Below, in pieces: positions 1 through 64,000 of a stretch of DNA of 64,000 nt (positions within the stretch are counted from its first letter, which is position 1; each line of letters begins with the position of its first letter). The translations under genes were made by a program, and so were the position numbers. The stretch is taken from positions 4,402,501-4,466,500 of the forward strand of contig NZ_CP097800.1 of NCBI RefSeq assembly GCF_000612545.2, given 5' to 3'. This stretch comes from Streptomyces sp. PCS3-D2. GTDB lineage: Bacteria > Actinomycetota > Actinomycetes > Streptomycetales > Streptomycetaceae. The notes below the pieces were generated by a model. That model was not told the origin of the DNA. It made no database searches and saw nothing but the letters and a program-made list of their open reading frames with translations.

Positions 1-191
1 GAGGCCCTGCGCAGGAAGTGGCCGGTGTCGATGTCCTGGCCGGCGAACCTGTCGACGGTCTCGACGACCTTCTCGCGCGTCGGCTCCAGGACGCACTCCA
101 GGCGGCGCAGCACGGTGAACGGCAGGATGACCTTGCCGTAGTCGGACTGCTTGTAGTCACCGCGCAGGAGATCGGCGACGGACCAGAGCTC
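1..191 (-). pseudogene. HsdM (type I restriction methyltransferase) N-terminal fragment
   Basis: Read on the minus strand, this encodes [18 protein letters not shown] followed by [13 protein letters not shown]. This is the characteristic N-terminal helical segment of HsdM, the DNA N6-adenine methyltransferase subunit of type I restriction-modification systems. The usual 10-15 residues with the initiator Met are missing. Instead the frame runs upstream into unrelated sequence that abuts the repeated fragment at 221-428. The gene continues beyond the left window edge, so whether the rest is intact is unknown. I read it as a 5'-truncated hsdM cut by a rearrangement. Confidence 0.75.
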
Positions 192-220
192 TGCGTCGAC
201 CGGGTGGTGGGCGCCGTGAT

Positions 221-428
221 GCCTGGTCTGCCCCGCACCACGGGGCGCGCCAAGCTGCTCCTCCTGCACTCCGTCGCGCCGGCCGAGACCGCCCGACGGG
301 CGAAGGCCCTCTGGTCCCAGCTGAGTCTGGGATGCCACTACCACCTGTACGAGCTCGGACCCACGTGCGACCAAGTGCGGGCCTGGCGGTTCGAGGCCGA
401 CGGCCTCGTCCGAGAACTGAGCCACTGA
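221..428 (+). pseudogene. C-terminal fragment of a small protein, copy 1 of 2
   Basis: This encodes the last ~68 residues of a small protein ([19 protein letters not shown] to LVRELSH). A second, longer copy lies at 29345-29705, and the two are clearly homologous up to and past the stop codon, to about position 450. Only the tail is present here; the upstream sequence belongs to the hsdM fragment. I do not recognise the family. Its value is as a marker of recombination: the homology stops abruptly on both sides. Confidence 0.6.
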
Positions 429-435
429 CCATTCG

Positions 436-519
436 TCACCGTCCGGTTTCGAGGCGCATCGACACCTGGCGCTCGCCGGCGACATCTACCTTCGCCTTGT
501 CCCACTCATCCCACACCAT
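436..519 (-). pseudogene. 5' remnant of the WXG-like gene found at 20596-21066
   Basis: This is a 27-codon open frame whose first 22 residues (MVWDEW, then [16 protein letters not shown]) match the start of the intact WXG-like protein at 20596-21066 with one substitution. It then diverges and stops. The nucleotide match also continues some 15 bases upstream of the ATG. It is the cut-off head of a duplicated operon, fused to the 3' flank of the small-protein fragment at 221-428. Confidence 0.7.
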
Positions 520-585
520 GGCGTTATGTGATCACGACGTGCCGGGACTTTCCCGGGCACCACCCCTCCCTTGTACAAGCTGATC

Positions 586-622
586 GGCCCGCTGCCCCAG
601 GTGAAACCGGAGACAGCGGGCC
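586..622 (-). terminator. Hairpin downstream of the LamG/ricin gene
   Basis: GGCCCGCTG and CAGCGGGCC form a 9-bp perfect stem with a 19-base loop, starting about 19 bases past the stop of the minus-strand gene at 641-4861. There is no clear T tract, as is common in Streptomyces. Confidence 0.45.
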
Positions 623-640
623 CAAGGCATCCGTCAGGGG

Positions 641-3600
641 TCAGCCGGCAGCTCCCAGGGGGGAGGCCAGACCGAAGGCATGCCAGCGCTGCGCGTTGGA
701 GCCGTTGCAGTCGAACAACACGAGCTGGGTGCCGTTGTCGATCCGTGCGTTCGGCAGGTCGAGGCAGCGGCCGGACTGCGGGTTGTAGAAGCCGCTCGCA
801 GCAGTGGGGAGCCATCGCTGGCCCCCGGTTCCGTCGCACCCCGCGAGCTGAGCGGGGGTTCCGTTCGCGACGCCACCGCCTGCGGCGGTCACACACTTGC
901 CGACCACGCGCATCTCGCCGTTCTCGCGGATCTCGAAGAGCTGGGGGGCGCCTGGGTCGGCGTTGCAGTCCCAGATCTGGATGCGGTTGCCCTCAGCGGT
1001 GCTTCCGTGGTTGTCGTCGGCGCATTTGGTGGCGCTGACCGCGGAGACGAGGGTGGTGCTGGTGGCCGAGGGGACGGTGGAGTGGTTGAAGACCGTCACG
1101 TTGCTGATGCGTCCCTGAAAGAAGGACGAGGGCTGGCCGGCATTCTTGAAGCGGCCCAGGACCAGCGAGCCGGTGGCGTTCCAGGCATTGGCCTTGGCGT
1201 GGTGGCCCGTGCCGGCGAGGGTGCCGTTGACGTAGAGGGCGATCAGTCCCGTCCGGTCGTCGTAGGTGGCGGTGAGCTGGGTCCACTCGTTGACCCGGAC
1301 CTTGGCGGCGTCGTTGACGACGGCGGTCCGGTCGTAGTCCCAGTTGTCGTCGTCCTTCTTCGACAGCCCGAACTGCCACGTACCGTCCTGGTCGTGCCAG
1401 ATCGCGAAGCCGCTGGACCGCTGCCCGTCCTGGCTGAGGACGACAGACTTCTCCTTGGACTTGGCCCAGGCGGAGACGGTGAAGCTGCGGGACGTGTCGA
1501 CACCGGGGCCTGCAGCGGTGACGGTTCCGGACGCTGCGCCGTCGAGGGCGACGACCTGGGTGGCCGTGCCGGCGACGCTGTCCGCGGCCCAGGTGGCGCC
1601 AGTGGCGCTGAGTGTGGCGTTGTTCCTGCCGCGCAGGTCGGCGGCCGCAATTCCGGTGCCTTCGTTCAGCCTCCAGTGAGAGCTGGAGATACGGGCGTCG
1701 CCCATGGTGCGGCCGGTCTTGAATCCGGTGACCTTTCCGGAGGCCGCGGTGCCCTCCCAGGTACGCAGCCGGTGGAGGCTGTCCAGGGCCCAGAGGTCGG
1801 GAACGCCATCAGCACTGGTGTCGCCCGACGAGCCGATAACCGGATGGTCGGCTGCCTTGAGGCCGGAGCCGATCTTGATGCGTTTGGTGTGGTCGCCGAG
1901 GGCGGCAGGGTTCCCGGCGACGTTGGCGTACTGGTAGACGTCGCCGGTGATGTTGTCTCGGGCCCAGAGGTCGGGAAGCCCGTCGCCGGTGGCGTCGCCA
2001 GGGGCCAGCAGCGTGAGGTTGTCCCATCCGGAGGGGCTGAGGACGAGTACGACCGGATCGCGCAGCTCGCCCGTTGCACCGGCGCCCTGGAACAACACCA
2101 GCGAGCTACTTGTACCGTCGTTCTCCACTGTGAGCAGGTCGTTACGAGGTGCAACGCCTGTTTCCGGCAGCGCGTCCCCGACGGCGAGGATCTGGTTTAC
2201 CCGGGTCCAGTTCTCGGCGTACTCGCTTCCGCACGGCCGGCCTGTCGCTGCGACGGTGCAGTCCTCTGTGTACGGCCGCTGGACGGGCATGGCTTTGGCC
2301 GCGTGGTAGTAGAGACCGCCATTGGCTGCGAGCCCGCCCTGGGTGAGGGAGTTGCGGTAGAGCGTGAGCTGTCCGTCGCGGTAGGCCCACAGGTCGTCGA
2401 TGCGGATGCCGTTGCCGCCGCGGTGGGTGGTCAGCGTGCCCTTGCCCCAGCCCTTGCCTCCAGGGCTGTTGGCCGAGTTGGAGGCGATGACGCCGCCGAC
2501 GGCCGGGTCGACGGCGGTCGGGTAGACGACGAGATCGCCGTTGTCGGTGGGGGCGATGAAGTCGACGCGCTCGTCGCCGGTGATGTCGCCGAGGGTCGTC
2601 TTGGCGTTCGGGTTGTCGGGCACGTAGAAGGCGTACGTGTGCTGCTGCGAGCGGTTGCTGGCGCGATCCACTGCCTGGACGCGAAGGATGTTGGTGCCCC
2701 AGGTCGTGGGGGTGAGTCTGATGGTGGCGCTTCCATCAGCGCTGACGTCGACCGATTTCGCGCCGCCCACCGGGATGGTTCCGTTGAGAGCCCACTCGTA
2801 GGAGATGACGCCGCTGAGTGAGTCAGTGGACTTCACTGTGAAGGTCCCCGGCTGGCCGATGTGCTGCGTGGAGCCGGGCAGGGTGCCGGAGGGCGGGTAT
2901 TCGGCTGAGGTGACCACGGGAACGGAAGGCGGTTGGGTGTCCATGGTGAAGGTGCACCCTGTGACCCAGTTGGAGGTCATGTCGCCGTCACCACTCTGGA
3001 CGTGCCACTTGTAGCTGTGGCCGTCCGCGAGATTGGTGGGGTGGGCGGACACCCAGTGTGTTCCGCTTGCTGCTCCGATCCAGCCGCTGTCGAAGGCGAG
3101 GCTGGAGTCGGCAGTGTCGTAAACGAGGAAGCGCGCGTCGTTCGGTTGCCCGTCCGGGTCGCCGATCCATGCGCCGATGCCGAGGCCGGCGTAGTTCGTG
3201 GCGCCGACCCAGCCGCAGCCGTTGCCGTTCGGGTTCTTCGGAGCCGGGTAGGTACCCAGCTCCCACGGGTCGTACGGGGGCCGGTTGTACTCGACGTACA
3301 GGAACGGAAGATTGTTCTTGTCGCGAGTGAACCGCTTGAAGGAACTGTTGCCGCTGCTCTTCGACTCATTGGAGGCGAAAAGCCCGTACGTGACGCTGCC
3401 GCGCCAGTGGTTGGCGGCGATGTGGTCGCGCACGTCCCACTCGCCGCGTGTCGTGGAACCTGGGCAGCCGGGGCCGCCCGCGCTGTTGAGAGCGGTAGTG
3501 CGCAGGACCTCCCAGTCGCGCGGCTGGGTGTTCCAGGTGATGTCGGAGAGCAGCGGTTCGGTGGAGTGCAGGTCCACGTTGTAGGTCCTGCTGCACGTCG

Positions 3601-4861
3601 CGTCCGCCGCATACGATTGAGTCGCGAAGAAGGACGCCTTTTTGATGCTCTTGCCGCCCAGGTCACTGGTGTCGAGCTGGACGTAGTAGCGCTCCAGCCC
3701 GGTTCTGGTCCGCCAGCGCTGGTAGCCGACGCCGGGGTCGTAGGTGTCGCCGTAATCGTCATAGCTGACGGTGGTGGGGTACGCCTCCTGGACCCATGCC
3801 CAGTGCTGCGTGCCGCGGCTGGTGGGCTGCCAGGCCGGGTCGATGTAGACCGGGTATGCCGTTGCCGGGTCCGCCAGGAAGGCCTGGTCAGGGGTCAGGA
3901 CGAGAGACTCCTTGCCCAGCTCGGTCCGAAGTCGGGACACCTTTGCGAAGTCTCCTGGGCCATCGGTACCGGAGAGGGGTTTGGCAGGCTCGTCGTCCGA
4001 ACCGGTCGGCGCGGTCCTCTTGGCCGCCTCGGAGAACGTGGCGGGGCTGGAGGACTTGGTGAGCGGGGACCGGACCGGGGCGGTGGAGTCCCACATCGTC
4101 GGGGTGGGTGCCTGGAAGACGGTACGGCCGGAGGCGTCGGTGGCCTTCAGGTTGCCGTGGCCGTCGGAGGAAACGGTCACACCCTGACCCTTGAGTCCTG
4201 TGGTCAGTCTGGCGAGCTTCGGATGCCTGGCGGCTTCCGCGGACTTGACCACGAGGATCTGCGAGATCCCGCCGGCCTTGTCGGCCGTCACCTTCAGATC
4301 GGTGCCCGGCACCACTTCGCGGTAGAGGGCGCTGTCGCCGTCCAGCGCAGGGGTGGGGAGCGGCTCAGGCCACGTCAGCACCAGCTGCTTGCCGTCCTGG
4401 TCCAGCGTGGCGAGTGGCGCGGTGCCTCCGCCAGACAGGGTCAGGCTGCCCACTGAGGCCTTCGGGCGGAGCGTGCCGTCGGTCGCCTTGACGAGGGTGG
4501 CGTCGAGATCGACCCACTTGCCGTCGCGCTTGGTGCGCAAGGGTGTGACGCTGCGCGTCAGGCCGAGGGAACCGTTCGGATTGGCCACCACGGTGTCGGT
4601 CTCGGTCGTCGCCGCCGCCACGGCTACGGGCTGCCCGGTGCGCTTGGCCTCCGCGATGGCGGCCTCCTCTGCTCGCTCCCGTTCGGTACTGGGCCGCTTC
4701 GGCGGCGTTTGGGCGGCCGGTGCTGCCGATCTGCCCACTCCGGATGCCGCCGACACGGTGGGCGCTCCGCCCACGGATGTGATGGTCAGGGCCAGCAAGA
4801 CCATCCCTGCAACGGCGATCGGCCGACTGGCTGGTCGCCTCTCTCTCAGTGTGCCCCCCAC
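641..4861 (-). CDS. Secreted multidomain protein: DNRLRE-like, FG-GAP/VCBS, LamG, ricin-type lectin
   Basis: A 1406-aa secreted protein. The GTG start at 4861 follows GGGGAG at a good distance, and residues 1-40 are a Sec signal peptide (hydrophobic GMVLLALTITSVGG). In order: a charged N-terminal part; a DNRLRE-like beta-sandwich near 330-530 (GLERYYVQLDTSDL, DITWNTQPRDW); a fibronectin-like stretch; FG-GAP/VCBS repeats near 760-1060 (GDITGDERVDFIAP, GDATGDGLPDLWA); a LamG/concanavalin-like domain near 1080-1260 (SFTVSAWAKS, LYVNGTLAG); and a C-terminal ricin B beta-trefoil with QxW repeats (QRWLP, QRWHAFG). Such proteins bind glycans or other surface ligands; no catalytic site is evident. 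It is divergent from the Rhs gene across 304 bp, a pairing that suggests a shared surface role. Architecture is secure; function is inferred. Confidence 0.85.
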   Translation of the reverse strand: MGGTLRERRPASRPIAVAGMVLLALTITSVGGAPTVSAASGVGRSAAPAAQTPPKRPSTERERAEEAAIAEAKRTGQPVAVAAATTETDTVVANPNGSLGLTRSVTPLRTKRDGKWVDLDATLVKATDGTLRPKASVGSLTLSGGGTAPLATLDQDGKQLVLTWPEPLPTPALDGDSALYREVVPGTDLKVTADKAGGISQILVVKSAEAARHPKLARLTTGLKGQGVTVSSDGHGNLKATDASGRTVFQAPTPTMWDSTAPVRSPLTKSSSPATFSEAAKRTAPTGSDDEPAKPLSGTDGPGDFAKVSRLRTELGKESLVLTPDQAFLADPATAYPVYIDPAWQPTSRGTQHWAWVQEAYPTTVSYDDYGDTYDPGVGYQRWRTRTGLERYYVQLDTSDLGGKSIKKASFFATQSYAADATCSRTYNVDLHSTEPLLSDITWNTQPRDWEVLRTTALNSAGGPGCPGSTTRGEWDVRDHIAANHWRGSVTYGLFASNESKSSGNSSFKRFTRDKNNLPFLYVEYNRPPYDPWELGTYPAPKNPNGNGCGWVGATNYAGLGIGAWIGDPDGQPNDARFLVYDTADSSLAFDSGWIGAASGTHWVSAHPTNLADGHSYKWHVQSGDGDMTSNWVTGCTFTMDTQPPSVPVVTSAEYPPSGTLPGSTQHIGQPGTFTVKSTDSLSGVISYEWALNGTIPVGGAKSVDVSADGSATIRLTPTTWGTNILRVQAVDRASNRSQQHTYAFYVPDNPNAKTTLGDITGDERVDFIAPTDNGDLVVYPTAVDPAVGGVIASNSANSPGGKGWGKGTLTTHRGGNGIRIDDLWAYRDGQLTLYRNSLTQGGLAANGGLYYHAAKAMPVQRPYTEDCTVAATGRPCGSEYAENWTRVNQILAVGDALPETGVAPRNDLLTVENDGTSSSLVLFQGAGATGELRDPVVLVLSPSGWDNLTLLAPGDATGDGLPDLWARDNITGDVYQYANVAGNPAALGDHTKRIKIGSGLKAADHPVIGSSGDTSADGVPDLWALDSLHRLRTWEGTAASGKVTGFKTGRTMGDARISSSHWRLNEGTGIAAADLRGRNNATLSATGATWAADSVAGTATQVVALDGAASGTVTAAGPGVDTSRSFTVSAWAKSKEKSVVLSQDGQRSSGFAIWHDQDGTWQFGLSKKDDDNWDYDRTAVVNDAAKVRVNEWTQLTATYDDRTGLIALYVNGTLAGTGHHAKANAWNATGSLVLGRFKNAGQPSSFFQGRISNVTVFNHSTVPSATSTTLVSAVSATKCADDNHGSTAEGNRIQIWDCNADPGAPQLFEIRENGEMRVVGKCVTAAGGGVANGTPAQLAGCDGTGGQRWLPTAASGFYNPQSGRCLDLPNARIDNGTQLVLFDCNGSNAQRWHAFGLASPLGAAG

Positions 4862-5165
4862 GGCAAACTCCCCGGTCTGAATAGATGGCTGTCAACTGGG
4901 CGTGAACGCTAACAGCCCTTTACTCCCAGCCGCTGCGGGTGTGAATCTGGAATCGCAGATTCCTTGGAGCTTATTTCCACAATCGGGATCAATTGACTGA
5001 CGTGATCGAGTCACCCTGCGGCCTGACGGGCAACTTTCGGTCATGTTTCGTCGGTGTGCACGCCGGTGGGGCACCCCTTGTCTGAATTGCTCTCGATTTT
5101 GCGATTTGCTAACACGCTAGGCTGCCAGGCCAATTGATCCACTCGGCGACCGTGGGGGGAATGCC
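4862..5165. promoter_or_regulatory. Divergent intergenic region between the LamG/ricin gene and rhs
   Basis: This 304-bp gap is noticeably AT-richer than its surroundings and must hold the promoters of both giant genes. It contains a small perfect palindrome, GGAATC-gca-GATTCC (near 4950), and a TAGGCT that resembles a Streptomyces -10 box at 5118-5123. No convincing -35 lies at the right distance. A GGGGGGA ribosome-binding site precedes the rhs GTG start by six bases. Confidence 0.4.
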
Positions 5166-8100
5166 GTGTCGGTACCAGCGGCTGGATTTCAGCCAGTAAG
5201 AAGAAAATCGAAGATTAAACAGAGCGTCGCGATTCCGGTATTAGTGGCGCTCTCGTTATTCGTCGGAGCAGGCACGGCCGAGGCCGCGCAGTGGCAGCCC
5301 AAAGAGCAGCGTCGCTGGTCACCGGGCAGCCTGAAGAAGGCCGAATCGGTCTCGGGGAAGAACGCCCCGAAACCGGAAGTTAAAACTCCGAAGGGCGACG
5401 GGGCGCGAGCATGGCGGCCGGTGGACGTGTACTGGCCACCCGCTTCACGGGCGGAAGTGGACCTGGGCGCGGTGGCGTCCGTTCCTCCGCGCAGCGATCT
5501 TCTCGCCGCGCCTGCGCCCTCCGGTGTCGCCGCGCCTCTCGCCGCCGATCCGAGCCGCGCGGGTGCTGCTCCCGTCTGGGTGAGCTCGGCGCCGGTCAAG
5601 GACGCGCCGCGCTCCGGTAAGGCTGCCGTGCAGGTAACGGACAGGTCGGCTGCGGAGAAGGCTGGTGTGCAAGGGCTGCTGCTCGCAGTCCGACCAGTCG
5701 GGGAAGCGCCGAAGGGCGGCCCTGTCAGGGTTTCGGTGGACGCCTCGTACATCGCGGGAGCTTTCGGCGGCGACTGGCTGTCCCGGGCTCGCCTGGTTGC
5801 TCTGCCCGAGTGCGCGCTGACGTCTCCCGAGCGGGCGGAGTGTCGTACGCAGACACCCCTGCCGACCGCGAAGGACGGCAACCGTGCCGGGTTGCTCAGC
5901 ACGGAAGTGACTCTCAACGGCGCCTCGACAGCGGGCGGCGAGCGTGCCGGCAGCGCCTCGGACGCCGCAGGCGGGGCAACCGTGATCGCCGCATCAGCGG
6001 CTCCGGGCGGCCCGGCTGGTACCTATACGGCCACCAGCCTTGCCCCCTCCGGCAAGTGGACCAGTGGCAGCAACGCGGGCGGCTTCTCCTGGTCGTACCC
6101 GATCAACGTTCCCGACGGGCTGGGCGGTTCCAAGCCCGCTGTCTCCCTCGCCTACAACTCCCAATCCGTTGACGGTCGCACCGCTGCCACGAACAACCAG
6201 GCCTCATGGATCGGCGAAGGATGGGACTACTCTCCCGGGTTCGTCGAACGGGCCTTCAAGCCATGCGCCAAGGACGGCCAGGCCGAATCGAGTGAGCAGT
6301 GCTTGGCCGGCCACAACGCCACCCTTTCCTTGAACGGCAAGTCCTCGACTCTCGTGCGGAATGACGCGACCGGCACCTGGCGGCTCGAGGACGACGACGC
6401 ATCGAAGGTCGAACGGCTGACCGGCGCGGTCAATGGCGACAACAACGGTGAGTACTGGAAGGTCACCACCGCAGACGGTACCCAGTACTACTTCGGCGTG
6501 GGCCGAAAGCCGGGCAGTACGACCGCTCCACCGACGAACTCTGCCTGGACCACACCGGTCTACGGCAACAACTCCGGCGAGGAGTGCCACCAGTCCACCT
6601 TTGCCGCGTCCTGGTGCCAGCAGGCCTGGCGCTGGAATCTGGACTTCGTGGTCGACCCGCGCGGCGGGTTGATCACCCACTGGTACGACACGGAAACCAA
6701 TCACTACAAGCGCGGGGCGTCGGCTGCGACGCCCAACGGCGACCTCACCCCGTACATCCGAGGCGGCAGTCTGACCAAGATCACATATGGCTCGAAGCTC
6801 GCCGACGCGGACACCGTCAAGCCGACCGCCCAGGTGCTCTTCGGCACCTCCGAGCGCTGCCTTCCCGAGAAGGACGTTTTCGACTGCGCCTCGGCCAAGC
6901 TGACCAAGGCCAACGCCACCAAGTGGCCCGATGTCCCCTTCGACCAGAAGTGCGCGGGTACGGGCACCTGTGAGAACTACTCCGCCACGTTCTGGACCAC
7001 CAAGCGCCTCACCAAGATAACTACCCAGGTCCTGAACACCGCCGGCGGCTATGACAACGTCGACCTCTACGAGCTCAAGCACGAGTTCCCCAACCCCGAG
7101 GACCACACGGCGCCCGCCCTGTGGCTCTCCTCGCTGACCCGCACCGGCTACGACGGCGAGACCAAGTTCGAGACCAAGCCCGTCACTTTCACCGGCAAGC
7201 TGAGGAACAATCGCGTCGACTCCAGTGTCGACAACAGGCCCGCGATGAACCGGCGCCGCGTCGTCGGGATCACGTCCGAAACCGGCCAAGTCATCGACGT
7301 CGGATACGCGGACCAGGACTGCGCGCCGGGAGCCGGCCTGCCGTCCTCGAAGGACGCGAACACCACACGCTGCTTCCCGGTCTACTGGAACCCGGACGGC
7401 AAGAGCCCCAATGATCCGACCCTGGACTGGTTCCACAAGTACGTCGTCACCCGCGTCACCGAGATCGACCCCTTCGGCGGTTCCCGCCCCCAAGAGACGC
7501 GGTACGAGTACGTCGGCGGCGCCGCCTGGCACCGGGACGACGAGGAGCTGACCGAGGACAAGCGCCGCACCTGGAACCAATTCCGCGGATACGAACAGGT
7601 CATCACCCGCGCCGGCGCCGCCCCCGACGCCGTCTCCAAGACTGCGGCCTTCTACCTGCGCGGCATGGACGGAGACGTCAAGGCCGACGGCAGCAAGCGC
7701 ACCGCCACATTCACCGGCCTCACAGGGAACACGGTCAAGGACAGCAACCCGCTTGCCGGTACTCTCCGCGAAACCCAGACCTTCGCCTCCGACGGTGGCG
7801 AACTCGTCACCGTGTCCCAGAACGAGCCGTGGCTCTCAGCCGCCACCGCAACACACAGCCGGGGTACGAAACTTCCCGCCCTCACGGCCCAGATGCAGCG
7901 AGAGGGCTCCTCCCAGGAGAAGAAGTTGCGTGCCGACAAGACGTGGCAGATTACTTCGGAGACCGTGAAGTACGACGACACCTACGGCATGGAGCAATGG
8001 ACCCTGGACCGGGCCGACGGTTTCCCGGACACCTGCACCGTGACGTCCTATGCCCGCAACACCGCCGCCTGGATGATCGACCGCGTCTCCGCAACAGTCG

Positions 8101-11100
8101 AGATCCGGAGCAGCGACTGCACCGCGGAAGCGACGGAGGCGAACACCCTCAGCCGTAACCGCACCTATTACGACGGCCAGCCCCACGGCACCCTCACCGG
8201 CTCCGGCCAGGTCACCAGTACGGAGGAACTGGACCGCTTCGAGTCCGGTCAGCCGAAGTACATCGTCAAGAGCGCAACGACTTACGACGCCTACGGTCGC
8301 GTCACCAGTGCCACCGATGCCGCCGGTGCCAAGACCACGACTGCGTACGAGCCGGCCGTGCCTGCTCCCGCCACCACGGTCAAGGTCACCAACGCCAAGG
8401 ACTGGACGACCACGACGACCCTGCACCCGCTGCGTGCTGTGCCGGTCAAGGTTGTGGACCAGAACAACCGCACCACCGAGGTGGCCTACGACCCGCTCGG
8501 CAGGACCACGGGCGTCTGGCTCCCCGGTCGCGCACGCAGCGCCGGCGCCAGCAAGGTCTTCGAGTACGACCTCACCAACACGGCCGCGAGTTCCGTCACC
8601 ACCCGGACGCTCCGCTCGAACCAGTCGTACGCGACCTCCATCGCAATCCTCGACGCGTTCGGACAGCAGGTCCAGGTCCAGTCGACCCCGCAGAACGGAG
8701 CGGCAACCAGCCGTCTGATCACTGACACGTACTACGACAGCCACGGCCGTGCCTTCAAGACCAACGAGCAGTACTTCAACACCACATCAGACCCGGTGAA
8801 GACCCGCTTCATCGCCGACGAGAACATGGTTCCGGGCCAGAACGGCACCCTCTACGATGGAATCGGCCGTCCGGTCGCCAAGACCTTCTCGTCCAAGGCG
8901 ATCGAGCAGTGGCGCACCACCACCGCCTACCCCGGCGCCGACCGCACCGACACCACACCGCCGAAGGGAGAAGCGGCCGGCAGCGTCATCACCGACGCCC
9001 TCGGGCACACGGTCGAGCGGCGCAAGTACAAGTCCGCCAAGCCCGAGGGGGACTTCGACAGTACCCGGTACGCGTACAACCTCGACGGGAAGCTCACCCG
9101 GATCACAGACCCGGCCGGGAACGTCTGGACCTACGAATACGATCTCCGCGGCCGCCAGATCCGCTCGCTGGATCCCGACAAGGGCGCCTCGAGCGTCACG
9201 TACGACGACGCCGGGCGTCCTGTATCCACAGAGGATGCGCGCGGCACCAGGGTCTTCACCACCTATGACATCCTCGGCCGCCCCACATCCCGCAACCTGA
9301 ACACCGTCGACGGCACCAAGCTGGCCACGTACGAGTACGACACCCTGCTCCCCGGCCAGCTCACCGCCTCCACCAGCTGGGTGGAGGGCAAGCCCTGGCG
9401 GCAGGAAACCACTGGTTACGACACCGGGTACCGGTCCACCGGCACCAAACTCACGGTCCCCGCAGGCGAAGGTGCGCTTACCGGCACCTACACCTCCGCC
9501 ACCACCTACGACCCCATCACGGGGCTGGAGCGCCGCACCACGCTGCCCGCCATGGGCGGTCTGCCCGAGGAGCGCCTGAGCACAGGACGCAATGTCAACG
9601 GCTTGCCGGTCTCCTACGGATCGGACAACGTCGCCTACGTCAACTTCACCGATTACGACGAGTTCGGCATGGTGCAGCGCACGACCTTCGGTGACGACCC
9701 GCGGCAGGTCAGCTTTACCCAGACCCGCGACCCGGCCACCGGACGTCTTCTGAATACTCAGCTCAAGAAGCAGGACTCCGGGTCACCTGTCGACATCACG
9801 GACTACACCTACAACCCGGTCGGCGATGTCACCTCGGTCACCAGCACCCAGGGCGCCGCACACGAGACCCAGTGCTTCACGCACGACTACCTGCGCCGCC
9901 TGACTCAGGCCTGGACCGACACCGGAGGCACCGCGACCCAGCCAGGACCGTCCGTCCCCGGCATCGGCGCCTGTGCCAACACCGCTCCGCAGCCAGGCAA
10001 GATCGGCGGCATCGCGCCGTACCACCAGTCCTTCACCTACGACGTCACCGGCAACCGCACCTCATCCACCGACCACGACACCGCCGGCGACACGGCCAAG
10101 ACCGTCACCACCACTCACACCTACCCGGCGCCCGGCTCCCCGCGCCCCCACGCCCCGACCTCCACCACCAAGAAGACAGGCGCAGGCCCGTCCGTCAGCA
10201 GGGCCACCACCTACGACGCAGCAGGCAACACACTCACCCGCCCCGGGGCCGCGGACACCACGCAGACGCTGACCTGGACGCCCGAAGGCAAACTCGCCTC
10301 GGCGACAACCGCTGCCGGGACGTCCACGTACCTCTACGACGCCGACGGCAACCGCCTGCTACGCAGGGACCCGGGGAAGACAACTCTCTACCTCGGCTCG
10401 AACGAACTCACCCTCAACACTGGCACGAACGTGGTGTCTGGTACGCGCTACTACGCCACCCCCGGCGGCACCACCATTGTCCGCACGTCTGATGGCAAGA
10501 TCTCCTACGTCGCCGCCGACCACCACAACACCGGCACCACCGTCATCGACGCCGCGACCCTTCAGGTCCAGCGCCGCGCGACCAAGCCCTTCGGCGAGGA
10601 ACGCGGCTCAGGGCCGGCCTCGTGGCCCGGAGAACGGGGCTTCGTCGGAGGGACGCAGGACAAGAGCACCGGCCTCACCCACCTCGGAGCCCGCGAATAC
10701 GACCCGGCCCTGGGCCGCTTCCTCTCCGTGGACCCGCTGATGGTGGCGGACGACCCGCGCCAGCACAACGCCTACCAGTACGGCAACAACAGCCCCCTCA
10801 CCGAGTGGGACCCGACGGGCAAAGCCCTCCCGGAGTGCCGCAGCGGCATGTACAAGTGCACCAATGGCAGCAATCCGTACGACTACGGCAACAACTACGA
10901 GAAAGAAGTCGCCATCGCCGGCGGGACGCTCGATACGGCGTATGTGAAACGGAAGATCCGTGCCAACTATGCCTGTCGAAAAGACCCCGGATGTAAGTCC
11001 TCCAATAGGGGTTGGTCAACTTCCTCGGTGAAGGCGGATAAGAAGCCGCAGAAGAAGGGTTTTGTCGCGAAAATCCGTGACGCGTGGAACGTCAGCCTTG

Positions 11101-11522
11101 GGAGTTCAGACTGGTGGAAGCATAAGGGTGTAAATCTCGCCATCGGAGTTGTTGCGGCGGCAGGAACGGCGGCATGTATCGCGTCTGTAGTCTGTGGCGG
11201 CGGGCTGTTCTTAGTAGGCGCTGCCGCACTATTCACGGCTGGATTGGGCGCTCACATGGCGGTTGCATCCGAAGAGGAAAGGGCTCGCGGGGCAACTCAG
11301 TTCCTCCTCCCTACCGCGAAGGCCGAGGCTATGGGGATGATCGGCGGTGCAACGTTTGGGCGAGGTCTTCTGGGCGGCCTCGTTCTGGGCCCCAAGCAGG
11401 GCATCGCGGGTCCGGGGCTGACGACTCGAGGGGCCTCTGACCCGCTATTCGCTGGCCTTGCCAGGAACGACTACGCTGGCATGACGGGGAGGGTGGTCAC
11501 ATACATGAAGAACCTATTCTAG
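5166..11522 (+). CDS. Rhs-family polymorphic toxin with signal peptide
   Basis: A 2118-aa Rhs/YD-repeat protein. GTG start with GGGGGGA six bases upstream; residues ~15-42 form a Sec signal (VAIPVLVALSLFVGAGTAEA). A beta-rich leader precedes an SpvB-like segment near 315-370 (KPAVSLAYNSQS, WIGEGWDYSPGF). YD repeats then dominate (YDPLGRTTG, YDLRGRQIRSLDPDKG, YDDAGRPVSTEDARG), forming the cocoon that holds the toxin tip. The Rhs core (GAREYDPALGRFLSVDP, YQYGNNSPLTEWDPTG) ends near residue 1886. The remaining ~232 residues are the variable C-terminal domain, with a hydrophobic stretch (VCGGGLFLVGAAALF) and no toxin fold I recognise. An orphan cassette with the same core and a different tip lies at 22389-23798. 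A terminator and a candidate immunity gene follow directly. Confidence 0.93.
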   Translation: MSVPAAGFQPVRRKSKIKQSVAIPVLVALSLFVGAGTAEAAQWQPKEQRRWSPGSLKKAESVSGKNAPKPEVKTPKGDGARAWRPVDVYWPPASRAEVDLGAVASVPPRSDLLAAPAPSGVAAPLAADPSRAGAAPVWVSSAPVKDAPRSGKAAVQVTDRSAAEKAGVQGLLLAVRPVGEAPKGGPVRVSVDASYIAGAFGGDWLSRARLVALPECALTSPERAECRTQTPLPTAKDGNRAGLLSTEVTLNGASTAGGERAGSASDAAGGATVIAASAAPGGPAGTYTATSLAPSGKWTSGSNAGGFSWSYPINVPDGLGGSKPAVSLAYNSQSVDGRTAATNNQASWIGEGWDYSPGFVERAFKPCAKDGQAESSEQCLAGHNATLSLNGKSSTLVRNDATGTWRLEDDDASKVERLTGAVNGDNNGEYWKVTTADGTQYYFGVGRKPGSTTAPPTNSAWTTPVYGNNSGEECHQSTFAASWCQQAWRWNLDFVVDPRGGLITHWYDTETNHYKRGASAATPNGDLTPYIRGGSLTKITYGSKLADADTVKPTAQVLFGTSERCLPEKDVFDCASAKLTKANATKWPDVPFDQKCAGTGTCENYSATFWTTKRLTKITTQVLNTAGGYDNVDLYELKHEFPNPEDHTAPALWLSSLTRTGYDGETKFETKPVTFTGKLRNNRVDSSVDNRPAMNRRRVVGITSETGQVIDVGYADQDCAPGAGLPSSKDANTTRCFPVYWNPDGKSPNDPTLDWFHKYVVTRVTEIDPFGGSRPQETRYEYVGGAAWHRDDEELTEDKRRTWNQFRGYEQVITRAGAAPDAVSKTAAFYLRGMDGDVKADGSKRTATFTGLTGNTVKDSNPLAGTLRETQTFASDGGELVTVSQNEPWLSAATATHSRGTKLPALTAQMQREGSSQEKKLRADKTWQITSETVKYDDTYGMEQWTLDRADGFPDTCTVTSYARNTAAWMIDRVSATVEIRSSDCTAEATEANTLSRNRTYYDGQPHGTLTGSGQVTSTEELDRFESGQPKYIVKSATTYDAYGRVTSATDAAGAKTTTAYEPAVPAPATTVKVTNAKDWTTTTTLHPLRAVPVKVVDQNNRTTEVAYDPLGRTTGVWLPGRARSAGASKVFEYDLTNTAASSVTTRTLRSNQSYATSIAILDAFGQQVQVQSTPQNGAATSRLITDTYYDSHGRAFKTNEQYFNTTSDPVKTRFIADENMVPGQNGTLYDGIGRPVAKTFSSKAIEQWRTTTAYPGADRTDTTPPKGEAAGSVITDALGHTVERRKYKSAKPEGDFDSTRYAYNLDGKLTRITDPAGNVWTYEYDLRGRQIRSLDPDKGASSVTYDDAGRPVSTEDARGTRVFTTYDILGRPTSRNLNTVDGTKLATYEYDTLLPGQLTASTSWVEGKPWRQETTGYDTGYRSTGTKLTVPAGEGALTGTYTSATTYDPITGLERRTTLPAMGGLPEERLSTGRNVNGLPVSYGSDNVAYVNFTDYDEFGMVQRTTFGDDPRQVSFTQTRDPATGRLLNTQLKKQDSGSPVDITDYTYNPVGDVTSVTSTQGAAHETQCFTHDYLRRLTQAWTDTGGTATQPGPSVPGIGACANTAPQPGKIGGIAPYHQSFTYDVTGNRTSSTDHDTAGDTAKTVTTTHTYPAPGSPRPHAPTSTTKKTGAGPSVSRATTYDAAGNTLTRPGAADTTQTLTWTPEGKLASATTAAGTSTYLYDADGNRLLRRDPGKTTLYLGSNELTLNTGTNVVSGTRYYATPGGTTIVRTSDGKISYVAADHHNTGTTVIDAATLQVQRRATKPFGEERGSGPASWPGERGFVGGTQDKSTGLTHLGAREYDPALGRFLSVDPLMVADDPRQHNAYQYGNNSPLTEWDPTGKALPECRSGMYKCTNGSNPYDYGNNYEKEVAIAGGTLDTAYVKRKIRANYACRKDPGCKSSNRGWSTSSVKADKKPQKKGFVAKIRDAWNVSLGSSDWWKHKGVNLAIGVVAAAGTAACIASVVCGGGLFLVGAAALFTAGLGAHMAVASEEERARGATQFLLPTAKAEAMGMIGGATFGRGLLGGLVLGPKQGIAGPGLTTRGASDPLFAGLARNDYAGMTGRVVTYMKNLF

Positions 11523-11545
11523 TTGAGTGCGAGGGTTAGAGGCGT

Positions 11546-11575
11546 GCCGCTGCCCGACTTTCTTCGGGCAGCGGC
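11546..11575 (+). terminator. Hairpin after the Rhs gene
   Basis: GCCGCTGCCCG and CGGGCAGCGGC form an 11-bp perfect stem with an eight-base loop, 24 bases past the rhs stop, followed by CGCCTTGTT. It may attenuate transcription into the candidate immunity gene downstream. Confidence 0.75.
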
Positions 11576-11716
11576 GCCTTGTTGGTTCTAGTCGGTTCAA
11601 CGTTGCTGCGGTGCAAGGGATTTGGCGAGCGTTGCACATCTGCGATCAGGTGATCACACGCGTGATCTCCATGTGCTGAATTGATGGCCTGCTGTTGAAG
11701 GAAAAGGTGTTTGGGT

Positions 11717-12130
11717 GTGGAGATTTTAATAGGTGGCGTCATGGTTGCTTTGGCCTCGTGGGCCGTTGGTGCCGTAATGAGGTCTGTGGTTTCCCGAAGG
11801 GCCGCTATGCGGTCTGTGGCCGGTGCCCCACGGGAGGGTTTTTCCGTCCCTTGTAGGTTGGCGTGGGCCGCCGGTATCGGTAAGACGGGCTTTGTTTATG
11901 GGAAGCTGGCTAGGGGTGCTGCAGGTGTATGCTTCATTCGGCCGCTCCAGAGAATTACGCATATCCCGGAGGGTGGCAGAGTCTCGCGTAATTCCCATTG
12001 GCGGCCAGGGATGCAGGTCTTGCAGTATCGAACGCCGGACGGTGGGGATCTTCGAATTCTGTGCTATGCCGCCGACAGTGACACCATTGTCCGGTACTTG
12101 CGTGTTCCTGACCCGGCCGACTTTTCCTGA
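11717..12130 (+). CDS. DUF2550-like membrane-anchored protein, candidate Rhs immunity protein
   Basis: About 137 aa from the GTG at 11717; a TTG six bases earlier is an alternative, and GAAGGAAAAGG lies upstream of both. An N-terminal transmembrane segment (GGVMVALASWAVGAV) is followed by a soluble domain. The layout (FSVPCRLAW, then a YGKLARGA segment, then a final ADSDTIVRYLR helix) resembles DUF2550, a family of single-pass actinobacterial proteins of unknown function. It is the first gene after the Rhs toxin tip on the same strand, where the cognate immunity protein normally sits. The DUF2550 likeness is from memory and the immunity role is inferred from position. Confidence 0.55.
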   Translation: MEILIGGVMVALASWAVGAVMRSVVSRRAAMRSVAGAPREGFSVPCRLAWAAGIGKTGFVYGKLARGAAGVCFIRPLQRITHIPEGGRVSRNSHWRPGMQVLQYRTPDGGDLRILCYAADSDTIVRYLRVPDPADFS

Positions 12131-12297
12131 GCCCCGCTGTTCTGGGGGTGCCGATTGAGAGTGTCGGGTCGTGCCGGTTCCGGGATTGTCAAGAGGCCTT
12201 CGCTCATCCTGCCGAGGATGCCCTGGTGTACACCGACGCGGATCCCGATTGGACGTAGGCTACTGGTGCTGCATCCGGATCTGGAGGGGGCTTGCTC

Positions 12298-12618
12298 GTG
12301 GACGATGACTCTGAGAAGGTGAGGGGCGCCGACTCGGCTGCCCTCCCGTACACCCGGGACATTTGTGACGAACGCCATTCCGTGCGCGCGGCGCTGCGTA
12401 CGGATCTCCCAGCTGCTCATCTTGGCCTGGTAGTGACAGCCGTCGCCCTGATCGTGGTTGGCAGTTTCGCCGGCCTTCGATGGGCCTTGATAGTTGCTGC
12501 CGGATTCGCGGCTTGGTTTCTCATTGCCCTGGGTGCAATTTTCATCGGTAGTGGTCGTGGGTGGGGCGCCGTCCGCCGCGCTTACATCGTCACGTTCGGC
12601 TGGGGAAACTGGATCTGA
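12298..12618 (+). CDS. Small two-helix membrane protein
   Basis: 106 aa from the GTG at 12298, with GGAGGGGG nine bases upstream; a TTG at 12292 is too close to that site. The centre holds two transmembrane helices (LGLVVTAVALIVVGSFAGL and LIVAAGFAAWFLIALGAIF) flanked by an acidic N terminus and a short basic C terminus. I do not recognise the family. It follows the rhs and DUF2550-like genes, and other small membrane proteins follow other Rhs tips in this window, so an immunity role or orphan immunity remnant is plausible. Confidence 0.5.
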   Translation: MDDDSEKVRGADSAALPYTRDICDERHSVRAALRTDLPAAHLGLVVTAVALIVVGSFAGLRWALIVAAGFAAWFLIALGAIFIGSGRGWGAVRRAYIVTFGWGNWI

Positions 12619-12764
12619 GTGTGCCGTGCACACCGTTCGCGTAGCCTGCACGGCGCGTCCCCGCCATCGTTGTGTCTGTCCGAGTCGAGGGGCTCCAGGT
12701 CGGGTAGTGTCGTCTGTTTCGGCCGCCGTCGGGACGGCGGAGGTGCCGCCGGAGCTTCCGCACC

Positions 12765-12964
12765 ACGCCGGGAACCCAGTTCAAGGTTGCATCCCATCCC
12801 TTGGCCGGGTCGTAGGCCGACGGCACCTTCAGCTTCGCAAGCGGCTTGGCCTTGTGACCCGGTTAAGGGACCCCGTTCTTGCCTCAGACTCGGCTGCCGC
12901 CGCTACAACCCGCCACCAGGACTGCCGCCAACACGACCCCGCCCACCGACCTGGCCCCACGCAT
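12765..12964 (-). pseudogene. Lipoprotein gene remnant
   Basis: On the minus strand, ATG at 12964 opens a lipoprotein signal with a lipobox (VLAAVLVAGCSGG), but a stop appears after 26 codons. Coding character resumes further on in the segment LAKLKVPSAYDPAKGWD then ATLNWVPG, which resembles the start of the mature part of Streptomyces lipoproteins related to PQQ/beta-propeller proteins. It is too broken to be expressed. The rest of 12619-13341 shows no intact gene. Confidence 0.45.
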
Positions 12965-13341
12965 GCCGCTCTCCCTCTTCGCCCCCGTGGCACCTCAGAG
13001 GCGCCCGTGATCATGCGTTCGGCGACGCTACCAGGGCTGACTACACAGCCATTGCCGAGGATCACTCTCTGCTGGCGACCAGCAGCACGTTCACCTGGTC
13101 ATCTGGCTGGCTTTGTGAAAGCGGCGTCGGTGCGCCCAACGCACAGGTTGGCTGATACGAGCCGGTGTGTGGCGGGGAGCTGACCTTGACCAGGGTCCGG
13201 GAAAGCTGGTCCGCTTATGCGCGATAGGGCGTCGGATTCGGGGGCTGCGTTCGTGACCAGAGCTACAGCTGGAAAGCTGTGCCGCGCCACAGGCGGCCAG
13301 CCCGAACGGACCAATCCCTGCTCCGTCAAGACGACCCACGT

Positions 13342-16119
13342 ATGAGGCTCCGGCGGGGGATTTCCGTCGCCGTCGTGGCCGCCGGCGGAGCCGTCACGAC
13401 CATGCTCGTGGGGCTCGTCACCAACGCCGTGTCCGATTCGGAGTGGCCCGGGTGGCTGGGGTGGTTGCAGCGGCATGGCTGGTTCTCGTTCGCTTTGCTA
13501 GGCGGGGCCATGGTCGGGCTGGCGGTGCTGCTTGCCGCGCTGTCGGAGTCGGGGGCGCCGGAACGCCGCACTGCGCCGACGCCCCAGCCAGAGGACGGGG
13601 CGGTGCCTCCGGGTGCTGCCCTCGTCCTGCGGTCCCTGCCGCGCGACACCACCGCCTTCACCGACCGGACCGCCGAGCTCGAGGCGCTGGTGCGGTCCGT
13701 ACGGAACTCGCAGGAGAGCGGCGAGGCGCTGCCTGTGCATGTGATCGACGGAATGCCAGGAGTCGGGAAGACGACGTTCGCCGTACACGCAGGACATGTG
13801 CTGTCGGAGCGGTTCCCGGACGGCCAGCTCTTCGTGAATCTCAACGGGCACACGACAGGAAGGCCCCCCGTCCAGGCCACGGAAGCGCTCGCATCGTTGC
13901 TGGCGGCGACCGGAGTGCCGGCGCAGCGGATCCCTGCCGGCGACGACCTGGGTGCGGTCACCGAGGCGAGGGCGGCCATGTGGCGGAGCCAGCTCGCGAA
14001 CAAGAAGGCACTGCTCATCCTCGACAACGCGTCCAGCTATCGCCAGCTGGAGCCCCTGCTCCCCGGCGGGAGCGACTGTCTCGTGCTGGTGACGAGCCGG
14101 AAGCGGTTGGCTGCGTACGAGGAGGTGGTCCTGCCAGTGGAGGCATTGCCGGCGGAGCATGCGGTCGACCTGTTCGTACGCCTCAGCGGGCGGTCGCCGG
14201 AGTCGCTCGATCGGTCCGTCCTCGAGCCGTTGGTGGAGCTGTGCGGGTACCTGCCACTGGGGGTGTCGTTGCTCGCCGCGCGGCTGCGCCATCGCCCGTC
14301 GTGGAGCGCCGAGGATCTCCGTGCGCGTCTGGTCACAGCCAGGGACCGGCTGGGAGAGCTCCGAGCTGGGGAGCGCGCGGTCGCCGCGACGTTCAGTCTG
14401 TCCTACCAGGACCTCACACCCGAGCGGCAGCACTTCTTCCGGTGTCTCGGCCTCTACCCTGGAACCGAGCTCGATGCCTTCTCCGGGGCCGCGCTCGGCT
14501 CGGTCTCGGTGGCGGCAGCACGCGAGGGACTCGACACGCTCTACGACGCCCACCTGATCGAGGAACACCCGGGAAGCCGGTTCCGGCTTCACGACCTCCT
14601 ACGCGACTATGCCCGCGGTCTCGCCGACGAGGGAGGCAGCATGACCCCTGTTCATGCCGTTCAGCGCGTGTGCTCCTACTACCTGGCCGTCCTCGCTGTC
14701 GCGAACAGACACATTGCCCGCAACGGCGCCTCCACACCGAATTCTCCGGATGGCGCCGCCCAGGTCGAGACCCCTCCCATCGATTCACGTACGGCGGCTC
14801 TCGGCTGGCTGGAGGACGAGCGGGCCAACGTCCTGGCCTGCATCCGAAGGGCGAACGACCTCGCGCTGCACGAGTTGGTGATCCACATGGCTGCGGCGAT
14901 GGCGCCCTTCCTGCGGCAGGCCGGGCCCTGGGACCAAGCCGTTGGCCTCCACCGGACCGCCGCCGAGGCCGCCCGGCACACCGGCGACCGGCGGGCGCTG
15001 GCCAACGCACTGGCCGAGCTCGGAGTCGTACGGCGCTTCATGGCGGCGTACCCCGAGGCCATCGAGGCACTGAACGAGGCGGTGACGGAGTACGAGGCGG
15101 TCGGCGAGAAGCGAGGCAAGGCCGACGCTCTGAACCAGGTGGGCATCGTCTGGTACATGACCGCGGACAACGACGCCTCTGCCCGGGCGCAGACCGAGGC
15201 CCTCGCGCTCTATCGGGAAGTCGGCGACCGTCTTGGCCAGGCGAACGCGCTCGCGGACCTCGGCATGGTGCGCCGGCAGACCAGCCAGTTCGACACAGCG
15301 GTGGCGGCACAGACCGAAGCGTTGTCGATCTACCGGGAGCTGGGCGACCGGTACGGAGAGGCCAACTCACTGCGGGACCTTGGCGTCGTGCACAGTCTCC
15401 TGGGCGAGTATCAGCTGGCTGCGCAGCGCCACCGTGAGGCATTCGACATCTACCAGGAACTCGACGACCGGGTCCACCAGGCGTACGCCCTCAACGAGCT
15501 CGGAGTCGTACGGCGCCTGACCGGCGATCCCACCGGAGCGCGGGAGGCTCACACCCAGGCACTGGAGTACTTCACCGAGCTCGGTGAACGGTTCGGCCGC
15601 ACGAACAGCGTTCGCCACCTCGGGGTACTGGACCGCATGGACGGGAACGTCACGGAGGCGATCCGGCTGTTGGACGACGCCCTGGGCTCGTACCGCGATC
15701 TCGGCAGCCGTGGCGGCGAAGCCGCCGCTCTGGGCGAGCTGGGTGTGGCCCGTGGGGTCGCCGGCGAGCGGGACGGTGCCGTCGAGTCGTTCCGGCGGAG
15801 TCTGGACATCCTCCGAGAGCTCGGCGACCGGTGCGGTGAGGCGGAGGTCCTGAACCACTGGGGGACGCTGCTGCACTCCTCCGGTGACTGGGCTGCCGCC
15901 CGCGGACTCTTCGAGCAGGCGCTGGGGCTGGCCCGCGACATCCGCTGCCCGCTTGAAGAGGCACGGGCTTTGGAGGGGATCGGCCGTTGCGACTGGACGG
16001 CCGGCGAACGGGCGCGGGGCGAAGGGGCGCTGCGTGAAGCGCGCGATGTGTACCGACGGTTGGGTATCGGCGGGGCGGCAGACGTCGTCGAGCGGCTCAT
16101 TGCGTCGCAGGCCGAGTAG
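13342..16119 (+). CDS. Membrane-anchored NB-ARC/TPR (STAND) protein of a RiPP-like cassette
   Basis: 925 aa from the ATG at 13342; no strong ribosome-binding site is visible and earlier in-frame starts exist. Two transmembrane helices lie within the first ~75 residues (VAVVAAGGAVTTMLVGLV; FSFALLGGAMVGLAVLLAAL), so the rest is probably cytosolic and membrane-tethered. An NB-ARC ATPase spans ~115-400, with Walker A GMPGVGKTTFA, Walker B-like KALLILDN, a VTSRKR sensor and a GYLPLGVSL (GLPL-type) motif. From ~530 to the end run about eight TPRs (LGVVRRxxxxxxxAxxxxxEAL). STAND proteins switch on a bound signal and usually oligomerise. The next genes encode a small peptide, a radical SAM maturase and an acetyltransferase on the same strand. 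TPR proteins accompany actinobacterial FxsA/FxsB RiPP loci, so a sensor or scaffold role is inferred. Confidence 0.85.
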   Translation: MRLRRGISVAVVAAGGAVTTMLVGLVTNAVSDSEWPGWLGWLQRHGWFSFALLGGAMVGLAVLLAALSESGAPERRTAPTPQPEDGAVPPGAALVLRSLPRDTTAFTDRTAELEALVRSVRNSQESGEALPVHVIDGMPGVGKTTFAVHAGHVLSERFPDGQLFVNLNGHTTGRPPVQATEALASLLAATGVPAQRIPAGDDLGAVTEARAAMWRSQLANKKALLILDNASSYRQLEPLLPGGSDCLVLVTSRKRLAAYEEVVLPVEALPAEHAVDLFVRLSGRSPESLDRSVLEPLVELCGYLPLGVSLLAARLRHRPSWSAEDLRARLVTARDRLGELRAGERAVAATFSLSYQDLTPERQHFFRCLGLYPGTELDAFSGAALGSVSVAAAREGLDTLYDAHLIEEHPGSRFRLHDLLRDYARGLADEGGSMTPVHAVQRVCSYYLAVLAVANRHIARNGASTPNSPDGAAQVETPPIDSRTAALGWLEDERANVLACIRRANDLALHELVIHMAAAMAPFLRQAGPWDQAVGLHRTAAEAARHTGDRRALANALAELGVVRRFMAAYPEAIEALNEAVTEYEAVGEKRGKADALNQVGIVWYMTADNDASARAQTEALALYREVGDRLGQANALADLGMVRRQTSQFDTAVAAQTEALSIYRELGDRYGEANSLRDLGVVHSLLGEYQLAAQRHREAFDIYQELDDRVHQAYALNELGVVRRLTGDPTGAREAHTQALEYFTELGERFGRTNSVRHLGVLDRMDGNVTEAIRLLDDALGSYRDLGSRGGEAAALGELGVARGVAGERDGAVESFRRSLDILRELGDRCGEAEVLNHWGTLLHSSGDWAAARGLFEQALGLARDIRCPLEEARALEGIGRCDWTAGERARGEGALREARDVYRRLGIGGAADVVERLIASQAE

Positions 16120-16225
16120 CGGGGCACGTGGCTGGATTCGATATGTCGCCGAGGGTAGCGTCGCTGCTACCTTGCGGGCTGGTCTGCCGCCTCAATCGCC
16201 GTTGCACTGCCCCGAGGAGCGTCGA

Positions 16226-16417
16226 ATGCCGTCACGTACGCCCGTTCCCGCACCACATGCTCCGGCGTCCGTCGTCGCGGAGTCGATCAACGGTTCGGTC
16301 GTCCTGGATCGTGTCGCCGTCCGCGTACGGCAGCGGCTGGCGGCCGAGCAGACGGCGTCAAACCACGCCGGCGAGGGTGGTCACCACGCTTCGCTGATCT
16401 GGACCTGGCCTCTTTGA
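16226..16417 (+). CDS. Candidate RiPP precursor peptide ending in WTWPL
   Basis: 63 aa from ATG 16226, with GGAG six bases upstream. An N-terminal leader rich in Val, Ala and Arg (VVLDRVAVRVRQRLAAEQ looks like an amphipathic helix) precedes a short C-terminal core, GEGGHHASLIWTWPL. There is no signal peptide and no transmembrane segment. The radical SAM/SPASM gene starts 13 bases after the stop. Aromatic residues and His near the C terminus are typical of substrates for cyclophane-forming radical SAM enzymes: FxS-type peptides, His-directed triceptides, and darobactin with its W-x-W core. Which residues are linked cannot be told from sequence. Confidence 0.75.
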   Translation: MPSRTPVPAPHAPASVVAESINGSVVLDRVAVRVRQRLAAEQTASNHAGEGGHHASLIWTWPL

Positions 16418-16430
16418 GTCGTTCCGCTCT

Positions 16431-17585
16431 ATGACACCGCGCGCGGACGTTGCCCCCTTTCGGTCGTTCATCCTCAAGGTTGCCAATCGCTGCAACATCG
16501 ACTGCGACTACTGCTACGTCTTCAACTCCGCAGACCAGGCGTGGCGGCACCTGCCTGCCCGGATGAGTACGGACGTGGCCCAGGCGGCTGGGCTGCGAAT
16601 CGGTGAGCACGCAGCGGTGCACGACCTGCGGAGCGTGCACGTCGTGCTGCACGGCGGTGAGCCGTTGCTCACCGGCCCCCGGCACATGGCAGACCTGCTC
16701 GGCGCCGTACAGGAGGGTGTTCCGGCCGGTGTGGCGGTCCGTTTCGAGCTTCAGACCAACGGGACGCTCCTCACGGAGCCGTGGCTGGACCTCTTCGAGC
16801 GGTACGAGGTCGTCGTGGGCGTCAGCCTCGACGGACCGCCGACCGCGAATGACCGGCACCGGCTGACACACGCCTCGCGATCGAGCGCCGCCTCGGCCGT
16901 ACGAGGCATCGAACTCCTGCGGTCCCGGCCTCACCTGTTCGCAGGGCTGCTCGTGGTCGTCGACCTGGCCAACGATCCGGTCGAGGTCCACGACTACCTT
17001 GCGTCGTTCGAGCCGCCTGTGATCGACTTCGGCCTGCCGCACGGGACGCACGACGAGCCGCCGCATCGCGACGACCCGAGTGTGCCCGAGTACGGGTTGT
17101 GGATGAGCCGCGTCTACGACGCTTGGCTCGCCCGGCCGGAGCAGCGGCACAGTGTGCGGATGCTGGAGGACATCGTGGCGCTGAGCTCCGGGGTGCACAG
17201 CTCGGTGGAGTCCCTCGGCCTGGCCCCGCCGACGAGCATCGTGATCGAGTCGGACGGCACGATCGAGGGCGTGGACACCCTGCGGTCCGTCGAGGAAGGC
17301 GCCTCCTGGCTGGGACGCGACGTCTTCAGCCAGTCCTTCAATGAAGTCCTTCACCATCCGAAGCTCCTGCACCGGCAGGACGGGAAGGCCGCGCTCGCTG
17401 ATCAGTGCCAGAGCTGTCCTCTGGTGGAGGTGTGCGGTGGGGGCTATCTACCGCACCGCTTCAGCACCGACCGCGGCTACCGAAACCCCTCGGTCTACTG
17501 CGCGGATCTGGAGTACCTCATCCGGCATGTTCAGGGCTCCCTGCGCCAGCACGGCTGGGCTCCTCAGGCACTGACGCCCCCGTAG
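16431..17585 (+). CDS. Radical SAM/SPASM peptide maturase (FxsB/HaaB-like)
   Basis: 384 aa. The radical SAM motif CNIDCDYCYVF (Cx3Cx2C, residues ~22-29) binds the 4Fe-4S cluster that cleaves S-adenosylmethionine. HGGEPLL and LQTNGTLL are the usual following motifs. The C terminus has a SPASM/twitch cysteine set (CQSCPLVEVCGGGYLPHRF, then YCADL) for auxiliary clusters. This architecture is that of RiPP maturases such as FxsB, which join aromatic side chains to neighbouring backbone carbons. It sits 13 bases after the candidate precursor, so that peptide is the obvious substrate. The enzyme class is certain; the exact crosslink and subfamily are inferred. Confidence 0.92.
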   Translation: MTPRADVAPFRSFILKVANRCNIDCDYCYVFNSADQAWRHLPARMSTDVAQAAGLRIGEHAAVHDLRSVHVVLHGGEPLLTGPRHMADLLGAVQEGVPAGVAVRFELQTNGTLLTEPWLDLFERYEVVVGVSLDGPPTANDRHRLTHASRSSAASAVRGIELLRSRPHLFAGLLVVVDLANDPVEVHDYLASFEPPVIDFGLPHGTHDEPPHRDDPSVPEYGLWMSRVYDAWLARPEQRHSVRMLEDIVALSSGVHSSVESLGLAPPTSIVIESDGTIEGVDTLRSVEEGASWLGRDVFSQSFNEVLHHPKLLHRQDGKAALADQCQSCPLVEVCGGGYLPHRFSTDRGYRNPSVYCADLEYLIRHVQGSLRQHGWAPQALTPP

Positions 17586-17663
17586 CCACGAGCCGTGCCG
17601 CCACGCCAGGATCACGCATTGAAACGAACGAGTGAAGCGATGAAAGAGCGACAGGAGATGTCG

Positions 17664-18137
17664 ATGACCGTGACGATCCGCCCCGCCGAAAGGCGCGACA
17701 CCGTGGCAGTGGCCGATCTGATCGAGGAGATCGAACGGTTCTACGGATCGACCGAGATCCAGCCACTCGAGGAGCGCCGCTCCCAGGTGGAGGAAGCGCT
17801 CTTCGGCTCCCCGCCATTGGCGTCCGCTCTCTTGGTCGAGGACGAGGCTGGTGATCTCGTCGGGCTCGCCGCCTACTCGTTCCTCTGGCCGGCAGCCGGC
17901 TCCTCCCACTCGCTGTTCCTGAAAGAGCTCTATGTCCGCGGCACCCTCCGGCGCCAGGGCATCGGCGCGCGCCTCATGGACGAGCTCCGTGCCCTGGCCT
18001 CCGCACGCCCCGGATGCAGTCGAGTCGAGTGGATGACGGACCACGACAACCCCGGCGCGCGCGCCTTCTACAAGTCGTTGGGGTTCGCGGAGTTCGACGG
18101 GAAGATCGTCTACCGTGTGGACACCGGTACGACGTGA
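17664..18137 (+). CDS. GNAT-family N-acetyltransferase of the RiPP-like cassette
   Basis: 157 aa. The ATG at 17664 is preferred over 17658 because GGAG at 17654-17657 is correctly spaced only for the later start. It covers a full GNAT fold: TIRPAERRDTVAVADLI at the N terminus, LKELYVRGTLRRQGIGARL as the acetyl-CoA pyrophosphate-binding motif A, and NPGARAFYKSLGF as motif B. It lies ~80 bp after the radical SAM gene on the same strand and is followed by a hairpin, so it probably ends the cassette. It could acetylate the matured peptide, giving modification or self-resistance, but the substrate is unknown. Confidence 0.88.
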   Translation: MTVTIRPAERRDTVAVADLIEEIERFYGSTEIQPLEERRSQVEEALFGSPPLASALLVEDEAGDLVGLAAYSFLWPAAGSSHSLFLKELYVRGTLRRQGIGARLMDELRALASARPGCSRVEWMTDHDNPGARAFYKSLGFAEFDGKIVYRVDTGTT

Positions 18138-18144
18138 GGGTGGG

Positions 18145-18178
18145 GCGGGGCCGTGAAGGAGCTGGTGACCGGCCCCGC
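18145..18178 (+). terminator. Hairpin ending the RiPP-like cassette
   Basis: GCGGGGCCG and CGGCCCCGC form a 9-bp perfect stem with a 16-base loop, eight bases after the acetyltransferase stop. Confidence 0.55.
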
Positions 18179-18364
18179 ACTGGGGATGGATCCACACACC
18201 TCCGGCCGGCCTCTGGCACCGGTTGAGCAGTAGCTATCCGCCGACCGCAGCCGAGGGAAACACGACCACGCAGGCGATCAGGCGGTGCGAGGAGTGCCAG
18301 ATGTCGGCGCCGGGTGAAAACTGACCGCTCGTCTTAATCGTTGCTGCTCGATTCGCGGCCTATA

Positions 18365-18515
18365 GCTGATGCGTCAGCTCACCCAAGGCGCCACCGACGA
18401 GATCGCGGCAGAGAAGCTCGGTCTCGGCCTGCGCACCGCCCGCCGCTTGATGTCCGCCTCGGCGCCCGCAGCCGCTTCGAGGCTGGCGTCCGGGCGACGA
18501 AGGCCGACTGGCTCT
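18365..18515 (+). pseudogene. Remnant of a LuxR-type helix-turn-helix domain
   Basis: The + strand reads LMRQLTQGATDEIAAEKLGL then GLRTARRLMS. After a frame change it continues LGARSRFEAGVRATKADWL. Together these match the C-terminal LuxR/LAL DNA-binding domain of Streptomyces regulators (recognition helix plus the ARSRFQAG motif). The protein's N-terminal part is absent and the frame is broken, so this is a decayed fragment. The rest of 18180-18615 shows nothing else. Confidence 0.6.
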
Positions 18516-18615
18516 CCTTCCCCTGCCGGGGCGCGACCGGGTTGACGTGTGCTTGCAACGCCGCTGTCTCCTCGCACGGCTGGGCGTCAGACCGCACGGT
18601 GGCTTCGTACGGGTG

Positions 18616-19149
18616 TCAGTCGACCCCTCTCAGGTAGACGCGGCTGCTCCGTTCGTCGATCTGCGCCACCGCGACCTTGAGCCAGTTCAGGTCGCCCTTG
18701 CAGGGAGCGCACACCTGCCCCTCCCGAACCTTGGGAAGTGAATCAGGTTCCGGGAGTCCTAGGCGTGCGAACGGCGTGGCCGGTGTTGCCTCGGCGGCGA
18801 AGGGCTGCTCGCGCAATCTGAGGGGCTGCTCCGGTTTCAGCTGGGTGATGAAGGGGTCCACGGTTTCCGCAGGCAGGACGAAGGACAGGATCAACCCGTC
18901 GTCCTGGAACCCCCTGCGGTGCGCCGCCGCGGTGTGGGTCGCTGTCGAGGGGACTTCCACGTGCAGGGTCCGGGCGACGGACTCAGCGGTGGCTCCCTCG
19001 ACCCAGTCGGACGTCCCCGGCTCTGCGGAGCGGCCGCCTTCCCTGCCGCTGCCGCCGGACGCCCCGGAGCATCCGGCGGCGAGCGCGCAGAGCAGCACCG
19101 TTGCCACTGCGAGCGCCAGGGCGCCGCCCGGGCGTCGTGCGCGGATCAC
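18616..19149 (-). CDS. Lipoprotein at the end of the WXG-like operon
   Basis: 177 aa. The GTG start at 19149 overlaps the previous gene's TGA (GTGA), indicating translational coupling. Residues ~1-28 form a lipoprotein signal (ALAVATVLLCALAAGC, lipobox LAAGC), so the mature protein is anchored outside the membrane. The body is hydrophilic, with a CAPC motif near the C terminus (EGQVCAPCKGDLNWLKVAVAQ). I do not recognise the family. Coupling to a large helical WXG-like protein suggests it binds, chaperones or neutralises that protein at the cell surface. Confidence 0.8.
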   Translation of the reverse strand: MIRARRPGGALALAVATVLLCALAAGCSGASGGSGREGGRSAEPGTSDWVEGATAESVARTLHVEVPSTATHTAAAHRRGFQDDGLILSFVLPAETVDPFITQLKPEQPLRLREQPFAAEATPATPFARLGLPEPDSLPKVREGQVCAPCKGDLNWLKVAVAQIDERSSRVYLRGVD

Positions 19150-20585
19150 CGGGCTGCCGAATTGCGGCCGATGTCCGTGCGGGTGCCGTCCCGCCCGGTG
19201 TCCTCGGGTGCGGGCCAGGATCCTCCTGCCGACAGGTCGTGCCGTTGCACCGAGCTGCTTCCTCGCATGTCGAACTCCCTGGCCAATCCTGTTGTGTGCA
19301 TGCGGGCCATGTCGGCGTCGGTGACGGTGGTCGGTCCGATCGGCGTGGCCTTGGTTTCGTCCCAGTTGTAGCGATCCCACACATTGACCTGGTAGTCGAT
19401 GCTGACCTGCGGTTTCCCATCAGGTCCGGGGACAGCGGTGACCACCCCGGTCGTGTTGGTCATGCCGCTGCCTACGGCCAGGTACCAGTTGTTCGTGCCG
19501 TCCGGGCCCTTTTCGTGCTCGTATCCCGTACTGCTGGATTCCACGGGGATGGCGACAGGCTTGCCGCCTGACTTCTCGAAGGCCTCCAGCGCCTGTTGCC
19601 GCCAACCGTCTTGCTCTGCGGCCCGGATCCGTGCCACCTCGTCTCGGAGCGCCGGGTCGTCGGCCAGCATGCGGTCGACGTCCAGATCGAGCGTCTTGCC
19701 GCTGCCGTTGAGGTAGTGATCCATGTGTCGGGCCGCGTCGGTCTTGCCCATGAAGTCGCCGGAGTTCGAGATGCCGTTGGCCTGGATCTCTTTCCAGTAG
19801 TCCGATATTCCTGGCGATTCGACGTCGTACGGTCCGGCTCCGTCGTCCGCGGACACCTGTTTGACCTGAGGACGCAGCAGTCCGGCCGCAAGGAGGTCGT
19901 CGCGGTGCTGGGTCCACAACTGGGCCCGGGCCTCGGGCCCGAGTGACTGCCAGAGCCGCTGCAGCTCCTTCCGCTGCTTGGTGTTGGCTTCCTCGCCGAG
20001 CCCGGCCAGTTTCAGTGCCCGGGGGAGCATCTCCTTGTCGAGGGAGGTGTATGCCGCATGGCCGGCGTTGTGCAGATCCGCGCCGTGGCTGCCGCGCAGG
20101 GCGCGTACGGCAGCGGCATCGACCTCGGCCGCGTGGCTCACTACTCCGCTCAGGGTGTCGGCGTACCAGCGCATCAGGTCCTGCTTGCGCTGGCCGGGAC
20201 CATCCACCTCACAGACCAGAGCATCCTCAATCGCCACCGCTCCGCCCTGCCCCACACGGACGTTGAAGCCTGCCTCCTTGGCGTCGGCGGTCACGTTCTT
20301 CGCCTGCTGCTGGATGGCCACCAGTTCGGAGTGGGCGTCCTGGAGGACGCTGAAGATGCTCTTGGCCTCCGTGTGGAGGTCTTCTATCTCCTTGACCGTC
20401 TTGCCGACGAAGGCGCGGGTCACACCGGCGTTCACGCCTTCCCAGCGGGCCTTCTCGGCCTTGGCCTTCGCCCCGTCGCGCGCCTGTCCCCCCAGGCTCT
20501 GCAGAGCGTCGGCCGTGCGCTTCCAGTCCTGAACGGCGGATCCCAGCTTCGTGAGGTCGAGTTCCATGAGGTCCGAGTAGTCCAT
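19146..20585 (-). CDS. WXG/ESX-like helical protein with C-terminal effector-like domain
   Basis: 479 aa. The ATG at 20585 has GGGAG upstream and lies 10 bp after the preceding gene. The N-terminal ~250 residues are long amphipathic helices, starting LDLTKLGSAVQDWKRTADAL and including a WEG motif, as in LXG/WXG-type ESX substrates. A linker near 270 leads to a more beta-rich C-terminal region with NWYLAVGSGMTNTTG, YQVNVWDRYNWDETK and GLAREFDMRGSSS. Family-wide this layout is a secretion domain followed by a toxin or adhesion domain. No known catalytic motif is recognisable, and no ESX secretion gene lies in the window. The downstream lipoprotein is the candidate partner. Confidence 0.7.
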   Translation of the reverse strand: MDYSDLMELDLTKLGSAVQDWKRTADALQSLGGQARDGAKAKAEKARWEGVNAGVTRAFVGKTVKEIEDLHTEAKSIFSVLQDAHSELVAIQQQAKNVTADAKEAGFNVRVGQGGAVAIEDALVCEVDGPGQRKQDLMRWYADTLSGVVSHAAEVDAAAVRALRGSHGADLHNAGHAAYTSLDKEMLPRALKLAGLGEEANTKQRKELQRLWQSLGPEARAQLWTQHRDDLLAAGLLRPQVKQVSADDGAGPYDVESPGISDYWKEIQANGISNSGDFMGKTDAARHMDHYLNGSGKTLDLDVDRMLADDPALRDEVARIRAAEQDGWRQQALEAFEKSGGKPVAIPVESSSTGYEHEKGPDGTNNWYLAVGSGMTNTTGVVTAVPGPDGKPQVSIDYQVNVWDRYNWDETKATPIGPTTVTDADMARMHTTGLAREFDMRGSSSVQRHDLSAGGSWPAPEDTGRDGTRTDIGRNSAAR

Positions 20586-20595
20586 GCCGTGCTCC

Positions 20596-21066
20596 CTACT
20601 TGAGGTACTCGTCGATACGGGAGACGGACACGGCCGAGCCGTCACGGTTGCGGAGCGAGGCCGCGATGGCCTCGTCGTCTGCGGCGTGCGCCTTCTTGGA
20701 GTAGTCCAGGTGGTTCGAGATGTGGGCGCATGCCTGCAGGACCGTCTTCACCTGAGAGGTCCACACGGACACGGTGGTCTCCAGCTCGCCGCCGAGTGAG
20801 AAGCCGGCCGTCTTCAAGGATGCAGCGGCCCGCATCGTGGAGCCGTTTCCTGAGCCGTCGGCACCGGCGCCGGCGATGTCGGCCTGCTTCTGCAGTTGGC
20901 CGTGCAGCAGGAAAGCCTCATGACCCACTTCGCCCAGGTCATCCTGGTGTACGACCAGGTCGGCCTGACCGCCACCAGAACCGCTGGTCACCTGGTTGAG
21001 GCGCATCGACACCTGGCGCTCGCCGGCCACATCCACCTTTGCTTTTTCCCATTCGTCCCACACCAT
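20596..21066 (-). CDS. Small WXG100-like protein, first gene of the operon
   Basis: 156 aa, all-helical by composition. It starts [16 protein letters not shown] and has a central AFLLHGQLQKQADIAG helix and a long helix around TTVSVWTSQVKTVLQA. Its size and helical-hairpin character match WXG100/ESX partner proteins, which pair with LXG-type substrates for type VII secretion. It precedes the 479-aa protein by 10 bp. A truncated second copy of its first 22 codons lies at 436-519, so this operon was once duplicated nearby. Confidence 0.65.
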   Translation of the reverse strand: MVWDEWEKAKVDVAGERQVSMRLNQVTSGSGGGQADLVVHQDDLGEVGHEAFLLHGQLQKQADIAGAGADGSGNGSTMRAAASLKTAGFSLGGELETTVSVWTSQVKTVLQACAHISNHLDYSKKAHAADDEAIAASLRNRDGSAVSVSRIDEYLK

Positions 21067-21397
21067 GGCGCCATTTGATCATGTTTGGACAGGCGAGGCA
21101 GGGGCAATGTGAGCCAGCTTTCACACATGAACAAGATGCTCTTCGGCCTGACCATGGCGATGGTCGACGGCGGCGGCCGGCGGGCCGCATCGGAGCGTCG
21201 GCGCTCCCTGTCCCTGGTGCCCTGAATGGCCGATGCCCGAGACGGGCTGACAGTGCTGTCTCGGGTATCCGGTGAGCTGGGTGTCGACGGTGTGGTCGAT
21301 ATGCCTCTGAGCTGCAGCGATGGGCTGAGCGTTCCGAGGAGGGGAGCGGAGCGTTTTCGGCGGCTTCCGTAGTAAGCCTCTGACCTGGGCTTCTAGG

Positions 21398-21438
21398 GTT
21401 TCCGTCAAGCCCCACGAAGGCGGGGGCTTGTCGGAAAC
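21398..21438. repeat. Imperfect inverted repeat
   Basis: GTTTCCGTCAAGCCCC pairs with GGGGCTTGTCGGAAAC, 15 of 16 positions with one T/T mismatch and a nine-base loop. It is not next to any intact gene end, so it may be a stranded terminator or the end of a lost mobile element. Confidence 0.5.
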
Positions 21439-21771
21439 GTTGCCGGAAACCCCAGAGGGATCACCCGAGCTGCTTCGGCAAGCGTGCTGGTCAGATGACG
21501 TGCGCCCGCCCGGGTGGAGTTGCCCTCGCGGACACTTTCCCCGGCACACGCCTGGTAGTCGTCTGACCGCTGACAGCCTAGCGGATCAGGCCGGGAGTGG
21601 TCGCATGGATTGCAGCAGGCGCGGGTCCGGGGCGAGGGCATGGTCGTGACCTGGGGTTTCTGAGCGTCTGGGGTGGTGGGTGGGGAGGCCGGGGGTGCTG
21701 CACGGGTGTGGGCAGGCTGCTGGAGCGTCCGTTCTGTTCCGCTTGCCATGGATGGGGCCTTTTCAACGGAG

Positions 21772-21805
21772 CGACGGCCGCGCCCTGGGGTGGGCGCGGC
21801 CGTCG
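21772..21805 (-). terminator. Strong hairpin after the transposase-like fragment
   Basis: CGACGGCCGCGCCC pairs perfectly with GGGCGCGGCCGTCG (14 bp, six-base loop), 15 bases downstream of the minus-strand frame that ends at 21821. Confidence 0.65.
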
Positions 21806-21820
21806 TGGGGTCGAGGGGTG

Positions 21821-22396
21821 TCAGGCGATGCGGAGGACCTGTTGGGCGTTGCTGCGGGCCTGGAGGTGGATCTGGTGGCTGGTGGCGTTCTGGGAGAGGG
21901 CGAAGCCGAGGACGAAGATCTTCTGGCGATCCACGCCGTAGGCGATCATGCGGCGATTCCAGAGGCTCTGGTCGAATTGGCTGTGTACGGACTCGGAGTC
22001 GGCGCGGTAGGGGTAGAGGAGCTGGTGGGTGAGGCTGGCCTCGGGGATCTGCTGAAGGTATTCGGCTCGGTGGAAGCCGCGTTCGCTGTCGCTCTTGATG
22101 CGCTTGCCGGTGTCTGCGGAGCGCAGGGTCCGGTCGGCGGGGGTGGTGGTGATGCCGACGGGGACGCGGTAGTCGTGGTCGCCGTGGCGGCAGGGGATCT
22201 TGAGGACGTGGTACCAGCGGCTCTTGGCGGCTCCGGCACGGTGCTCGAGCTTGGTGATGGGGAGGGGTTCGAGGATGCGGGTGCCGTCGTCGATGCGGAT
22301 GCTCTCGGCGATGCGGCCTTGGTCGCACCAGAGCTCGTGACCGCTTCGGCAGGGGCTGATGCGTTCGTAGAAGCCCTCCGTCACCGCGAACACCAC
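21821..22396 (-). pseudogene. C-terminal fragment of a transposase-like protein
   Basis: A 191-codon open frame on the minus strand beginning exactly where the orphan Rhs cassette starts on the other strand. The C-terminal half (LYPYRADSESVHSQFDQSL, WNRRMIAYG, FVLGFALSQNATSHQ) resembles the end of a DDE-transposase-like family of Streptomyces mobile elements, where YxxRxDxES and a late RNAxxxH-type helix recur. The N-terminal DDE residues and a proper start are missing. It probably marks the insertion that displaced the Rhs cassette from its parent gene. The family assignment is from memory and uncertain. Confidence 0.45.
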
Positions 22397-23798
22397 CTAC
22401 GACGCGTCCGGCAACACGCTCACCCGACCCGGCGCGGCCGGAACCACCCAGACCCTGACCTGGACGCCTGAGGGCAGACTCGCCTCGGCCACTACCGGCG
22501 CGGGCACTTCCACCTACGCCTACGACGCGGCCGGCACCCGCCTGCTGCGCAAGGACCCGGGCAAAACCACCCTCTATCTCGGCGCCACCGAACTCACCCT
22601 CAACACCACCACCGACACGGTCACCGGCACCCGCTACTACACCACCCCCGGAGGCACGGCCGTCGTCCGCACCTCCGGCGGCAAGCTGTCCTACGTCGCG
22701 GCCGACCACCACAACACCGGCACCACCGCCATCGACGCCGCGACCCTCCAGGTCCAGCGCCGGACGGCTAAGCCCTTCGGCGAGGACCGAGGCACCGCCC
22801 CTGCCGCCTGGCCCGGCGAGCGCGGCTTCGTCGGCGGCACCCAGGACAAGACCACCGGACTCACGCACCTCGGAGCCCGCGAATACGACCCCCTCATCGG
22901 CCGGTTCATCTCCGTGGACCCGCTGATGGTCGTCGACGACCCCCGCCAGCACAACGGCTACCAGTACGGCAACAACAGCCCCCTCACCGAGTGGGACCCC
23001 ACCGGCGAAGCCCTTCCCGAGTGCCAGAGCGGCATGTACAAATGCACCAACGGATCCAACCCCTACGACTACGGCCACAACTACGAGAAAGAGGTCGCCA
23101 TCGCCGGCGGCACGCTCGACCGTGCCTACGTCGACCGGAAGAACAGCTACAACAGGGCATGCCGCTACGACTCCGCCTGCAAGACAACCCGCAGCTACTA
23201 CACGCCCAAGAAGGTCGAAAAGAAGCCCGCGAAGAAGACCCTCTGGGACTCTCTCAAGAGCGGTGCCAACGCTACCTGGAGCTGGACCAAGGACACCTTC
23301 GGTACGTGGGAGGGTTGGAAGAACAGGGTTCTGCCGACACTTGCATTCGGCGCCTGCCTTGTAGCAACTGTCGGAGGCTGCATGGTCGCAGGTGCGGCGG
23401 TTGCTTTCGCCACATTCGGCGGCGACTATATGGTCACGGGAGAGGCTAATTGGTCAGGGCTGGGGAAATCTCTCCTGTGGACCGCTGCTGGCGGTGCAGT
23501 TGCTGGCGGCATCGGTAGGGCGACGACCGGAAGTTGGCAGGCCGCATTTGGGAATAAAGCACTCCAGTACGAAACTGTACCCCTGTCCCGAACTGTTGGT
23601 GCGCCCTACAAGACAAAGGTTCCCGGCCTCAAGGGGCCGGGAGGTGGAAGGAAAGTCTGGGTGAGTGACACCTCTGGCACATACGCTAAGGTACTTGACC
23701 GTTCGGCCACGTTGCTCAACGCAGGAATGAATGCTCATCTCTCACTGGGGTTCTGCGGTGCGGGGAGCGCGAGTATAGCTTCCGGACGAGGCTGCTGA
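22389..23798 (+). CDS. Orphan Rhs C-terminal cassette (core plus alternative toxin tip)
   Basis: The frame is open from 22371 and homologous to the large Rhs protein from about its residue 1680: TTYDASGNTLTRPGA, YLGATELTLNT, GAREYDPLIGRFISVDP, YQYGNNSPLTEWDPTG. Homology continues through EKEVAIAGGTLD and then stops; the following ~220 residues form a different tip. This tip has a Lys-rich linker, a double hydrophobic segment (FGACLVATVGGCMVAGAAVAF; LLWTAAGGAVAGG) and a C-terminal region of unknown fold ending SASIASGRGC. There is no upstream Rhs body, signal peptide or good start. Orphan tips of this kind act as a store that recombination can move onto the full-length gene. Its stop overlaps the next gene's ATG. 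Confidence 0.85.
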   Translation, partial: NTTYDASGNTLTRPGAAGTTQTLTWTPEGRLASATTGAGTSTYAYDAAGTRLLRKDPGKTTLYLGATELTLNTTTDTVTGTRYYTTPGGTAVVRTSGGKLSYVAADHHNTGTTAIDAATLQVQRRTAKPFGEDRGTAPAAWPGERGFVGGTQDKTTGLTHLGAREYDPLIGRFISVDPLMVVDDPRQHNGYQYGNNSPLTEWDPTGEALPECQSGMYKCTNGSNPYDYGHNYEKEVAIAGGTLDRAYVDRKNSYNRACRYDSACKTTRSYYTPKKVEKKPAKKTLWDSLKSGANATWSWTKDTFGTWEGWKNRVLPTLAFGACLVATVGGCMVAGAAVAFATFGGDYMVTGEANWSGLGKSLLWTAAGGAVAGGIGRATTGSWQAAFGNKALQYETVPLSRTVGAPYKTKVPGLKGPGGGRKVWVSDTSGTYAKVLDRSATLLNAGMNAHLSLGFCGAGSASIASGRGC

Positions 23799-24376
23799 TG
23801 GGGGCGAAAGCTGGCGTGAGCAGAAAGAATGGAGAGAGGATCGTCCTGCGGGCCAAATCTTGGAAGCTTCTCTCCGTAATCCTTCCTCCGGCTCTCGGGG
23901 TCTTCGGGACGATAGCGGTACTGAAGGGACTGGAGGCTGATGGTGCCAGGGATTTCTGGTTCGTAGTCGCCACCCTCCTAGCCCTCGGTGCCTTGATTCA
24001 GCGAATCCTTTCAGCTCGAGTTCTGCTCGACTCAAACACTCTCACCGTAGTGAACCCCGTCTTCACGTATTCCTGCGCCAGGGAGTATGTGCGATGGCCT
24101 GCGGTCCGCGACGATGGCGGTCTGGAAATTCACCTTCGAGATGGGAGAGGCGTCGCTGCATTCGCTTTCGGGGGTTCACTTATCAGTCGAGCGATGGGTA
24201 CCGGGCCGAAAGTTGTGGGCGAGATTTCGACCTGGTTGAAAGCTTCACACGGTGAACTTGGAGGAGGGGATCTCGTCCTGCGGAGAGAGTGGACTAGGAC
24301 GCCTTTCGCGGAGCTTATCCTTGCTCTAGCAGCTCTTTCTGCTGCGATTGGAACGATTCTCCATGCCGCCTCGTAG
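23798..24376 (+). CDS. Membrane protein overlapping the orphan Rhs tip, candidate immunity protein
   Basis: 192 aa; its ATG shares one base with the Rhs-tip TGA (TGATG), the classic coupled toxin-immunity arrangement. Two N-terminal transmembrane helices (LLSVILPPALGVFGTIAVL; FWFVVATLLALGALIQRIL) precede a PH-like cytosolic domain (VLLDSNTLTVVNP, YVRWPAV). A C-terminal hydrophobic helix (LILALAALSAAIGTILHAAS) closes it. It is not similar by eye to the DUF2550-like candidate behind the main Rhs gene, as expected if each partner fits its own tip. The immunity role is inferred from overlap and position. Confidence 0.65.
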   Translation: MGAKAGVSRKNGERIVLRAKSWKLLSVILPPALGVFGTIAVLKGLEADGARDFWFVVATLLALGALIQRILSARVLLDSNTLTVVNPVFTYSCAREYVRWPAVRDDGGLEIHLRDGRGVAAFAFGGSLISRAMGTGPKVVGEISTWLKASHGELGGGDLVLRREWTRTPFAELILALAALSAAIGTILHAAS

Positions 24377-24392
24377 CTAGCAGCCCTGGCGT

Positions 24393-24429
24393 CATTCGAG
24401 AGCTCCTGTGTTGCAGGGGCTCTCGAATG
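24393..24429 (+). terminator. Hairpin after the candidate immunity gene
   Basis: CATTCGAGAGC and GCTCTCGAATG form an 11-bp perfect stem, with an inner CCTG/CAGG pair in the loop, 17 bases after the stop at 24376. The following bases, AACCCTTTTG, are T-enriched. Confidence 0.8.
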
Positions 24430-24740
24430 AACCCTTTTGACCCTGGGGTCTGAGGAGTGAAACAGGCTGGTCGGCAGCGTAGTGACATGGCGAAGCTCCT
24501 CGTCGTTGGCGTGGTGATCTCACTCAACACGCCGACGGCCGGGGGCTTTCGTTGTTGTCAAGCGGTTCAAGCGGCCGGGGGCGACCTGATAGCACCGCCG
24601 GACTGACCTTCAGCAGGCATGATCGCCGTTGCTAGCAGTATTCTGCGAGTTTTGCTGCCGGTCAGGACACTTTTGCTTCCACAACACCCATGTCAGCCTG
24701 GGCAGCCAGGTGCCCTGACCAGCTCGCAAATGGAGGCACA

Positions 24741-25193
24741 GTGGGCAACGGTGTAGTGCAGATGGACAGCGTCTTCGGGGGTCGACTGAAGTGGCGTTCC
24801 CGCTACTTGGTCCATAGGGCGCGCCGTCGAGGCCGGACTGGGCTGCTTTTCCAGGCGGACCTGCGCGTTCCTCCGCGGAGCATGTCGCGCAAATGGTGCG
24901 TCTTGTCCGTCACTGCAAATGGGCGCCACCTCTGCAGTATTGATCAGACCACCTTCAGAACGGTCCGCTTCTTCCCCTTGCCTCCAGGCCTGCACTCTCT
25001 GCACCTGGAAGTCGTTCGGGTTCGCAGACCAGGGCCCACACGAGTCGAGCAGAATGTTGTGCTCAGCCAGGGAGACATCCTGCTGGTGACCTGTGACCCA
25101 GTGCAGCCGAACGTCTTCTATCGCAGCAGTCCCGTGGTGGACACCTGGAGCACGCAGGTTCTTCAGCACCGAATGGGATCGGACCACCGTTGA
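24741..25193 (+). CDS. Hypothetical soluble protein
   Basis: 150 aa from the GTG at 24741, which has GGAGG four bases upstream; an in-frame ATG at 24690 lacks such a site. The composition is beta-rich (LLFQADLRVPP, HLCSIDQTTFRTVRFFPLPP, LHSLHLEVVRV, GDILLVTCDP), suggesting a beta-sandwich. There is no signal peptide or membrane segment. I do not recognise the family. It lies between two Rhs-tip remnants, so it could be an accessory or immunity gene, but nothing in the sequence shows this. The gap 24430-24740 holds nothing I can name. Confidence 0.5.
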   Translation: MGNGVVQMDSVFGGRLKWRSRYLVHRARRRGRTGLLFQADLRVPPRSMSRKWCVLSVTANGRHLCSIDQTTFRTVRFFPLPPGLHSLHLEVVRVRRPGPTRVEQNVVLSQGDILLVTCDPVQPNVFYRSSPVVDTWSTQVLQHRMGSDHR

Positions 25194-25267
25194 GCTGCCC
25201 CATGCCCCATGCCCTACGTAACGCCAACAGTGCCGTCACTTCTCATCGACTTTCATGTGTCCGTGCG

Positions 25268-25360
25268 GTGGCCGGACAACGCTGGAACAACCGCTGGAAG
25301 ACCGCGCTGAACGAGTTCGACGTCCTGTTCGGCGGCCGCCTCTCCGCCGAACGAGCGTAG
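25268..25360 (+). pseudogene. IS256-like transposase C-terminal tail
   Basis: The frame AGQRWNNRWKTALNEFDVL then FGGRLSAERA resembles the last ~30 residues of IS256-type transposases (a W-x-x-x-W-K-x-A-L-N-x-F motif before the stop). A small inverted repeat, GTAGGCC/GGCCTAC, starts at the stop codon. Only this tail survives. Confidence 0.5.
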
Positions 25361-25442
25361 GCCACCCGGCCTACCGGAAAACCTGTAGGCCATCCAGACG
25401 AATCACACCCGAACCCCCATAGAGCCCAGCACGGCGAGAGGT

Positions 25443-25775
25443 GTGGGTGATCACTTTTCGAAGCGCTGGCGAGACTACTTGGCGAACGGGGTGCTTGTGG
25501 TTGGCGCCATCGGAGGGCTTGCCTGTGTGGCGTCAGCTGTGTGCGGAGTAGTAGCAGCCATCATGATCGGCTCAGCAACGGCGACCGCTAATTATGCGGC
25601 GTCTAATGCAGGAACGAAGAACTGGAACACCAGATTCTCGATCAGTGAGGGGGCCGGTGCTGTACTCGGTTGGCTTGGTGGGGGCGAGTGCAGCAGGCAG
25701 GTCCGTGGTGATCAGGACGTCTTTCTCTCGAATGGATCGAAGTTTGGACCGCAGAGAAAGCGATTAAGTGAATGA
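25443..25775 (+). pseudogene. Remnant of a third Rhs C-terminal tip
   Basis: A 110-codon frame beginning directly after the IS256-like tail. Its first half (WRDYLANGVLVVGAIGGL, CVASAVCGVVAAIMIGSA) has the layout seen at the start of the other two tips: an aromatic segment, then AxxAxVVCG-type hydrophobic sequence, then a soluble stretch (TKNWNTRFSISEGAGAVLG). No Rhs core precedes it, and the end (CSRQVRGDQDV) looks frame-shifted. I read it as a tip cassette cut by the insertion sequence. It is linked to a small membrane gene 10 bases downstream, like the other tip-immunity pairs. Confidence 0.5.
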
Positions 25776-25785
25776 GGGGAGAGGG

Positions 25786-26001
25786 ATGACGAGTCTGCGG
25801 CGTGAAGTCCTTAAGAGTGTCATTCCGTTGGTGATTCTTGCAGTGATCGCCACCATGGCTTCAAAGGCGATCGGAGGGTGGGCTGAGGTCATAGGTGCGC
25901 CCCTGATCGTCATAGGCTCCGCAATGTTTTGGGGGCGGGTGGTGAGAAGGGAGTTGCAGCGCGGAGGTAGGGAGGATGGAGGTCGCAGTGAAGCGTCCTG
26001 A
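25786..26001 (+). CDS. Small two-helix membrane protein, candidate immunity protein
   Basis: 71 aa from the ATG at 25786, which has GAGGGGAGAGG just upstream; an in-frame GTG at 25768 lacks a good site. Two transmembrane helices fill most of it (VIPLVILAVIATMASKAI and VIGAPLIVIGSAMFWG), with a basic, glycine-rich C terminus. It starts 10 bases after the third Rhs-tip remnant. Size and position suit an immunity protein for a membrane-active toxin, but the family is unknown. Confidence 0.55.
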   Translation: MTSLRREVLKSVIPLVILAVIATMASKAIGGWAEVIGAPLIVIGSAMFWGRVVRRELQRGGREDGGRSEAS

Positions 26002-26049
26002 AACTTCTTCCAGATGTCTGTGGAGGACTGTTGGTGCAGGATCTAGGGA

Positions 26050-26271
26050 GTGGCGGTAGTGAGTCGACGCATAGATAGTTTGATGAGTTTGCGGGCGCAG
26101 TACATCTGCGGCGCACTGATAGGCTGTATCGCGTACCTGCTAGCAGGAGCATCTCAAGGAGACTCGGCTGTATCGGTAGGTTTACAGGCGGCCGCTGGCG
26201 TGTTTGTCGGCCTTGCCGTCGTGGCAGCCATGCGGCGACTGACTCGATCTGATCCCCGCGATCGGGAATAA
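26050..26271 (+). CDS. Small two-helix membrane protein
   Basis: 73 aa from a GTG start preceded by AGGGA; a second GTG four codons later is possible. Two hydrophobic helices (YICGALIGCIAYLLAGAS and VGLQAAAGVFVGLAVVAAM) are followed by a charged tail. It is the last of a run of tiny membrane genes and is closed by a strong hairpin. The family is unknown; the context again suggests a toxin-protection role. Confidence 0.5.
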   Translation: MAVVSRRIDSLMSLRAQYICGALIGCIAYLLAGASQGDSAVSVGLQAAAGVFVGLAVVAAMRRLTRSDPRDRE

Positions 26272-26283
26272 TCCACCCGTTCC

Positions 26284-26325
26284 TTCGAAGATGGTCCGCC
26301 AGAAATATGACGGACCATCTTTGAA
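26284..26325 (+). terminator. Hairpin after the small membrane genes
   Basis: AAGATGGTCCG and CGGACCATCTT form an 11-bp perfect stem with a 12-base loop, extended by TTC/GAA beyond one mismatch. It starts 12 bases after the stop at 26271. Confidence 0.8.
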
Positions 26326-26440
26326 GCTCCTGATTTGATCAGAACTCGTCGCGTTCGCAGATCTACTGACTTCGGCTCGGCGGGGTGAATTTTGGTGAAG
26401 TGCCTGCTGGGCTTGGAGCTGTGGCTGTATCCCGTGGTGT

Positions 26441-27517
26441 GTGAGGTATGCGGATGGGGGCGGGCTGACCCCTGCAGGGCGTCAACGCCGTGAATCGGTA
26501 CGGATACAGGCGGTGGGGCTGTTCGAGCAGAAGGCCAAGCCGTCGGAGGTCGCCCGGCGCTTGCGGGTGAGTCTGAAGTCGGCTTACCAATGGCACCGAC
26601 TGTGTCGCGACGGCGGGGCTGCGGCACTGGTCTCGTGTGGTCCGAGTGGTCCGCGGTGCCGGCTGTCGCTGTACTGCCTCGAGAAGCTGACAAGGTTCCT
26701 GGAGGAAGGTCCGGCGGCGCACGGCTGGGTGGAGGACCAGGTGTGGACCGCGTCGAGGGTGGCCACGCTGATCGGCCGGAAGTTCCACGTCTCCTACAGC
26801 GTCTCGGGTGCCACCCGGTTGATGCACCGGCTCGGCTTCAGCCCGCAGGTCCCCGCGCGGCGTGTCGCCGAGCGTGACGAGCAGGCCGTCATCGCATGGA
26901 AGGAGGTGACCTGGGCGGAGGTAAAAGGGCCCGGGCGGCTTGCGGGGGCTACGTCTGCTTCGAGGACGAAGCGGGCTTCACCCGACTGCCGCCCAGGGGA
27001 CTGACCTGGGGCCGGCGAGGCGGCGCCCCGGTCGTGACCGTCAGCGGGCGCCGCTCGGGACGGCTGTCGGTGGCCGGGGTGATCGCGATGCGGCCAGGTT
27101 CCCGGACCCGGCTGTGCCACCGGCTGCGGACCCACCCCGCGGGCATGGGCAAGCGCCGCAGCATGGACGAGCGGGACTTCATCGCGCTGGTCGACGGCGT
27201 TCATCAGCTGGTCAGGGCGCCGATCGTGCGTCTGGGACCGGCTGAACACCCATGTCTCGCGCAAGATGCGGGACCTCGTCGCCGAGCGGGCGTGGCTGAC
27301 AGTGTTCCTGCTGCCCGCCTACGCGTCCGACCTGAACCCAGTCGAAGGCGTCTGGGCGCACGTCAAGCGCAGCCTGGCCAACCTCGCCGTCATGGCCCTT
27401 GACCGACTCGAAACCCTCGTCCGCAACCGTCTCAAACGGCTTCAATACCGGCCGGACACCCTCGACGGCTTCATAGGAGGCACCGGCCTGACTCTCGACG
27501 CCCTGGCATCACCTTGA
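26441..27517 (+). pseudogene. IS630-family transposase with two frameshifts
   Basis: The three frames together give a complete IS630-type transposase of ~355 residues. The first part has a helix-turn-helix (KPSEVARRLRVSLKSAYQW) and a winged-helix region (HGWVEDQVWTASRVATLIG). After a shift near 26935 comes the first catalytic Asp region (CFEDEAGF). A second shift near 27230 leads to DRLNTH and the DLNPVEGVWAHVKRSLANLA motif with the final Glu. Neither shift has a slippery sequence like those used for programmed frameshifting, so inactivation is more likely. I could not define convincing terminal inverted repeats. Confidence 0.85.
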
Positions 27518-27529
27518 CAAGTCGAAGCT

Positions 27530-27880
27530 GACGTTGTCGAGATCACCGCGCCGGCGGGGCTGCTGATGTCTGGTCATCTGCGGCTGCGCGCCTTCGCCTC
27601 CACGATCAAGGACGTCGGAACTGACGAGGTCACCGCCCGCTCCCAGGCCCTGCGGCCCGACATCGGGGCCGCCGGCCTCCCCTTCCTCCACCGGTTCGTG
27701 GAACTCGCCCTCGCCTTCCACCACGCCGTCCGCGGCGAGGACCAGGACCGAGCCGCCGCCATCGGCCGTCTCCGGGCGCTCACCGCCAACGGTGACTTCG
27801 CCTACTTCACTGACATCGCGCACCTCATGGCCGGTTTTTCCCTGTCCGCCTGCTGCACCGAGCGGCGCGTCACGAGACAG
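27530..27880 (+). pseudogene. Fragment of an unidentified helical protein
   Basis: An open frame (ITAPAGLLMSGHLRLRAFA, DIGAAGLPFLHRFVELALA, RAAAIGRLRALTANGDFAYF, DIAHLMAGFSL) with strong helical, TPR-like character begins right after the IS630-like element, without a good start. It loses protein character after about 27860. It looks like a piece of a larger gene with both ends lost. I do not recognise the parent. The rest of the gap to 28049 shows nothing. Confidence 0.4.
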
Positions 27881-28049
27881 GGCGAACGTTGCCTGAGGCG
27901 GCACGAGTTCGCCACGGCGCGCGACCGGCTCGGCGGGGCAATGGCCCTCGGGCACCGCCACCGCACGGGCTCGCACTCTTCCGTCAGGCCGGTCATCGTG
28001 CCGGCGTCAGCGGGCGTTCGTGGACGACGACTGCCCCGCTGAGCCGGTC

Positions 28050-28637
28050 CTACGCCTCGCAGCCGTATTTCTCGGCGAGCTTGGTGGCGGCTTCCCGCAC
28101 CACGGCCGCATTGTTGCGGATCTCGGGGGCGTCCGGGTCGACGAGGTCCTTCTCCTTCTCTTCCCCCTTTTTCGAGGGCGCCATGAGCGTCACCGTGATG
28201 TTCGGCGCCGTCGAGCCCATGCGTGCGGCACAGCCGGCGGGCAGGTTGGCCTCGGCCTTGTCGAAAAGCGCCCAGCCGGTGAAGCCGGGGCCGAGGGGGA
28301 CGGAGTCCTTGGGCTGGTAGTGGGGGTCGTTCTGGTTGTCTTCGATGATCAGGGTGTAGACCCCTCGGGGGTAGTCGCTGTCAGCGTTGGCGCGCAGCAC
28401 CTGGCACCCTTTGAACACCGCGTGATCGGTGCTCTTGCCCTTGCTTTCCCACTCCTCCGCGCTGACCTCGCCACCCTTCCCGTCATCGATCAGTTCCGCA
28501 GCCTGCCGGCTGAGCGCCCCATGGCACAGTGTCTGCGGCAGCGGCGGCTTCTCGTCTTCAGGCCAGAAGCTCGCCGTCACGACGGCCACCCCGGCGGCGC
28601 CGAGCACGACGGTCAGCGGCAGCCACTTCCTCTCCAT
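28050..28637 (-). CDS. Membrane-anchored extracellular protein downstream of the DUF6571-like gene
   Basis: 195 aa. An N-terminal anchor (WLPLTVVLGAAGVAVVTASF) is followed by an exported domain with four cysteines (TLCHGALS, FKGCQVLR, PAGCAARMG, YGCEA), probably in disulfides. An acidic, Lys-rich stretch lies near 160-170. The start is two bases after the stop of the preceding gene, so the two form an operon. I do not recognise the family. By analogy with the lipoprotein that ends the WXG-like operon at 18616-21066, it may be the surface partner of the gene before it. Confidence 0.75.
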   Translation of the reverse strand: MERKWLPLTVVLGAAGVAVVTASFWPEDEKPPLPQTLCHGALSRQAAELIDDGKGGEVSAEEWESKGKSTDHAVFKGCQVLRANADSDYPRGVYTLIIEDNQNDPHYQPKDSVPLGPGFTGWALFDKAEANLPAGCAARMGSTAPNITVTLMAPSKKGEEKEKDLVDPDAPEIRNNAAVVREAATKLAEKYGCEA

Positions 28638-28639
28638 GT

Positions 28640-29335
28640 CTACGGCTGTCCCATCTTCTTCTGGGCGTCCTCGATGCCCTGCTGGTACCAGTTCTCGGCA
28701 GTCGTCTGGAGACCGTCCTCGTACTCGCCCGGGCTCGCGTCCAGCTCCTCCTCCGTGAGGCCCTTCTCGGTTGCCGTTTTCCGCATCATGGCGTCCATCT
28801 GCTTCTCACCGTTCTTGAAGTGGTTGACCATGTTCTTACGAGTTTCCTCGTCGACCTTGGCGTTGAGCTCGTTCATGTACCCGGCCGTGCCGGCGTCGAC
28901 CGTGCGCTGGAGCGCGTCGCCGACGACGGGGATGGCCGTCAGGGGTGCGCCGATGGCGTGGTAGTTCATCCTCTGGTTCCAGGCATTGGTGTCCTTCTCC
29001 GCCTGACCGAGGTCATAGATGACGTCACCGCACACGCCGTCGAAGTGGCCGAGCACCGAAGCGGACTGCTTGATCCAGGCGCGAAGCTCGGGGTCCTCCT
29101 TACGGAAGGATTCCGGTGGGAAGCCGCTCATCCCCTCGGCGATCACCACGCTCTGCGAGTGGTGCATGACACCGAACGCCTTGGGGTCCTCGGCGACGCC
29201 GCGCATGAGGCGGGTGAGGTCGCCCCGCTCGACCGTGAGGTTGTTGAAGTCGGTCGGCCCGTCCATCTTCTTGCCGAGGATCTGGTGCACGTCAGAGGCG
29301 TAGTCGCCGATCATGTTGCCCATGCTCGTGCGCAT
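28640..29335 (-). pseudogene. DUF6571-like protein, N-terminally truncated
   Basis: The frame is open from 29530, but protein-like sequence begins only near the Met at 29335 (SMGNMIGDYASDVHQILG). From there ~230 residues of helical protein follow: DDUF-like segments RLMRGVAEDPKAFGVMHHSQ, YDLGQAEKDTNAWNQRMNYH, AIPVVGDALQRTVDAGTAGY, ENWYQQGIEDAQKKMG. This resembles the C-terminal third of the large Streptomyces DUF6571 family, which is associated with WXG-type secretion. The rest of the gene is replaced by the repeated small-protein gene at 29345, just past the junction. The surviving part may still be translated but is unlikely to be functional alone. Confidence 0.6.
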
Positions 29336-29344
29336 GGCGACCGC

Positions 29345-29705
29345 ATGACCACTCCCGTTCCCGCGTCCGTCGAAGGCCTGCTGCTGACGGCCGACCGTCT
29401 CCTCGACGGCGAACTCGCCGACGCCACCACCGCCGGCCGGCACCGCGCTGCGGACCCCACTGGAGCTCCGCGTCGAGCAGGTGCTGGACGCGGCGACGCC
29501 CGGCCTGTCCCGCACCACCGGGCGTGCCAAGCTGCTCCTGCTGCACTTCGTCGCGCCGGCCGGAACGGCCCGGCGGGCGAAGGCCCTTTGGTCCCAGCTG
29601 AGTCTGGGATGCCACTACCACCTGTACGAGCTCGGCCCCACGTACGACCAGGTGCGGGTCTGGCGGGCCGAGGTCGGCGGTCTCGTCCGGGAACTCAGCA
29701 ACTGA
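29345..29705 (+). pseudogene. Small protein, copy 2, with a frameshift
   Basis: ATG at 29345 opens MTTPVPASVEGLLLTADRLL then DGELADATTAG. A one-base insertion near 29437 (GCCGGCCGGCACC) then shifts the frame. Restoring it gives TALRTPLELRVEQVLDAATP and the same tail as the fragment at 221-428 ([20 protein letters not shown]). The intact protein would have been ~119 aa, soluble and mostly helical, of unknown family. Homology with copy 1 continues ~20 bases past the stop and then ends sharply. Confidence 0.7.
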
Positions 29706-29797
29706 CCGTTCGTCATCGTGCGGTTTCTGATGGTTGTTTCACGGGGTACGGGCGCATGCCCGTGGCGGTGTCCCCCGGCACCGCAGGGAGGACGCAC

Positions 29798-30304
29798 ATG
29801 AGCACCACCACTCGGGACGAGATTCTCGCCGGCGAGCAGCGGGCGGTGGACCACGCGTACGACTGCTACACCACGAAACTGGCCGAACTGAGCGGCACCT
29901 CGGCGGCCACCGCCTCGGCGAGCGGCAAGGACGGGATCGCCAACCGGGCCGAAGCGGTGGCGCGGGCCGAGGCATACGGGGGACTGGGCGACGAGGCGCT
30001 GGTCTTCTCCAGCGTCGACGCCCCGGAGGACCCGGGCGGAGAGCCCCGACCGTGGTACATCGGGCGCCGTGGGGTGAAGAACAGCGACAACGATCCGGTT
30101 GTCCTGCTGTGGACCAGCCCCCAGGCGCAGACCTCCGGCGGGCCTGTGTGGAGGCCCCGACAGGCCCGCGGCGCGGAGGGGGAGCGGGCGAGGAGGCATC
30201 GGGGATCCCGTGGCCCGGAACGGTCCTTGTCGGCCGCAGACCTCTGGGCACGAGGAGTCGCTCGGCGGGAGCATAGGCTTGGCCCGGGTGTTCGTCCGTC
30301 GTGA
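29798..30304 (+). pseudogene. HelD/HelR-like RNA polymerase helicase, N-terminal fragment
   Basis: ATG 29798 opens ~105 residues that match the N terminus of the UvrD-related HelD/HelR ATPases: a coiled-coil start (ILAGEQRAVDHAYDCYTTKL), EALVFSSVDAPED, PWYIGRRGVKNSDNDPVVLL and WTSPQAQ. These proteins bind RNA polymerase, clear stalled complexes and in actinobacteria can give rifampicin tolerance. After WTSPQAQ the match ends and ~55 residues of low-complexity Arg/Gly sequence run to a stop. The whole helicase body is missing, so this is a truncated copy. Confidence 0.65.
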
Positions 30305-30603
30305 CGAGAGGCGAAGCCCGGTCCCGTGCCGCGGTCCTGCACCGCACGGGGCGTCGAGAACCAGTCGAGGACCACCGGCACGTGCCGAAGGCCTTCAGAA
30401 GGGTGCAGGTCATGTTTCACCAAGGCCCGGCCGCCGTCGGCGCATCGGCGCGTCGCAGGGGTGACGACCTCACCTGCGGCGGCGGTGTGCCGGGGCGCGG
30501 CGACGCATGGTCCACCGGGGCGGTGGACTGGGTTCCGGCGGAGGCCGGCCCGACCGTCTGCGCCGCACAGGACCTCATACCGCACGTCACCCGCGATCTG
30601 TGA
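30301..30603 (+). CDS. Hypothetical small protein coupled to the P-loop gene
   Basis: 100 aa from a GTG that overlaps the previous frame's TGA; an internal ATG at 30412 would give 63 aa. Its own TGA overlaps the GTG of the next gene (GTGA). Sequence near the end (DAWSTGAVDWVPAEAG, TVCAAQDLIPHV) looks protein-like, but the N-terminal half is Arg-rich and could be non-coding. I do not recognise it. Only the overlap supports it. Confidence 0.35.
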   Translation: MTRGEARSRAAVLHRTGRREPVEDHRHVPKAFRRVQVMFHQGPAAVGASARRRGDDLTCGGGVPGRGDAWSTGAVDWVPAEAGPTVCAAQDLIPHVTRDL

Positions 30604-31373
30604 GCACCCCCATCGCCACCCAGCACTCGGCAGAGCGGCAACCGGGCGTACAGCAGGCCGGGCACCGGACCGGTTCCGGCCGCTCGCAGGAGCGGACGGC
30701 CGCCTGCCCGTCGTGCGCGAGGGGAACGAGCGGGCCCGCGCACGACGGACGGCACGCCACCGAGCACATACACCCGCGGGGAGTCGTCGACCTGCGCGGC
30801 CATGCCGAGTCGGACATCACGCTGTCCTACCCGGGCAACGCGTTGGTCGTCGTCGCGGGACTTCCCGGCAGCGGGAAGAGCACGCTGCTGCACGCCTGGT
30901 CCTCCGCCGCCACTGTCGTCGACCCCCGCGCCACCCGCACCGCCTACGAGGCCCTGACGCCTTCCTGGCTTCCCTACGCGGTCTGCCGGCCCTGGGCCCG
31001 GCTGAGGCACATGGGGTGGATGCGCACCGAGATACGGCGGACGCATCCGCTGCTCATCCACGACTGCGGCAGCAGGGCCTGGATGCGCCGGTGGCTGGCC
31101 CACCACGCCCACCGAGCCGGCAGGCCCCTGCACATGGTGGTGCTCGATGTCGGCCCCCAGGAGGCGCTGTCGGGCCAGCGCGCCCGCCGGCGCCTGACCT
31201 CGCGCCGTGTCTTCGCCACGCACCGGCGGGGTCTGGCGAGACTCCTCGCGGGCGTCGAACACGGCGGCCTGCCGCCGAGCCTGGGCCTCGACTCCATGGT
31301 CCTGCTCGACCGTACTTCGCGTGAGCGCGCCGCCCGGGCGCAATTCGGCGGGAAGTCCACGGGGGCGGGCTGA
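30600..31373 (+). CDS. P-loop ATPase/kinase-like protein
   Basis: 257 aa from a GTG at 30600 that overlaps the preceding TGA. The first ~70 residues are disordered. Then come LSYPGNALVVVAGLPGSGKS, a clear Walker A motif near 83-91, and HPLLIHDCGSRAWM, a Walker B-like strand. Arg-rich helices follow (RARRRLTSRRVF, HRRGLARLL), which could be a lid domain as in small-molecule kinases of the AAA_33/zeta-like group. The end, LGLDSMVLLDRTSRERA, is typical of those proteins. The substrate is unknown. A very stable hairpin lies ~90 bp downstream. Confidence 0.75.
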   Translation: MSTPIATQHSAERQPGVQQAGHRTGSGRSQERTAACPSCARGTSGPAHDGRHATEHIHPRGVVDLRGHAESDITLSYPGNALVVVAGLPGSGKSTLLHAWSSAATVVDPRATRTAYEALTPSWLPYAVCRPWARLRHMGWMRTEIRRTHPLLIHDCGSRAWMRRWLAHHAHRAGRPLHMVVLDVGPQEALSGQRARRRLTSRRVFATHRRGLARLLAGVEHGGLPPSLGLDSMVLLDRTSRERAARAQFGGKSTGAG

Positions 31374-31461
31374 GACGCCGGGGCGCTCGTGAACCTCGGG
31401 CGGTGAGCACGGGGTTCCGGGGTTTGCGTCAGCCTCCGTTGTCCGTGCGCCGCTCGACGGG

Positions 31462-31506
31462 CCGTGCCCCGGGGAGCAGCCCGTGCGGTTGCTCCCCGGG
31501 GCACGG
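31462..31506. terminator. Very stable hairpin between convergent genes
   Basis: CCGTGCCCCGGGGAGCA pairs perfectly with TGCTCCCCGGGGCACGG (17 bp) around an 11-base loop. It lies between the P-loop gene (+) and the PKD gene (-) and can end transcription from both sides. It also marks the boundary between the rearranged region and the stable chromosome. Confidence 0.9.
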
Positions 31507-31547
31507 TCATGAGGCCCGGTCCGGGTCCTGGTCCCGGGCCCGGCGGA

Positions 31548-33227
31548 TCAGTCCTTCTCGTAGAGGCCGAACATGTCGACCACGAGGTGCGTGGGCTCCC
31601 AGCCGCGGTTCCAGAAGTCGATGACGCCGGTCGCCCCGGTGCTCGCCTGGACCAGGTTCGGGACGGTCTCGCCCTTCGTCCAGTTCAGGTTGGAGGAGTT
31701 GGGCGGGGTCGGCTTCTTCGCGGTCCCGTTCTCGCGCTGGGCCCAGGTGTAGGGGTCCGGGGCGACCGTGAGGTGACCGCTGCCCCGGGTGTCGGTGACC
31801 GTGGTGTTCAGGACGAACGCGGTGACCGTCGGATCGCCGTCCGCCAGCGGAAGCCAGCGGAAGTCCTGCCCCGCGACCGGGAAGTCGTACTTACGCGAGT
31901 CGTGCAGGCGCGTCGGCGTCGTCGGCAGGTAGGCGGCCTTGCTGCCGGGGCTGTAGTAGCCGACGACGTCCACGACCACGTCGGTCGGGTCCCAGGCGCC
32001 GTTGCGGATGTTGATCCTGCCGTCGGGGCCCACCGGGACGATCACCGAGTTCGCGATGGTCTGGTTGGCCTTGAAGTTCACGTTCGAGGTGTCCGGCGCC
32101 GTCTGTCCGCTCGGGTAGACGGTCAGGTGTCCCGCGCCGCGGGGGGCCGTGGCGGTGACGTTGAGGGCCACCGCGGTGACCCCGGAGGCCGGGATCGAGC
32201 CGTTGCCGGCCACCTGCAGGCCGAACGTGCTCTGTCCGGCGAGCTGGCCCCAAGTGCCCTGGCCGGTACGGCTGTCGGCGATGCGGAACGGCTCCAGCGA
32301 GGTGTAGCCCCCGGCGGTGGCGGAGCGGCTGAAGTACCCGGTGACGTCCGCGAGCAGGTCCACGTCGCCGTAGCTGCGGTTGACGAGTTCCACGTAGCCG
32401 TCCGCTCCGACCGGCACGATCGTCATGTTCGGCACGGTCTGGCCCGCGACGAAGTTGACGTTCGAGGTGGTCGGTTGCGCCGTACCCGAAGGGTAGGCCG
32501 TGATGTGTCCGGCCGAACGGGGGCTGACGACGGTGACGTTGAGCGCAACGGCGGTCGCGTCGGCCGGGATACCGCTGTTGCCGCCGACCTTCACGCGGGC
32601 CACGCCGTACGGGGCGAGCGGGCGCGAGCTGCCGCCGATGCCAGAGCGGGTGTCGAGCAGCCGGGTCGGTGCGTGCGGGGTGAACTTCGAGCCGGCGGCC
32701 TGGACGTCCACGCTGTTGGTGGCGGTCACGTTGTTGTCCTGGTCGGTCAGGGTGACCGTGACCTTGTGGTCTCCGACCTCGGCGAAGGTGTGCTCGGAGG
32801 TCAGGAGCTTCGCTCCGGTGACGTGCTCGGTGACGGTCCTGCCGTCGCCCCAGTCGATGTCGACCCGGACGGGCGCGCCGGCGGCGGTGGTGATCTGCGA
32901 GGCCAGGCTGAAGCCGTGCGCGGACGTGGCCGAGGCGCGCAGGTCGACGGCGAGCCCGGCGTTGCCCTTCGCCGCCTCTGCGGCCCCCGCGGCCTGCGAA
33001 GCGGCCGCCTTGCCCGACGCGGACGCGGTCGCGGAGGTGCGGACAGTGCGCTCCGCCGGACTGTGGAAGACGACGGACTTGGCCGCGGCGGCCTTGGCGG
33101 CATCCATCGCCGCGGCAGCGCTCCCCTGGCGCTGCGCGGGCTGCTCCGCGGCCTGGGCCGCGGTCGGTACGAAGCCGATGGCTGCCGCTACGACGGCAGC
33201 CGAAATCATGACGCGGTGACGCTGCAC
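31548..33227 (-). CDS. Secreted PKD-domain protein with three surface beta repeats
   Basis: 559 aa. A Sec signal peptide (VMISAAVVAAAIGFVPTAAQA, split as VMISAAVVAAAIG plus FVPTAAQA) ends near residue 26. An Ala-rich linker (AAAAMDAAKAAAAK) precedes a PKD domain near 85-155 (VRVDIDWGDGRTV, HTFAEVGDHKVTVTLTDQD). Three ~130-residue repeats follow, opening APTRLLDTRSGIGG, LEPFRIADSRTGQG and TPTRLHDSRKYDF. Each has ALNVTV and a V-D-V-x-G-Y-Y/F-S ending. Such repeats occur in secreted actinobacterial proteins of unknown function and are probably adhesive or glycan-binding. There is no catalytic motif, sortase signal or lipobox, so it is likely released or loosely wall-bound. Confidence 0.85.
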   Translation of the reverse strand: MQRHRVMISAAVVAAAIGFVPTAAQAAEQPAQRQGSAAAAMDAAKAAAAKSVVFHSPAERTVRTSATASASGKAAASQAAGAAEAAKGNAGLAVDLRASATSAHGFSLASQITTAAGAPVRVDIDWGDGRTVTEHVTGAKLLTSEHTFAEVGDHKVTVTLTDQDNNVTATNSVDVQAAGSKFTPHAPTRLLDTRSGIGGSSRPLAPYGVARVKVGGNSGIPADATAVALNVTVVSPRSAGHITAYPSGTAQPTTSNVNFVAGQTVPNMTIVPVGADGYVELVNRSYGDVDLLADVTGYFSRSATAGGYTSLEPFRIADSRTGQGTWGQLAGQSTFGLQVAGNGSIPASGVTAVALNVTATAPRGAGHLTVYPSGQTAPDTSNVNFKANQTIANSVIVPVGPDGRINIRNGAWDPTDVVVDVVGYYSPGSKAAYLPTTPTRLHDSRKYDFPVAGQDFRWLPLADGDPTVTAFVLNTTVTDTRGSGHLTVAPDPYTWAQRENGTAKKPTPPNSSNLNWTKGETVPNLVQASTGATGVIDFWNRGWEPTHLVVDMFGLYEKD

Positions 33228-33500
33228 CGGTCCCCCCTAGATATTGAACGAGTTCAGAAAATGAAGCGCGTTTAGGCTGCACATACCGGTCGGTCGAAGC
33301 GAACGTGTTCCCGAAGCGCGCGAACGTACTGTCGATGGGGACGGCGGGGCGGGCGTGGCGGTTGCGCCGTACGTGATCCATTTCCCTGGGCGGCGATCCG
33401 CGAAAGTCATATGAATGCGGTCGGCCGGCTGCATAGGCTGACCATCGGTCAACCCGGATCCGGGTCAGGGTCAGGGTCCATGGAACGAGGAGAAGCACTG

Positions 33501-34439
33501 ATGGTCGGGTCCCGCGTCCTTGCCCTCGGGCACTATCAGCCGGCGAAGGTGCTGACCAACGCCGATCTGGAGCAGATGGTCGACACCAGCGACGCATGGA
33601 TCCAGAGCCGGGTCGGGATCAAGACCCGCCGGGTGGCCGCCGAGGACGAGTCGGTCTCGGACATGGCGGCGAAGGCCGCCGCGAACGCCCTGGCCAACGC
33701 GGGGCTGACCGGTGAGGACATCGATTTCGTCATCGTGGCCACCTGTACGGCGCAGGACCGCTCGCCCAACACGGCGGCCCGCGTCGCGGCTGCCGTCGGC
33801 GCCAAGGCCCCAGCCGCGATCGACGTGAACACGGCCTGTTCCGGATTCCCGCACGCGATGGCGCTGGCGGACCAGAGCATCCGCACCGGCTCCGCCACGA
33901 AGGCCCTGGTCATCGGTGTGGAGAAGCTGACGGACTTCGCCGACTGGACCGACCGCACCACCTGCGTGCTGATCGGCGACGGGGCCGGCGCGGCCGTCGT
34001 CGTCGCCTCCGAGGAGTCCCGGATCAGCCCGGTCGTCTGGGGATCCGTACCCGAGATGGGGCACGCCGTGCGCATCGAGGCGCCGTCCCACACCTTCGCC
34101 CAGGAAGGGCAGTCGGTGTACCGCTGGGCCACCACCGCCCTGCCGGAGGTCGCGCTCCAGGTGTGCGAGCGGGCCGGGGTCAAGCCCGAGGACCTCGGCG
34201 GTGTCGTCCTGCACCAGGCCAACCTGCGGATCATCGAGCCGCTGGCCCGCAAGATCGGCGCGGTCAACGCGGTCATCGCCAAGGACGTCGTGGACTCCGG
34301 CAACACCTCCGCCGCCAGCATCCCGCTCGCGCTCTCCAAGCTCGTCGAGCGCGGCGAGATCGAGAAGGGGGCACCCGTACTGCTCTTCGCCTTCGGCGGC
34401 GGCCTGTCCTACGCCGGCCAGATCATCCACTGCCCATGA
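33501..34439 (+). CDS. Beta-ketoacyl-ACP synthase III (FabH-like)
   Basis: 312 aa from the ATG at 33501 with GAGGAG upstream. KAS III condenses an acyl-CoA starter with malonyl-ACP. The thiolase-fold catalytic triad is visible: Cys in DVNTACSGF (~114), His in VVLHQANLRI (~243) and Asn in DSGNTSAASIP (~273). The C-terminal FAFGGGLSYAGQ loop is typical. The family's usual length is 310-340 aa. A type II thioesterase overlaps its stop by four bases, and no acyl carrier protein, KAS II or PKS module is nearby. It is therefore a stand-alone KAS III, perhaps for a specialised acyl starter or ester-forming reaction rather than housekeeping fatty-acid synthesis. Confidence 0.93.
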   Translation: MVGSRVLALGHYQPAKVLTNADLEQMVDTSDAWIQSRVGIKTRRVAAEDESVSDMAAKAAANALANAGLTGEDIDFVIVATCTAQDRSPNTAARVAAAVGAKAPAAIDVNTACSGFPHAMALADQSIRTGSATKALVIGVEKLTDFADWTDRTTCVLIGDGAGAAVVVASEESRISPVVWGSVPEMGHAVRIEAPSHTFAQEGQSVYRWATTALPEVALQVCERAGVKPEDLGGVVLHQANLRIIEPLARKIGAVNAVIAKDVVDSGNTSAASIPLALSKLVERGEIEKGAPVLLFAFGGGLSYAGQIIHCP

Positions 34440-35209
34440 CCGGGACGGACGAGGCGACCGCGATGAAGTCCTCCTCCACCGCCCCCTGGTGGCCGCAGCT
34501 GCGGCTCCAGCCGTCCGCCGCGCCCAGGCTGCGCCTGCTGGTGTTCCCGCACTCCGGCGCCGGACCCAACACCCTCTTCCCCCTCGTCGAACCGCTGCCC
34601 GACGAGGTCGAGGTGCTCGGGCTCTCACTGCCCGGCAGGGAGCGCCGCTTCGGCGAGACTCCCGGCTGCCGTCTCGACGAGGTGCTCGACTCGGTGGCCG
34701 AGGAGGTGCTCGGCCGGGACCCGCTGCCCACCGTGGTCTTCGGCCACAGCCTCGGGGCGCTGCTCGCCGTCCGCGCCGCACAGCTCCTCGGCCCGCACTG
34801 CCGGGCCGCTGTCGTCAGCGGCCAGGCCCCCGGCCGGACCCGGCGCCGCGCCCACGCCACCAGCAGCGAGGAGGACGCCGTCCGGCTGCTGCGGGAGGGC
34901 GGCGGCACCCCGGAGTGGGTCCTGCACGACCCGGAGATGCTCGCCCACGTCACGCGCGTCCTGCGTGCCGACATCGACCTCAGCCGGGAGGCCGCCGTCG
35001 GTTTCGAGGGCGTACGGCTCGACGTGCCCCTCCACGTCATCGGGGGCACGGCCGATCCGCTGGTCCCGCACGAACCGCTGGACGGCTGGGCCGACCACAC
35101 CACCGGCCACTGCCGGGTGCGCCGTTTCGACGGCGACCACTTCTTCCTCGTCGCCGACGAACACCGCGGCGCGGTGGTGGACATCCTGCGCGAGGCCCTC
35201 GCGCACTGA
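34436..35209 (+). CDS. Type II (external) thioesterase
   Basis: 257 aa; the ATG overlaps the FabH-like TGA (ATGA), so the two are coupled. It is an alpha/beta hydrolase with all thioesterase II hallmarks: LLVFPHSGAGPNTLFPL at the N terminus, nucleophile elbow VVFGHSLGALLA with the catalytic Ser, catalytic Asp in VIGGTADPLVP, and His in FDGDHFFL. These enzymes clear wrongly loaded acyl groups from carrier proteins of PKS/NRPS or release products. No megasynthase is in the window, so its partner must be elsewhere or the KAS III itself may be involved. Confidence 0.93.
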   Translation: MTGTDEATAMKSSSTAPWWPQLRLQPSAAPRLRLLVFPHSGAGPNTLFPLVEPLPDEVEVLGLSLPGRERRFGETPGCRLDEVLDSVAEEVLGRDPLPTVVFGHSLGALLAVRAAQLLGPHCRAAVVSGQAPGRTRRRAHATSSEEDAVRLLREGGGTPEWVLHDPEMLAHVTRVLRADIDLSREAAVGFEGVRLDVPLHVIGGTADPLVPHEPLDGWADHTTGHCRVRRFDGDHFFLVADEHRGAVVDILREALAH

Positions 35210-35252
35210 ACGGTGTTCCCGGCCCCGGCAGGGCCCCGTGGGCGGACGGTGC

Positions 35253-36530
35253 CTACGGGCGGATGATGCGGACCTGGTAGCTGCCGTCGCGCAGCTCGCC
35301 CACCACCGAGATGCTGATGCCCGCCTTCTCGTCGGTGAAGGTCTCTCCCGGCCGGAACGGCGCGTCCGACAGTTCGGCGTGCACGTTGGGCCGGCGGGTG
35401 CAGCCGCCGCTCGCGGTCGAGCTGTCCGACACGATCACGGGGCCGTGTCCGGTGTCCACGTCGGAGTCCACCTTGTAGATCAGCACGCCGGGCCTGCAGA
35501 CGGCCTCGTCGTTGCCGGCCCGGGTCCGCACCTCCACGGCGTAGCCGACGCTCTCCGACAGCGGGACGAAGGCCAGCTTCATGCCGCCCTCGACCGCCAG
35601 CGGGGTCAGGACGTGGTCGCTGGTGCCGGACTTCGACGCGCAGGAGATCTGCGTGCTGTCCAGCCAGCCCAGCTTCCACTTGTGCCAGCCCATCAGGTCG
35701 TTGTTGGCACCCCAGTCCTCGCTCATGATGTCCCAGTGCCCGACGGTGTTCCCGCCGTCGGCGGTGTAGAGGTCGGGCAGCCCGAAGACGTGCCCGTTCT
35801 CGTGCGGGAGCACCCGGTAGCCGGTCTCCCGGTAGGTCCCGGAGCCGTCGTCCTGCCGGCTGTAGACGAAGGACGTGTTGGACAGCGGGACCCCGTCGGC
35901 CATCGGCGCCTCGCCGTTGCCCGAGAAGGTCACCGACAGGACGGTGTCCAGTGCCGACGGCCCCGCGTTCGGCGTGACCAGGATGTTGACCAGGTCGTAG
36001 CGGCTGAAGTCCACCTCGGAGTCGGCGGCCCTCGCGATGTGCTCCACGAGCTGCCGGTAGCCCGGCTCGTAGGAGGACCCGCGCTCGATGCCGTACGCCG
36101 CGAAGGGCATCGGCATCCGCAGCCAGGTCTTTATCGGGGCCTCGGCCCGGTAGGCCAGCCGACCGTAGGAGCTGGTGCGGAACCAGTCCGAGGTCTGGGG
36201 GAAGAACTCGGCCAGCCGGTCCAGGGCCGTGCCCTCGCCCTTGGCGTCGGGGAAGTCGATCATCAGGTTCAGCGCCCGGACCTCTCCTGTCGAACGCGAG
36301 TACCCCGGCGGGGTCGGCATGCCCTCGGACATCTGCACGCCCATCGTCCCGGCGATCCGGCACGGCGCGAGCGCCGTTTCGACCGTCGTGGCCACCGGCC
36401 CCGCCGCCGACTGGCCGCGGCTGGATATCCCTGTGCTCGCCGTCGCCGTGACGCCGATCGCCAGCGCGGTCAGTCCGATGTACGCGCCGGTCAGGCGTGG
36501 TCTGCGTATCCGGCGGCGGGTCTGCGTCAT
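35253..36530 (-). CDS. Secreted M6-family metalloprotease
   Basis: 425 aa. The N terminus has an Arg-rich start and a hydrophobic signal (AYIGLTALAIGVTATAS). The zinc-binding motif is HENGHVFGLPDLY (residues ~244-256), an HExxH with a downstream Asp. The segment GHWDIMSEDWG supplies the M6-type Met-turn, as in immune inhibitor A-like peptidases. A C-terminal beta domain (PGVLIYKVDSDVDTGHGPV, GISISVVGELRDGSYQV) follows. It is an exported protease. It is divergent from the TetR/MFS unit, and the intergenic region carries inverted repeats. Confidence 0.88.
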   Translation of the reverse strand: MTQTRRRIRRPRLTGAYIGLTALAIGVTATASTGISSRGQSAAGPVATTVETALAPCRIAGTMGVQMSEGMPTPPGYSRSTGEVRALNLMIDFPDAKGEGTALDRLAEFFPQTSDWFRTSSYGRLAYRAEAPIKTWLRMPMPFAAYGIERGSSYEPGYRQLVEHIARAADSEVDFSRYDLVNILVTPNAGPSALDTVLSVTFSGNGEAPMADGVPLSNTSFVYSRQDDGSGTYRETGYRVLPHENGHVFGLPDLYTADGGNTVGHWDIMSEDWGANNDLMGWHKWKLGWLDSTQISCASKSGTSDHVLTPLAVEGGMKLAFVPLSESVGYAVEVRTRAGNDEAVCRPGVLIYKVDSDVDTGHGPVIVSDSSTASGGCTRRPNVHAELSDAPFRPGETFTDEKAGISISVVGELRDGSYQVRIIRP

Positions 36531-36582
36531 GGAGATCGCCCTCGGGTCCGCGGCAGCCGGCCCTGTCCGGTCTGCGCCCTGT

Positions 36583-36645
36583 GCGCTTCACCCTCCGTCG
36601 GGCGCGCCGCGCCCGCGCGCCGGGAGAGGCCAAAGGGTGAAGCGC
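36583..36645. repeat. Perfect 12-bp inverted repeat between metalloprotease and tetR
   Basis: GCGCTTCACCCT (36583-36594) and AGGGTGAAGCGC (36634-36645) are perfect complements 39 bases apart, in the leader of the minus-strand protease gene. The spacing is long for a terminator. It could be a regulator's paired half-sites or a leader stem; GGGTGAA occurs again at 36678-36684. Confidence 0.55.
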
Positions 36646-36688
36646 CCCCGCAGCGGCGTGACCCGGTTCACACCGAGGGGTGAAATAA

Positions 36689-36754
36689 CCGGGGAGCTGT
36701 TCCCCGTTTGCATGGGAGTCCCGCCAAGCGGGGAACGGCTCCCCGTTTGGCGGG
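36689..36754. promoter_or_regulatory. Two operator-like inverted repeats upstream of the TetR gene
   Basis: Two similar sites occur ~38 bases apart. Site 1 contains GGGGAgctgtTCCCC (36691-36705) followed by GTTTG. Site 2 contains GGGGAacggcTCCCC followed by GTTTG, embedded in a 35-bp near-palindrome (36720-36754) whose arms are CCCGCCAA and TTGGCGGG. Both lie 50-115 bases before the TetR start. Repeated inverted sites ahead of a tetR gene usually are its own operator, so TetR probably controls itself and the downstream pump. They could instead form an RNA hairpin. Confidence 0.6.
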
Positions 36755-36804
36755 CCGGCCCGCAGATCCCGCACCACTCGTCACCGCCCGGGGAGGCACC
36801 GGAA

Positions 36805-37533
36805 ATGCAGAGCACCACCACGGCCGCCGCGGCGTCCCCGTCCGCCGCGGCGGACGGGTGTCCGGCGGCCCCGCAGTCCGGCCGGTCCCGCGGCTCCCGC
36901 GAGGGCGGCGGCCCGCCGCGCCCGCGCGCCGACGCCGTCCGCAACCGCGAGCGGATCCTGGCGGCGGCCCGCGAGGCCTTCGTCGAGTTCGGTGCGGCGG
37001 CCCCGCTCGACGAGGTGGCCCGCCGGGCGGGCATCGGCAACGCCACCCTCTACCGGCACTTCCCCGACCGCGACGCACTCGTCCACCAGGTCGTCCTCTT
37101 CACCACGGAGCGGGTCGCGGCCTCGGCCGAGGCCTCTCTGGCCGAGGAGCCCGACGCCTTCGCCGCGCTGTGCCGGTTCACGCACGCCGCTGCCGACGAG
37201 CGGATCGGCGCCCTGTGCCCGATGCTCGCCGACGGCTTCGACCGCGACCACCCCGAACTCCTCGCGGCGCGCACCGCCTTGGCGGAGGCTGTGGAGACCC
37301 TGCTGGCCGCGGGCCAGCAGGCCGGACTGGTCCGCGCGGACATCGGCGTCGGCGACCTGATGGTCGCCCTCTCCCAGCTCAGCCGCCCCCTCCCGGGTAC
37401 CGCCTGCTTCGACACCGACCGCTTCGCCCACCGTCATCTCCAGCTCTTCCTCGACGGGCTGCGGGCCCCGGCCCGCTCCGAACTGCCCGGTTCGGCAGCC
37501 ACTTTGGAAGACCTCACGCTGAAAACCATGTGA
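36805..37533 (+). CDS. TetR-family transcriptional repressor
   Basis: 242 aa from ATG 36805, with GGGAGG nine bases upstream. After a ~45-residue disordered Ala/Gly/Arg leader comes a TetR DNA-binding domain (RERILAAAREAFVEFG, LDEVARRAGIGNATLYRHF). The ligand-binding domain follows (FTHAAADERIGALCPMLADG; LVRADIGVGDLMVALSQL). The TIGR-like SbtR-type C-terminal region is suggested by its length and layout. It is followed after 62 bp by an MFS pump on the same strand, so it most likely represses the pump until a substrate binds. The repeats at 36689-36754 are the candidate operators. Confidence 0.9.
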   Translation: MQSTTTAAAASPSAAADGCPAAPQSGRSRGSREGGGPPRPRADAVRNRERILAAAREAFVEFGAAAPLDEVARRAGIGNATLYRHFPDRDALVHQVVLFTTERVAASAEASLAEEPDAFAALCRFTHAAADERIGALCPMLADGFDRDHPELLAARTALAEAVETLLAAGQQAGLVRADIGVGDLMVALSQLSRPLPGTACFDTDRFAHRHLQLFLDGLRAPARSELPGSAATLEDLTLKTM

Positions 37534-37595
37534 CACCGCAAAAGCTTACGAACTAGCCTTTTCCAGTCATTCCGCACAGTGAAACGGGTACTCCC

Positions 37596-39134
37596 ATGCC
37601 GAAATCAGCCGCGACACTCCCGTCGGCTGCCGATCCCAGTCGCTGGAAGGCTCTCGTCTTCATAGCCCTGGCCCAGCTGATGGTCGTCCTCGACGCGACC
37701 ATCGTGAACATCGCCCTCCCCTCGGCCCAGACCGACCTCGGCATCTCCGACGGCAACCGCCAGTGGGTCATCACCGCCTACGCGCTCGCCTTCGGCGGAC
37801 TGCTCCTCTTCGGTGGCCGCATCGCCGACAAGTGGGGCCGCAAGAACGCCTTCGTCCTCGGTCTCGCCGGCTTCGCCCTGGCCTCCGCGCTCGGCGGCGC
37901 CGCGAACGGCGAAGCCATGATGCTCGGCGCCCGCGCCCTCCAGGGCGCCTTCGGCGCACTGCTCGCACCGGCGGCCCTGTCCCTGCTGGCGGTGATGTTC
38001 ACCGACGCCAAGGAGCGGGCCAAGGCCTTCGGCATCTACGGCGCGATCGCGGGCGGCGGCGGCGCCGTCGGCCTGATCCTCGGCGGCTTCCTCACCGAGT
38101 ACCTCAACTGGCGCTGGACGTTCTTCGTCAACATCCCGTTCGCGGTCGTCGCGGCCGTGGGTGCCTGGATGGTCATCCGCGAGCCCGCCGGCTCCCGCAA
38201 CCGCGCCCCCCTGGACATCCCGGGCGTGGTCCTGTCCACCACCGGCCTCGTGGCCCTGGTGTACGGATTCACCCGCGCCGAGTCGGCCGGCTGGTCGGAC
38301 CAGGTCACCGTGGCCATGTTCATCGCCTCGGCGGCCCTGCTGGCGGCGTTCGTCTTCGTCGAGTCCAAGGTGCAGTCCCCGCTGCTGCCGCTGCGCGTCC
38401 TGCTGGAGCGCAACCGCGGTGGTGTCTACCTCTCGCTCGGCCTGGCCGTCATCGCGATGTTCGGCCTGTTCCTCTTCCTCACCTACTACCTCCAGGTCGT
38501 GAAGGGCTTCTCGCCGGTCAAGACCGGCTTCGCCTTCCTGCCGATGATCGCGGGCATGATCCTGGGCTCCACCCAGATCGGCGCCCGCCTGATGACCCGA
38601 GTCGCTCCGCGCCTGCTGATGGGCCCGGGCTTCCTGGTCGCCGCCGCCGGAATGCTGCTGCTGACCCAGCTGGAGGTCGGATCCTCCTACCCCGCGCTGA
38701 TCCTGCCGGCCCAGCTGCTGCTCGGCCTCGGCATGGGTACGGCCTTCATGCCGGCCATGTCGCTGTCCACGCACGGGGTGAACCCGGCCGACGCCGGTGT
38801 CGCCTCCGCCATGGTCAACACCTCGCAGCAGGTCGGCGGCGCCATCGGTACGGCGCTGCTGAACACCATCGCCGCCTCGGCGACCACCGCCTACCTGACC
38901 GACCACGCGGCCGAGGCCGCGGGCGGCGGGGCCGCGGCCCGGCTGGTGCAGGCCCAGGCCATGGTCGAGGGCTACGCCTCCGCCATCTGGTGGGCAGTGG
39001 GCATCCTGGCCGCCAGCGCGGCGATCGCCCTGACCCTGATCAACACCGGCCGTCCGGGTGCGGGCGACCCGATGGCCTCCGGGTCCGACTCCGCCGAGGA
39101 CGCCGGCGTCAAGGTCCCGGTGATCGCGCACTGA
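37596..39134 (+). CDS. EmrB/QacA-type MFS efflux pump (DHA2, 14 TM)
   Basis: 512 aa with ~14 hydrophobic helices. Motif D1 appears as LDATIVNIALPSAQ in helix 1, motif A as GGRIADKWGRKNAF between helices 2 and 3, and motif C-like as GIYGAIAGGGGAVGLILGG in helix 5. These define the drug:H+ antiporter-2 group. The pump sits in the inner membrane and exports amphipathic drugs or metabolites. Control by the TetR 62 bp upstream is likely. A perfect palindrome follows 33 bases after the stop. Confidence 0.93.
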   Translation: MPKSAATLPSAADPSRWKALVFIALAQLMVVLDATIVNIALPSAQTDLGISDGNRQWVITAYALAFGGLLLFGGRIADKWGRKNAFVLGLAGFALASALGGAANGEAMMLGARALQGAFGALLAPAALSLLAVMFTDAKERAKAFGIYGAIAGGGGAVGLILGGFLTEYLNWRWTFFVNIPFAVVAAVGAWMVIREPAGSRNRAPLDIPGVVLSTTGLVALVYGFTRAESAGWSDQVTVAMFIASAALLAAFVFVESKVQSPLLPLRVLLERNRGGVYLSLGLAVIAMFGLFLFLTYYLQVVKGFSPVKTGFAFLPMIAGMILGSTQIGARLMTRVAPRLLMGPGFLVAAAGMLLLTQLEVGSSYPALILPAQLLLGLGMGTAFMPAMSLSTHGVNPADAGVASAMVNTSQQVGGAIGTALLNTIAASATTAYLTDHAAEAAGGGAAARLVQAQAMVEGYASAIWWAVGILAASAAIALTLINTGRPGAGDPMASGSDSAEDAGVKVPVIAH

Positions 39135-39167
39135 GCAGGGCCGCGTAGCCCGCGGAATGACTGGACA

Positions 39168-39199
39168 CCCCACTTGGTTCAAATTTGAACCAAGTGGGG
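39168..39199. promoter_or_regulatory. 32-bp perfect palindrome before the dioxygenase gene
   Basis: The sequence is CCCCACTTGGTTCAAA followed by its exact complement TTTGAACCAAGTGGGG, with no loop. It lies 33 bases after the MFS stop and 48 bases before the dioxygenase ATG, and is AT-rich at its centre. As DNA it resembles an operator for a MarR/HxlR-type dimer overlapping the dioxygenase promoter. As RNA it would be a terminator for the pump, supported by the following TTAGTCTTTTC. It may be both. Confidence 0.65.
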
Positions 39200-39247
39200 T
39201 TAGTCTTTTCGAGGCAGCCCTGTACGACGACGGAGGAGCGCCCCCTC

Positions 39248-40072
39248 ATGAACCCGGCTCCCGGACCCCAGGCCCCGACGGGCGCGAGCCCCCAGGCGAC
39301 GCGCATGCCGGCGCTGTACCTCAGCCACGGGGCGCCGCCGCTCGCCGACGATCCGGTCTGGCCGGGCGAACTGGCCGCCTGGTCGGCCGACCTGCCCCGC
39401 CCCACCGCGATACTCATCGTCTCCGCCCACTGGGAGGAGGCCCCCCTGGCCCTCGGTGCCACCGCATCCGCCCCGCTGGTCCACGATTTCTGGGGCTTCC
39501 CCGCGCACTACTACCGGGTCCGCTACGACGCCCCGGGTGCCCCCGCGCTCGCCGCCTCGGTCCGGGCCCTGTTGCGGGCCCCGGGCACCCCGGTCCAAGA
39601 CATCCCGGACCGCGGCCTGGACCACGGCGCGTACGTCCCGCTGGTGGAGATGTACCCGGAGGCCGACATACCGGTCCTCCAGATGTCCCTGCCGACGCTG
39701 GATCCGCGCCGCCTGATGGACATCGGCCGCAGGCTCGCGCCCTTGCGCGACGAGGGCGTCCTCATCGTCGGCAGCGGCTTCTTCACCCACAATCTGGCCG
39801 CGCTGCGCCACACGGGCCCGGGTGTCCCCGCCTGGTCGGCGGAGTTCGACGCGTGGGGCCGAGAGGCGCTGGCCGCCGGCGACATCGACTCCCTGCTGGA
39901 CTTCGAGGCCAGGTCCCCGTCCGGCCGGCTGGCCCACCCCCGGACGGAGCACTTCGCCCCGCTCTTCGTCACCCTCGGCGCCGCCGACGCGACCGGCGAC
40001 CTCGCGAAGCGCCGCGACCCGGTCGACGGCTTCTGGATGGGCCTGTCGAAGCGCAGCCTCCAGTTCGGTTGA
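39248..40072 (+). CDS. LigB/DODA-type extradiol dioxygenase
   Basis: 274 aa from the ATG at 39248, with GGAGGA ~11 bases upstream. It belongs to the class III extradiol dioxygenase superfamily (4,5-DOPA dioxygenase type), which opens catechol rings with Fe(II) or binds Zn. Conserved ligands and active-site His are seen in ALYLSHGAPP, LIVSAHWEE, GLDHGAYVPL and GSGFFTHNL; QMSLP is also typical. The usual length is 250-275 aa. It stands alone behind the perfect palindrome, which suggests separate, aromatic-responsive control. The natural substrate is unknown. Confidence 0.9.
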   Translation: MNPAPGPQAPTGASPQATRMPALYLSHGAPPLADDPVWPGELAAWSADLPRPTAILIVSAHWEEAPLALGATASAPLVHDFWGFPAHYYRVRYDAPGAPALAASVRALLRAPGTPVQDIPDRGLDHGAYVPLVEMYPEADIPVLQMSLPTLDPRRLMDIGRRLAPLRDEGVLIVGSGFFTHNLAALRHTGPGVPAWSAEFDAWGREALAAGDIDSLLDFEARSPSGRLAHPRTEHFAPLFVTLGAADATGDLAKRRDPVDGFWMGLSKRSLQFG

Positions 40073-40122
40073 GGGGCGTCCCGCCGGGGCGCCGTCCGAG
40101 TCCCCCGGGCCGCCGCCCGGCT

Positions 40123-40662
40123 TCACCGGGGCGGGTGCTCGCCGGTCGGTCCCAGCCGCTTCTCGTACCACCGCACGTCCCAGTAGCGGCCGAACTTCCA
40201 CCCCGCTTCCGTGAACTCGCCGATCCGGCGGAAGCCGAAGCGCTCGTGGAGGCGTACCGAGGCGTCGTTCGGCAGGGCGACACCGGCGAACACGCGGTGC
40301 ACCGGCTCCTTCTCCAGTGCGGCGAAGAGCGCCCCGTACAGGAGGGTGCCCACCCCCCGCCCCACCGCGTGCGGGGCGAGGTACACGCTGGCCTCCACCG
40401 ACGTGGCATACGCCGGTTTCGGACGGAACGGACTGGTGGTGGCGTATCCGGCCATGCGCTCGCCAGTCCAGGCAACCAGAAGCCTGTGAGGGCCGTCTTC
40501 AGGATGGGAGTGCAGCCAAGGGCGACGCTGTTCCGGAGTGAACGCGGTGGTGTCGAACGTGACGGCGGTCTCTCGGACGTAGTGGTTGTACAGGTCCGTG
40601 AGCGACGTCAGATCGGCCTCCGTTCCGGGTCTGACCTGCACCTCTTCGTGATCGTGCGACAT
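40123..40662 (-). CDS. Phosphinothricin N-acetyltransferase-like GNAT
   Basis: 179 aa from the ATG at 40662. The order of motifs matches Pat/Bar-type acetyltransferases: VRPGTEADLTSLTDLYNHYV, then VAWTGERMAGYATTSPFRP, KPAYATSVEASVYLAPHAVG, RGVGTLLYGALFAALE (acetyl-CoA site), and AGVALPNDASVRLHERFGF. Family length is ~180 aa. Members acetylate phosphinothricin, methionine sulfoximine or related amino acids; substrate cannot be told by sequence. It is a single minus-strand gene with its start ~195 bp from hrdD. Confidence 0.9.
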   Translation of the reverse strand: MSHDHEEVQVRPGTEADLTSLTDLYNHYVRETAVTFDTTAFTPEQRRPWLHSHPEDGPHRLLVAWTGERMAGYATTSPFRPKPAYATSVEASVYLAPHAVGRGVGTLLYGALFAALEKEPVHRVFAGVALPNDASVRLHERFGFRRIGEFTEAGWKFGRYWDVRWYEKRLGPTGEHPPR

Positions 40663-40722
40663 TCGTCCCCCTCTCGTGGCGGGGCAGGATACTGCAAGAT
40701 CTCGAAAATGAGGGACCAACGT

Positions 40723-40750
40723 GGGAATTCTGTCCCGATTCCAGTCGTTG
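40723..40750 (+). promoter_or_regulatory. SigR-type promoter upstream of hrdD
   Basis: GGGAAT (40723-40728), 18 bases, then GTTG (40747-40750). This fits the SigR consensus GGGAAT-N18-GTTG for thiol-oxidative stress, and hrdD is a known target of SigR/SigE-type sigma factors in S. coelicolor. It leaves a leader of about 100 bases before the hrdD ATG. Confidence 0.65.
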
Positions 40751-40857
40751 TTTCCTTCGGAAGCGGGCACTCGGGAGAGTGTCCGAGGGCGTACCACCGC
40801 ACCACGGTGGCCGTCCGGCAGCCGCACCGCGACCGAACTCATCGCAAGGGAGCACGC

Positions 40858-41835
40858 ATGGCAACCCGCGCCGTCGCCCGCCGTCAGTCCACGAGCAGCG
40901 CACGCGCTGTGGGCGGGGAGATCGCAGACCGCGACCTGGTCGGCATGTACCTGGACGAGATCGCGCGCACCCCGCTCCTCGACGCCGCCAGGGAAGTGGA
41001 GCTCTCCCAGATCATCGAGGCCGGTGTCTACGCCCAGCAGATCCTCGACGGCGCGATAGAGCGTGACGGGGACCGGCCCGCCCGCGAGGAGCTGGAGGCG
41101 CTGGCCGCCGAAGGGGAGCGCGCCAAAGAGGTCTTCATCCGCTCCAACCTCCGTCTCGTCGTCGCCGTCGCCCGGCGCTATCCGCGCAGCGGCCTGCCCC
41201 TCCTCGACCTGATCCAGGAGGGCAACGCGGGCCTGGTCCGCGCGGTGGAGAAGTTCGACTACACCAAGGGCTTCAAGTTCTCCACGTATGCCACGTGGTG
41301 GATCCGCCAGGCCATCACCCGGTCCATCGCCGACCAGTCCCGCACCATCCGCCTCCCCGTCCACCTCGTCGAGGAGCTCGGCCGGATCCGCCGGGTCCAG
41401 CGCGAGTTCAACCGCGAGAACGGCCGAGACCCGGAGCACGCCGAGATCGCGGCCGAGCTGGACTCGACGGAGAAGCGCGTCGGCGACGTACTGGACTGGG
41501 CCCGCGACCCGGTCAGCCTGAACATGTCGGTGGACGACGAGGGCGACACGCAGTTCGGCGACCTCCTGGAGGACACCTCGGCGATCTCCCCCGAGCAGTC
41601 CGTGCTCTCGCTGCTGCGCAGCGAGGAGCTGGAGGACCTGCTCGGCAGGCTCGACCAGCGCACCGCGTCGATCATCAAGATGCGGTACGGCATCGACGAC
41701 GGCCGCGAGCGGACCCTCACCGAGGTCGGCAAGCAGCACGGCCTGACCCGGGAGCGGATCCGCCAGATCGAGAAGCACGCCCTGCTGGAGCTGAAGCGGA
41801 TGGCGCGCGACACCGGCTTCGACGCCGTGGCCTAG
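40858..41835 (+). CDS. hrdD: Principal-like sigma-70 factor HrdD
   Basis: 325 aa from ATG 40858, with AAGGGAG upstream. It has region 1.2 (DRDLVGMYLDEIARTPLLD), region 2 with the -10 recognition segment (RYPRSGLPLLDLIQEGNAG; FKFSTYATWWIRQAITRSIA), region 3 and region 4 (TASIIKMRYGIDDGRERTL; HGLTRERIRQIEKHALLELK). Region 1.1 is short. The start MATRAVARRQS and overall sequence agree with HrdD as I recall it, a non-essential group 2 sigma factor whose regions 2.4 and 4.2 are nearly those of HrdB. The upstream SigR-like promoter supports the name. HrdA/HrdC paralogues are the alternative. Confidence 0.85.
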   Translation: MATRAVARRQSTSSARAVGGEIADRDLVGMYLDEIARTPLLDAAREVELSQIIEAGVYAQQILDGAIERDGDRPAREELEALAAEGERAKEVFIRSNLRLVVAVARRYPRSGLPLLDLIQEGNAGLVRAVEKFDYTKGFKFSTYATWWIRQAITRSIADQSRTIRLPVHLVEELGRIRRVQREFNRENGRDPEHAEIAAELDSTEKRVGDVLDWARDPVSLNMSVDDEGDTQFGDLLEDTSAISPEQSVLSLLRSEELEDLLGRLDQRTASIIKMRYGIDDGRERTLTEVGKQHGLTRERIRQIEKHALLELKRMARDTGFDAVA

Positions 41836-41860
41836 CCGCCCGCCGCCGAACCCCCTGAAC

Positions 41861-41897
41861 GAGCCCCGGTGCCTATCCCCCCCAGGCGCCGGGGCTC
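41861..41897 (+). terminator. Hairpin after hrdD
   Basis: GAGCCCCGGTGCCT pairs with AGGCGCCGGGGCTC (one mismatch in 14), about 26 bases after the hrdD stop. Confidence 0.7.
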
Positions 41898-41932
41898 CCT
41901 CGTTCTCCGGGCGCCGCTCGCGCCAGGCGCCG

Positions 41933-42919
41933 TTATCCGGGCGTCGCCGCCGACGCGAGCCGCGCGGCCAGCGCACCGGCCGCCGTCCGCAGCGCCGCCG
42001 GCTCCCGCACCGTGAAGTCCAGCCCCGTCAGGGCCAACCGGGCCGCCAGCCACTCCGGCGCGTCCCGGCTCTCGAAGCGGACCACGGCCGCCCCGGTCTC
42101 GCCCGCCCCGGTCTCGCCCGCCCCGGTCCCGCCCGGCAGGGCGGCCGCCCGCAGCCACTCCGGCAGCTCGGCCGCTCCCGCCTCGAAGACGACCTCCACC
42201 GCGTACGTCCGTGCGCCGTGCGCGCCGAGCCCCCGCCGTACGAACTCCTCCGCGTCCATCGGCAGCTCCCGCGGCGCGAACCGGGCCCCCGTCGCGAACG
42301 CCTCGTCCACCCGGTCCACCCGGAAGGTCCGCCAGTCCTCCCGCTCCATGTCGTAGGCCACCAGGTACCACCGGCTTCCCGTGCTGACCAGCCGGTACGG
42401 CTCCACCAGCCGCCGTGACCGGGCCCCGTCCCGCGCCCGGTAGGCGAACCGGAGCCGCTCCGGCCCGGCCACCGCCGACGCCATCGTCGTCAGCGTCCGC
42501 GGGTCCACGCTCGCCCCGTCCCCCCGCGTCAGCGCGATCGTGGCCGACTGCAGCGTGCTCACCCGGTGGCGCAGCCGGGACGGCAGGACCTGCTCCAGCT
42601 TCGCCAGCGCGCGTACGGAGGCCTCCTCGACCCCTTCGATCGCGTGCCCGGCTCCCGCCCGCAGCCCCACCGCGATCGCCACGGCCTCCTCGTCGTCCAG
42701 CAGCAGCGGCGGCATCGCCGCGCCCGCCACCAGCCGGTAGCCGCCCTCGGAGCCGAGCGTGGCCTCCACCGGGTAGCCCAGCTCCCGCAGCCGCTCGATG
42801 TCGCGCCGGATGGTCCGCGCACTCACTCGCAGCCGCTGCGCCAGCTCGCTGCCGGGCCATTCGCGCGGGGTCTGGAGGAGGGACAGCAGGGACAGGAGCC
42901 GTGCCGGTGTGTCGGTCAT
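41933..42919 (-). CDS. WYL-domain transcriptional regulator (YafY/DeoR-like HTH)
   Basis: 328 aa from the ATG at 42919; upstream in-frame starts exist but sequence before MTDTPARLL looks untranslated. The N terminus is a winged HTH (ELAQRLRVSARTIRRDIERL, LGYPVEATLGSEGGYRL). The WYL domain is near 135-215 (RRLVEPYRLVSTGSRWYLVA, then WRTFRVDRVDEA), followed by a WCX-type C-terminal part. WYL regulators sense ligands such as nucleic acid species. A short 15-bp tandem repeat encodes GAGETGAGETG near the end. It is divergent from an MFS pump across 63 bp, so it most likely controls that pump. Confidence 0.9.
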   Translation of the reverse strand: MTDTPARLLSLLSLLQTPREWPGSELAQRLRVSARTIRRDIERLRELGYPVEATLGSEGGYRLVAGAAMPPLLLDDEEAVAIAVGLRAGAGHAIEGVEEASVRALAKLEQVLPSRLRHRVSTLQSATIALTRGDGASVDPRTLTTMASAVAGPERLRFAYRARDGARSRRLVEPYRLVSTGSRWYLVAYDMEREDWRTFRVDRVDEAFATGARFAPRELPMDAEEFVRRGLGAHGARTYAVEVVFEAGAAELPEWLRAAALPGGTGAGETGAGETGAAVVRFESRDAPEWLAARLALTGLDFTVREPAALRTAAGALAARLASAATPG

Positions 42920-42982
42920 GTGATCCAGGCTGCCAGCGAAAGAGGACATGCACTGACCTATATCCCGTCTAGGTTTCTCCTC

Positions 42983-44554
42983 ATGACCACCGAGACGCCC
43001 CAGACAGCGCCCGAAAGAGAGAACGGGCCCATACGAGAAGAGCGGAACGGCGCAGCCCACGACGCACCCAGCTCACCCCCCGACCGCCGCCGCTGGCTGG
43101 CGCTCGCCATCGTGATGACCGCGGCCTTCATGGACCTGGTCGACGTGACCATCGTCAACATCGCGATCCCCACCATGCGCCAGAACTTCGGCGCCTCGAC
43201 CAGCGCGATCCAGTGGATCACCGCAGGCTACGCGCTCGCGTTCGCCGCAGGGCTCATCACCGGCGGCCGTCTCGGTGACATCTACGGACGCAAGCGCCTC
43301 TTCCTCATCGGCATAGCCGGCTTCACCGCCGCCTCGCTGCTCTGCGGCATCGCGGCCGACCCGGCCATGCTCGTCGCCTCCCGCATCCTCCAGGGCGGCA
43401 TGGCCGCCATGATGGTGCCGCAGGTGCTGGCCATCATCCACGTCACCTTCCCCCCGCAGGAACGCGGCAAGGTCTTCGGGATGTTCGGCGCGATCGTGGG
43501 CCTGGGCGCCGTCTCCGGTCCCATGCTCGGCGCGCTGCTCACCCAGTGGAACCTCTTCGGTCTCGAATGGCGCCCGATCTTCCTGATCAACCTGCCCGTC
43601 GGTATCGCGGGCGTGATCCTGGGCCGCAAGTTCATCAGCGAGTCCAAGGCCCCCCAGGCCCTGCGGCTGGACCTGGTCGGTGTCGTCCTCGCGACCCTCG
43701 CCCTCGTCATGCTGATCTTCCCGCTCACCGAGGGCCGTGAGAACGGCTGGCCGCTGTGGGGCTTCGTCTGCATGGCCGTGGCGCCGTTGGTCTTCGCCGC
43801 GTTCATCGCGTACGAGAAGTACAAGATCAAGAAGGACGGCTCCCCGCTCGTCGAGCTCTCCCTCTTCAAGGTCAAGAGCTTCGCCGGCGGCATCGCCGTC
43901 CAGCTGACCTTCGGCATCGCGACCGGGATCTTCTTCCTGGTCTGGACGCTCTACATGCAGATGGGCCTCGGCTGGAGCGCCCTGCGGGCCGGCACCACCG
44001 GAATCCCCTTCTCCATCGCCGTCTCCGTGGCCGCCGGCCTCTCGGTCGAGAAGCTCGTCCCGCGCTTCGGTCGCAAGGTGCTCCAGGCGGGCGCCCTGGT
44101 CATGGCCGCCGGACTGCTCCTGTACATCTGGGAGTCCGCGCACTACGGCATGGAGATCGCCTCCTGGCAGATGGCCGCCCCGCTGATCCTCATGGGCGCC
44201 GGCATGGGCCTCATCGTCGCCCCGCTCAACGACACCACGCTGTCCGAGGTGCCGCGCCGGGACGCGGGCTCGGCCTCCGGGCTGATCAACACCACCGGTC
44301 AGATGGGCAACGCGCTGGGCCTGGCCCTGACGTCCGTGGTCTTCTTCGGGCTGATCGAGGACGACACGCTCTTCGGCCCGCCCTACGTCGAGGCCTTCCG
44401 CGGCGCGCTCTGGTGGGTCGTGGGCGTGCTGGTGGTCATCTCCGTGGTGATGTTCATGCTGCCGCGCAGGGCGATCCCGATGGAGGAGCGCGAAGGCGCC
44501 GCCGAGCACACCGAGCACACCGGGAACGCCACCGAGAAGGTGCCCGCCCTCTAG
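42983..44554 (+). CDS. EmrB/QacA-type MFS efflux pump, second copy
   Basis: 523 aa, ~14 transmembrane helices after a ~30-residue hydrophilic N terminus. Motif D1 is LVDVTIVNIAIPTMRQNF, motif A GGRLGDIYGRKRLFL, and motif C-like GMFGAIVGLGAVSGPMLGA. It is an inner-membrane drug:H+ antiporter of the DHA2 group. Only 63 bp separate it from the divergent WYL regulator. It is followed by a strong hairpin. Substrate unknown. Confidence 0.92.
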   Translation: MTTETPQTAPERENGPIREERNGAAHDAPSSPPDRRRWLALAIVMTAAFMDLVDVTIVNIAIPTMRQNFGASTSAIQWITAGYALAFAAGLITGGRLGDIYGRKRLFLIGIAGFTAASLLCGIAADPAMLVASRILQGGMAAMMVPQVLAIIHVTFPPQERGKVFGMFGAIVGLGAVSGPMLGALLTQWNLFGLEWRPIFLINLPVGIAGVILGRKFISESKAPQALRLDLVGVVLATLALVMLIFPLTEGRENGWPLWGFVCMAVAPLVFAAFIAYEKYKIKKDGSPLVELSLFKVKSFAGGIAVQLTFGIATGIFFLVWTLYMQMGLGWSALRAGTTGIPFSIAVSVAAGLSVEKLVPRFGRKVLQAGALVMAAGLLLYIWESAHYGMEIASWQMAAPLILMGAGMGLIVAPLNDTTLSEVPRRDAGSASGLINTTGQMGNALGLALTSVVFFGLIEDDTLFGPPYVEAFRGALWWVVGVLVVISVVMFMLPRRAIPMEEREGAAEHTEHTGNATEKVPAL

Positions 44555-44578
44555 GGTCCGGCCCCGGTTCTCCGGCCC

Positions 44579-44611
44579 GGACGGGCCCACCCGCCCCGGG
44601 TGGGCCCGTCC
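44579..44611 (+). terminator. Hairpin after the second MFS gene
   Basis: GGACGGGCCCACCC pairs perfectly with GGGTGGGCCCGTCC (14 bp, five-base loop), 24 bases after the stop. Confidence 0.85.
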
Positions 44612-44692
44612 GCCGTCCCGTCCCGCCTCGCCCCGCGGGCCCCAGGACACCCCGGCGCGGCCGGGGCGGGGGAACGGCGTGCGGGAGGGGAC

Positions 44693-45529
44693 TCAGCCGA
44701 CGCGGGCGCGGAACTCCATCGCCCCGCGCGCGGCCGCCTCGCTGTCGTACACCTCGCACATGTGCCGCCCGTCGGGGGTGGCCGTGTGCTCGACCTCCCA
44801 CAGGCTCAGCTCGGTCCCGTCCAGCAGCACGAAGCCGTGCTCGTACAGATGGAAGCCCGCGTCCCGCCCGGTCGGCAGGGCCTGCCGGGTGCCGAAGGCC
44901 TGAGTGATCCGGTGCGCGTACGCCGCGCGCAGCAGCGCCGCCACCCGCTCACCGGGCCGGTCCGGGTTCTCCGCGCGGCGCAGCACCCGGCGTGCGTGGT
45001 CGGCGGAGTCCTCCACCACGTACTCACGGTGCCGGGGCACCGGCGCCGAGGAGGCGAACAGCGCACCGAGCCCCGACGCGTCGTCGTACGGCTCCTCCTC
45101 ACCCGCGAGCGGCACCGGATCGGGGGCCGCCCCCACGGCCGACTCCCCGAACAGCCGGGCCACCGCCAGGCGGGTCTCCGCCCTCGTCGCGAAGACCTCG
45201 TGCCGCGGGTCCCGGTCTCCCTCCAGCCGGCAGGACAGCTCCCACAGCGAGACCGCACCGCCGTCGGGCAGCAGATAGGTGTGGCGGTGCGTCTCCCGCC
45301 AGACGCCCGCCGCCGGGCCGTGGTGGGTGGTGCAGAGCGAAGAGCTGTGGGCGAGCGCCGTACCGAGGCGCTCCACCAGCCGGTCGGGCAGGTCGAAGGA
45401 GTTGAGGGCGCGACCGAGGAGTCGGTCGAGGTGCGCCTCGGTTGTCTCGTACGGATCGCTCAAGGGGGGCTCCAGGCCGTCGCAGCTTGTCACTTCGCGG
45501 AAGCTCAACGTAACCCCTGGCTCTGACAT
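44693..45529 (-). CDS. DUF6227-family protein
   Basis: 278 aa from the ATG at 45529 (MSEPGVTLSFREV). A Streptomyces-restricted soluble protein with no signal peptide. An internal duplication is visible: HTYLLPDGGAVSLWELSCRL in the N-terminal half and HGFVLLDGTELSLWEVEHTA in the C-terminal half, each followed by a short R-A-rich helix (RAETRLAVARLF; SEAAARGAMEF). This matches DUF6227 as I recall it. Its function is unknown. Confidence 0.7.
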   Translation of the reverse strand: MSEPGVTLSFREVTSCDGLEPPLSDPYETTEAHLDRLLGRALNSFDLPDRLVERLGTALAHSSSLCTTHHGPAAGVWRETHRHTYLLPDGGAVSLWELSCRLEGDRDPRHEVFATRAETRLAVARLFGESAVGAAPDPVPLAGEEEPYDDASGLGALFASSAPVPRHREYVVEDSADHARRVLRRAENPDRPGERVAALLRAAYAHRITQAFGTRQALPTGRDAGFHLYEHGFVLLDGTELSLWEVEHTATPDGRHMCEVYDSEAAARGAMEFRARVG

Positions 45530-45645
45530 CACGTCCGGGGTTCGGTAAAACGTCCGGGAAGCATCGGAGGTTCCCGCCACACCTTCAGGTCAACCTGCGT
45601 ACGGATGGGCATGATTGGCCCCACTCTGGGTGGAGGAGGGGGAGT

Positions 45646-46296
45646 ATGGGCCGCATGGCAACGAACACAGTGGACGTCCCGCGCCGGCAGGTACGGCCCC
45701 GCGGCGCAGACGCAGACGAACAGGCCCCCGCAACAAGGGGTTTGGCCTGGCTGCTGGCCCTCACCGGAGCTGCCGGGGTACTGGCTTCCTGGGTGATCAC
45801 CCTCGACAAGTTCCTCCTGCTGGAGGACCCGGACTTCAAGCCCGCCTGCAGCCTCAACCCGGTGGTCTCCTGCGGCAGCGTGATGCAGAGCGAGCAGGCG
45901 CAGGCCTTCGGCTTCCCCAACCCGATGCTGGGGCTGGCCGCCTACGCCGTCGTGGTCTGCGTCGGCGTGGGCCTGCTGGCGGGTGCCCGCTACCGCGGCT
46001 GGTTCTGGCTCGCACTGAACGCCGGCATGCTCTTCGGCACCGGCTTCTGCAGCTGGCTCATGGTGCAGTCGCTCTACGAGATCAACGCCCTCTGCCTGTG
46101 GTGCTGCCTGGCCTGGGTGGCGACCCTGCTGATGTTCTGGGCGGTCACCGCGCACACCGTCCGTACGGGCGTGCTTCCCGCCCCCGGTCCGCTGCGGGTC
46201 CTCTTCACCGAGTTCGGCTGGGCTCCGCCGGCCCTGCACACCGGGGTGATCGGGATGCTGGTCCTCACCCGGTGGTGGGACTTCTGGACCGGCTGA
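45646..46296 (+). CDS. Vitamin K epoxide reductase (VKOR) family protein
   Basis: 216 aa, membrane protein with four to five helices. The ATG at 45646 follows GGAGGAGGGGGAG. The VKOR cysteine pairs are present: CSLNPVVSCGSVM on the extracellular loop, with the Ser/Thr-rich region after it, and the CXXC in INALCLWCCLAW near the quinone site. Bacterial VKORs reoxidise DsbA-like proteins by passing electrons to quinone, supporting disulfide formation in exported proteins. The neighbouring rodlins and chaplins are cysteine-pair proteins, a fitting client set, though the link is only positional. Confidence 0.9.
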   Translation: MGRMATNTVDVPRRQVRPRGADADEQAPATRGLAWLLALTGAAGVLASWVITLDKFLLLEDPDFKPACSLNPVVSCGSVMQSEQAQAFGFPNPMLGLAAYAVVVCVGVGLLAGARYRGWFWLALNAGMLFGTGFCSWLMVQSLYEINALCLWCCLAWVATLLMFWAVTAHTVRTGVLPAPGPLRVLFTEFGWAPPALHTGVIGMLVLTRWWDFWTG

Positions 46297-46319
46297 GCGC
46301 CGCGCGGGCGGCACGCGCG

Positions 46320-46352
46320 AGGGCCCCGGCAGCTGGACGCTGCCGGGGCCCT
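46320..46352. terminator. Bidirectional hairpin between VKOR and rodlin genes
   Basis: AGGGCCCCGGCAG and CTGCCGGGGCCCT form a 13-bp perfect stem with a seven-base loop between two convergent genes. Confidence 0.85.
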
Positions 46353-46412
46353 GTCACGCACTGCCGCGGGCTCGTCGGCCCGGACCCCCGCGCGGGGCAG
46401 GGGGGGCGGAAA

Positions 46413-46823
46413 TCAGCTGCCGACGGAGGCGTTGCCGGACAGGACCGGGATGTTGTCCAGGATGTGCGAGAGCGGCTCGTCGCCCTTGGCCTGGGTGGAG
46501 TTCTCGGTGCACTGCTGGTTCTGCGGGTTGGACAGGACGTTGATGTCCTGGACACCGATGTTGAGCGCGGCGACCAGCGACTGGGCGTTGATCTTCGCGG
46601 GCAGGCCGACGCAGGGCTTGTTCAGGGAGCCCTGGACCAGGCTGAGCTGCGGGCTCTGGTCGCCGTGGGTCTTCTGGTTGCCGTAGATCTGCTGGGCACC
46701 ATTGCCGTTGACGGTGTTGACCCCGTTGTCGTTGCCGATGGCCATGGCCGGGGCAGCGGCAGCAGCGCCCGCGCCGACGGCAACGGCGGAAACCGCGGCG
46801 GCGGTCATGAACTTCTTGAACAT
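46413..46823 (-). CDS. Rodlin (spore-coat rodlet protein), copy 1
   Basis: 136 aa with a Sec signal (FMTAAAVSAVAVGAGAAAAA, cleavage near APAMA). The mature part has the rodlin signature: GNDNGVNTVNGNGAQQIYGN, a Gln/Asn-rich amyloid-prone stretch, then two conserved cysteines (LNKPCVGLPAK, PQNQQCTENSTQAKGDE) and LSHILDNIPVLSGNAS. Rodlins RdlA/RdlB form the paired rodlets on aerial hyphae and spores together with chaplins. A second rodlin lies at 50333-50743. The two share a promoter-like motif at the same distance (see 46869). It is divergent from the LPEIE-repeat protein gene. Confidence 0.95.
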   Translation of the reverse strand: MFKKFMTAAAVSAVAVGAGAAAAAPAMAIGNDNGVNTVNGNGAQQIYGNQKTHGDQSPQLSLVQGSLNKPCVGLPAKINAQSLVAALNIGVQDINVLSNPQNQQCTENSTQAKGDEPLSHILDNIPVLSGNASVGS

Positions 46824-46868
46824 CTTGATCCTTCTGTCGCACGAGTGCCCGCTGATGGAGCGCCCTGG

Positions 46869-46897
46869 TCAACTGGCCGGTCAGGGCGTTGGTTCCG
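46869..46897 (-). promoter_or_regulatory. BldN-like promoter of rodlin 1
   Basis: Read on the minus strand: CGGAAC, 17 bases, then AGTTGA, with the -10 end 46 bases from the ATG. The second rodlin has CGCAAC-N17-CGTTGA at exactly the same distance. This is close to the CGTAAC-N16-CGTTGA element of the BldN sigma factor, which drives chaplin and rodlin genes in S. coelicolor. Confidence 0.6.
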
Positions 46898-47099
46898 CTG
46901 CTTCACTCAAACGGCCTGCGCGTCCCGATGTTTTCCCCAGCCCGGGTGAGCCGCCTGCGGACACGTGCGCGAAGCCCGTACGCGGCCCCAGTCGCGCCGG
47001 TTCCTGTTGCGCTCCGTACGAGGTGTTCCCACGGTGAGTCAAGGAGCGATCCGAACCGGACCGCTCCCGTGTCCCCGTGTCCCACCCGAAGGAACCCCC

Positions 47100-47576
47100 A
47101 TGCACCGCACGAAGCCGTCCCGCGCCCGTCTTCTGCTCCCCTCGGCGCTCGCCGTCGTCATACTGACCGGCGCGGCGGCACCCGCGAGTGCGGTCGACTC
47201 CGGGGCCGGGGCGGCTGCCCGCAAGGCGGCTCCGGCCGGCCCGATCGACGACCTCCTCAACGGACTTCTTGAGCAGATCAAGGCCCTGCTGCCGGCGGGC
47301 GTCACCCTGCCGGAGATCGAGCTCCCGGAGATCGAGTTGCCGGAGATCGAGCTCCCGGAGATCGAGCTGCCCGAGATCACGTTGCCGGAGATCAACCTGC
47401 CGAGCCTCCCGGGGGTGCAGCTCCCCGAGATCCCGGGGGTCGAACTCCCCGAGCTGCCGCTCACCCCGCCCGCGCTGCCGGATCCGGCAGCGCCCGGGGA
47501 GCTGGTGCCGGAGGTCCCCGACGTGCAGATCCCTGACGTCCAGCTCCCGGAGACAGAGCTCCCGGCCCTCCCGTGA
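47100..47576 (+). CDS. Secreted LPEIE-repeat protein
   Basis: 158 aa from ATG 47100. A signal peptide (LLLPSALAVVILTGAAAPASA) ends near residue 33. After a linker (GPIDDLLNGLLEQIKALLP) come six five-residue repeats, LPEIE x4, LPEIT and LPEIN. Degenerate copies follow (LPGVQLPEIPGVELPELP; VPDVQIPDVQLPETELP). The whole C-terminal half is thus a Pro-Glu-Ile array likely to form an extended, acidic, regularly ridged rod. The same spacing recurs with a Leu/Ile pair every five residues. I know no named family. Position inside the chaplin/rodlin locus suggests a wall or coat component. Confidence 0.75.
   Translation: MHRTKPSRARLLLPSALAVVILTGAAAPASAVDSGAGAAARKAAPAGPIDDLLNGLLEQIKALLPAGVTLPEIELPEIELPEIELPEIELPEITLPEINLPSLPGVQLPEIPGVELPELPLTPPALPDPAAPGELVPEVPDVQIPDVQLPETELPALP
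47307..47396 (+). repeat. Six 15-bp tandem repeats encoding LPEI(E/T/N)
   Basis: Each unit is close to CTSCCGGAGATCGAG. Four units are near-identical and two are diverged at the last codon. The units are in frame inside the secreted protein gene at 47100-47576, so copy number can change without breaking the frame. Confidence 0.9.
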
Positions 47577-47721
47577 CGGGCCCGAAACGGCAACACGGCG
47601 ACGGCGATTGAGCCGAATAGGTCGGATCGTGCCCGAAGCCGTGTCGTCCGGGAGCGAGGAACGTTTCGCTCGGTGTGAGCCCCGGAGCGGGGCGGAACGT
47701 CGAACAGAAGGTGCACCTCCC

Positions 47722-47961
47722 ATGAACTCTGCCAAGAAGGCCGCCCTGGTCCTGGCCACCGCTGGTATCGCCGCGGCCGGTGCCGCCGGCTCCGCCGTCG
47801 CCGACTCGTCGGCCGAGGGCGCGGCCGTGGGTTCCCCCGGCGTCCTCTCCGGCAACCTGCTCCAGGTCCCGGTCCACGTCCCGGTCAACGTCTGCGGCAA
47901 CACCGTGAACGTGATCGCCCTGCTGAACCCGGCGTTCGGCAACACCTGCGTCAACGACTGA
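47722..47961 (+). CDS. Short chaplin
   Basis: 79 aa. Signal peptide (AALVLATAGIAAAGAAGSAVA) followed by one chaplin domain: GAAVGSPGVLSGNLLQVPVH, VPVNVCGNTVNVIALLNPAF and GNTCVND, with the two conserved cysteines. Short chaplins (ChpD-H group) are secreted, self-assemble into amyloid fibres at the air-water interface, and make aerial hyphae and spores hydrophobic. It lies in the same direction as the LPEIE gene, 145 bp downstream, and is closed by a hairpin. Which Chp it is cannot be said from this alone. Confidence 0.95.
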   Translation: MNSAKKAALVLATAGIAAAGAAGSAVADSSAEGAAVGSPGVLSGNLLQVPVHVPVNVCGNTVNVIALLNPAFGNTCVND

Positions 47962-47977
47962 CGTAGCGCGCACAACC

Positions 47978-48017
47978 GACCGTGGGCGCCCCGGCCTTGC
48001 CGGTGGCGCCCACGGTC
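47978..48017. terminator. Bidirectional hairpin after the chaplin
   Basis: GACCGTGGGCGCC and GGCGCCCACGGTC form a 13-bp perfect stem, 14-base loop, between convergent genes, followed on + by TTGTC. Confidence 0.8.
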
Positions 48018-48034
48018 TTGTCAGCGGAGGCGGT

Positions 48035-48382
48035 TCAGCCCTGGCCGCCGTTGAGCTGTACGCCGCCCAGCATCGGCGACGCCTGGGTGGCGCCGTTCGC
48101 GAGGCCGAGGACGGTGCCCGGGACGTCGTTGCGGACCTTGTTGACCTTCTGGGCCGTGCCCACGACCTTGTTGACGGTGTCTCCCTGCTCGGCCAGCCCG
48201 TTGCCCACGGTCTGCGGAAGGTTCTCGGTCACGGGGGCCATGGAGTCCAGCGTCTGGGTCACGCCGCCGGTCAGGCTCATGGGGGGCATCGCAGCCGTCG
48301 GCTCGGCGGCGAACGCGGTACCGGAGGCGCCGAGGGCGGCGACGGAGCCGACGACGACAGCGGCGACCTTCGTGAGCTTCAT
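48035..48382 (-). CDS. Small secreted protein in the chaplin locus
   Basis: 115 aa with a Sec signal (VAAVVVGSVAALGASGTAFA). The mature part is hydrophilic and helical, with LTGGVTQTLDSMAPVTENLP and VNKVVGTAQKVNKVRNDVPG, and ends GGVQLNGGQG. It has no cysteines, lipobox or sorting signal. Similar small secreted proteins sit next to chaplin genes in other Streptomyces, but I know no function. Convergent with the short chaplin. Confidence 0.75.
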   Translation of the reverse strand: MKLTKVAAVVVGSVAALGASGTAFAAEPTAAMPPMSLTGGVTQTLDSMAPVTENLPQTVGNGLAEQGDTVNKVVGTAQKVNKVRNDVPGTVLGLANGATQASPMLGGVQLNGGQG

Positions 48383-48498
48383 TATCGAAATCCTCTTCTT
48401 TCGTGGACAGAGGCATCAGCGGCGACCGGCGCGCCGCTTTCGCCCTGCGTAACGATTCCCGGGCGCCCTGGAAACGCGAACGCGCGGGTACATGACAG

Positions 48499-48532
48499 CG
48501 GCCGGAGAATCCGATGAGGGATTCTCCGGCCG
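48499..48532 (-). terminator. Hairpin after the long chaplin
   Basis: CGGCCGGAGAATCC and GGATTCTCCGGCCG form a 14-bp perfect stem with a six-base loop, 29 bases past the stop of the minus-strand long chaplin gene. Confidence 0.8.
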
Positions 48533-48561
48533 ATATTTCTTCCGATTACCGGTATTGCCGG

Positions 48562-49734
48562 TCAGGCGATGCGCGAGCGCCGGTACAGAATGGCGCCGCC
48601 CAGGATCAGGGCCGAGGCGAGGGCCGCCGCGGCCGCGGGCTGACCCGCGCCGGTCTCCGCCAGTACGGGCGCACCCGCCGGAGCGGGGGCCGGGGCCGGC
48701 AGCGGCGCGGGCGCCGGTGCGGGCGCCGGCGGTACGTGGACCGGGGTGCCGCCGGAGGGGAAGGTCGGAGGCTGATCCGCCGGCGGCGCGACCTCGGGGG
48801 CCGGGGCCGGGGCGGGAGCGGGTGCGGGTGCCGGGGCGGCCTCAGGGCCTGGGGCGGGTGCCGGGGCGGCCTCGGGGGCGGGAGCCGGGCGGATCACGGG
48901 CTGGCTGCCGTGCGGCGGCGCGGGCGGCACCTCCTCCTCGGCCACGGGCGCCGGAGCGGGGAGCGTGTGCGGGGCCTCCTCGGCCGGGGGCTGCGGTGCG
49001 GGCGCCGGTGCGGGGAGCGGGACGGGCTGTTCCGCGGGCGGTACCGGAAGCTCCTGGACCGGCTCCGGGACGGGCAGCGGGGCCGGGCGGTCCTCCACCG
49101 GTTCCGGCTTCGGGTGCGGGCGCCCGGGCGCGGGCGGGGCGTGGTGCGCCGGAGGAGCGGGGTGGTCGTCGCACTCCTCCTCCTGGTTCCGGTCCTCGCC
49201 GGGGCCGCCGTAGCCGCCCTCGTGACGGGGCTCCTCGTGGCGGGGCTTGGCGTGGCGGGGTCCCTCCTTCCGGGGGGCCTGCGGTCCCTGCTCCTCCTGC
49301 CGCGGCACCTCCGGCCGCGCCACCTCCTGGCGCGGTACCTCGTACCGCCGCGGTTCGTGGCGCTGCTCCGGTACCGCGTGGCGGCCCGCGCGCTCGTCGA
49401 GGTAGCGCTCGAAGGCCTCGGCCTGTTCGGGGCTGAGGTAGCGCGCGTAGTCGTGGCCCCCGTCCGCGTGCGATCCGCCGCCGGTGACGCAGGTGTTCCC
49501 CATCGCGGGGTTGAGGGCCGCACCGCCGTCCACGCTGTTGCCGCACACGTTCGGGGAGAACGTGATGGGTACCGAGACGCTGTTGCCGGCCAGCACCCCC
49601 GGCGAATGCGAGGCCTCGGCCGTCGCGCCGGTGTGCGCGTAGGCCGCCCCGGTCGCGATCGACAACAGGCTCGACGCGGCTGCCGCCGTGAGCATGCCCT
49701 TGCCCAGTACTTGTCGGCTCAGTACCTGTCGCAT
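48562..49734 (-). CDS. Sortase-anchored long chaplin with a single chaplin domain
   Basis: 390 aa. Signal peptide (LTAAAASSLLSIATGAAYA); one chaplin domain near 40-85 (SPGVLAGNSVSVPITFSPNV, CGNSVDGGAALNPAMGNTCV). Next comes an acidic/His-rich region (YLSPEQAEAFERYLDERAG and Arg/Glu-rich repeats), then ~180 residues of Pro-Ala-rich wall-spanning sequence. The end is a sorting signal: LAETG, hydrophobic AAAAALASALILGGAI, then YRRSRIA. LAxTG is the Streptomyces class E sortase motif, so it is covalently attached to peptidoglycan. Classical ChpA-C have two chaplin domains; this has one, with changes such as NSVDGGAALNPAM. It may act as a wall anchor for short-chaplin fibres. Confidence 0.9.
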   Translation of the reverse strand: MRQVLSRQVLGKGMLTAAAASSLLSIATGAAYAHTGATAEASHSPGVLAGNSVSVPITFSPNVCGNSVDGGAALNPAMGNTCVTGGGSHADGGHDYARYLSPEQAEAFERYLDERAGRHAVPEQRHEPRRYEVPRQEVARPEVPRQEEQGPQAPRKEGPRHAKPRHEEPRHEGGYGGPGEDRNQEEECDDHPAPPAHHAPPAPGRPHPKPEPVEDRPAPLPVPEPVQELPVPPAEQPVPLPAPAPAPQPPAEEAPHTLPAPAPVAEEEVPPAPPHGSQPVIRPAPAPEAAPAPAPGPEAAPAPAPAPAPAPAPEVAPPADQPPTFPSGGTPVHVPPAPAPAPAPLPAPAPAPAGAPVLAETGAGQPAAAAALASALILGGAILYRRSRIA

Positions 49735-49773
49735 GGGTCCTTCCCTGTCTACCGGCGGGCGCCGGTGGTGAAT

Positions 49774-49821
49774 CGCAGGTGGCCTCGGAGTGCACCGCCG
49801 TGCACTCCGAGGCCACCTGCG
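49774..49821 (-). terminator. 22-bp perfect hairpin after a chaplin gene
   Basis: The arms 49774-49795 (CGCAGGTGGCCTCGGAGTGC then AC) and 49800-49821 are exact complements around a four-base CGCC loop, 35 bases past the minus-strand chaplin stop. It is the longest hairpin in the locus. Confidence 0.9.
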
Positions 49822-49855
49822 AGGAGGTCTGCCCTTGCGGGCGCACGCGCCTGCG

Positions 49856-50089
49856 TCAGGCGTTGACGCAGGTGTTGCCGAACGCGGGGTTCAGCAGCCC
49901 GACGAGGTTCACGGTGTTGCCGCAGACGTTGACCGGGATGTGGACCGGGACCTGGCCCAGGTTGCCGGAGAGGACGCCCGGGGAGCCCACGGCCTTGCCG
50001 TCGGCCACCGAGTCGGCCATGGCGGGGGAGGCGGCACCGGCGGCCATCAGGGCGCCGGCGGCCAGCACCACTGCCTTCTTGTACGTCAT
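49856..50089 (-). CDS. Short chaplin
   Basis: 77 aa from the ATG at 50089 (AGGAATCGGAAAG upstream). Signal peptide (AVVLAAGALMAAGAASPAMA), then one chaplin domain: GKAVGSPGVLSGNLGQVPVH, IPVNVCGNTVNLVGLLNPAF, GNTCVNA. Both conserved cysteines are present. It is highly similar to the short chaplin at 47722-47961, so these two probably arose by duplication. Same role: amyloid fibres of the hydrophobic coat. Confidence 0.95.
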   Translation of the reverse strand: MTYKKAVVLAAGALMAAGAASPAMADSVADGKAVGSPGVLSGNLGQVPVHIPVNVCGNTVNLVGLLNPAFGNTCVNA

Positions 50090-50280
50090 TTTCTTTCCGA
50101 TTCCTTCCCGCAGAGGCGTATCCGCTGCAGAATCAACAACGAGCAGTCGAGAGAAAAGAAACCGCGCTTTTTCGGCGAGTGTCCGGTAATTCACCCCGAT
50201 GCCCCGACGGAATTCGGGCGGCCGATCGGGCGGTGAATTCGAATCATCGTGTTCCGGGTTGCGGATGCGCCCGGCATGCG

Positions 50281-50317
50281 GCGAGGCCGCCGCGACCCGA
50301 AGGTGCGACGGCCTCGC
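50281..50317 (-). terminator. Hairpin after rodlin 2
   Basis: GCGAGGCCG and CGGCCTCGC form a 9-bp perfect stem with a 19-base loop, just downstream of the minus-strand rodlin stop at 50333. Confidence 0.6.
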
Positions 50318-50332
50318 GGGGTGCGGGTGCGA

Positions 50333-50743
50333 TCAGCTGCCGGCGGAGGCGTTGCCGGAGAGGATCGGGATGTTGCTGAGGATGTGCGAGAGAGCCTCGT
50401 CGCCCTTGGCCTGGGTGGAGTTCTCGGTGCACTGCTGGTTCTGCGGGCTGGACAGGACCGGGATGTCCTGGACGCCGACGTTGACCAGGGCCAGCACGGA
50501 CTGGACGTTGGCCTTGGCGGGGAGCGCGATGCAGGGCTTGTTGAAGGAGCCCTGGATGAGCGCCATCTGCGGGCTCATGTTGCCGTAGGTGGCCTGGTTG
50601 CCGTAGATCTGGGCGGAGTTGTTGCCGTTGACGGTGTTGATGCCGTTGTCGTTGCCGACGGCCATCGCCTGCGGGGCCATCGCGGCACCCATGCCCACGA
50701 CCGAGGCGGCAACCGCGGCCGAGGCCATCATCTTCTTGATCAT
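50333..50743 (-). CDS. Rodlin (spore-coat rodlet protein), copy 2
   Basis: 136 aa, the same length as copy 1. Signal peptide (MMASAAVAASVVGMGAAMA); mature sequence GNDNGINTVNGNNSAQIYGN, two cysteines (FNKPCIALPAK; PQNQQCTENSTQAKGDE) and LSHILSNIPILSGNASAGS. The C-terminal ~50 residues are nearly identical to rodlin 1, while the central part differs more. Two rodlins acting together are needed for rodlets in S. coelicolor. Here the genes are 3.5 kb apart with chaplins between them, both on the minus strand. Confidence 0.95.
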   Translation of the reverse strand: MIKKMMASAAVAASVVGMGAAMAPQAMAVGNDNGINTVNGNNSAQIYGNQATYGNMSPQMALIQGSFNKPCIALPAKANVQSVLALVNVGVQDIPVLSSPQNQQCTENSTQAKGDEALSHILSNIPILSGNASAGS

Positions 50744-50788
50744 TGTCGTCCCTTTTTTGCAGGATTGCCCGGTAGCGGAGCACTCGGA

Positions 50789-50817
50789 TCAACGGCGGCG
50801 CCCCGACGGGGGTTGCG
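50789..50817 (-). promoter_or_regulatory. BldN-like promoter of rodlin 2
   Basis: Minus strand CGCAAC, 17 bases, then CGTTGA, with the -10 end 46 bases from the ATG. The -10 matches the BldN consensus exactly and the -35 differs at one base. It is the counterpart of the motif before rodlin 1. Confidence 0.65.
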
Positions 50818-50861
50818 TGGCTTCACCCGGATGCAGCCGTTTCGGGCGGCGCGGTTGACGT

Positions 50862-51116
50862 TCAGGCGTTCACGCAGGTGTTGCCGAACGTCGGGTTGAG
50901 CGCGCCGACCAGGTTCGCCGTCAGGCCGCAGACGTTCACGGGGACGTGGACCGGGGCCTGGGCCAGGTTGCCGCTCGCCACACCGGGGGAGCCGGCGGCG
51001 ATGCCCTCGGCGGTCGCGCCGCCCCCGCCGTGCGCCGAGGCGATGCCCGCGCCGCCCATCAGCACGGCGACGCCCGCGGCGGCGACGGTGGTGCCGCGCA
51101 CCAGCCTCTTCTTCAT
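50862..51116 (-). CDS. Short chaplin, more divergent
   Basis: 84 aa from the ATG at 51116, with GGAAAT just upstream. Signal peptide (GTTVAAAGVAVLMGGAGIA), then a His/Gly stretch (SAHGGGGATAEG) and one chaplin domain: AAGSPGVASGNLAQAPVHVP, VNVCGLTANLVGALNPTFGN, TCVNA. The two cysteines are kept, but CGLTAN replaces the usual CGNTVN. The His-Gly-rich front is absent from the other two short chaplins here. It begins the minus-strand side of a divergent pair with the DUF3344-like gene. Confidence 0.93.
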   Translation of the reverse strand: MKKRLVRGTTVAAAGVAVLMGGAGIASAHGGGGATAEGIAAGSPGVASGNLAQAPVHVPVNVCGLTANLVGALNPTFGNTCVNA

Positions 51117-51290
51117 CTGCGTATTTCCTTTCGGTTCGAACAATGGTGCACCTCATAACGACCCGTCCGTTGCGAGGGTGCGTGTTATCGCCCAAAAGGC
51201 CGTACGAGCGAGTCCGACGTGATTTCCAGCCCGATTTCTGACAAAGTTCACTCCTGTTTTGTCCCCTTGATCGAAAATGGAGACAGGGTC

Positions 51291-52382
51291 ATGGGTTCCT
51301 CCGGCAGAATCCTCGGCGCACTCGGCCTGCTGTCCTGCCTCGCACTTTCCGTGAACGCCCCCGCGCTGGCGGCCCCGGCTCCCGCACCCAAGGAGCTGCC
51401 CCGGATTCCGTTCACCCAGCGTTACCAGGCCGTGCAGCACGGCGGGCTGGTCCGCGCCTCCAACTCCGGCATCAGCTGCCGCAGGGAGAAGTCCCCGCAG
51501 GCGGAGCCGTGCGCCGAGGTCAAGCGGGGCGCGGCAGGGGTCAACGGCGAGTTCGAGATGTTCTACAGCGAGGTCGACAAGAACCCGGACACCTACAACT
51601 CCACCCGGGCCGAGCTCAAGGTCCCGCAGGGCGCGAAGGTCTCGTACGCCCGGCTGTACTGGGGCGGAAACCTGCGGGTGGGCGAGCAGAAGCCGCCGGA
51701 GGACAACGGACGGGTGCTGGTCGCCGAGCCGGGCGGGGCCTACAAGGAGGTGCTCGCCGACACGGTGATCGGCCACCGTACGGACGCGGGCAGCGACGCC
51801 TATCAGGCCTCCGCGGACGTGACCCCGCTGGTGCGCAGGGGTGGCGCCGGGATGTGGACGGTCTCCCAGCTGAACATCGCCATGGGTCACTCCGAGGTCG
51901 GCGCCTGGGGCGGCTGGACGCTCGTCGTCGCCTACGAGCACCCGCAGGAGCCGCTGCGCCGGCTTTCGTTGTGGGACGGCTTCGAGTCGCTCGTGGCCCG
52001 GGCCGGTGACGGGACGGTCGAGATCGGGGGCCTGGACGTACCGGCCGGGGCGGCGGGGCGAGTCGGTGTGGTCGCGTACGACGGGGACCGGGGCGTCCTC
52101 GGCGACTCACTCACCGTGACGTCCGATAGCGGTCGCCGGGTGAGCATCAGCGACGGCGAAAACCCTTTCAACGACCTCATGAATTCCACGATCACGGAAT
52201 TCGACGGTCAATCTTTCGTGCGACAGCCGGATCATATGAATAATCTCGGATATGACGCGGACGTGTTCGACCTCAGTCCCGCACTGTCCGGTGGTGCCCG
52301 CAGCCTGAACTTCAGGTTCACGGGCGAAAGTCAGGGTCATTTCCTCGGTGTGCTCTTCGTTCAGACAGACGCGCGCCGCTGA
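51291..52382 (+). CDS. Secreted DUF3344-like protein
   Basis: 363 aa from ATG 51291 (GGAGA upstream). Signal peptide (ILGALGLLSCLALSVNAPAL) followed by a beta-rich domain: YNSTRAELKVPQGAKVSYAR, LYWGGNLRVG, ADVTPLVRRGGAGMWTVSQL, WGGWTLVVAYEHP, then NPFNDLMNSTITEFDG and a C-terminal FRFTGESQGHFLGVLFVQTD. This layout matches DUF3344-type or related secreted beta-sandwich proteins as I recall them. It starts 174 bp from the divergent chaplin. The first exopolysaccharide glycosyltransferase follows 19 bp downstream, so it is probably the first gene of that operon. It may bind the polymer at the cell surface. Confidence 0.65.
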   Translation: MGSSGRILGALGLLSCLALSVNAPALAAPAPAPKELPRIPFTQRYQAVQHGGLVRASNSGISCRREKSPQAEPCAEVKRGAAGVNGEFEMFYSEVDKNPDTYNSTRAELKVPQGAKVSYARLYWGGNLRVGEQKPPEDNGRVLVAEPGGAYKEVLADTVIGHRTDAGSDAYQASADVTPLVRRGGAGMWTVSQLNIAMGHSEVGAWGGWTLVVAYEHPQEPLRRLSLWDGFESLVARAGDGTVEIGGLDVPAGAAGRVGVVAYDGDRGVLGDSLTVTSDSGRRVSISDGENPFNDLMNSTITEFDGQSFVRQPDHMNNLGYDADVFDLSPALSGGARSLNFRFTGESQGHFLGVLFVQTDARR

Positions 52383-52401
52383 ACGCAGGAGACCACTCCA
52401 C

Positions 52402-53589
52402 GTGCCCACGCACTCCCGGGCAGCACAGCCCACGACCGTCCTCCACCTCGTACAGCCCGTCGACGGCGGTGTCGCCAGGGTCGTCACCGACCTGGTCCGC
52501 GCCCAGACCGCGGAGGGGATCCGCGCCGTCGTCGGCTGTCCGCCCGGCGGCGCGCTCGGCGACGCGGTCCGCTCGGCCGGGGCCGAGGTGCTCACCTGGC
52601 GGGCCCGCCGGGCCCCCGGCCCCGGACTCCCCGCCGAACTGGCCGGCGCCCGCGCGCTGCTGCGCCACGTACGGCCCGACCTGCTGCACGCCCACAGCGC
52701 CAAGGCCGGACTGGCCGGACGGCTCGCCGCGCGCGGGACACTGCCCACCGTCTTCCAGCCCCACGCCTGGTCCTTCGACGCCGTCGGCGGAGCCACCGCC
52801 GCGCTCGCCCTGCGCTGGGAGAGGTACGGCGCCCGCTGGGCCGACCGGGTGCTCTGCGTCAGCGAGGCCGAACGCCGCGCGGGCGAGAGCGAGGGCATCA
52901 CCGCCCACTGGACGGTGATCCGCAACGGTGTGGACCTCGACCACTTCCGGCCCGGCGCACCCGACCCCGGCCAGGACCGCGCGCAATCCCGCGCGGCACT
53001 GCCGCTGCCCGCCTCCTTCCCGTCCGGCGGGCCGCTGGCCGTCTGCGTCGGCCGGATCTGCGCCCAGAAGGGCCAGGACGTCCTGCTGCGCGCCTGGCCG
53101 GAGGTGGCCGCGACGGTCCCCACGGCCCGCCTCGTCCTCGTCGGCGACGGTCCCGACAGCGAACGGCTGCGGCGTACCGCCCCGTCCGGTGTGCACTTCG
53201 CCGGAGCCGCCGCCGACATCCGACCGTGGCTTCGGGCCGCCGATCTCGTTGTACTGCCGTCGCGGTGGGAGGGCATGGCGCTCGCCCCGCTCGAAGCAAT
53301 GGCCTGTGGCCGACCGGTCCTGGTCTCCGACGTCAGCGGTGCCCGGGAGAGCCTGCCGCCCGGCCAGGGACGCCAGTGCTTGGTGCCGCCGGAGGACCCG
53401 ACGGCCCTGGCCAAGGCCCTGGGGCGGCTCCTCGCCGAGCCGCGGCTCCTCGCCGAACTCGGTGAGCAGGCCCGGCAGTACGCCCGGACCGACTTCGACG
53501 TGCGGCGGACCACGGACGCGGTCAGCGGCCTGTACCACGAACTGCTGGGCAGGCCCCGGCCCTTGAACCAGGAGCGCATCAGCCGATGA
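52402..53589 (+). CDS. GT4-family glycosyltransferase
   Basis: 395 aa from a GTG with GCAGGAGA upstream. GT-B fold: N-terminal LHLVQPVDGGVARVVTDLVR, RPDLLHAHSAKAGLAGRLA; C-terminal nucleotide-sugar site with AVCVGRICAQKGQDVLLRAW, ARLVLVGDGPD and the retaining GT4 motif PSRWEGMALAPLEAMACGRP (first Glu of the EX7E pair). It transfers sugars in the cytoplasm onto a lipid-linked intermediate. Its stop overlaps the next gene by four bases (ATGA), so it belongs to the exopolysaccharide operon. Confidence 0.92.
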   Translation: MPTHSRAAQPTTVLHLVQPVDGGVARVVTDLVRAQTAEGIRAVVGCPPGGALGDAVRSAGAEVLTWRARRAPGPGLPAELAGARALLRHVRPDLLHAHSAKAGLAGRLAARGTLPTVFQPHAWSFDAVGGATAALALRWERYGARWADRVLCVSEAERRAGESEGITAHWTVIRNGVDLDHFRPGAPDPGQDRAQSRAALPLPASFPSGGPLAVCVGRICAQKGQDVLLRAWPEVAATVPTARLVLVGDGPDSERLRRTAPSGVHFAGAAADIRPWLRAADLVVLPSRWEGMALAPLEAMACGRPVLVSDVSGARESLPPGQGRQCLVPPEDPTALAKALGRLLAEPRLLAELGEQARQYARTDFDVRRTTDAVSGLYHELLGRPRPLNQERISR

Positions 53590-55121
53590 CGATGGACAGC
53601 GCACCCGCCCGGCACACCGGACAGGGCGGCACAGGGCACGGTGGCAGCGCCTTCGCGCCCGCGCCCCACGCGGCAGCCCGCCGGTCCGCGACCGCCATCC
53701 ACCCGCCCCGCGGGCCCCGGGTCGACCGGGCCCGGTCCGCCGTACGCCCGCAGCGCGTCCGCCCCCGCAGCCGGGCGCTCCCCCTGCTCACCGCCGACGC
53801 GCTCGCCGCCGTGGTCACCGCGGCCGCCCTGCCCGGTCCCGCGCTGCCCGTCCCGGCGGCCGCGCCGGCCGCCGCCGCGCTGCCCGTACTGCTCGTCGCC
53901 CTGCACGCGCAGGCCGGCCTGTACCGGCCACGGCTCGCCCCCTCCGCCCTCCTCGAACTGCCCGCACTGGTGGCGCGCTCCGCCGTCCTGTGGTGCGCGG
54001 CGGCCGCCGTCGCCGCCGCCCTCGACCCCGCGCGCGCCATGGGCTGGAGCGTGCTGCTCACCGCCGTGTGCCTGCAGGCCGTACTGGTCTGCGCGGGCCG
54101 CGGGCTCGCCAACCAGCTGCACCGCCGGGCCGCCGTGCGCCAGCCCGCCTCCGCCCTCGTCGTCGGCCCCGGAGCCGGGGCGGGCGCGGTGGCCGCCGCC
54201 CTGCACGGCCACCCCGAGTTCGGCCTGCGCCCGGTCGGGCTCGCCGACACCGCTGCTCCCGCCGACGGCGACGGGGGCGCCCTCCCGCTCCTGTCCACCC
54301 ACGAGGACATCCGGCGCGCGGTCATCCAGAACTCCGTCCGGCACGCGGTGTTCACCCGCCCGCCCGAAGCCGACGAGCGCACCGCCTCGCTGGTCCGGCT
54401 CTTCCACGACCACGGCTGCCGGCTGTGGCTCGCGGACCCGTCCGGCACCGCCAAGGTCACCGGCATGCGGCTGGCCCACCCCGCCGACCAGCTGTGGGGC
54501 TACGCCGTGCAGCCGCTGCTGCCGCGCCCGGCCCGGCCGCTGGAGCGCTGGGCCAAGCGGATCATCGACTCCGCGCTCGCGCTGGTCGCCCTGGTGGCCG
54601 CCGCCCCCGTGATGCTGCTCTGCGCGGCAGCCGTACGGCTCTGGGACGGGCCCGGGGTGATCTTCCGGCAGGAGCGGGTCGGCCTCTACGGCCGCCCCTT
54701 CACCCTGCTGAAGTTCCGTACGCTGCGCGCCGACGCGCACGAGTCGGCCACCCGCTGGACCGTGGCCGGGGACTGCCGGATGAGCGCGGTCGGCTCCTTC
54801 CTGCGCAAGTCCTCCCTCGACGAGCTGCCCCAGCTGTGGAACGTCGTACGGGGCGACATGAGCCTGGTCGGCCCCCGCCCCGAACGGCCCTTCTTCGTCG
54901 CCAAGTTCTCCACCGTCCACCCCGGCTACGAGGCCCGCCACCGGATGCCCGTCGGCATCACCGGCCTCGCCCAGATCAACGGCCTGCGCGGGGACACCTC
55001 CATCGAGGACCGGGCCCGCTTCGACAACCACTACATCGACACCTGGTCGCTGTGGCAGGACCTGTGGATCCTCGCCCGCACGGCCGCCTCCTTCTTCCGC
55101 TTCCGGCTGGGGGGCAGCTGA
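53586..55121 (+). CDS. Exopolysaccharide polyprenyl glycosylphosphotransferase
   Basis: 511 aa. A Pro/Arg-rich N terminus and about four transmembrane helices come first, then a CoA-binding-like region. The C-terminal bacterial sugar transferase domain (~315-510) has its membrane hairpin (RIIDSALALVALVAAAPVML), then VIFRQERVGLYGRPFTLLKF, LRKSSLDELPQLWNVVRGDM, SLVGPRPERPFFV and PVGITGLAQINGLRG. These are the WbaP/CpsE motifs. The enzyme moves sugar-1-phosphate from a UDP-sugar to undecaprenyl phosphate, the first committed step of repeat-unit assembly. The ATG overlaps the upstream stop. Confidence 0.95.
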   Translation: MTMDSAPARHTGQGGTGHGGSAFAPAPHAAARRSATAIHPPRGPRVDRARSAVRPQRVRPRSRALPLLTADALAAVVTAAALPGPALPVPAAAPAAAALPVLLVALHAQAGLYRPRLAPSALLELPALVARSAVLWCAAAAVAAALDPARAMGWSVLLTAVCLQAVLVCAGRGLANQLHRRAAVRQPASALVVGPGAGAGAVAAALHGHPEFGLRPVGLADTAAPADGDGGALPLLSTHEDIRRAVIQNSVRHAVFTRPPEADERTASLVRLFHDHGCRLWLADPSGTAKVTGMRLAHPADQLWGYAVQPLLPRPARPLERWAKRIIDSALALVALVAAAPVMLLCAAAVRLWDGPGVIFRQERVGLYGRPFTLLKFRTLRADAHESATRWTVAGDCRMSAVGSFLRKSSLDELPQLWNVVRGDMSLVGPRPERPFFVAKFSTVHPGYEARHRMPVGITGLAQINGLRGDTSIEDRARFDNHYIDTWSLWQDLWILARTAASFFRFRLGGS

Positions 55122-56506
55122 TGAGCCTCGCCGCTCCCGGACACTGGACCCGCCCGGACGTGCCGGGCACGCTGCGCCGCCACTGGCCGCTGCTGCCGCT
55201 CGCCGCGACCGTGCTGCTCCTGCTCGCCCCGCTCCCGGCCGGGGACGTGACCGCCTCCGGCAAGGTCGGCCCCGCCGACGCCGCCTCCCTGCTGCTGGTC
55301 CTCGTCTGCGCCGTGCAGGCACTGCGCGGCCGGGTGCGGGCGCTGACGCCGCTGGGCGCCGTCGTCCTCGGCGCGCCGGCCGTCGGCCTCGCGGTCGCGA
55401 CGGTGACCGCCGGTGACCCGTACGCCGCCCTGCCGGGCTTCGTCCGCTACCTCCAGGTCTTCGTGCTGGTCCCGGCGGCCGTGGTGCTGCTCGTGCGCGA
55501 CGCACGGGAGTTCCGGCTCGCGGCCGGCTGCTTCGTGGTCCTGGCCCTGGTGCAGGGAGCGGTGGGGGTCGTCCAGTACGCGACCCACACCGGCGCCTCC
55601 TACCAGGGCGAGGACGTCCGGGCCGTGGGCACCTTCGGCCCCGGCGACGTCATGGGCATGGCCACGGTCGTCGCCTACGGGCTGATCGTCGCGACCGCGG
55701 CCGCGCTCGCCCCCGGAGCGCCCTCCCGGCTGCGGCGGACCGCCGCGGGCTGCGCCCTGCTGCTCGTCCTGCCGCTGGTGCTGTCGTTCAGCCGCGGTGC
55801 CTGGATCGCCACCCTCGGCGCGGCGCTGCTGGTGATGGCGCTGGCCGGGATCCGGCGGGCGCTCACGGTGCTCGCCGCGCTGGCCGCCGCGGGGGTGGTC
55901 CTGGTGGGCGGACTCGGAGTCGGCTCCGAGATGGTCGCCGAGCGGCTGAACTCCATCACCCAGGTCTCCAGCGCCCCCGACCAGTCGGTGACCGACCGCT
56001 ACACGATGTGGGCCGCCGCCGAGTCGATGTGGCGCGAGCGGCCGGCGGTGGGCGTGGGCCTCAAGGGCTTCCCCGCCCACCGCGACGGCCACGCCTCGCT
56101 CGGGCTCTCCTCCGGCAGCGACACCGCCGGAGCGGGCCAGGCGTACATCCGCCAGCCGCTGCTCTCCCCGCACAACATGTACCTGCTGATCCTGAGCGAG
56201 CAGGGGCTGATCGGGCTGGTCGCGCTGGCGGGCGGCTGGGCGGTCCTGCTGGTCGCGGGGCTGCGGCGGCTCGCCTGCGGTGCCGGGGCGCGGATGCGGG
56301 ACTGCGGGCTGATCGCGACCGGGCTGTTCGTGTGGCAGCTGACCGACTTCCTCTACGCGGACATCGGCGGCCCGTCCACCGTCCTGACGGGGGTGATCGT
56401 CGGCCTGGCGGCCTGGTGGGCCCTGCCCTCCCCGGGCGGTGCGGATCCGCTGCGCGGCGCCCTCCCCGGCCCGGGGGTCGTCCCCGAGAGTTCGAGCGGC
56501 CGGTGA
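55121..56506 (+). CDS. O-antigen ligase/Wzy-like polymerase
   Basis: 461 aa, ~11-12 transmembrane helices. Its ATG shares a base with the preceding TGA (TGATG). The family signature is a large external loop before the last helices: RYTMWAAAESMWRERPAVGV, GLKGFPAH, PLLSPHNMYLLILSEQGLIG. This is the Wzy_C/O-antigen ligase domain with the conserved PHN-x-Y/L motif and an Arg at LSFSRGAWI. It polymerises or ligates lipid-linked repeat units outside the membrane. It is the polymerase of this cluster. Confidence 0.9.
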   Translation: MSLAAPGHWTRPDVPGTLRRHWPLLPLAATVLLLLAPLPAGDVTASGKVGPADAASLLLVLVCAVQALRGRVRALTPLGAVVLGAPAVGLAVATVTAGDPYAALPGFVRYLQVFVLVPAAVVLLVRDAREFRLAAGCFVVLALVQGAVGVVQYATHTGASYQGEDVRAVGTFGPGDVMGMATVVAYGLIVATAAALAPGAPSRLRRTAAGCALLLVLPLVLSFSRGAWIATLGAALLVMALAGIRRALTVLAALAAAGVVLVGGLGVGSEMVAERLNSITQVSSAPDQSVTDRYTMWAAAESMWRERPAVGVGLKGFPAHRDGHASLGLSSGSDTAGAGQAYIRQPLLSPHNMYLLILSEQGLIGLVALAGGWAVLLVAGLRRLACGAGARMRDCGLIATGLFVWQLTDFLYADIGGPSTVLTGVIVGLAAWWALPSPGGADPLRGALPGPGVVPESSSGR

Positions 56507-58785
56507 CGGACACCACGCCCTGGCGGCCCGCCTCCGGCCCTCCGGCCGGGGCGGGCCACACCCGCGTCCCGGCCGCCCCCGCGCCGACCGCGCCGTTCGG
56601 CGAACCCGCGGGGCACGAAGACCCGTCCGGCCCTGCCGGGTACGTGCCGGACGCGCCCGCACCCGCGGCCGGGGGCCCCGGCGAGCCCGGCCCGGTGGCC
56701 GGCGCGGCGGGCCCGACGGGTTCCGGCCGGTCGCGCCGCACCGGACACGCGGCGCCGCCGGTTCCGGCGGACCCGGGGTTCGTCACCGGAGGCCTGCCGG
56801 GCGGCGGGGCCGCCGCGCGGGGGCCGCACTTCGGTGCCGCCGGCTATCCCGGCGGGGCCCCGGCCGGACTCGGGGTGCGGGTGGCGGCCCGCACCACGAC
56901 CGCATCCGCCAACGCACCCGGAGCCCGGGGGCCGGCCGACGGGCTCGGCGAGGTCCGCAGTCAGGACGCGTCCGCCCGATCGGGCGGGGGGCAGCTGCGC
57001 GCCGTGCCCGGCCGGGGCGCGGCCCCCGGCCCCGCCGGCCCCGGGAGCCGGCGGTTCGGCGGCGTCCGCCGCGACGCCGCCGAACCGCCCGCTCCCGCCG
57101 CTCCCGTCGCCTCCCGCGCGACCCGGTTCCGGCGGGCCCGCAGCCGGGGCGGTCCGGCCGCGTCCGCCGCGGGCGGAGGGGCGCCGCTCGGACGGTTCCT
57201 GGCCAAGGCCGCCGCCGTGACCGCCGGGCTCACCGCCGCCGGGGCCCTGTTCGGGCTGGTGCGCGACCAGACCATCGCGCACCTCTTCGGCGCCGGTCAC
57301 GCCAGCGACGCCTTCCTCATCGCCTGGACCCTCCCGGAAATGGCCTCGACGCTGCTGATCGAGGACGCCATGGCGCTGCTGATGGTCCCGGCCTTCAGCC
57401 ACGCCCTGGCCCGGCGGGCGGCCGGCCGGGCCGGGCTGACCCGCAGGGAGGCCCGCGCCCAGGACCCCGTACGGATGCTGGTCGGGGCGACCCTGCCACG
57501 GCTCGTCGTGTTCCTGGCCGCCGTCGCCGCGCTCCTCGTCGTCGCCGCTCCGGCCGTCGTCGCCGTGCTCGCGCCCGGCCTGCCCGACCCCGCACTGGCC
57601 GTCGAGTGCACCCGTCTGACCGCGCTGACCGTGCTCTCCTTCGGCATCGCCGGCTACTTCAGCGCCGCGCTGCGCGCGCACCGCTCCTTCCTGCCGCCCG
57701 CCGCGATCTACGTCTCGTACAACATCGGCATCATCGGCACGATGGTGGCCCTCCACTCCCTGTGGGGTGTGCGGGCCGCCGCCGCGGGCGTCGCCGTCGG
57801 CGGGCTGCTGATGGCGCTCGTCCAACTCCCCGCCTTCATCCGCAACGTGGGCTTCGGACCGCCCCGGGTCAGACGGGCCGCCGCCCCGCGCAGCCAGCGC
57901 GACCGCGACCGCCCCACCCTCATCGCGTTCGGGGTCATCGCCCCCGTCGTCCTCTTCGCCGTCTTCCGCCAGTCGCAGGTGCTGGTCGAGCGGTTCCTGG
58001 CCGCTTCGCTCCCCTCCGGGGCGATCTCCCACCTCAACTACGCGCAGAAGGTCGCGCAGATGCCGATGGTGCTGTCGCTGATGATCTGCACCGTCACCTT
58101 TCCCGTCGTCGCCCAGGCGATGGCCGGCGGCGAGCGGGAGAAGGCCCGCCGGCGCGTGGAGCGCGACCTGGCGCTGGCCTCGCTCGCCGTCCTGATGGGC
58201 TCCGCGCTCGTCATCGGCTACGCCCCCCAGATCATCCAGGTCCTCTTCGAACGGGGCGCCTTCTCCCACGAGGACACCCTCGCCACCGCCTCCGTCATGC
58301 GGGTCTACGGACTCGGACTGCTCGGCCACTGCCTCGTCGGGGCGCTGTCCCGGCCCTTCTTCTCGACCGCCCGGCCCACCTGGTTCCCGGCGCTCGCGAT
58401 GAGTGCCGGACTGCTCGTCAACATCGTGGCCGGAGCCTTCGCCGTCCGCTGGTGGGGCACGTACGGGATCGCCGCCGCCAACGCCGCGGGCATCTCCACC
58501 GCCGCCGCCCTGCTGCTCACCGGTCTGGGCCCGCGGATCATCGACATCCACGTCCGCCGGGTCGCCGCCGGCATCGGGCGGCTCGCGGTGGCCGCCGCCG
58601 CCGCGTGCGCCACCGGCTGGATCGCCGGGCCGATGATCCCCGATCCGCTGCTCAGCGCCGGCCTCGGCTGCCTGCTGGTACCGGCCATGTTCGGCGCCAC
58701 CGGCACAGCCATACGCGCCCTCGAAGTCACCGCCCTGCCCGATCAGATCTCCCAGTTCACGCAGAGGTTCCGCAATGCCCGCTGA
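56503..58785 (+). CDS. MurJ/Wzx-like lipid flippase with long disordered N terminus
   Basis: 760 aa from a GTG overlapping the previous TGA (GTGA). The first ~225 residues are Pro/Gly/Ala-rich and disordered. The MviN/MurJ core begins near 228 (FLAKAAAVTAGLTAAGALFG), continues with VRDQTIAHLFGAGHASDAFL, WTLPEMASTLL, FRQSQVLVERFLAASL and NYAQKVAQMPMVL, and has ~14 helices. MurJ flips lipid II, and relatives flip polysaccharide units. In an exopolysaccharide operon beside a polymerase and a Wzz-like protein, its substrate is probably the cluster's own lipid-linked unit. The family's usual length is ~510-560 aa, so the extension is unusual. Confidence 0.9.
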   Translation: MTDTTPWRPASGPPAGAGHTRVPAAPAPTAPFGEPAGHEDPSGPAGYVPDAPAPAAGGPGEPGPVAGAAGPTGSGRSRRTGHAAPPVPADPGFVTGGLPGGGAAARGPHFGAAGYPGGAPAGLGVRVAARTTTASANAPGARGPADGLGEVRSQDASARSGGGQLRAVPGRGAAPGPAGPGSRRFGGVRRDAAEPPAPAAPVASRATRFRRARSRGGPAASAAGGGAPLGRFLAKAAAVTAGLTAAGALFGLVRDQTIAHLFGAGHASDAFLIAWTLPEMASTLLIEDAMALLMVPAFSHALARRAAGRAGLTRREARAQDPVRMLVGATLPRLVVFLAAVAALLVVAAPAVVAVLAPGLPDPALAVECTRLTALTVLSFGIAGYFSAALRAHRSFLPPAAIYVSYNIGIIGTMVALHSLWGVRAAAAGVAVGGLLMALVQLPAFIRNVGFGPPRVRRAAAPRSQRDRDRPTLIAFGVIAPVVLFAVFRQSQVLVERFLAASLPSGAISHLNYAQKVAQMPMVLSLMICTVTFPVVAQAMAGGEREKARRRVERDLALASLAVLMGSALVIGYAPQIIQVLFERGAFSHEDTLATASVMRVYGLGLLGHCLVGALSRPFFSTARPTWFPALAMSAGLLVNIVAGAFAVRWWGTYGIAAANAAGISTAAALLLTGLGPRIIDIHVRRVAAGIGRLAVAAAAACATGWIAGPMIPDPLLSAGLGCLLVPAMFGATGTAIRALEVTALPDQISQFTQRFRNAR

Positions 58786-59551
58786 CACCGACACGGCCCC
58801 CGCCGCCGTGGGGGTACCCGCCCGCCGGACCGCATCGCCCTGGGTCCTGATGTACCACTCGGTCGCCGAGTTCACCGACCCCGCCGAGGACCCGTACGGG
58901 ATCACCGTCACCCCGCGCGCCCTGGAGGCCCAGCTGCTGTGGCTGCGCTCCCGGGGCCTGCGCGGGGTGTCGGTCGGCGAGCTGCTGCGGGCCCGGGCGG
59001 CCGGACACGGAGCCGGGCTCGTCGGCCTGACCTTCGACGACGGCTACACCGACTTCCTGACCCGTGCGCTGCCGCTGCTCCAGCGCCATGACTGCACCGC
59101 GACCCTCTTCGTGCTGCCCGGCCGGCTCGGCGTGGACAACGTGTGGGACCCGCTGGGGCCGCGCAAGTCCCTGCTCACGGCCGAGGGAATCCGCCAGGTC
59201 GCCGCTGCCGGACAGGAGATCGGCTCGCACGGCCTGCTCCACCAGGACCTCACCGCGGCCGCCGACGACGTGCTCCAGCAGGAACTGCGCGGCAGCCGTG
59301 ATCTGTTGCGGGAGCTGACCGGAACCGTGCCCGAGGGCTTCTGCTACCCCTACGGCCACCTCGACGCCCGCGTCGTCGACGCGACGCGGGCGGCCGGCTA
59401 CGGATACGCCTGCGCCATCGACCCCGGCCGGCTCGCCGGCCCGCACGCCCTGCCGCGCACGCACGTCAGCCAGGCCGACGGCGCCACCCGGCTGCGGGTC
59501 AAGCAGGTGCGCCACCGGGTCGCGGTGCTGCGCCGGGCGGTGCACCGGTGA
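58775..59551 (+). CDS. Polysaccharide deacetylase (NodB/CE4)
   Basis: 258 aa; ATG 58775 lies 11 bases inside the flippase gene. The NodB domain covers most of it: LMYHSVAEF, catalytic TFDDGYTDF (motif 1 DD pair), GSHGLLHQDL (motif 2 H-x-x-x-H), and CYPYGHLDARVV (motif 3). CE4 enzymes remove N-acetyl groups from GlcNAc-type residues using a metal. No signal peptide is seen, so it may act in the cytoplasm on lipid-linked sugars or be exported otherwise. It predicts an amino-sugar in the polymer, giving it positive charge like PNAG/PGA. Confidence 0.92.
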   Translation: MPADTDTAPAAVGVPARRTASPWVLMYHSVAEFTDPAEDPYGITVTPRALEAQLLWLRSRGLRGVSVGELLRARAAGHGAGLVGLTFDDGYTDFLTRALPLLQRHDCTATLFVLPGRLGVDNVWDPLGPRKSLLTAEGIRQVAAAGQEIGSHGLLHQDLTAAADDVLQQELRGSRDLLRELTGTVPEGFCYPYGHLDARVVDATRAAGYGYACAIDPGRLAGPHALPRTHVSQADGATRLRVKQVRHRVAVLRRAVHR

Positions 59552-60819
59552 AGCCGATCGAGGAGGTCAAGGCCCTGCACGTCATCACCGGCCTCGGTGT
59601 CGGCGGCGCGGAGCAGCAACTGCGGCTGATGCTGCGACACATGCCGATGCGGTGCGACGTGCTGACGCTGACCAATCCCGGACCGGTGGCCGAGGGGCTG
59701 CGGGCCGACGGCGTACGGGTCGTGCACCTCGGGATGCGCGGCAACCGGGACCTGGGGGCGCTGCCGCGACTCGTGCGGTTCATCCGGCGCGGCCGGTACG
59801 ACCTCGTGCACACGCACCTGTACCGGGCCTGCGTGTACGGGCGCCTCGCGGCCCGGCTCGCGGGCACCGGCGCGACCGTCGCCACCGAGCACTCCCTCGG
59901 CGAGGGTGAGATCGAGGGGCGGCCGCTCTCGGGCGGGGTGCGCGCGCTGTACCTGGCCAGCGAACGCCTGGGCGCGGCGACCGTGGCGGTGTCGGACACC
60001 GTGGCCGCCCGGCTGGAGGGATGGGGGGTGCCGGCCGCGCGGGTCCACGTCGTACCCAATGGGATCGAGGCCGTCCGCTTCCATTTCGACGAGGCTGTCC
60101 GCCGGGCGACCCGGGCCCGCACCGGGCTGCCCGAGCGGGCCTTCGTGGTCGGCGGGGTCGGCCGGCTGGTCCCGGGCAAGCGGTTCGACGTGCTGGTGCG
60201 GGCCATCGCCGCGCTGCCGGGCGCACACCTGCTGCTGGTCGGGGACGGCCCGCAGCGGGCGGGGCTGCGCCGGTTGGCCGCCGAGCTCGGCGCACAGAGC
60301 CGTATCCACCTGCTGGGGGAGCGGGACCCCCTGGGCGACAGCGCGGACGGCCGTACCCCCGGCATCCCGGCCCTGCTGGCCGCCATGGACGTCTTCGTCT
60401 CGCCGTCGCGGGAGGAGGCCTTCGGGCTCGCCGTCGTCGAGGCCCTGGCCGCCGGACTTCCCGTCCTGCACGTGACCTGCCCGGCCATCGACGACCTGCC
60501 CGCGTCCGAGGCCCCCGGAGCGCGCCGGATCGGGACCGGCACCGAGGAGTTGGTCGCGGCGCTGCGCGGCCACATGGAGGCGGGTGCGCGCCGACTGCCC
60601 CCGCCCCCGGTGGTGCGCCGCTACGACATCGCCCGCAGCGCACGTCGGCTGCTGGACGTGTACGACCTCGCCCTCTCGACCGCGCCGGGCCCGAGGGCGC
60701 CGGACCCCGCCCCGGACCCTGCCCCGGACCGGGGCCCGGGCCCCGCCCCGGGACCGGCGGCGGGGCTGACGGTGCCCGGCCCCGGCACCCCGCGGCGCAC
60801 CCCGGGCCCCCGTGGCTGA
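59548..60819 (+). CDS. GT4-family glycosyltransferase, second copy
   Basis: 423 aa from a GTG overlapping the deacetylase stop (GTGA). GT-B fold with LHVITGLGVGGAEQQLRLML, a typical N-terminal motif; RRGRYDLVHTHLYRACVYG; VHVVPNGIEAVRF; GRLVPGKRFDVLVRAIAAL; and PSREEAFGLAVVEALAAGLP (EX7E). The last ~50 residues are Pro/Ala/Gly-rich and probably disordered. It adds a further sugar to the repeat unit. Confidence 0.92.
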   Translation: MKPIEEVKALHVITGLGVGGAEQQLRLMLRHMPMRCDVLTLTNPGPVAEGLRADGVRVVHLGMRGNRDLGALPRLVRFIRRGRYDLVHTHLYRACVYGRLAARLAGTGATVATEHSLGEGEIEGRPLSGGVRALYLASERLGAATVAVSDTVAARLEGWGVPAARVHVVPNGIEAVRFHFDEAVRRATRARTGLPERAFVVGGVGRLVPGKRFDVLVRAIAALPGAHLLLVGDGPQRAGLRRLAAELGAQSRIHLLGERDPLGDSADGRTPGIPALLAAMDVFVSPSREEAFGLAVVEALAAGLPVLHVTCPAIDDLPASEAPGARRIGTGTEELVAALRGHMEAGARRLPPPPVVRRYDIARSARRLLDVYDLALSTAPGPRAPDPAPDPAPDRGPGPAPGPAAGLTVPGPGTPRRTPGPRG

Positions 60820-60901
60820 TCCCCACCCCCGAAGGGGTCCCGGAAGGGGTCCCGGCCGGGACCCGCAGGAACCCACCTCCCTCCAGGAAGCGAGCACGCA
60901 C

Positions 60902-61723
60902 ATGGCCGACACCGCCGAGACGAAGACCGAGAAGACCGAGAAGGCAGAGAAGACAGCGAAGACAGCGAAGACCGAGAAGAGCGGGACGTCCGAGAAGAAG
61001 CCGGAGCGCAAGGCCGACCACCGTTCCGCAAAGAGGCCCAGGAGGCGCCTCACCCGGCCCCCGGTGTGGTGGCCGCTGCCCGCCTGCGCCGTGCTGGGGC
61101 TCGCCGCCGGCGGGGCGTACGGGCTGATCAAGGCTCCCGAGTATGCCGCGACCAGCTATGTCGTCGCCGTTCCCGACGACACCACCCAGCCCGCCACCGC
61201 CCTCGGCTTCGCGCAGGCGTACGCCCGTATCGCCACCAGCAGCTCCACCCTCGCCTACGCGCAGCCCCGGGCGGGCATCACCGCGCGCGAGCTGCGCACC
61301 CAGGTGCGGGCCGAAACCTCCCCCGAGTCCCCCATGATCGCCATCACCGGCACGTCCAAGAGCCCCGGCGAGGCAGCCGACATCGCGAACGCCGTCGCCG
61401 ACGCCCTGTCGCTGAGCAGCAACCAGGCCGCGAAGAACACCGGCGTGCAGCTCCTGCTCTTCAACCAGGCCGTGGCCCCCACCGACCCCGCCTCCCCGTC
61501 CGCCGCCGTCAGCGGTGCCGTCGGGCTCTGCGCCGGCGGGCTGCTGGGCGGGCTGTGGCTGCTCGCCCGGCCCGGCCGCGCCCGGCGCTCGGAGGAGGGC
61601 CTGGCCGGGCCCGCGGCCGGCCCGGCGGCGGAGCGCGTGACCGGGGCCCCGGCCGAGGAGTACGCCACCCTTCCCGCCCAGGGTGAGCCGGTCTCGGTCA
61701 AGGAGAAGGAGTCCGTGCGATGA
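60902..61723 (+). CDS. Wzz-like chain-length/polysaccharide co-polymerase protein
   Basis: 273 aa from ATG 60902 with GGAAG upstream. A highly charged Lys/Glu/Thr N terminus (TEKTEKAEKTAKTAKTEKS) precedes TM1 (WWPLPACAVLGLAAGGAYGL). An external domain follows (EYAATSYVVAVPDDT; PESPMIAITGTSKSPGEAAD). TM2 (AVSGAVGLCAGGLLGGLWLL) and an acidic tail end it. Two TMs around an external alpha/beta domain are the plan of Wzz/co-polymerase proteins that set polymer length. There is no BY-kinase domain, and none is in the window. The Lys-rich repeats before TM1 are uncommon. Confidence 0.8.
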   Translation: MADTAETKTEKTEKAEKTAKTAKTEKSGTSEKKPERKADHRSAKRPRRRLTRPPVWWPLPACAVLGLAAGGAYGLIKAPEYAATSYVVAVPDDTTQPATALGFAQAYARIATSSSTLAYAQPRAGITARELRTQVRAETSPESPMIAITGTSKSPGEAADIANAVADALSLSSNQAAKNTGVQLLLFNQAVAPTDPASPSAAVSGAVGLCAGGLLGGLWLLARPGRARRSEEGLAGPAAGPAAERVTGAPAEEYATLPAQGEPVSVKEKESVR

Positions 61724-62862
61724 AGCCGGGCTCCGCCGGGGCCCTGTCGGTGACGCTGTGCCGAGACCCCCGGCAGTTCGCCGCGCTGGAGGAGCCGTGG
61801 AACCGGCTCGTCCGCGCCTGTCCCACCGCCACCCCCTTCCAGAGCCATGCCTGGCTGCACTCCTGGTGGCTGTCGTACGGCAAGGAGGGCCGGCTCCGAA
61901 TCGTCCTCGTCCGGCGCGGCGGGGAACTGGTCGGCGCGGCCGCCCTGATGCTCGTACACCGGCCGATCCCGCTGCTGGTCCCCCTCGGCGGTCCGATCAC
62001 CGACTACTTCGACGTGCTCGTGGCCGACGAGCACGCCGACCAGGTCGTCCCGGCGCTGGCCCAGGGGCTGCACCGGGCCGCGCGCGGTGCCGTGGTCGAC
62101 CTGCGGGAAGTGCGCCCCGGGGCCGCCGCCGAGGAGCTGTACCGGCAGTGGCCCGGGATCGGCAGCAGGCTCGCCGACTCCACGTGCATGGAGCTGCCGA
62201 CGCTGCCGTTCGACGAACTGGTCAAGCGCATGCCGGCATCCGGCGCCCAGCGGGTGCGGGCGAAGCTGCGCAAGACCGACGCGGCGGGCATCGAGGAGCA
62301 CGAGGCCACCGAGCAGGAGGTGCCGCGCGCGGTACGGAACCTGCTGCGGCTGCACGAGAAGCAGTGGCGCGGCCGCGGGGTGACGCCGGAGCACCTGCGC
62401 CCCCGCTTCGCCGAGCACCTCACCCGGGCCACCCGCCGGATGGTGCGGGCCGGCCAGGGCCGGCTCACGGAGTTCCGGCTGGACGGCAAGGTGGTGGCGG
62501 CCAACGTCACGCTGCTGTCCGCGGGGCTCAGCGGCGGCTACCTCTACGGCGCGGACCCCGACCTGCGGGCGCGCAAGGTGGACGTGGCGACGCTGCTGCT
62601 GCGCTACGAGGCCGGGCGGGCGCTGGCGGAGGGCCGGCCGGTGGTGAGCTTCCTGCGGGGCAACGAGCCCTACAAGAACCACTGGCGGCCGGCGACGGTC
62701 GTCAACCAGCGCTTCCTGATGGCCACGACCGCGCTCGCGCCCCTGCTGCGACTGCACGAGTCGCAGCTGACGGGGCGCGAGCGGGCGGTGGACGCGCTGC
62801 GCGAGGCGCTGCCGGCCGCCAGGGACTGGCGGGCGCGGCTCAACGAACTGCGGGTGCGATGA
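61720..62862 (+). CDS. GNAT/FemAB-like acyltransferase (CelD/BcsL type)
   Basis: 380 aa; the ATG overlaps the Wzz-like stop (ATGA). It is a duplicated GNAT-fold protein of the CelD/BcsL group: N-terminal FAALEEPWNRLVRACPTATP, FQSHAWLHSWWLSYG, LVPLGGPITDYFDVLV; C-terminal VRNLLRLHEKQWRGRGVTP, GKVVAANVTLLSAGLSGGYL and VSFLRGNEPYKNHWRPATV. Members occur in exopolysaccharide clusters and are thought to acylate sugars or transfer aminoacyl groups. It is the last operon gene; five bases separate its stop from the convergent hydrolase gene. Confidence 0.88.
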   Translation: MKPGSAGALSVTLCRDPRQFAALEEPWNRLVRACPTATPFQSHAWLHSWWLSYGKEGRLRIVLVRRGGELVGAAALMLVHRPIPLLVPLGGPITDYFDVLVADEHADQVVPALAQGLHRAARGAVVDLREVRPGAAAEELYRQWPGIGSRLADSTCMELPTLPFDELVKRMPASGAQRVRAKLRKTDAAGIEEHEATEQEVPRAVRNLLRLHEKQWRGRGVTPEHLRPRFAEHLTRATRRMVRAGQGRLTEFRLDGKVVAANVTLLSAGLSGGYLYGADPDLRARKVDVATLLLRYEAGRALAEGRPVVSFLRGNEPYKNHWRPATVVNQRFLMATTALAPLLRLHESQLTGRERAVDALREALPAARDWRARLNELRVR

Positions 62863-62867
62863 CCCGG

Positions 62868-64000
62868 CTAGAAGGGCCAGAAGCCGGAGCCGTCCCCCAG
62901 GTCGATCTTGAAGCAGACCGACTGCTTGCCGACGAGCTTGGACAGCCATTCGCCGAGGTTGACCGGCACGCACCACTGCCGGCTGCCGAGGGGAGGCTGC
63001 TGCGGCTGGGGCGCGGGCTTGACCGGAGTGGGCTGGGGCTTCGGTACGACCGGGCCCGGCGTGACGGGCGCCGTGGCCACGGGCGAGGGCGTCACGGGCG
63101 AGGGCCTGGGCACTTCGGGGCTGGGGGTGACGGGCTCGGGGGCCTCCGGGCTCGGTGCGACGGGGGAGGGCACGAGCGGGCTCGGGGTCACCGGAAGCGG
63201 CACCTCGGGGCTCGGCACGGCCGGGCTCGGTTCCACCGGGGAGGGCTCGGTGGCCTCCGGGGTCGGGACCTGAGGCGTCGGGACGTCCGGGGTCGGGACC
63301 TGAGGCGTCGGGACCTGCGGGGTCGGGACCTGCGGGGTCGGGACCTGGGGTGTGGGAATGCCCGGCGTCGGCACCACGGGGGTCGGCACCACGGGCGTGG
63401 GCACGACCGGTGTGGGCACCACCGGGGTCGGCACCACCGGAGTCGGCACCACCGGGCCGGGCGCCTCGGGCGTCAGCGCGTCCCGGAACACCTTCGTGGA
63501 CGCGGGGTTCTGCTTGCACTGCCACACACCGTGCGGGCAGTAGTCGGTGATCGTGTGGTAGAGCGGTTTGTGCTGCGCGATCCACTGGAGCATGCGCCGC
63601 ACGTACTCCGGGTTGTCACCGCGCCGGAACAGGCCCCACTCGGGGTACGAGATCGCCTTGCCGTGGGCCCGTGCGAAGTCGACGTGCTGCTGGAGCCCGT
63701 ACGGCTGGGAGATCTGGTCGTCGAAGGTCTGGCCGGGCCCCTGGTCGTAGGAGTCCATCCCGATGATGTCGACGTAGCCGTCGCCCGGATAGCACTTGGT
63801 CCAGCCGATCGCGTCCGTACCGCGGTTCGGGGCGAAGTCGAACTTGAACTCCTGGCCGGGCACGGAGCGCATCACGGTGACGACGCGCCGCCAGTACAGC
63901 TTCCAGTTCGCCGGATCGGGACCGCACCGGTGGGTGTAGGTGACGCCGTTCATCTCCCAGCCGAGCACGATCACCGTGTCCGGGACACCGAGCGACACCA
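62868..64000 (-). CDS. GH26-like glycoside hydrolase with Pro-rich C-terminal repeats (partial)
   Basis: The gene runs off the right edge; 377 residues are visible. The catalytic domain shows the acid/base Glu in VLGWEMNGVTY, then YPGDGYVDIIGMDSYDQ, and the nucleophile Glu in ISYPEWGLF, as in GH26 endo-beta-mannanase-like enzymes. After ~180 residues come VPTPV/QVPTP pentapeptide repeats, Pro-Ser-rich sequence, and a final Cys-containing segment (QWCVPVNLGEWLSKLVGKQS, then VCFKIDLGDGSGFWPF). It is convergent with the exopolysaccharide operon and could cut that polymer or an environmental glycan. The signal peptide, if any, lies outside the window. Confidence 0.8.
   Translation of the reverse strand, partial: VSLGVPDTVIVLGWEMNGVTYTHRCGPDPANWKLYWRRVVTVMRSVPGQEFKFDFAPNRGTDAIGWTKCYPGDGYVDIIGMDSYDQGPGQTFDDQISQPYGLQQHVDFARAHGKAISYPEWGLFRRGDNPEYVRRMLQWIAQHKPLYHTITDYCPHGVWQCKQNPASTKVFRDALTPEAPGPVVPTPVVPTPVVPTPVVPTPVVPTPVVPTPGIPTPQVPTPQVPTPQVPTPQVPTPDVPTPQVPTPEATEPSPVEPSPAVPSPEVPLPVTPSPLVPSPVAPSPEAPEPVTPSPEVPRPSPVTPSPVATAPVTPGPVVPKPQPTPVKPAPQPQQPPLGSRQWCVPVNLGEWLSKLVGKQSVCFKIDLGDGSGFWPF
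63259..63456 (-). repeat. 15-bp tandem repeats encoding VPTPx
   Basis: About 13 units of the pentapeptide VPTP(V/Q/D/G) occur in two blocks, VPTPV first and QVPTP later, inside the hydrolase gene. They are in-frame coding repeats forming a proline-rich linker. Confidence 0.85.

What the first reader, a model, noticed from the sequence alone, without database searches (positions are those of the whole stretch)
13342..18137. Four-gene RiPP-like system with a membrane-tethered NB-ARC/TPR protein
A STAND-type NB-ARC/TPR protein with two N-terminal membrane helices, a 63-aa peptide, a radical SAM/SPASM enzyme and a GNAT acetyltransferase are packed on one strand and closed by a hairpin. FxsA/FxsB-type loci also join a TPR protein to a radical SAM maturase. 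This peptide, however, lacks the FxSxx ending and has a different core, and the STAND protein is membrane-anchored. A peptide signal sensed or guarded by a STAND switch, possibly for regulation or defence, would be a little-described system.
Basis: partly seen in the sequence, partly recalled or inferred. Interest (0 to 1): 0.85.

Follow-up and report, generated by a model that had tools for sequence, protein, structure and literature searches.

The report
Haa cyclophane peptide cassette with STAND protein
A Streptomyces-type gene set that makes a small cross-linked peptide and pairs it with a membrane-anchored switch protein; the set is already recognised in public gene catalogues, and what the peptide and the switch do together remains to be tested.

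Summary
Window 13342-18137 (+) holds an NB-ARC/TPR protein with two N-terminal hydrophobic segments, a 63-aa peptide, a radical SAM/SPASM enzyme and a GNAT. It is not a new kind of system: three of the four hit curated NCBIfam equivalogs over cutoff (HaaT, HaaA, HaaN) and the enzyme is FxsB-family. Review passages say HaaB links His C2 to Ala C-beta. All four genes, in order, match in 35 of 37 named loci. In 296 congeners HaaA and HaaT pass cutoff in the same 19. His-x-Ala-Ser occurs in 36 of 36 peptides, here HHAS. Haa maturases form one clade apart from FxsB. A modified peptide paired with an NB-ARC/TPR ATPase was proposed for FxSxx systems.

Corrections and additions: the "closing hairpin" folds no better than shuffles and overlaps remains of a fifth gene. 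That gene, a Cys-rich ~117-aa ORF with no family match over cutoff, is full length after haaN in 21 of 35 named loci and truncated here; its family also occurs outside haa.

HaaT is most likely a membrane-tethered switch that binds the peptide through its TPRs; that step is inference.

The parts
13342..16119 (+). haaT: 925-aa NB-ARC (STAND) protein with TPR superhelix and N-terminal two-segment membrane hairpin
   Evidence: NF041717 HaaT 1576 bits (cutoff 1125), profile 1-882 of 882 including the N-terminus; NB-ARC and TPR; hydropathy and conservation; AlphaFold2 model
13342..13551 (+). HaaT membrane hairpin (residues 1-70): hydrophobic segment, loop with W35, P36, G40, Q43, H45, W47 invariant, second hydrophobic segment
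   Evidence: Mean majority fraction 0.91 for residues 8-30, 0.84 for the loop 31-47, 0.76 for residues 48-69, against 0.90 for 91-330, 0.56 for linker 70-90 and 0.85 overall, 32 sequences
13750..13776 (+). P-loop (Walker A, name recalled) GMPGVGKTT of HaaT, residues 137-145
   Evidence: G137, M138, G140, V141, G142, K143, T144 invariant in 32 aligned HaaT
16226..16417 (+). haaA: 63-aa precursor peptide
   Evidence: NF041708 106.5 bits (cutoff 55), profile 1-63 of 63
16382..16393 (+). HaaA core motif His53-His54-Ala55-Ser56 (His-x-Ala-Ser)
   Evidence: HxAS in 36 of 36 peptides (window plus 35 named loci); x = A 28, Q 5, H 2, S 1
16431..17585 (+). haaB: 384-aa radical SAM/SPASM cyclophane maturase
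   Evidence: TIGR04269 FxsB family 421 bits (cutoff 370); CxxxCxxC at 21-28 and Cys 326, 329, 335, 357; haa maturase clade 100/100
17640..18137 (+). haaN: GNAT acetyltransferase; the family model begins at residue 10 of this reading, so the true start may be the later ATG near 17664
   Evidence: NF041716 HaaN 317.8 bits (cutoff 250); Pfam Acetyltransf_1 E 1e-17
18145..18178 (+).
18172..18306 (+). Remnant of the fifth gene (last third; 82% identical to residues 76-120 of the L009 ORF); most of the rest is missing here
   Evidence: tblastn; alignment with L009 and L010; profile match 71-115 of 117 in the own genome

Best explanation
This is a haa cassette (haaT-haaA-haaB-haaN). Shown by sequence: HaaA is a short peptide with a C-terminal His-x-Ala-Ser core (here HHAS) beside its own FxsB-type radical SAM/SPASM maturase. 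Carried over from the literature: HaaB joins C2 of His to C-beta of Ala; by the position of the invariant His and Ala this would be His53 to Ala55 here, a three-residue cyclophane. Inferred: HaaN acetylates the peptide (site unknown). HaaT, the only protein of the four with membrane segments noted here, is an ATP-driven STAND switch; its long TPR superhelix binds the modified peptide, and ATP binding or hydrolysis in the NB-ARC changes the state of its N-terminal membrane hairpin. The peptide would thus be an intracellular or membrane-proximal ligand for HaaT (signal, guard or trigger) rather than a freely secreted antibiotic. Confidence is about 0.97 for family identity, 0.8 for the crosslink position and 0.35 for HaaT as receptor of the peptide; the figure given is for the whole chain.
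For: Family identity. Order and co-occurrence: 35 of 37 loci; HaaA and HaaT over cutoff in the same 19 of 296 genomes, all 19 among the 21 with HaaN over cutoff. Motif in 36 of 36. Own maturase clade, 100/100, stem 1.18. His C2 to Ala C-beta bond by HaaB, and by ScaB on His-Ala-Ala: passages of review PMC11002830. HaaT: P-loop, LLILDNA and most of CGxLPLG invariant; first membrane segment as conserved as the NB-ARC region, linker not; the TPR region of the model is most like LGN TPR domains solved with bound partners, and a STAND-TPR protein (6mfv) is among the 50 hits listed. A HaaT-like STAND (38% identity) lies one gene after another FxsB-family maturase in L068. Precedent for AP-ATPase/TPR with modified peptides: PMC7159879 section 24. 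Broken cassettes: HaaT matches stop at residues 530 and 465 in G005 and G344, and only N-terminal pieces match in L042 and L044, with no HaaA or HaaB match.
Against: Nothing shows binding of HaaA to HaaT. HaaN over cutoff occurs in two genomes (G209, G219) without HaaA or HaaT over cutoff. HaaT relatives (about 40% identity, match beginning after the hairpin; their N-termini were not examined) at L065-L067 and L069 have no maturase match in the fetched flanks, so the NB-ARC/TPR module is not tied to such peptides. The second membrane segment is less conserved (0.76) than the protein's mean (0.85). AlphaFold confidence is low for the hairpin and much of the NB-ARC. The Foldseek TPR matches are generic. 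The published HaaB (WP_133931326.1) was not compared directly, and no HaaB-level model was among the 25 best NCBIfam hits shown.
Confidence: 0.45

Rival explanations
1. HaaT is a biosynthetic helper: a membrane-tethered scaffold that brings HaaA, HaaB and HaaN together or hands the product to a general protease or exporter; the product is a secreted RiPP with antimicrobial or signalling activity.
For: NCBIfam names the family 'cyclophane-containing RiPP biosynthesis TPR protein'. HaaT and HaaA go together. Apart from haaT, haaB and haaN, no neighbour cluster was shared by more than 8 of 36 loci in a crude survey.
Against: A full ATPase switch is more than a scaffold needs (inference). The review passages report the HaaB crosslink after heterologous expression of candidate clusters in E. 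coli, but they do not say which genes were included, so this does not settle whether HaaT is needed. The neighbour survey is weak: it clustered HaaN in only 15 of 36 loci, and the shared clusters were not annotated.
Confidence: 0.27
2. The cassette is an anti-phage or self-killing system: HaaT is an NLR-like sensor whose N-terminal hairpin is a membrane-acting effector, and the modified peptide sets or releases it on infection.
For: STAND architecture with a partly conserved membrane hairpin at the N-terminal position, where such proteins often carry effectors (recalled; for the hairpin); published proposal that processed peptides amplify AP-ATPase conflict systems; patchy presence (19 of 296 genomes) and several decayed copies.
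Against: PADLOC gave only a generic TPR hit and viperin-like radical SAM hits. HaaT is highly conserved among the loci aligned (mean column identity 83%), unlike a fast-evolving receptor (inference). Defence genes beside the loci were not searched for.
Confidence: 0.2
3. HaaT is a regulator in the manner of AfsR: the peptide modulates a signalling ATPase that acts on development or metabolism through a partner.
For: HaaT 92-761 aligns with AfsR 284-943 (349 bits), that is, without the first 283 positions of the AfsR model.
Against: The AfsR cutoff is 1430 bits. HaaT has a membrane hairpin where AfsR has its N-terminal part (that this part binds DNA is recalled). The module is common: all 296 genomes have some match to the HaaT model at E 0.001 or better.
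Confidence: 0.08

Closest known systems
Haa triceptide family (HaaA/HaaB/HaaT/HaaN; NF041708, NF041717, NF041716)
   Same: The three named models over cutoff; same order as relatives; His-x-Ala core
   Different: Core is HHAS rather than the commoner HAAS (28 of 36); the fifth neighbour gene is truncated
FxSxx (Fxs) systems: FxsA, FxsB/FxsBH, FxsC, FxSxx TPR protein
   Same: Maturase in the FxsB family (TIGR04269 over cutoff); an NB-ARC/TPR partner; two loci with Fxs-model genes lie in the same genome
   Different: No FxSxx ending; HaaT scores 117 bits against the 300 cutoff of the FxSxx TPR model; no FxsC hit among the four proteins; haa maturases are a separate clade
ScaB system (review PMC11002830)
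   Same: His-Ala-Ala substrate and His C2 to Ala C-beta crosslink (passages)
   Different: Sequences not compared here; gene context of ScaB not seen
AP-ATPase-coupled peptide-processing systems (Kaur et al. 2020, PMC7159879)
   Same: Small peptide, SPASM radical SAM enzyme and AP-ATPase with TPRs (section 24)
   Different: Those are described with a metallopeptidase and vWA/MoxR or MinD/ParA-like parts; none is among the four genes here
AfsR (NF053617)
   Same: NB-ARC/TPR module
   Different: N-terminal part of AfsR not matched; membrane hairpin instead

Membership tests
Haa cyclophane RiPP cassette | Precursor passes HaaA model NF041708 | tested here: met
   106.5 bits, cutoff 55
Haa cyclophane RiPP cassette | TPR protein passes HaaT model NF041717 | tested here: met
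   1576 bits, cutoff 1125
Haa cyclophane RiPP cassette | GNAT passes HaaN model NF041716 | tested here: met
   317.8 bits, cutoff 250
Haa cyclophane RiPP cassette | Adjacent radical SAM/SPASM maturase of the cyclophane-forming kind | tested here: met
   TIGR04269 421 bits, cutoff 370; YhhB, XyeB and GrrM models below cutoff; one clade for the haa maturases
Haa cyclophane RiPP cassette | His-x-Ala motif in the core | tested here: met
   Window HHAS; HxAS in 36 of 36
Haa cyclophane RiPP cassette | Enzyme is the orthologue of the characterised HaaB (WP_133931326.1) | not tested
   Sequence not available here; accession only from review passages
Haa cyclophane RiPP cassette | His C2 to Ala C-beta crosslink formed | not testable with these tools
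   Needs MS/MS and NMR; reported for HaaB in review passages
FxSxx system | Peptide ends in FxSxx | tested here: not met
   Ends SLIWTWPL; only the HaaA model hit at E 1 or better
FxSxx system | TPR protein passes NF040586 | tested here: not met
   116.9 bits, cutoff 300
FxSxx system | FxsB-family maturase | tested here: met
   but outside the clade of the other FxsB-family enzymes sampled
AfsR regulators | Passes NF053617, with its N-terminal part | tested here: not met
   349 bits, cutoff 1430; best stretch is profile 284-943
Known anti-phage defence system | Specific PADLOC model match | tested here: not met
   Generic TPR and viperin-like hits only, E 0.01 or better

The most novel reading that the evidence does not exclude
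The haa cassette is a peptide-gated, membrane-embedded STAND switch: a ribosomal peptide closed into a His-Ala cyclophane is the ligand that arms or restrains an NLR-like ATPase whose membrane hairpin is the output, with a Cys-rich fifth protein as an optional partner. This would be a RiPP acting as an internal immune or developmental cofactor, not as a secreted compound.
Probability: 0.25. Interest if true: 0.8.

Novelty: new member of a known kind. Interest (0 to 1): 0.38.

Why it matters
The family is named, but I found no report of its physiology in the searches made (the primary paper is not held). The close pairing of a crosslinked peptide with a membrane-tethered STAND protein makes a clear question testable: can a RiPP be the ligand of an NLR-like switch? 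The small gene set (four genes, 4.8 kb) makes a genetic and biochemical test feasible. The fifth gene family, for which no Pfam, NCBIfam or PHROGs model matched over cutoff, is a new lead.

Tried and rejected
Tried without yield: literature searches for the gene names returned mostly unrelated words; the one useful paper there was the review PMC11002830. The primary paper (10.1021/jacs.2c00521) and a review (10.1039/d3np00030c) are not held. Papers seen: PMC11002830, passages only; PMC7159879, passages and section 24 in full; all others as search listings. A sigma-70 promoter scan found nothing, which says little for this kind of organism. A search for other copies of the membrane hairpin in the genome found, besides itself, nothing better than E 0.19. 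For the fifth protein, the structure model (mean pLDDT 75) gave no PDB fold match better than E 5.7, and the profile no PDB sequence match better than E 1.1.

Considered and rejected: membership in FxSxx systems and in AfsR (features not met); the hairpin as a terminator; the upstream GTG start at 13279 for HaaT (the family profile starts at residue 4 of the 13342 reading). The fifth gene as a strict haa component was rejected: 25 of the 39 genomes that match its profile have no HaaA over cutoff.

Rows dropped and limits: L042 and L044 (HaaT fragments without the other genes) are left out of the n = 35 counts. The HaaT alignment uses the window and 31 of 37 named loci (L013, L033, L034, L040, L042, L044 left out). 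For the tree, loci L005, L074, L075 and L076 and maturase hits under 300 residues were left out; 89 rows became 77 distinct ones. The formal label count there gave 4 changes, not 1, because rows L080, L082 and L083, from haa genomes G075, G258 and G025, were labelled 'other' for short flanks. In the 296-genome searches only a capped number of first-look candidates per genome was scored (20 for HaaA, 12 for HaaN, 3 for HaaT, 15 for the fifth gene), so misses are possible.
Full report
What is there. The window lies at G000:C1:4402501-4466500 of a 7.6-Mb genome. On the + strand at 13342-18137 lie four genes. The first codes for 925 aa with NB-ARC and TPR domains and two hydrophobic stretches at its start. 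The second codes for a 63-aa peptide at 16226-16417, the third for a 384-aa radical SAM/SPASM enzyme at 16431-17585, and the fourth for a GNAT ending at 18137.

Known family. NCBIfam names three of the four at equivalog level over cutoff: HaaT NF041717 (1576 bits, cutoff 1125), HaaA NF041708 (106.5, cutoff 55) and HaaN NF041716 (317.8, cutoff 250). The enzyme passes the FxsB-family model TIGR04269 (421, cutoff 370), while the YhhB, XyeB and GrrM models stay below their cutoffs. From passages of a review (PMC11002830): HaaB (WP_133931326.1) forms a His C2 to Ala C-beta bond, and ScaB does the same on a His-Ala-Ala motif. I did not see the primary paper (not held).

Conservation of the set. A scan of species genomes with HaaT gave 37 named loci; in 35 of 37 tblastn finds all four genes in the same order and strand, and the other two (L042, L044) are HaaT fragments only. 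HaaA and HaaB are 13 bases apart in 29 of 36 loci including the window. In searches of 296 congeneric genomes HaaA and HaaT pass cutoff in the same 19, and HaaN in those 19 plus two more. Broken cassettes exist: in G005 the HaaT match stops at residue 530 and runs straight into the end of haaN; in G344 only residues 1-465 match; in G209 the C-terminal half of HaaB and HaaN remain; in G219 only HaaN is found.

The peptide. The core His-x-Ala-Ser is found in 36 of 36 peptides (window plus 35 named loci); x is Ala in 28, Gln in 5, His in 2, Ser in 1. The window and L023 (S. virginiae) have HHAS. The leader carries a VLxRVAxRVxxRL-like stretch (seen by eye), a likely recognition helix (inference).

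The maturase tree. Of 77 distinct maturase sequences, the 42 labelled haa and three more from haa genomes with short flanks form one group with support 100/100 and a long stem (1.18). The two other FxsB-family enzymes of the same genome that pass cutoff (L078, L079) lie outside. Long branches meet at L079, so its exact place is unsure. Those two loci carry Fxs-model genes: L078 has FxsBH and FxsC, L079 an FxsB-family enzyme and an FxSxx TPR protein; I did not look for their peptides. FxsB-family enzymes are common: 48 of 61 genomes of the wider family have one over cutoff.

HaaT. The P-loop, LLILDNA (Walker B, name recalled) and CGxLPLG are invariant or nearly so over 32 sequences. The first hydrophobic segment is as conserved as residues 91-330 (mean majority fraction 0.91 and 0.90), and the loop keeps W35, P36, G40, Q43, H45 and W47 in all 32; the second segment is less conserved (0.76; protein mean 0.85), the linker least (0.56). 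This suggests a working part and not a mere anchor, at least for the first segment and loop (inference). The AlphaFold2 model is confident for the TPR superhelix from about residue 530, poor for the hairpin and parts of the NB-ARC. The best PDB matches are LGN TPR domains, solved with bound partners; a STAND-TPR protein (6mfv) ranks 25th. The module is shared with AfsR (349 bits against a 1430 cutoff) and with a STAND protein one gene away from another FxsB-family maturase, L068. Four other relatives (L065-L067, L069) have no maturase match nearby.

The hairpin and a fifth gene. The hairpin after haaN folds no better than shuffles and no terminator-like site is found there. Alignment with L009 (96% identical HaaT) shows that relatives have an ORF there that the window has mostly lost. 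This ORF (112-124 aa; C6xxC9, C17xC19 and C60xH62 invariant, C108xxC111 nearly so) is full length (match of at least 105 aa) in 21 of 35 named loci, within 60 bases of haaN in 20 of those 21, partial in 4 of 35 and not found in 10 of 35; one of the ten, L014, gave an 18-residue match in an earlier search. The window has a 45-residue remnant at 18172-18306. In the 296-genome draw a full copy lies beside haa in 11 of 19 haa genomes (by coordinates). It evolves under purifying selection (median dN/dS 0.31 over 204 pairs with dS between 0.1 and 2, highest 0.57). No Pfam family (four proteins) or PHROGs family (two proteins) matched at E 1, and NCBIfam gave only one hit far below cutoff, to ribosomal L37Ae at E 0.0056, for one of four. 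It is not specific to haa: 39 of 296 genomes match its profile, 25 of them without HaaA over cutoff, in mixed surroundings (nine regions viewed). I therefore list it as a frequent neighbour, not a defining part.

Other neighbours. In a crude survey of up to 8 kb on either side, no cluster other than haaT, haaB and haaN was shared by more than 8 of 36 loci. The gene caller missed known genes (HaaN in 15 of 36) and the shared clusters were not annotated, so this is weak evidence that no protease or transporter belongs to the set.

How it may work. Shown: gene set, conservation, motif, intact catalytic and ATPase motifs. From literature: the crosslink. Inferred: acetylation of the peptide, binding to the TPRs, and a membrane output. 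A 2020 study (PMC7159879, section 24) proposed that processed peptides of AP-ATPase-coupled systems, some modified by a SPASM radical SAM enzyme, act as toxins or signals; haa fits that idea but lacks, among its four genes, the metallopeptidase and other parts named there.

Verdict. An ordinary member of a named family in its four core genes, with a less common HHAS core and a lost fifth neighbour. The interest lies in the untested link between peptide and STAND switch.

Noticed in passing
L009:12811-13158 and 20 other named haa loci; window remnant 18172-18306: Cys-rich ~117-aa protein family after haaN, without a family match over cutoff, under purifying selection, also found elsewhere in the genus.
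   Followed up: partly
L110:8218-8580: A fifth-gene homologue lies a few kb from ORFs that look like a type I-E CRISPR (Cas) operon; the naming is by eye and recall.
   Followed up: no
L026, L027, L029, L031, L032, L034, 4-8 kb upstream of haaT; L111-L113: Relaxase-like ORFs (by eye and recall) recur near some haa loci and near fifth-gene copies outside haa, which hints at mobile islands.
   Followed up: no
L026, L027, L029, L031, L032, L034, L035, L036 downstream of haa: Large minus-strand ORFs of one cluster recur in 8 loci and a methyltransferase-like ORF in 6; by eye another RiPP, lanthipeptide-like, cluster may sit beside haa in this group.
   Followed up: no
L068:6146-11586: Another FxsB-family maturase with a 62-aa ORF, a 374-aa ORF and a HaaT-like STAND protein (38% identity) on one strand; neither the 62-aa nor the 374-aa ORF matched an NCBIfam family at E 0.001.
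   Followed up: partly
L070 (G005), L071 (G344): Decayed haa cassettes: N-terminal HaaT remnants; in L070 next to the end of haaN and followed by a fifth-gene copy.
   Followed up: partly
window 5166-11522: 2118-aa ORF with RHS/YD-repeat appearance (by eye) upstream of the cassette.
   Followed up: no
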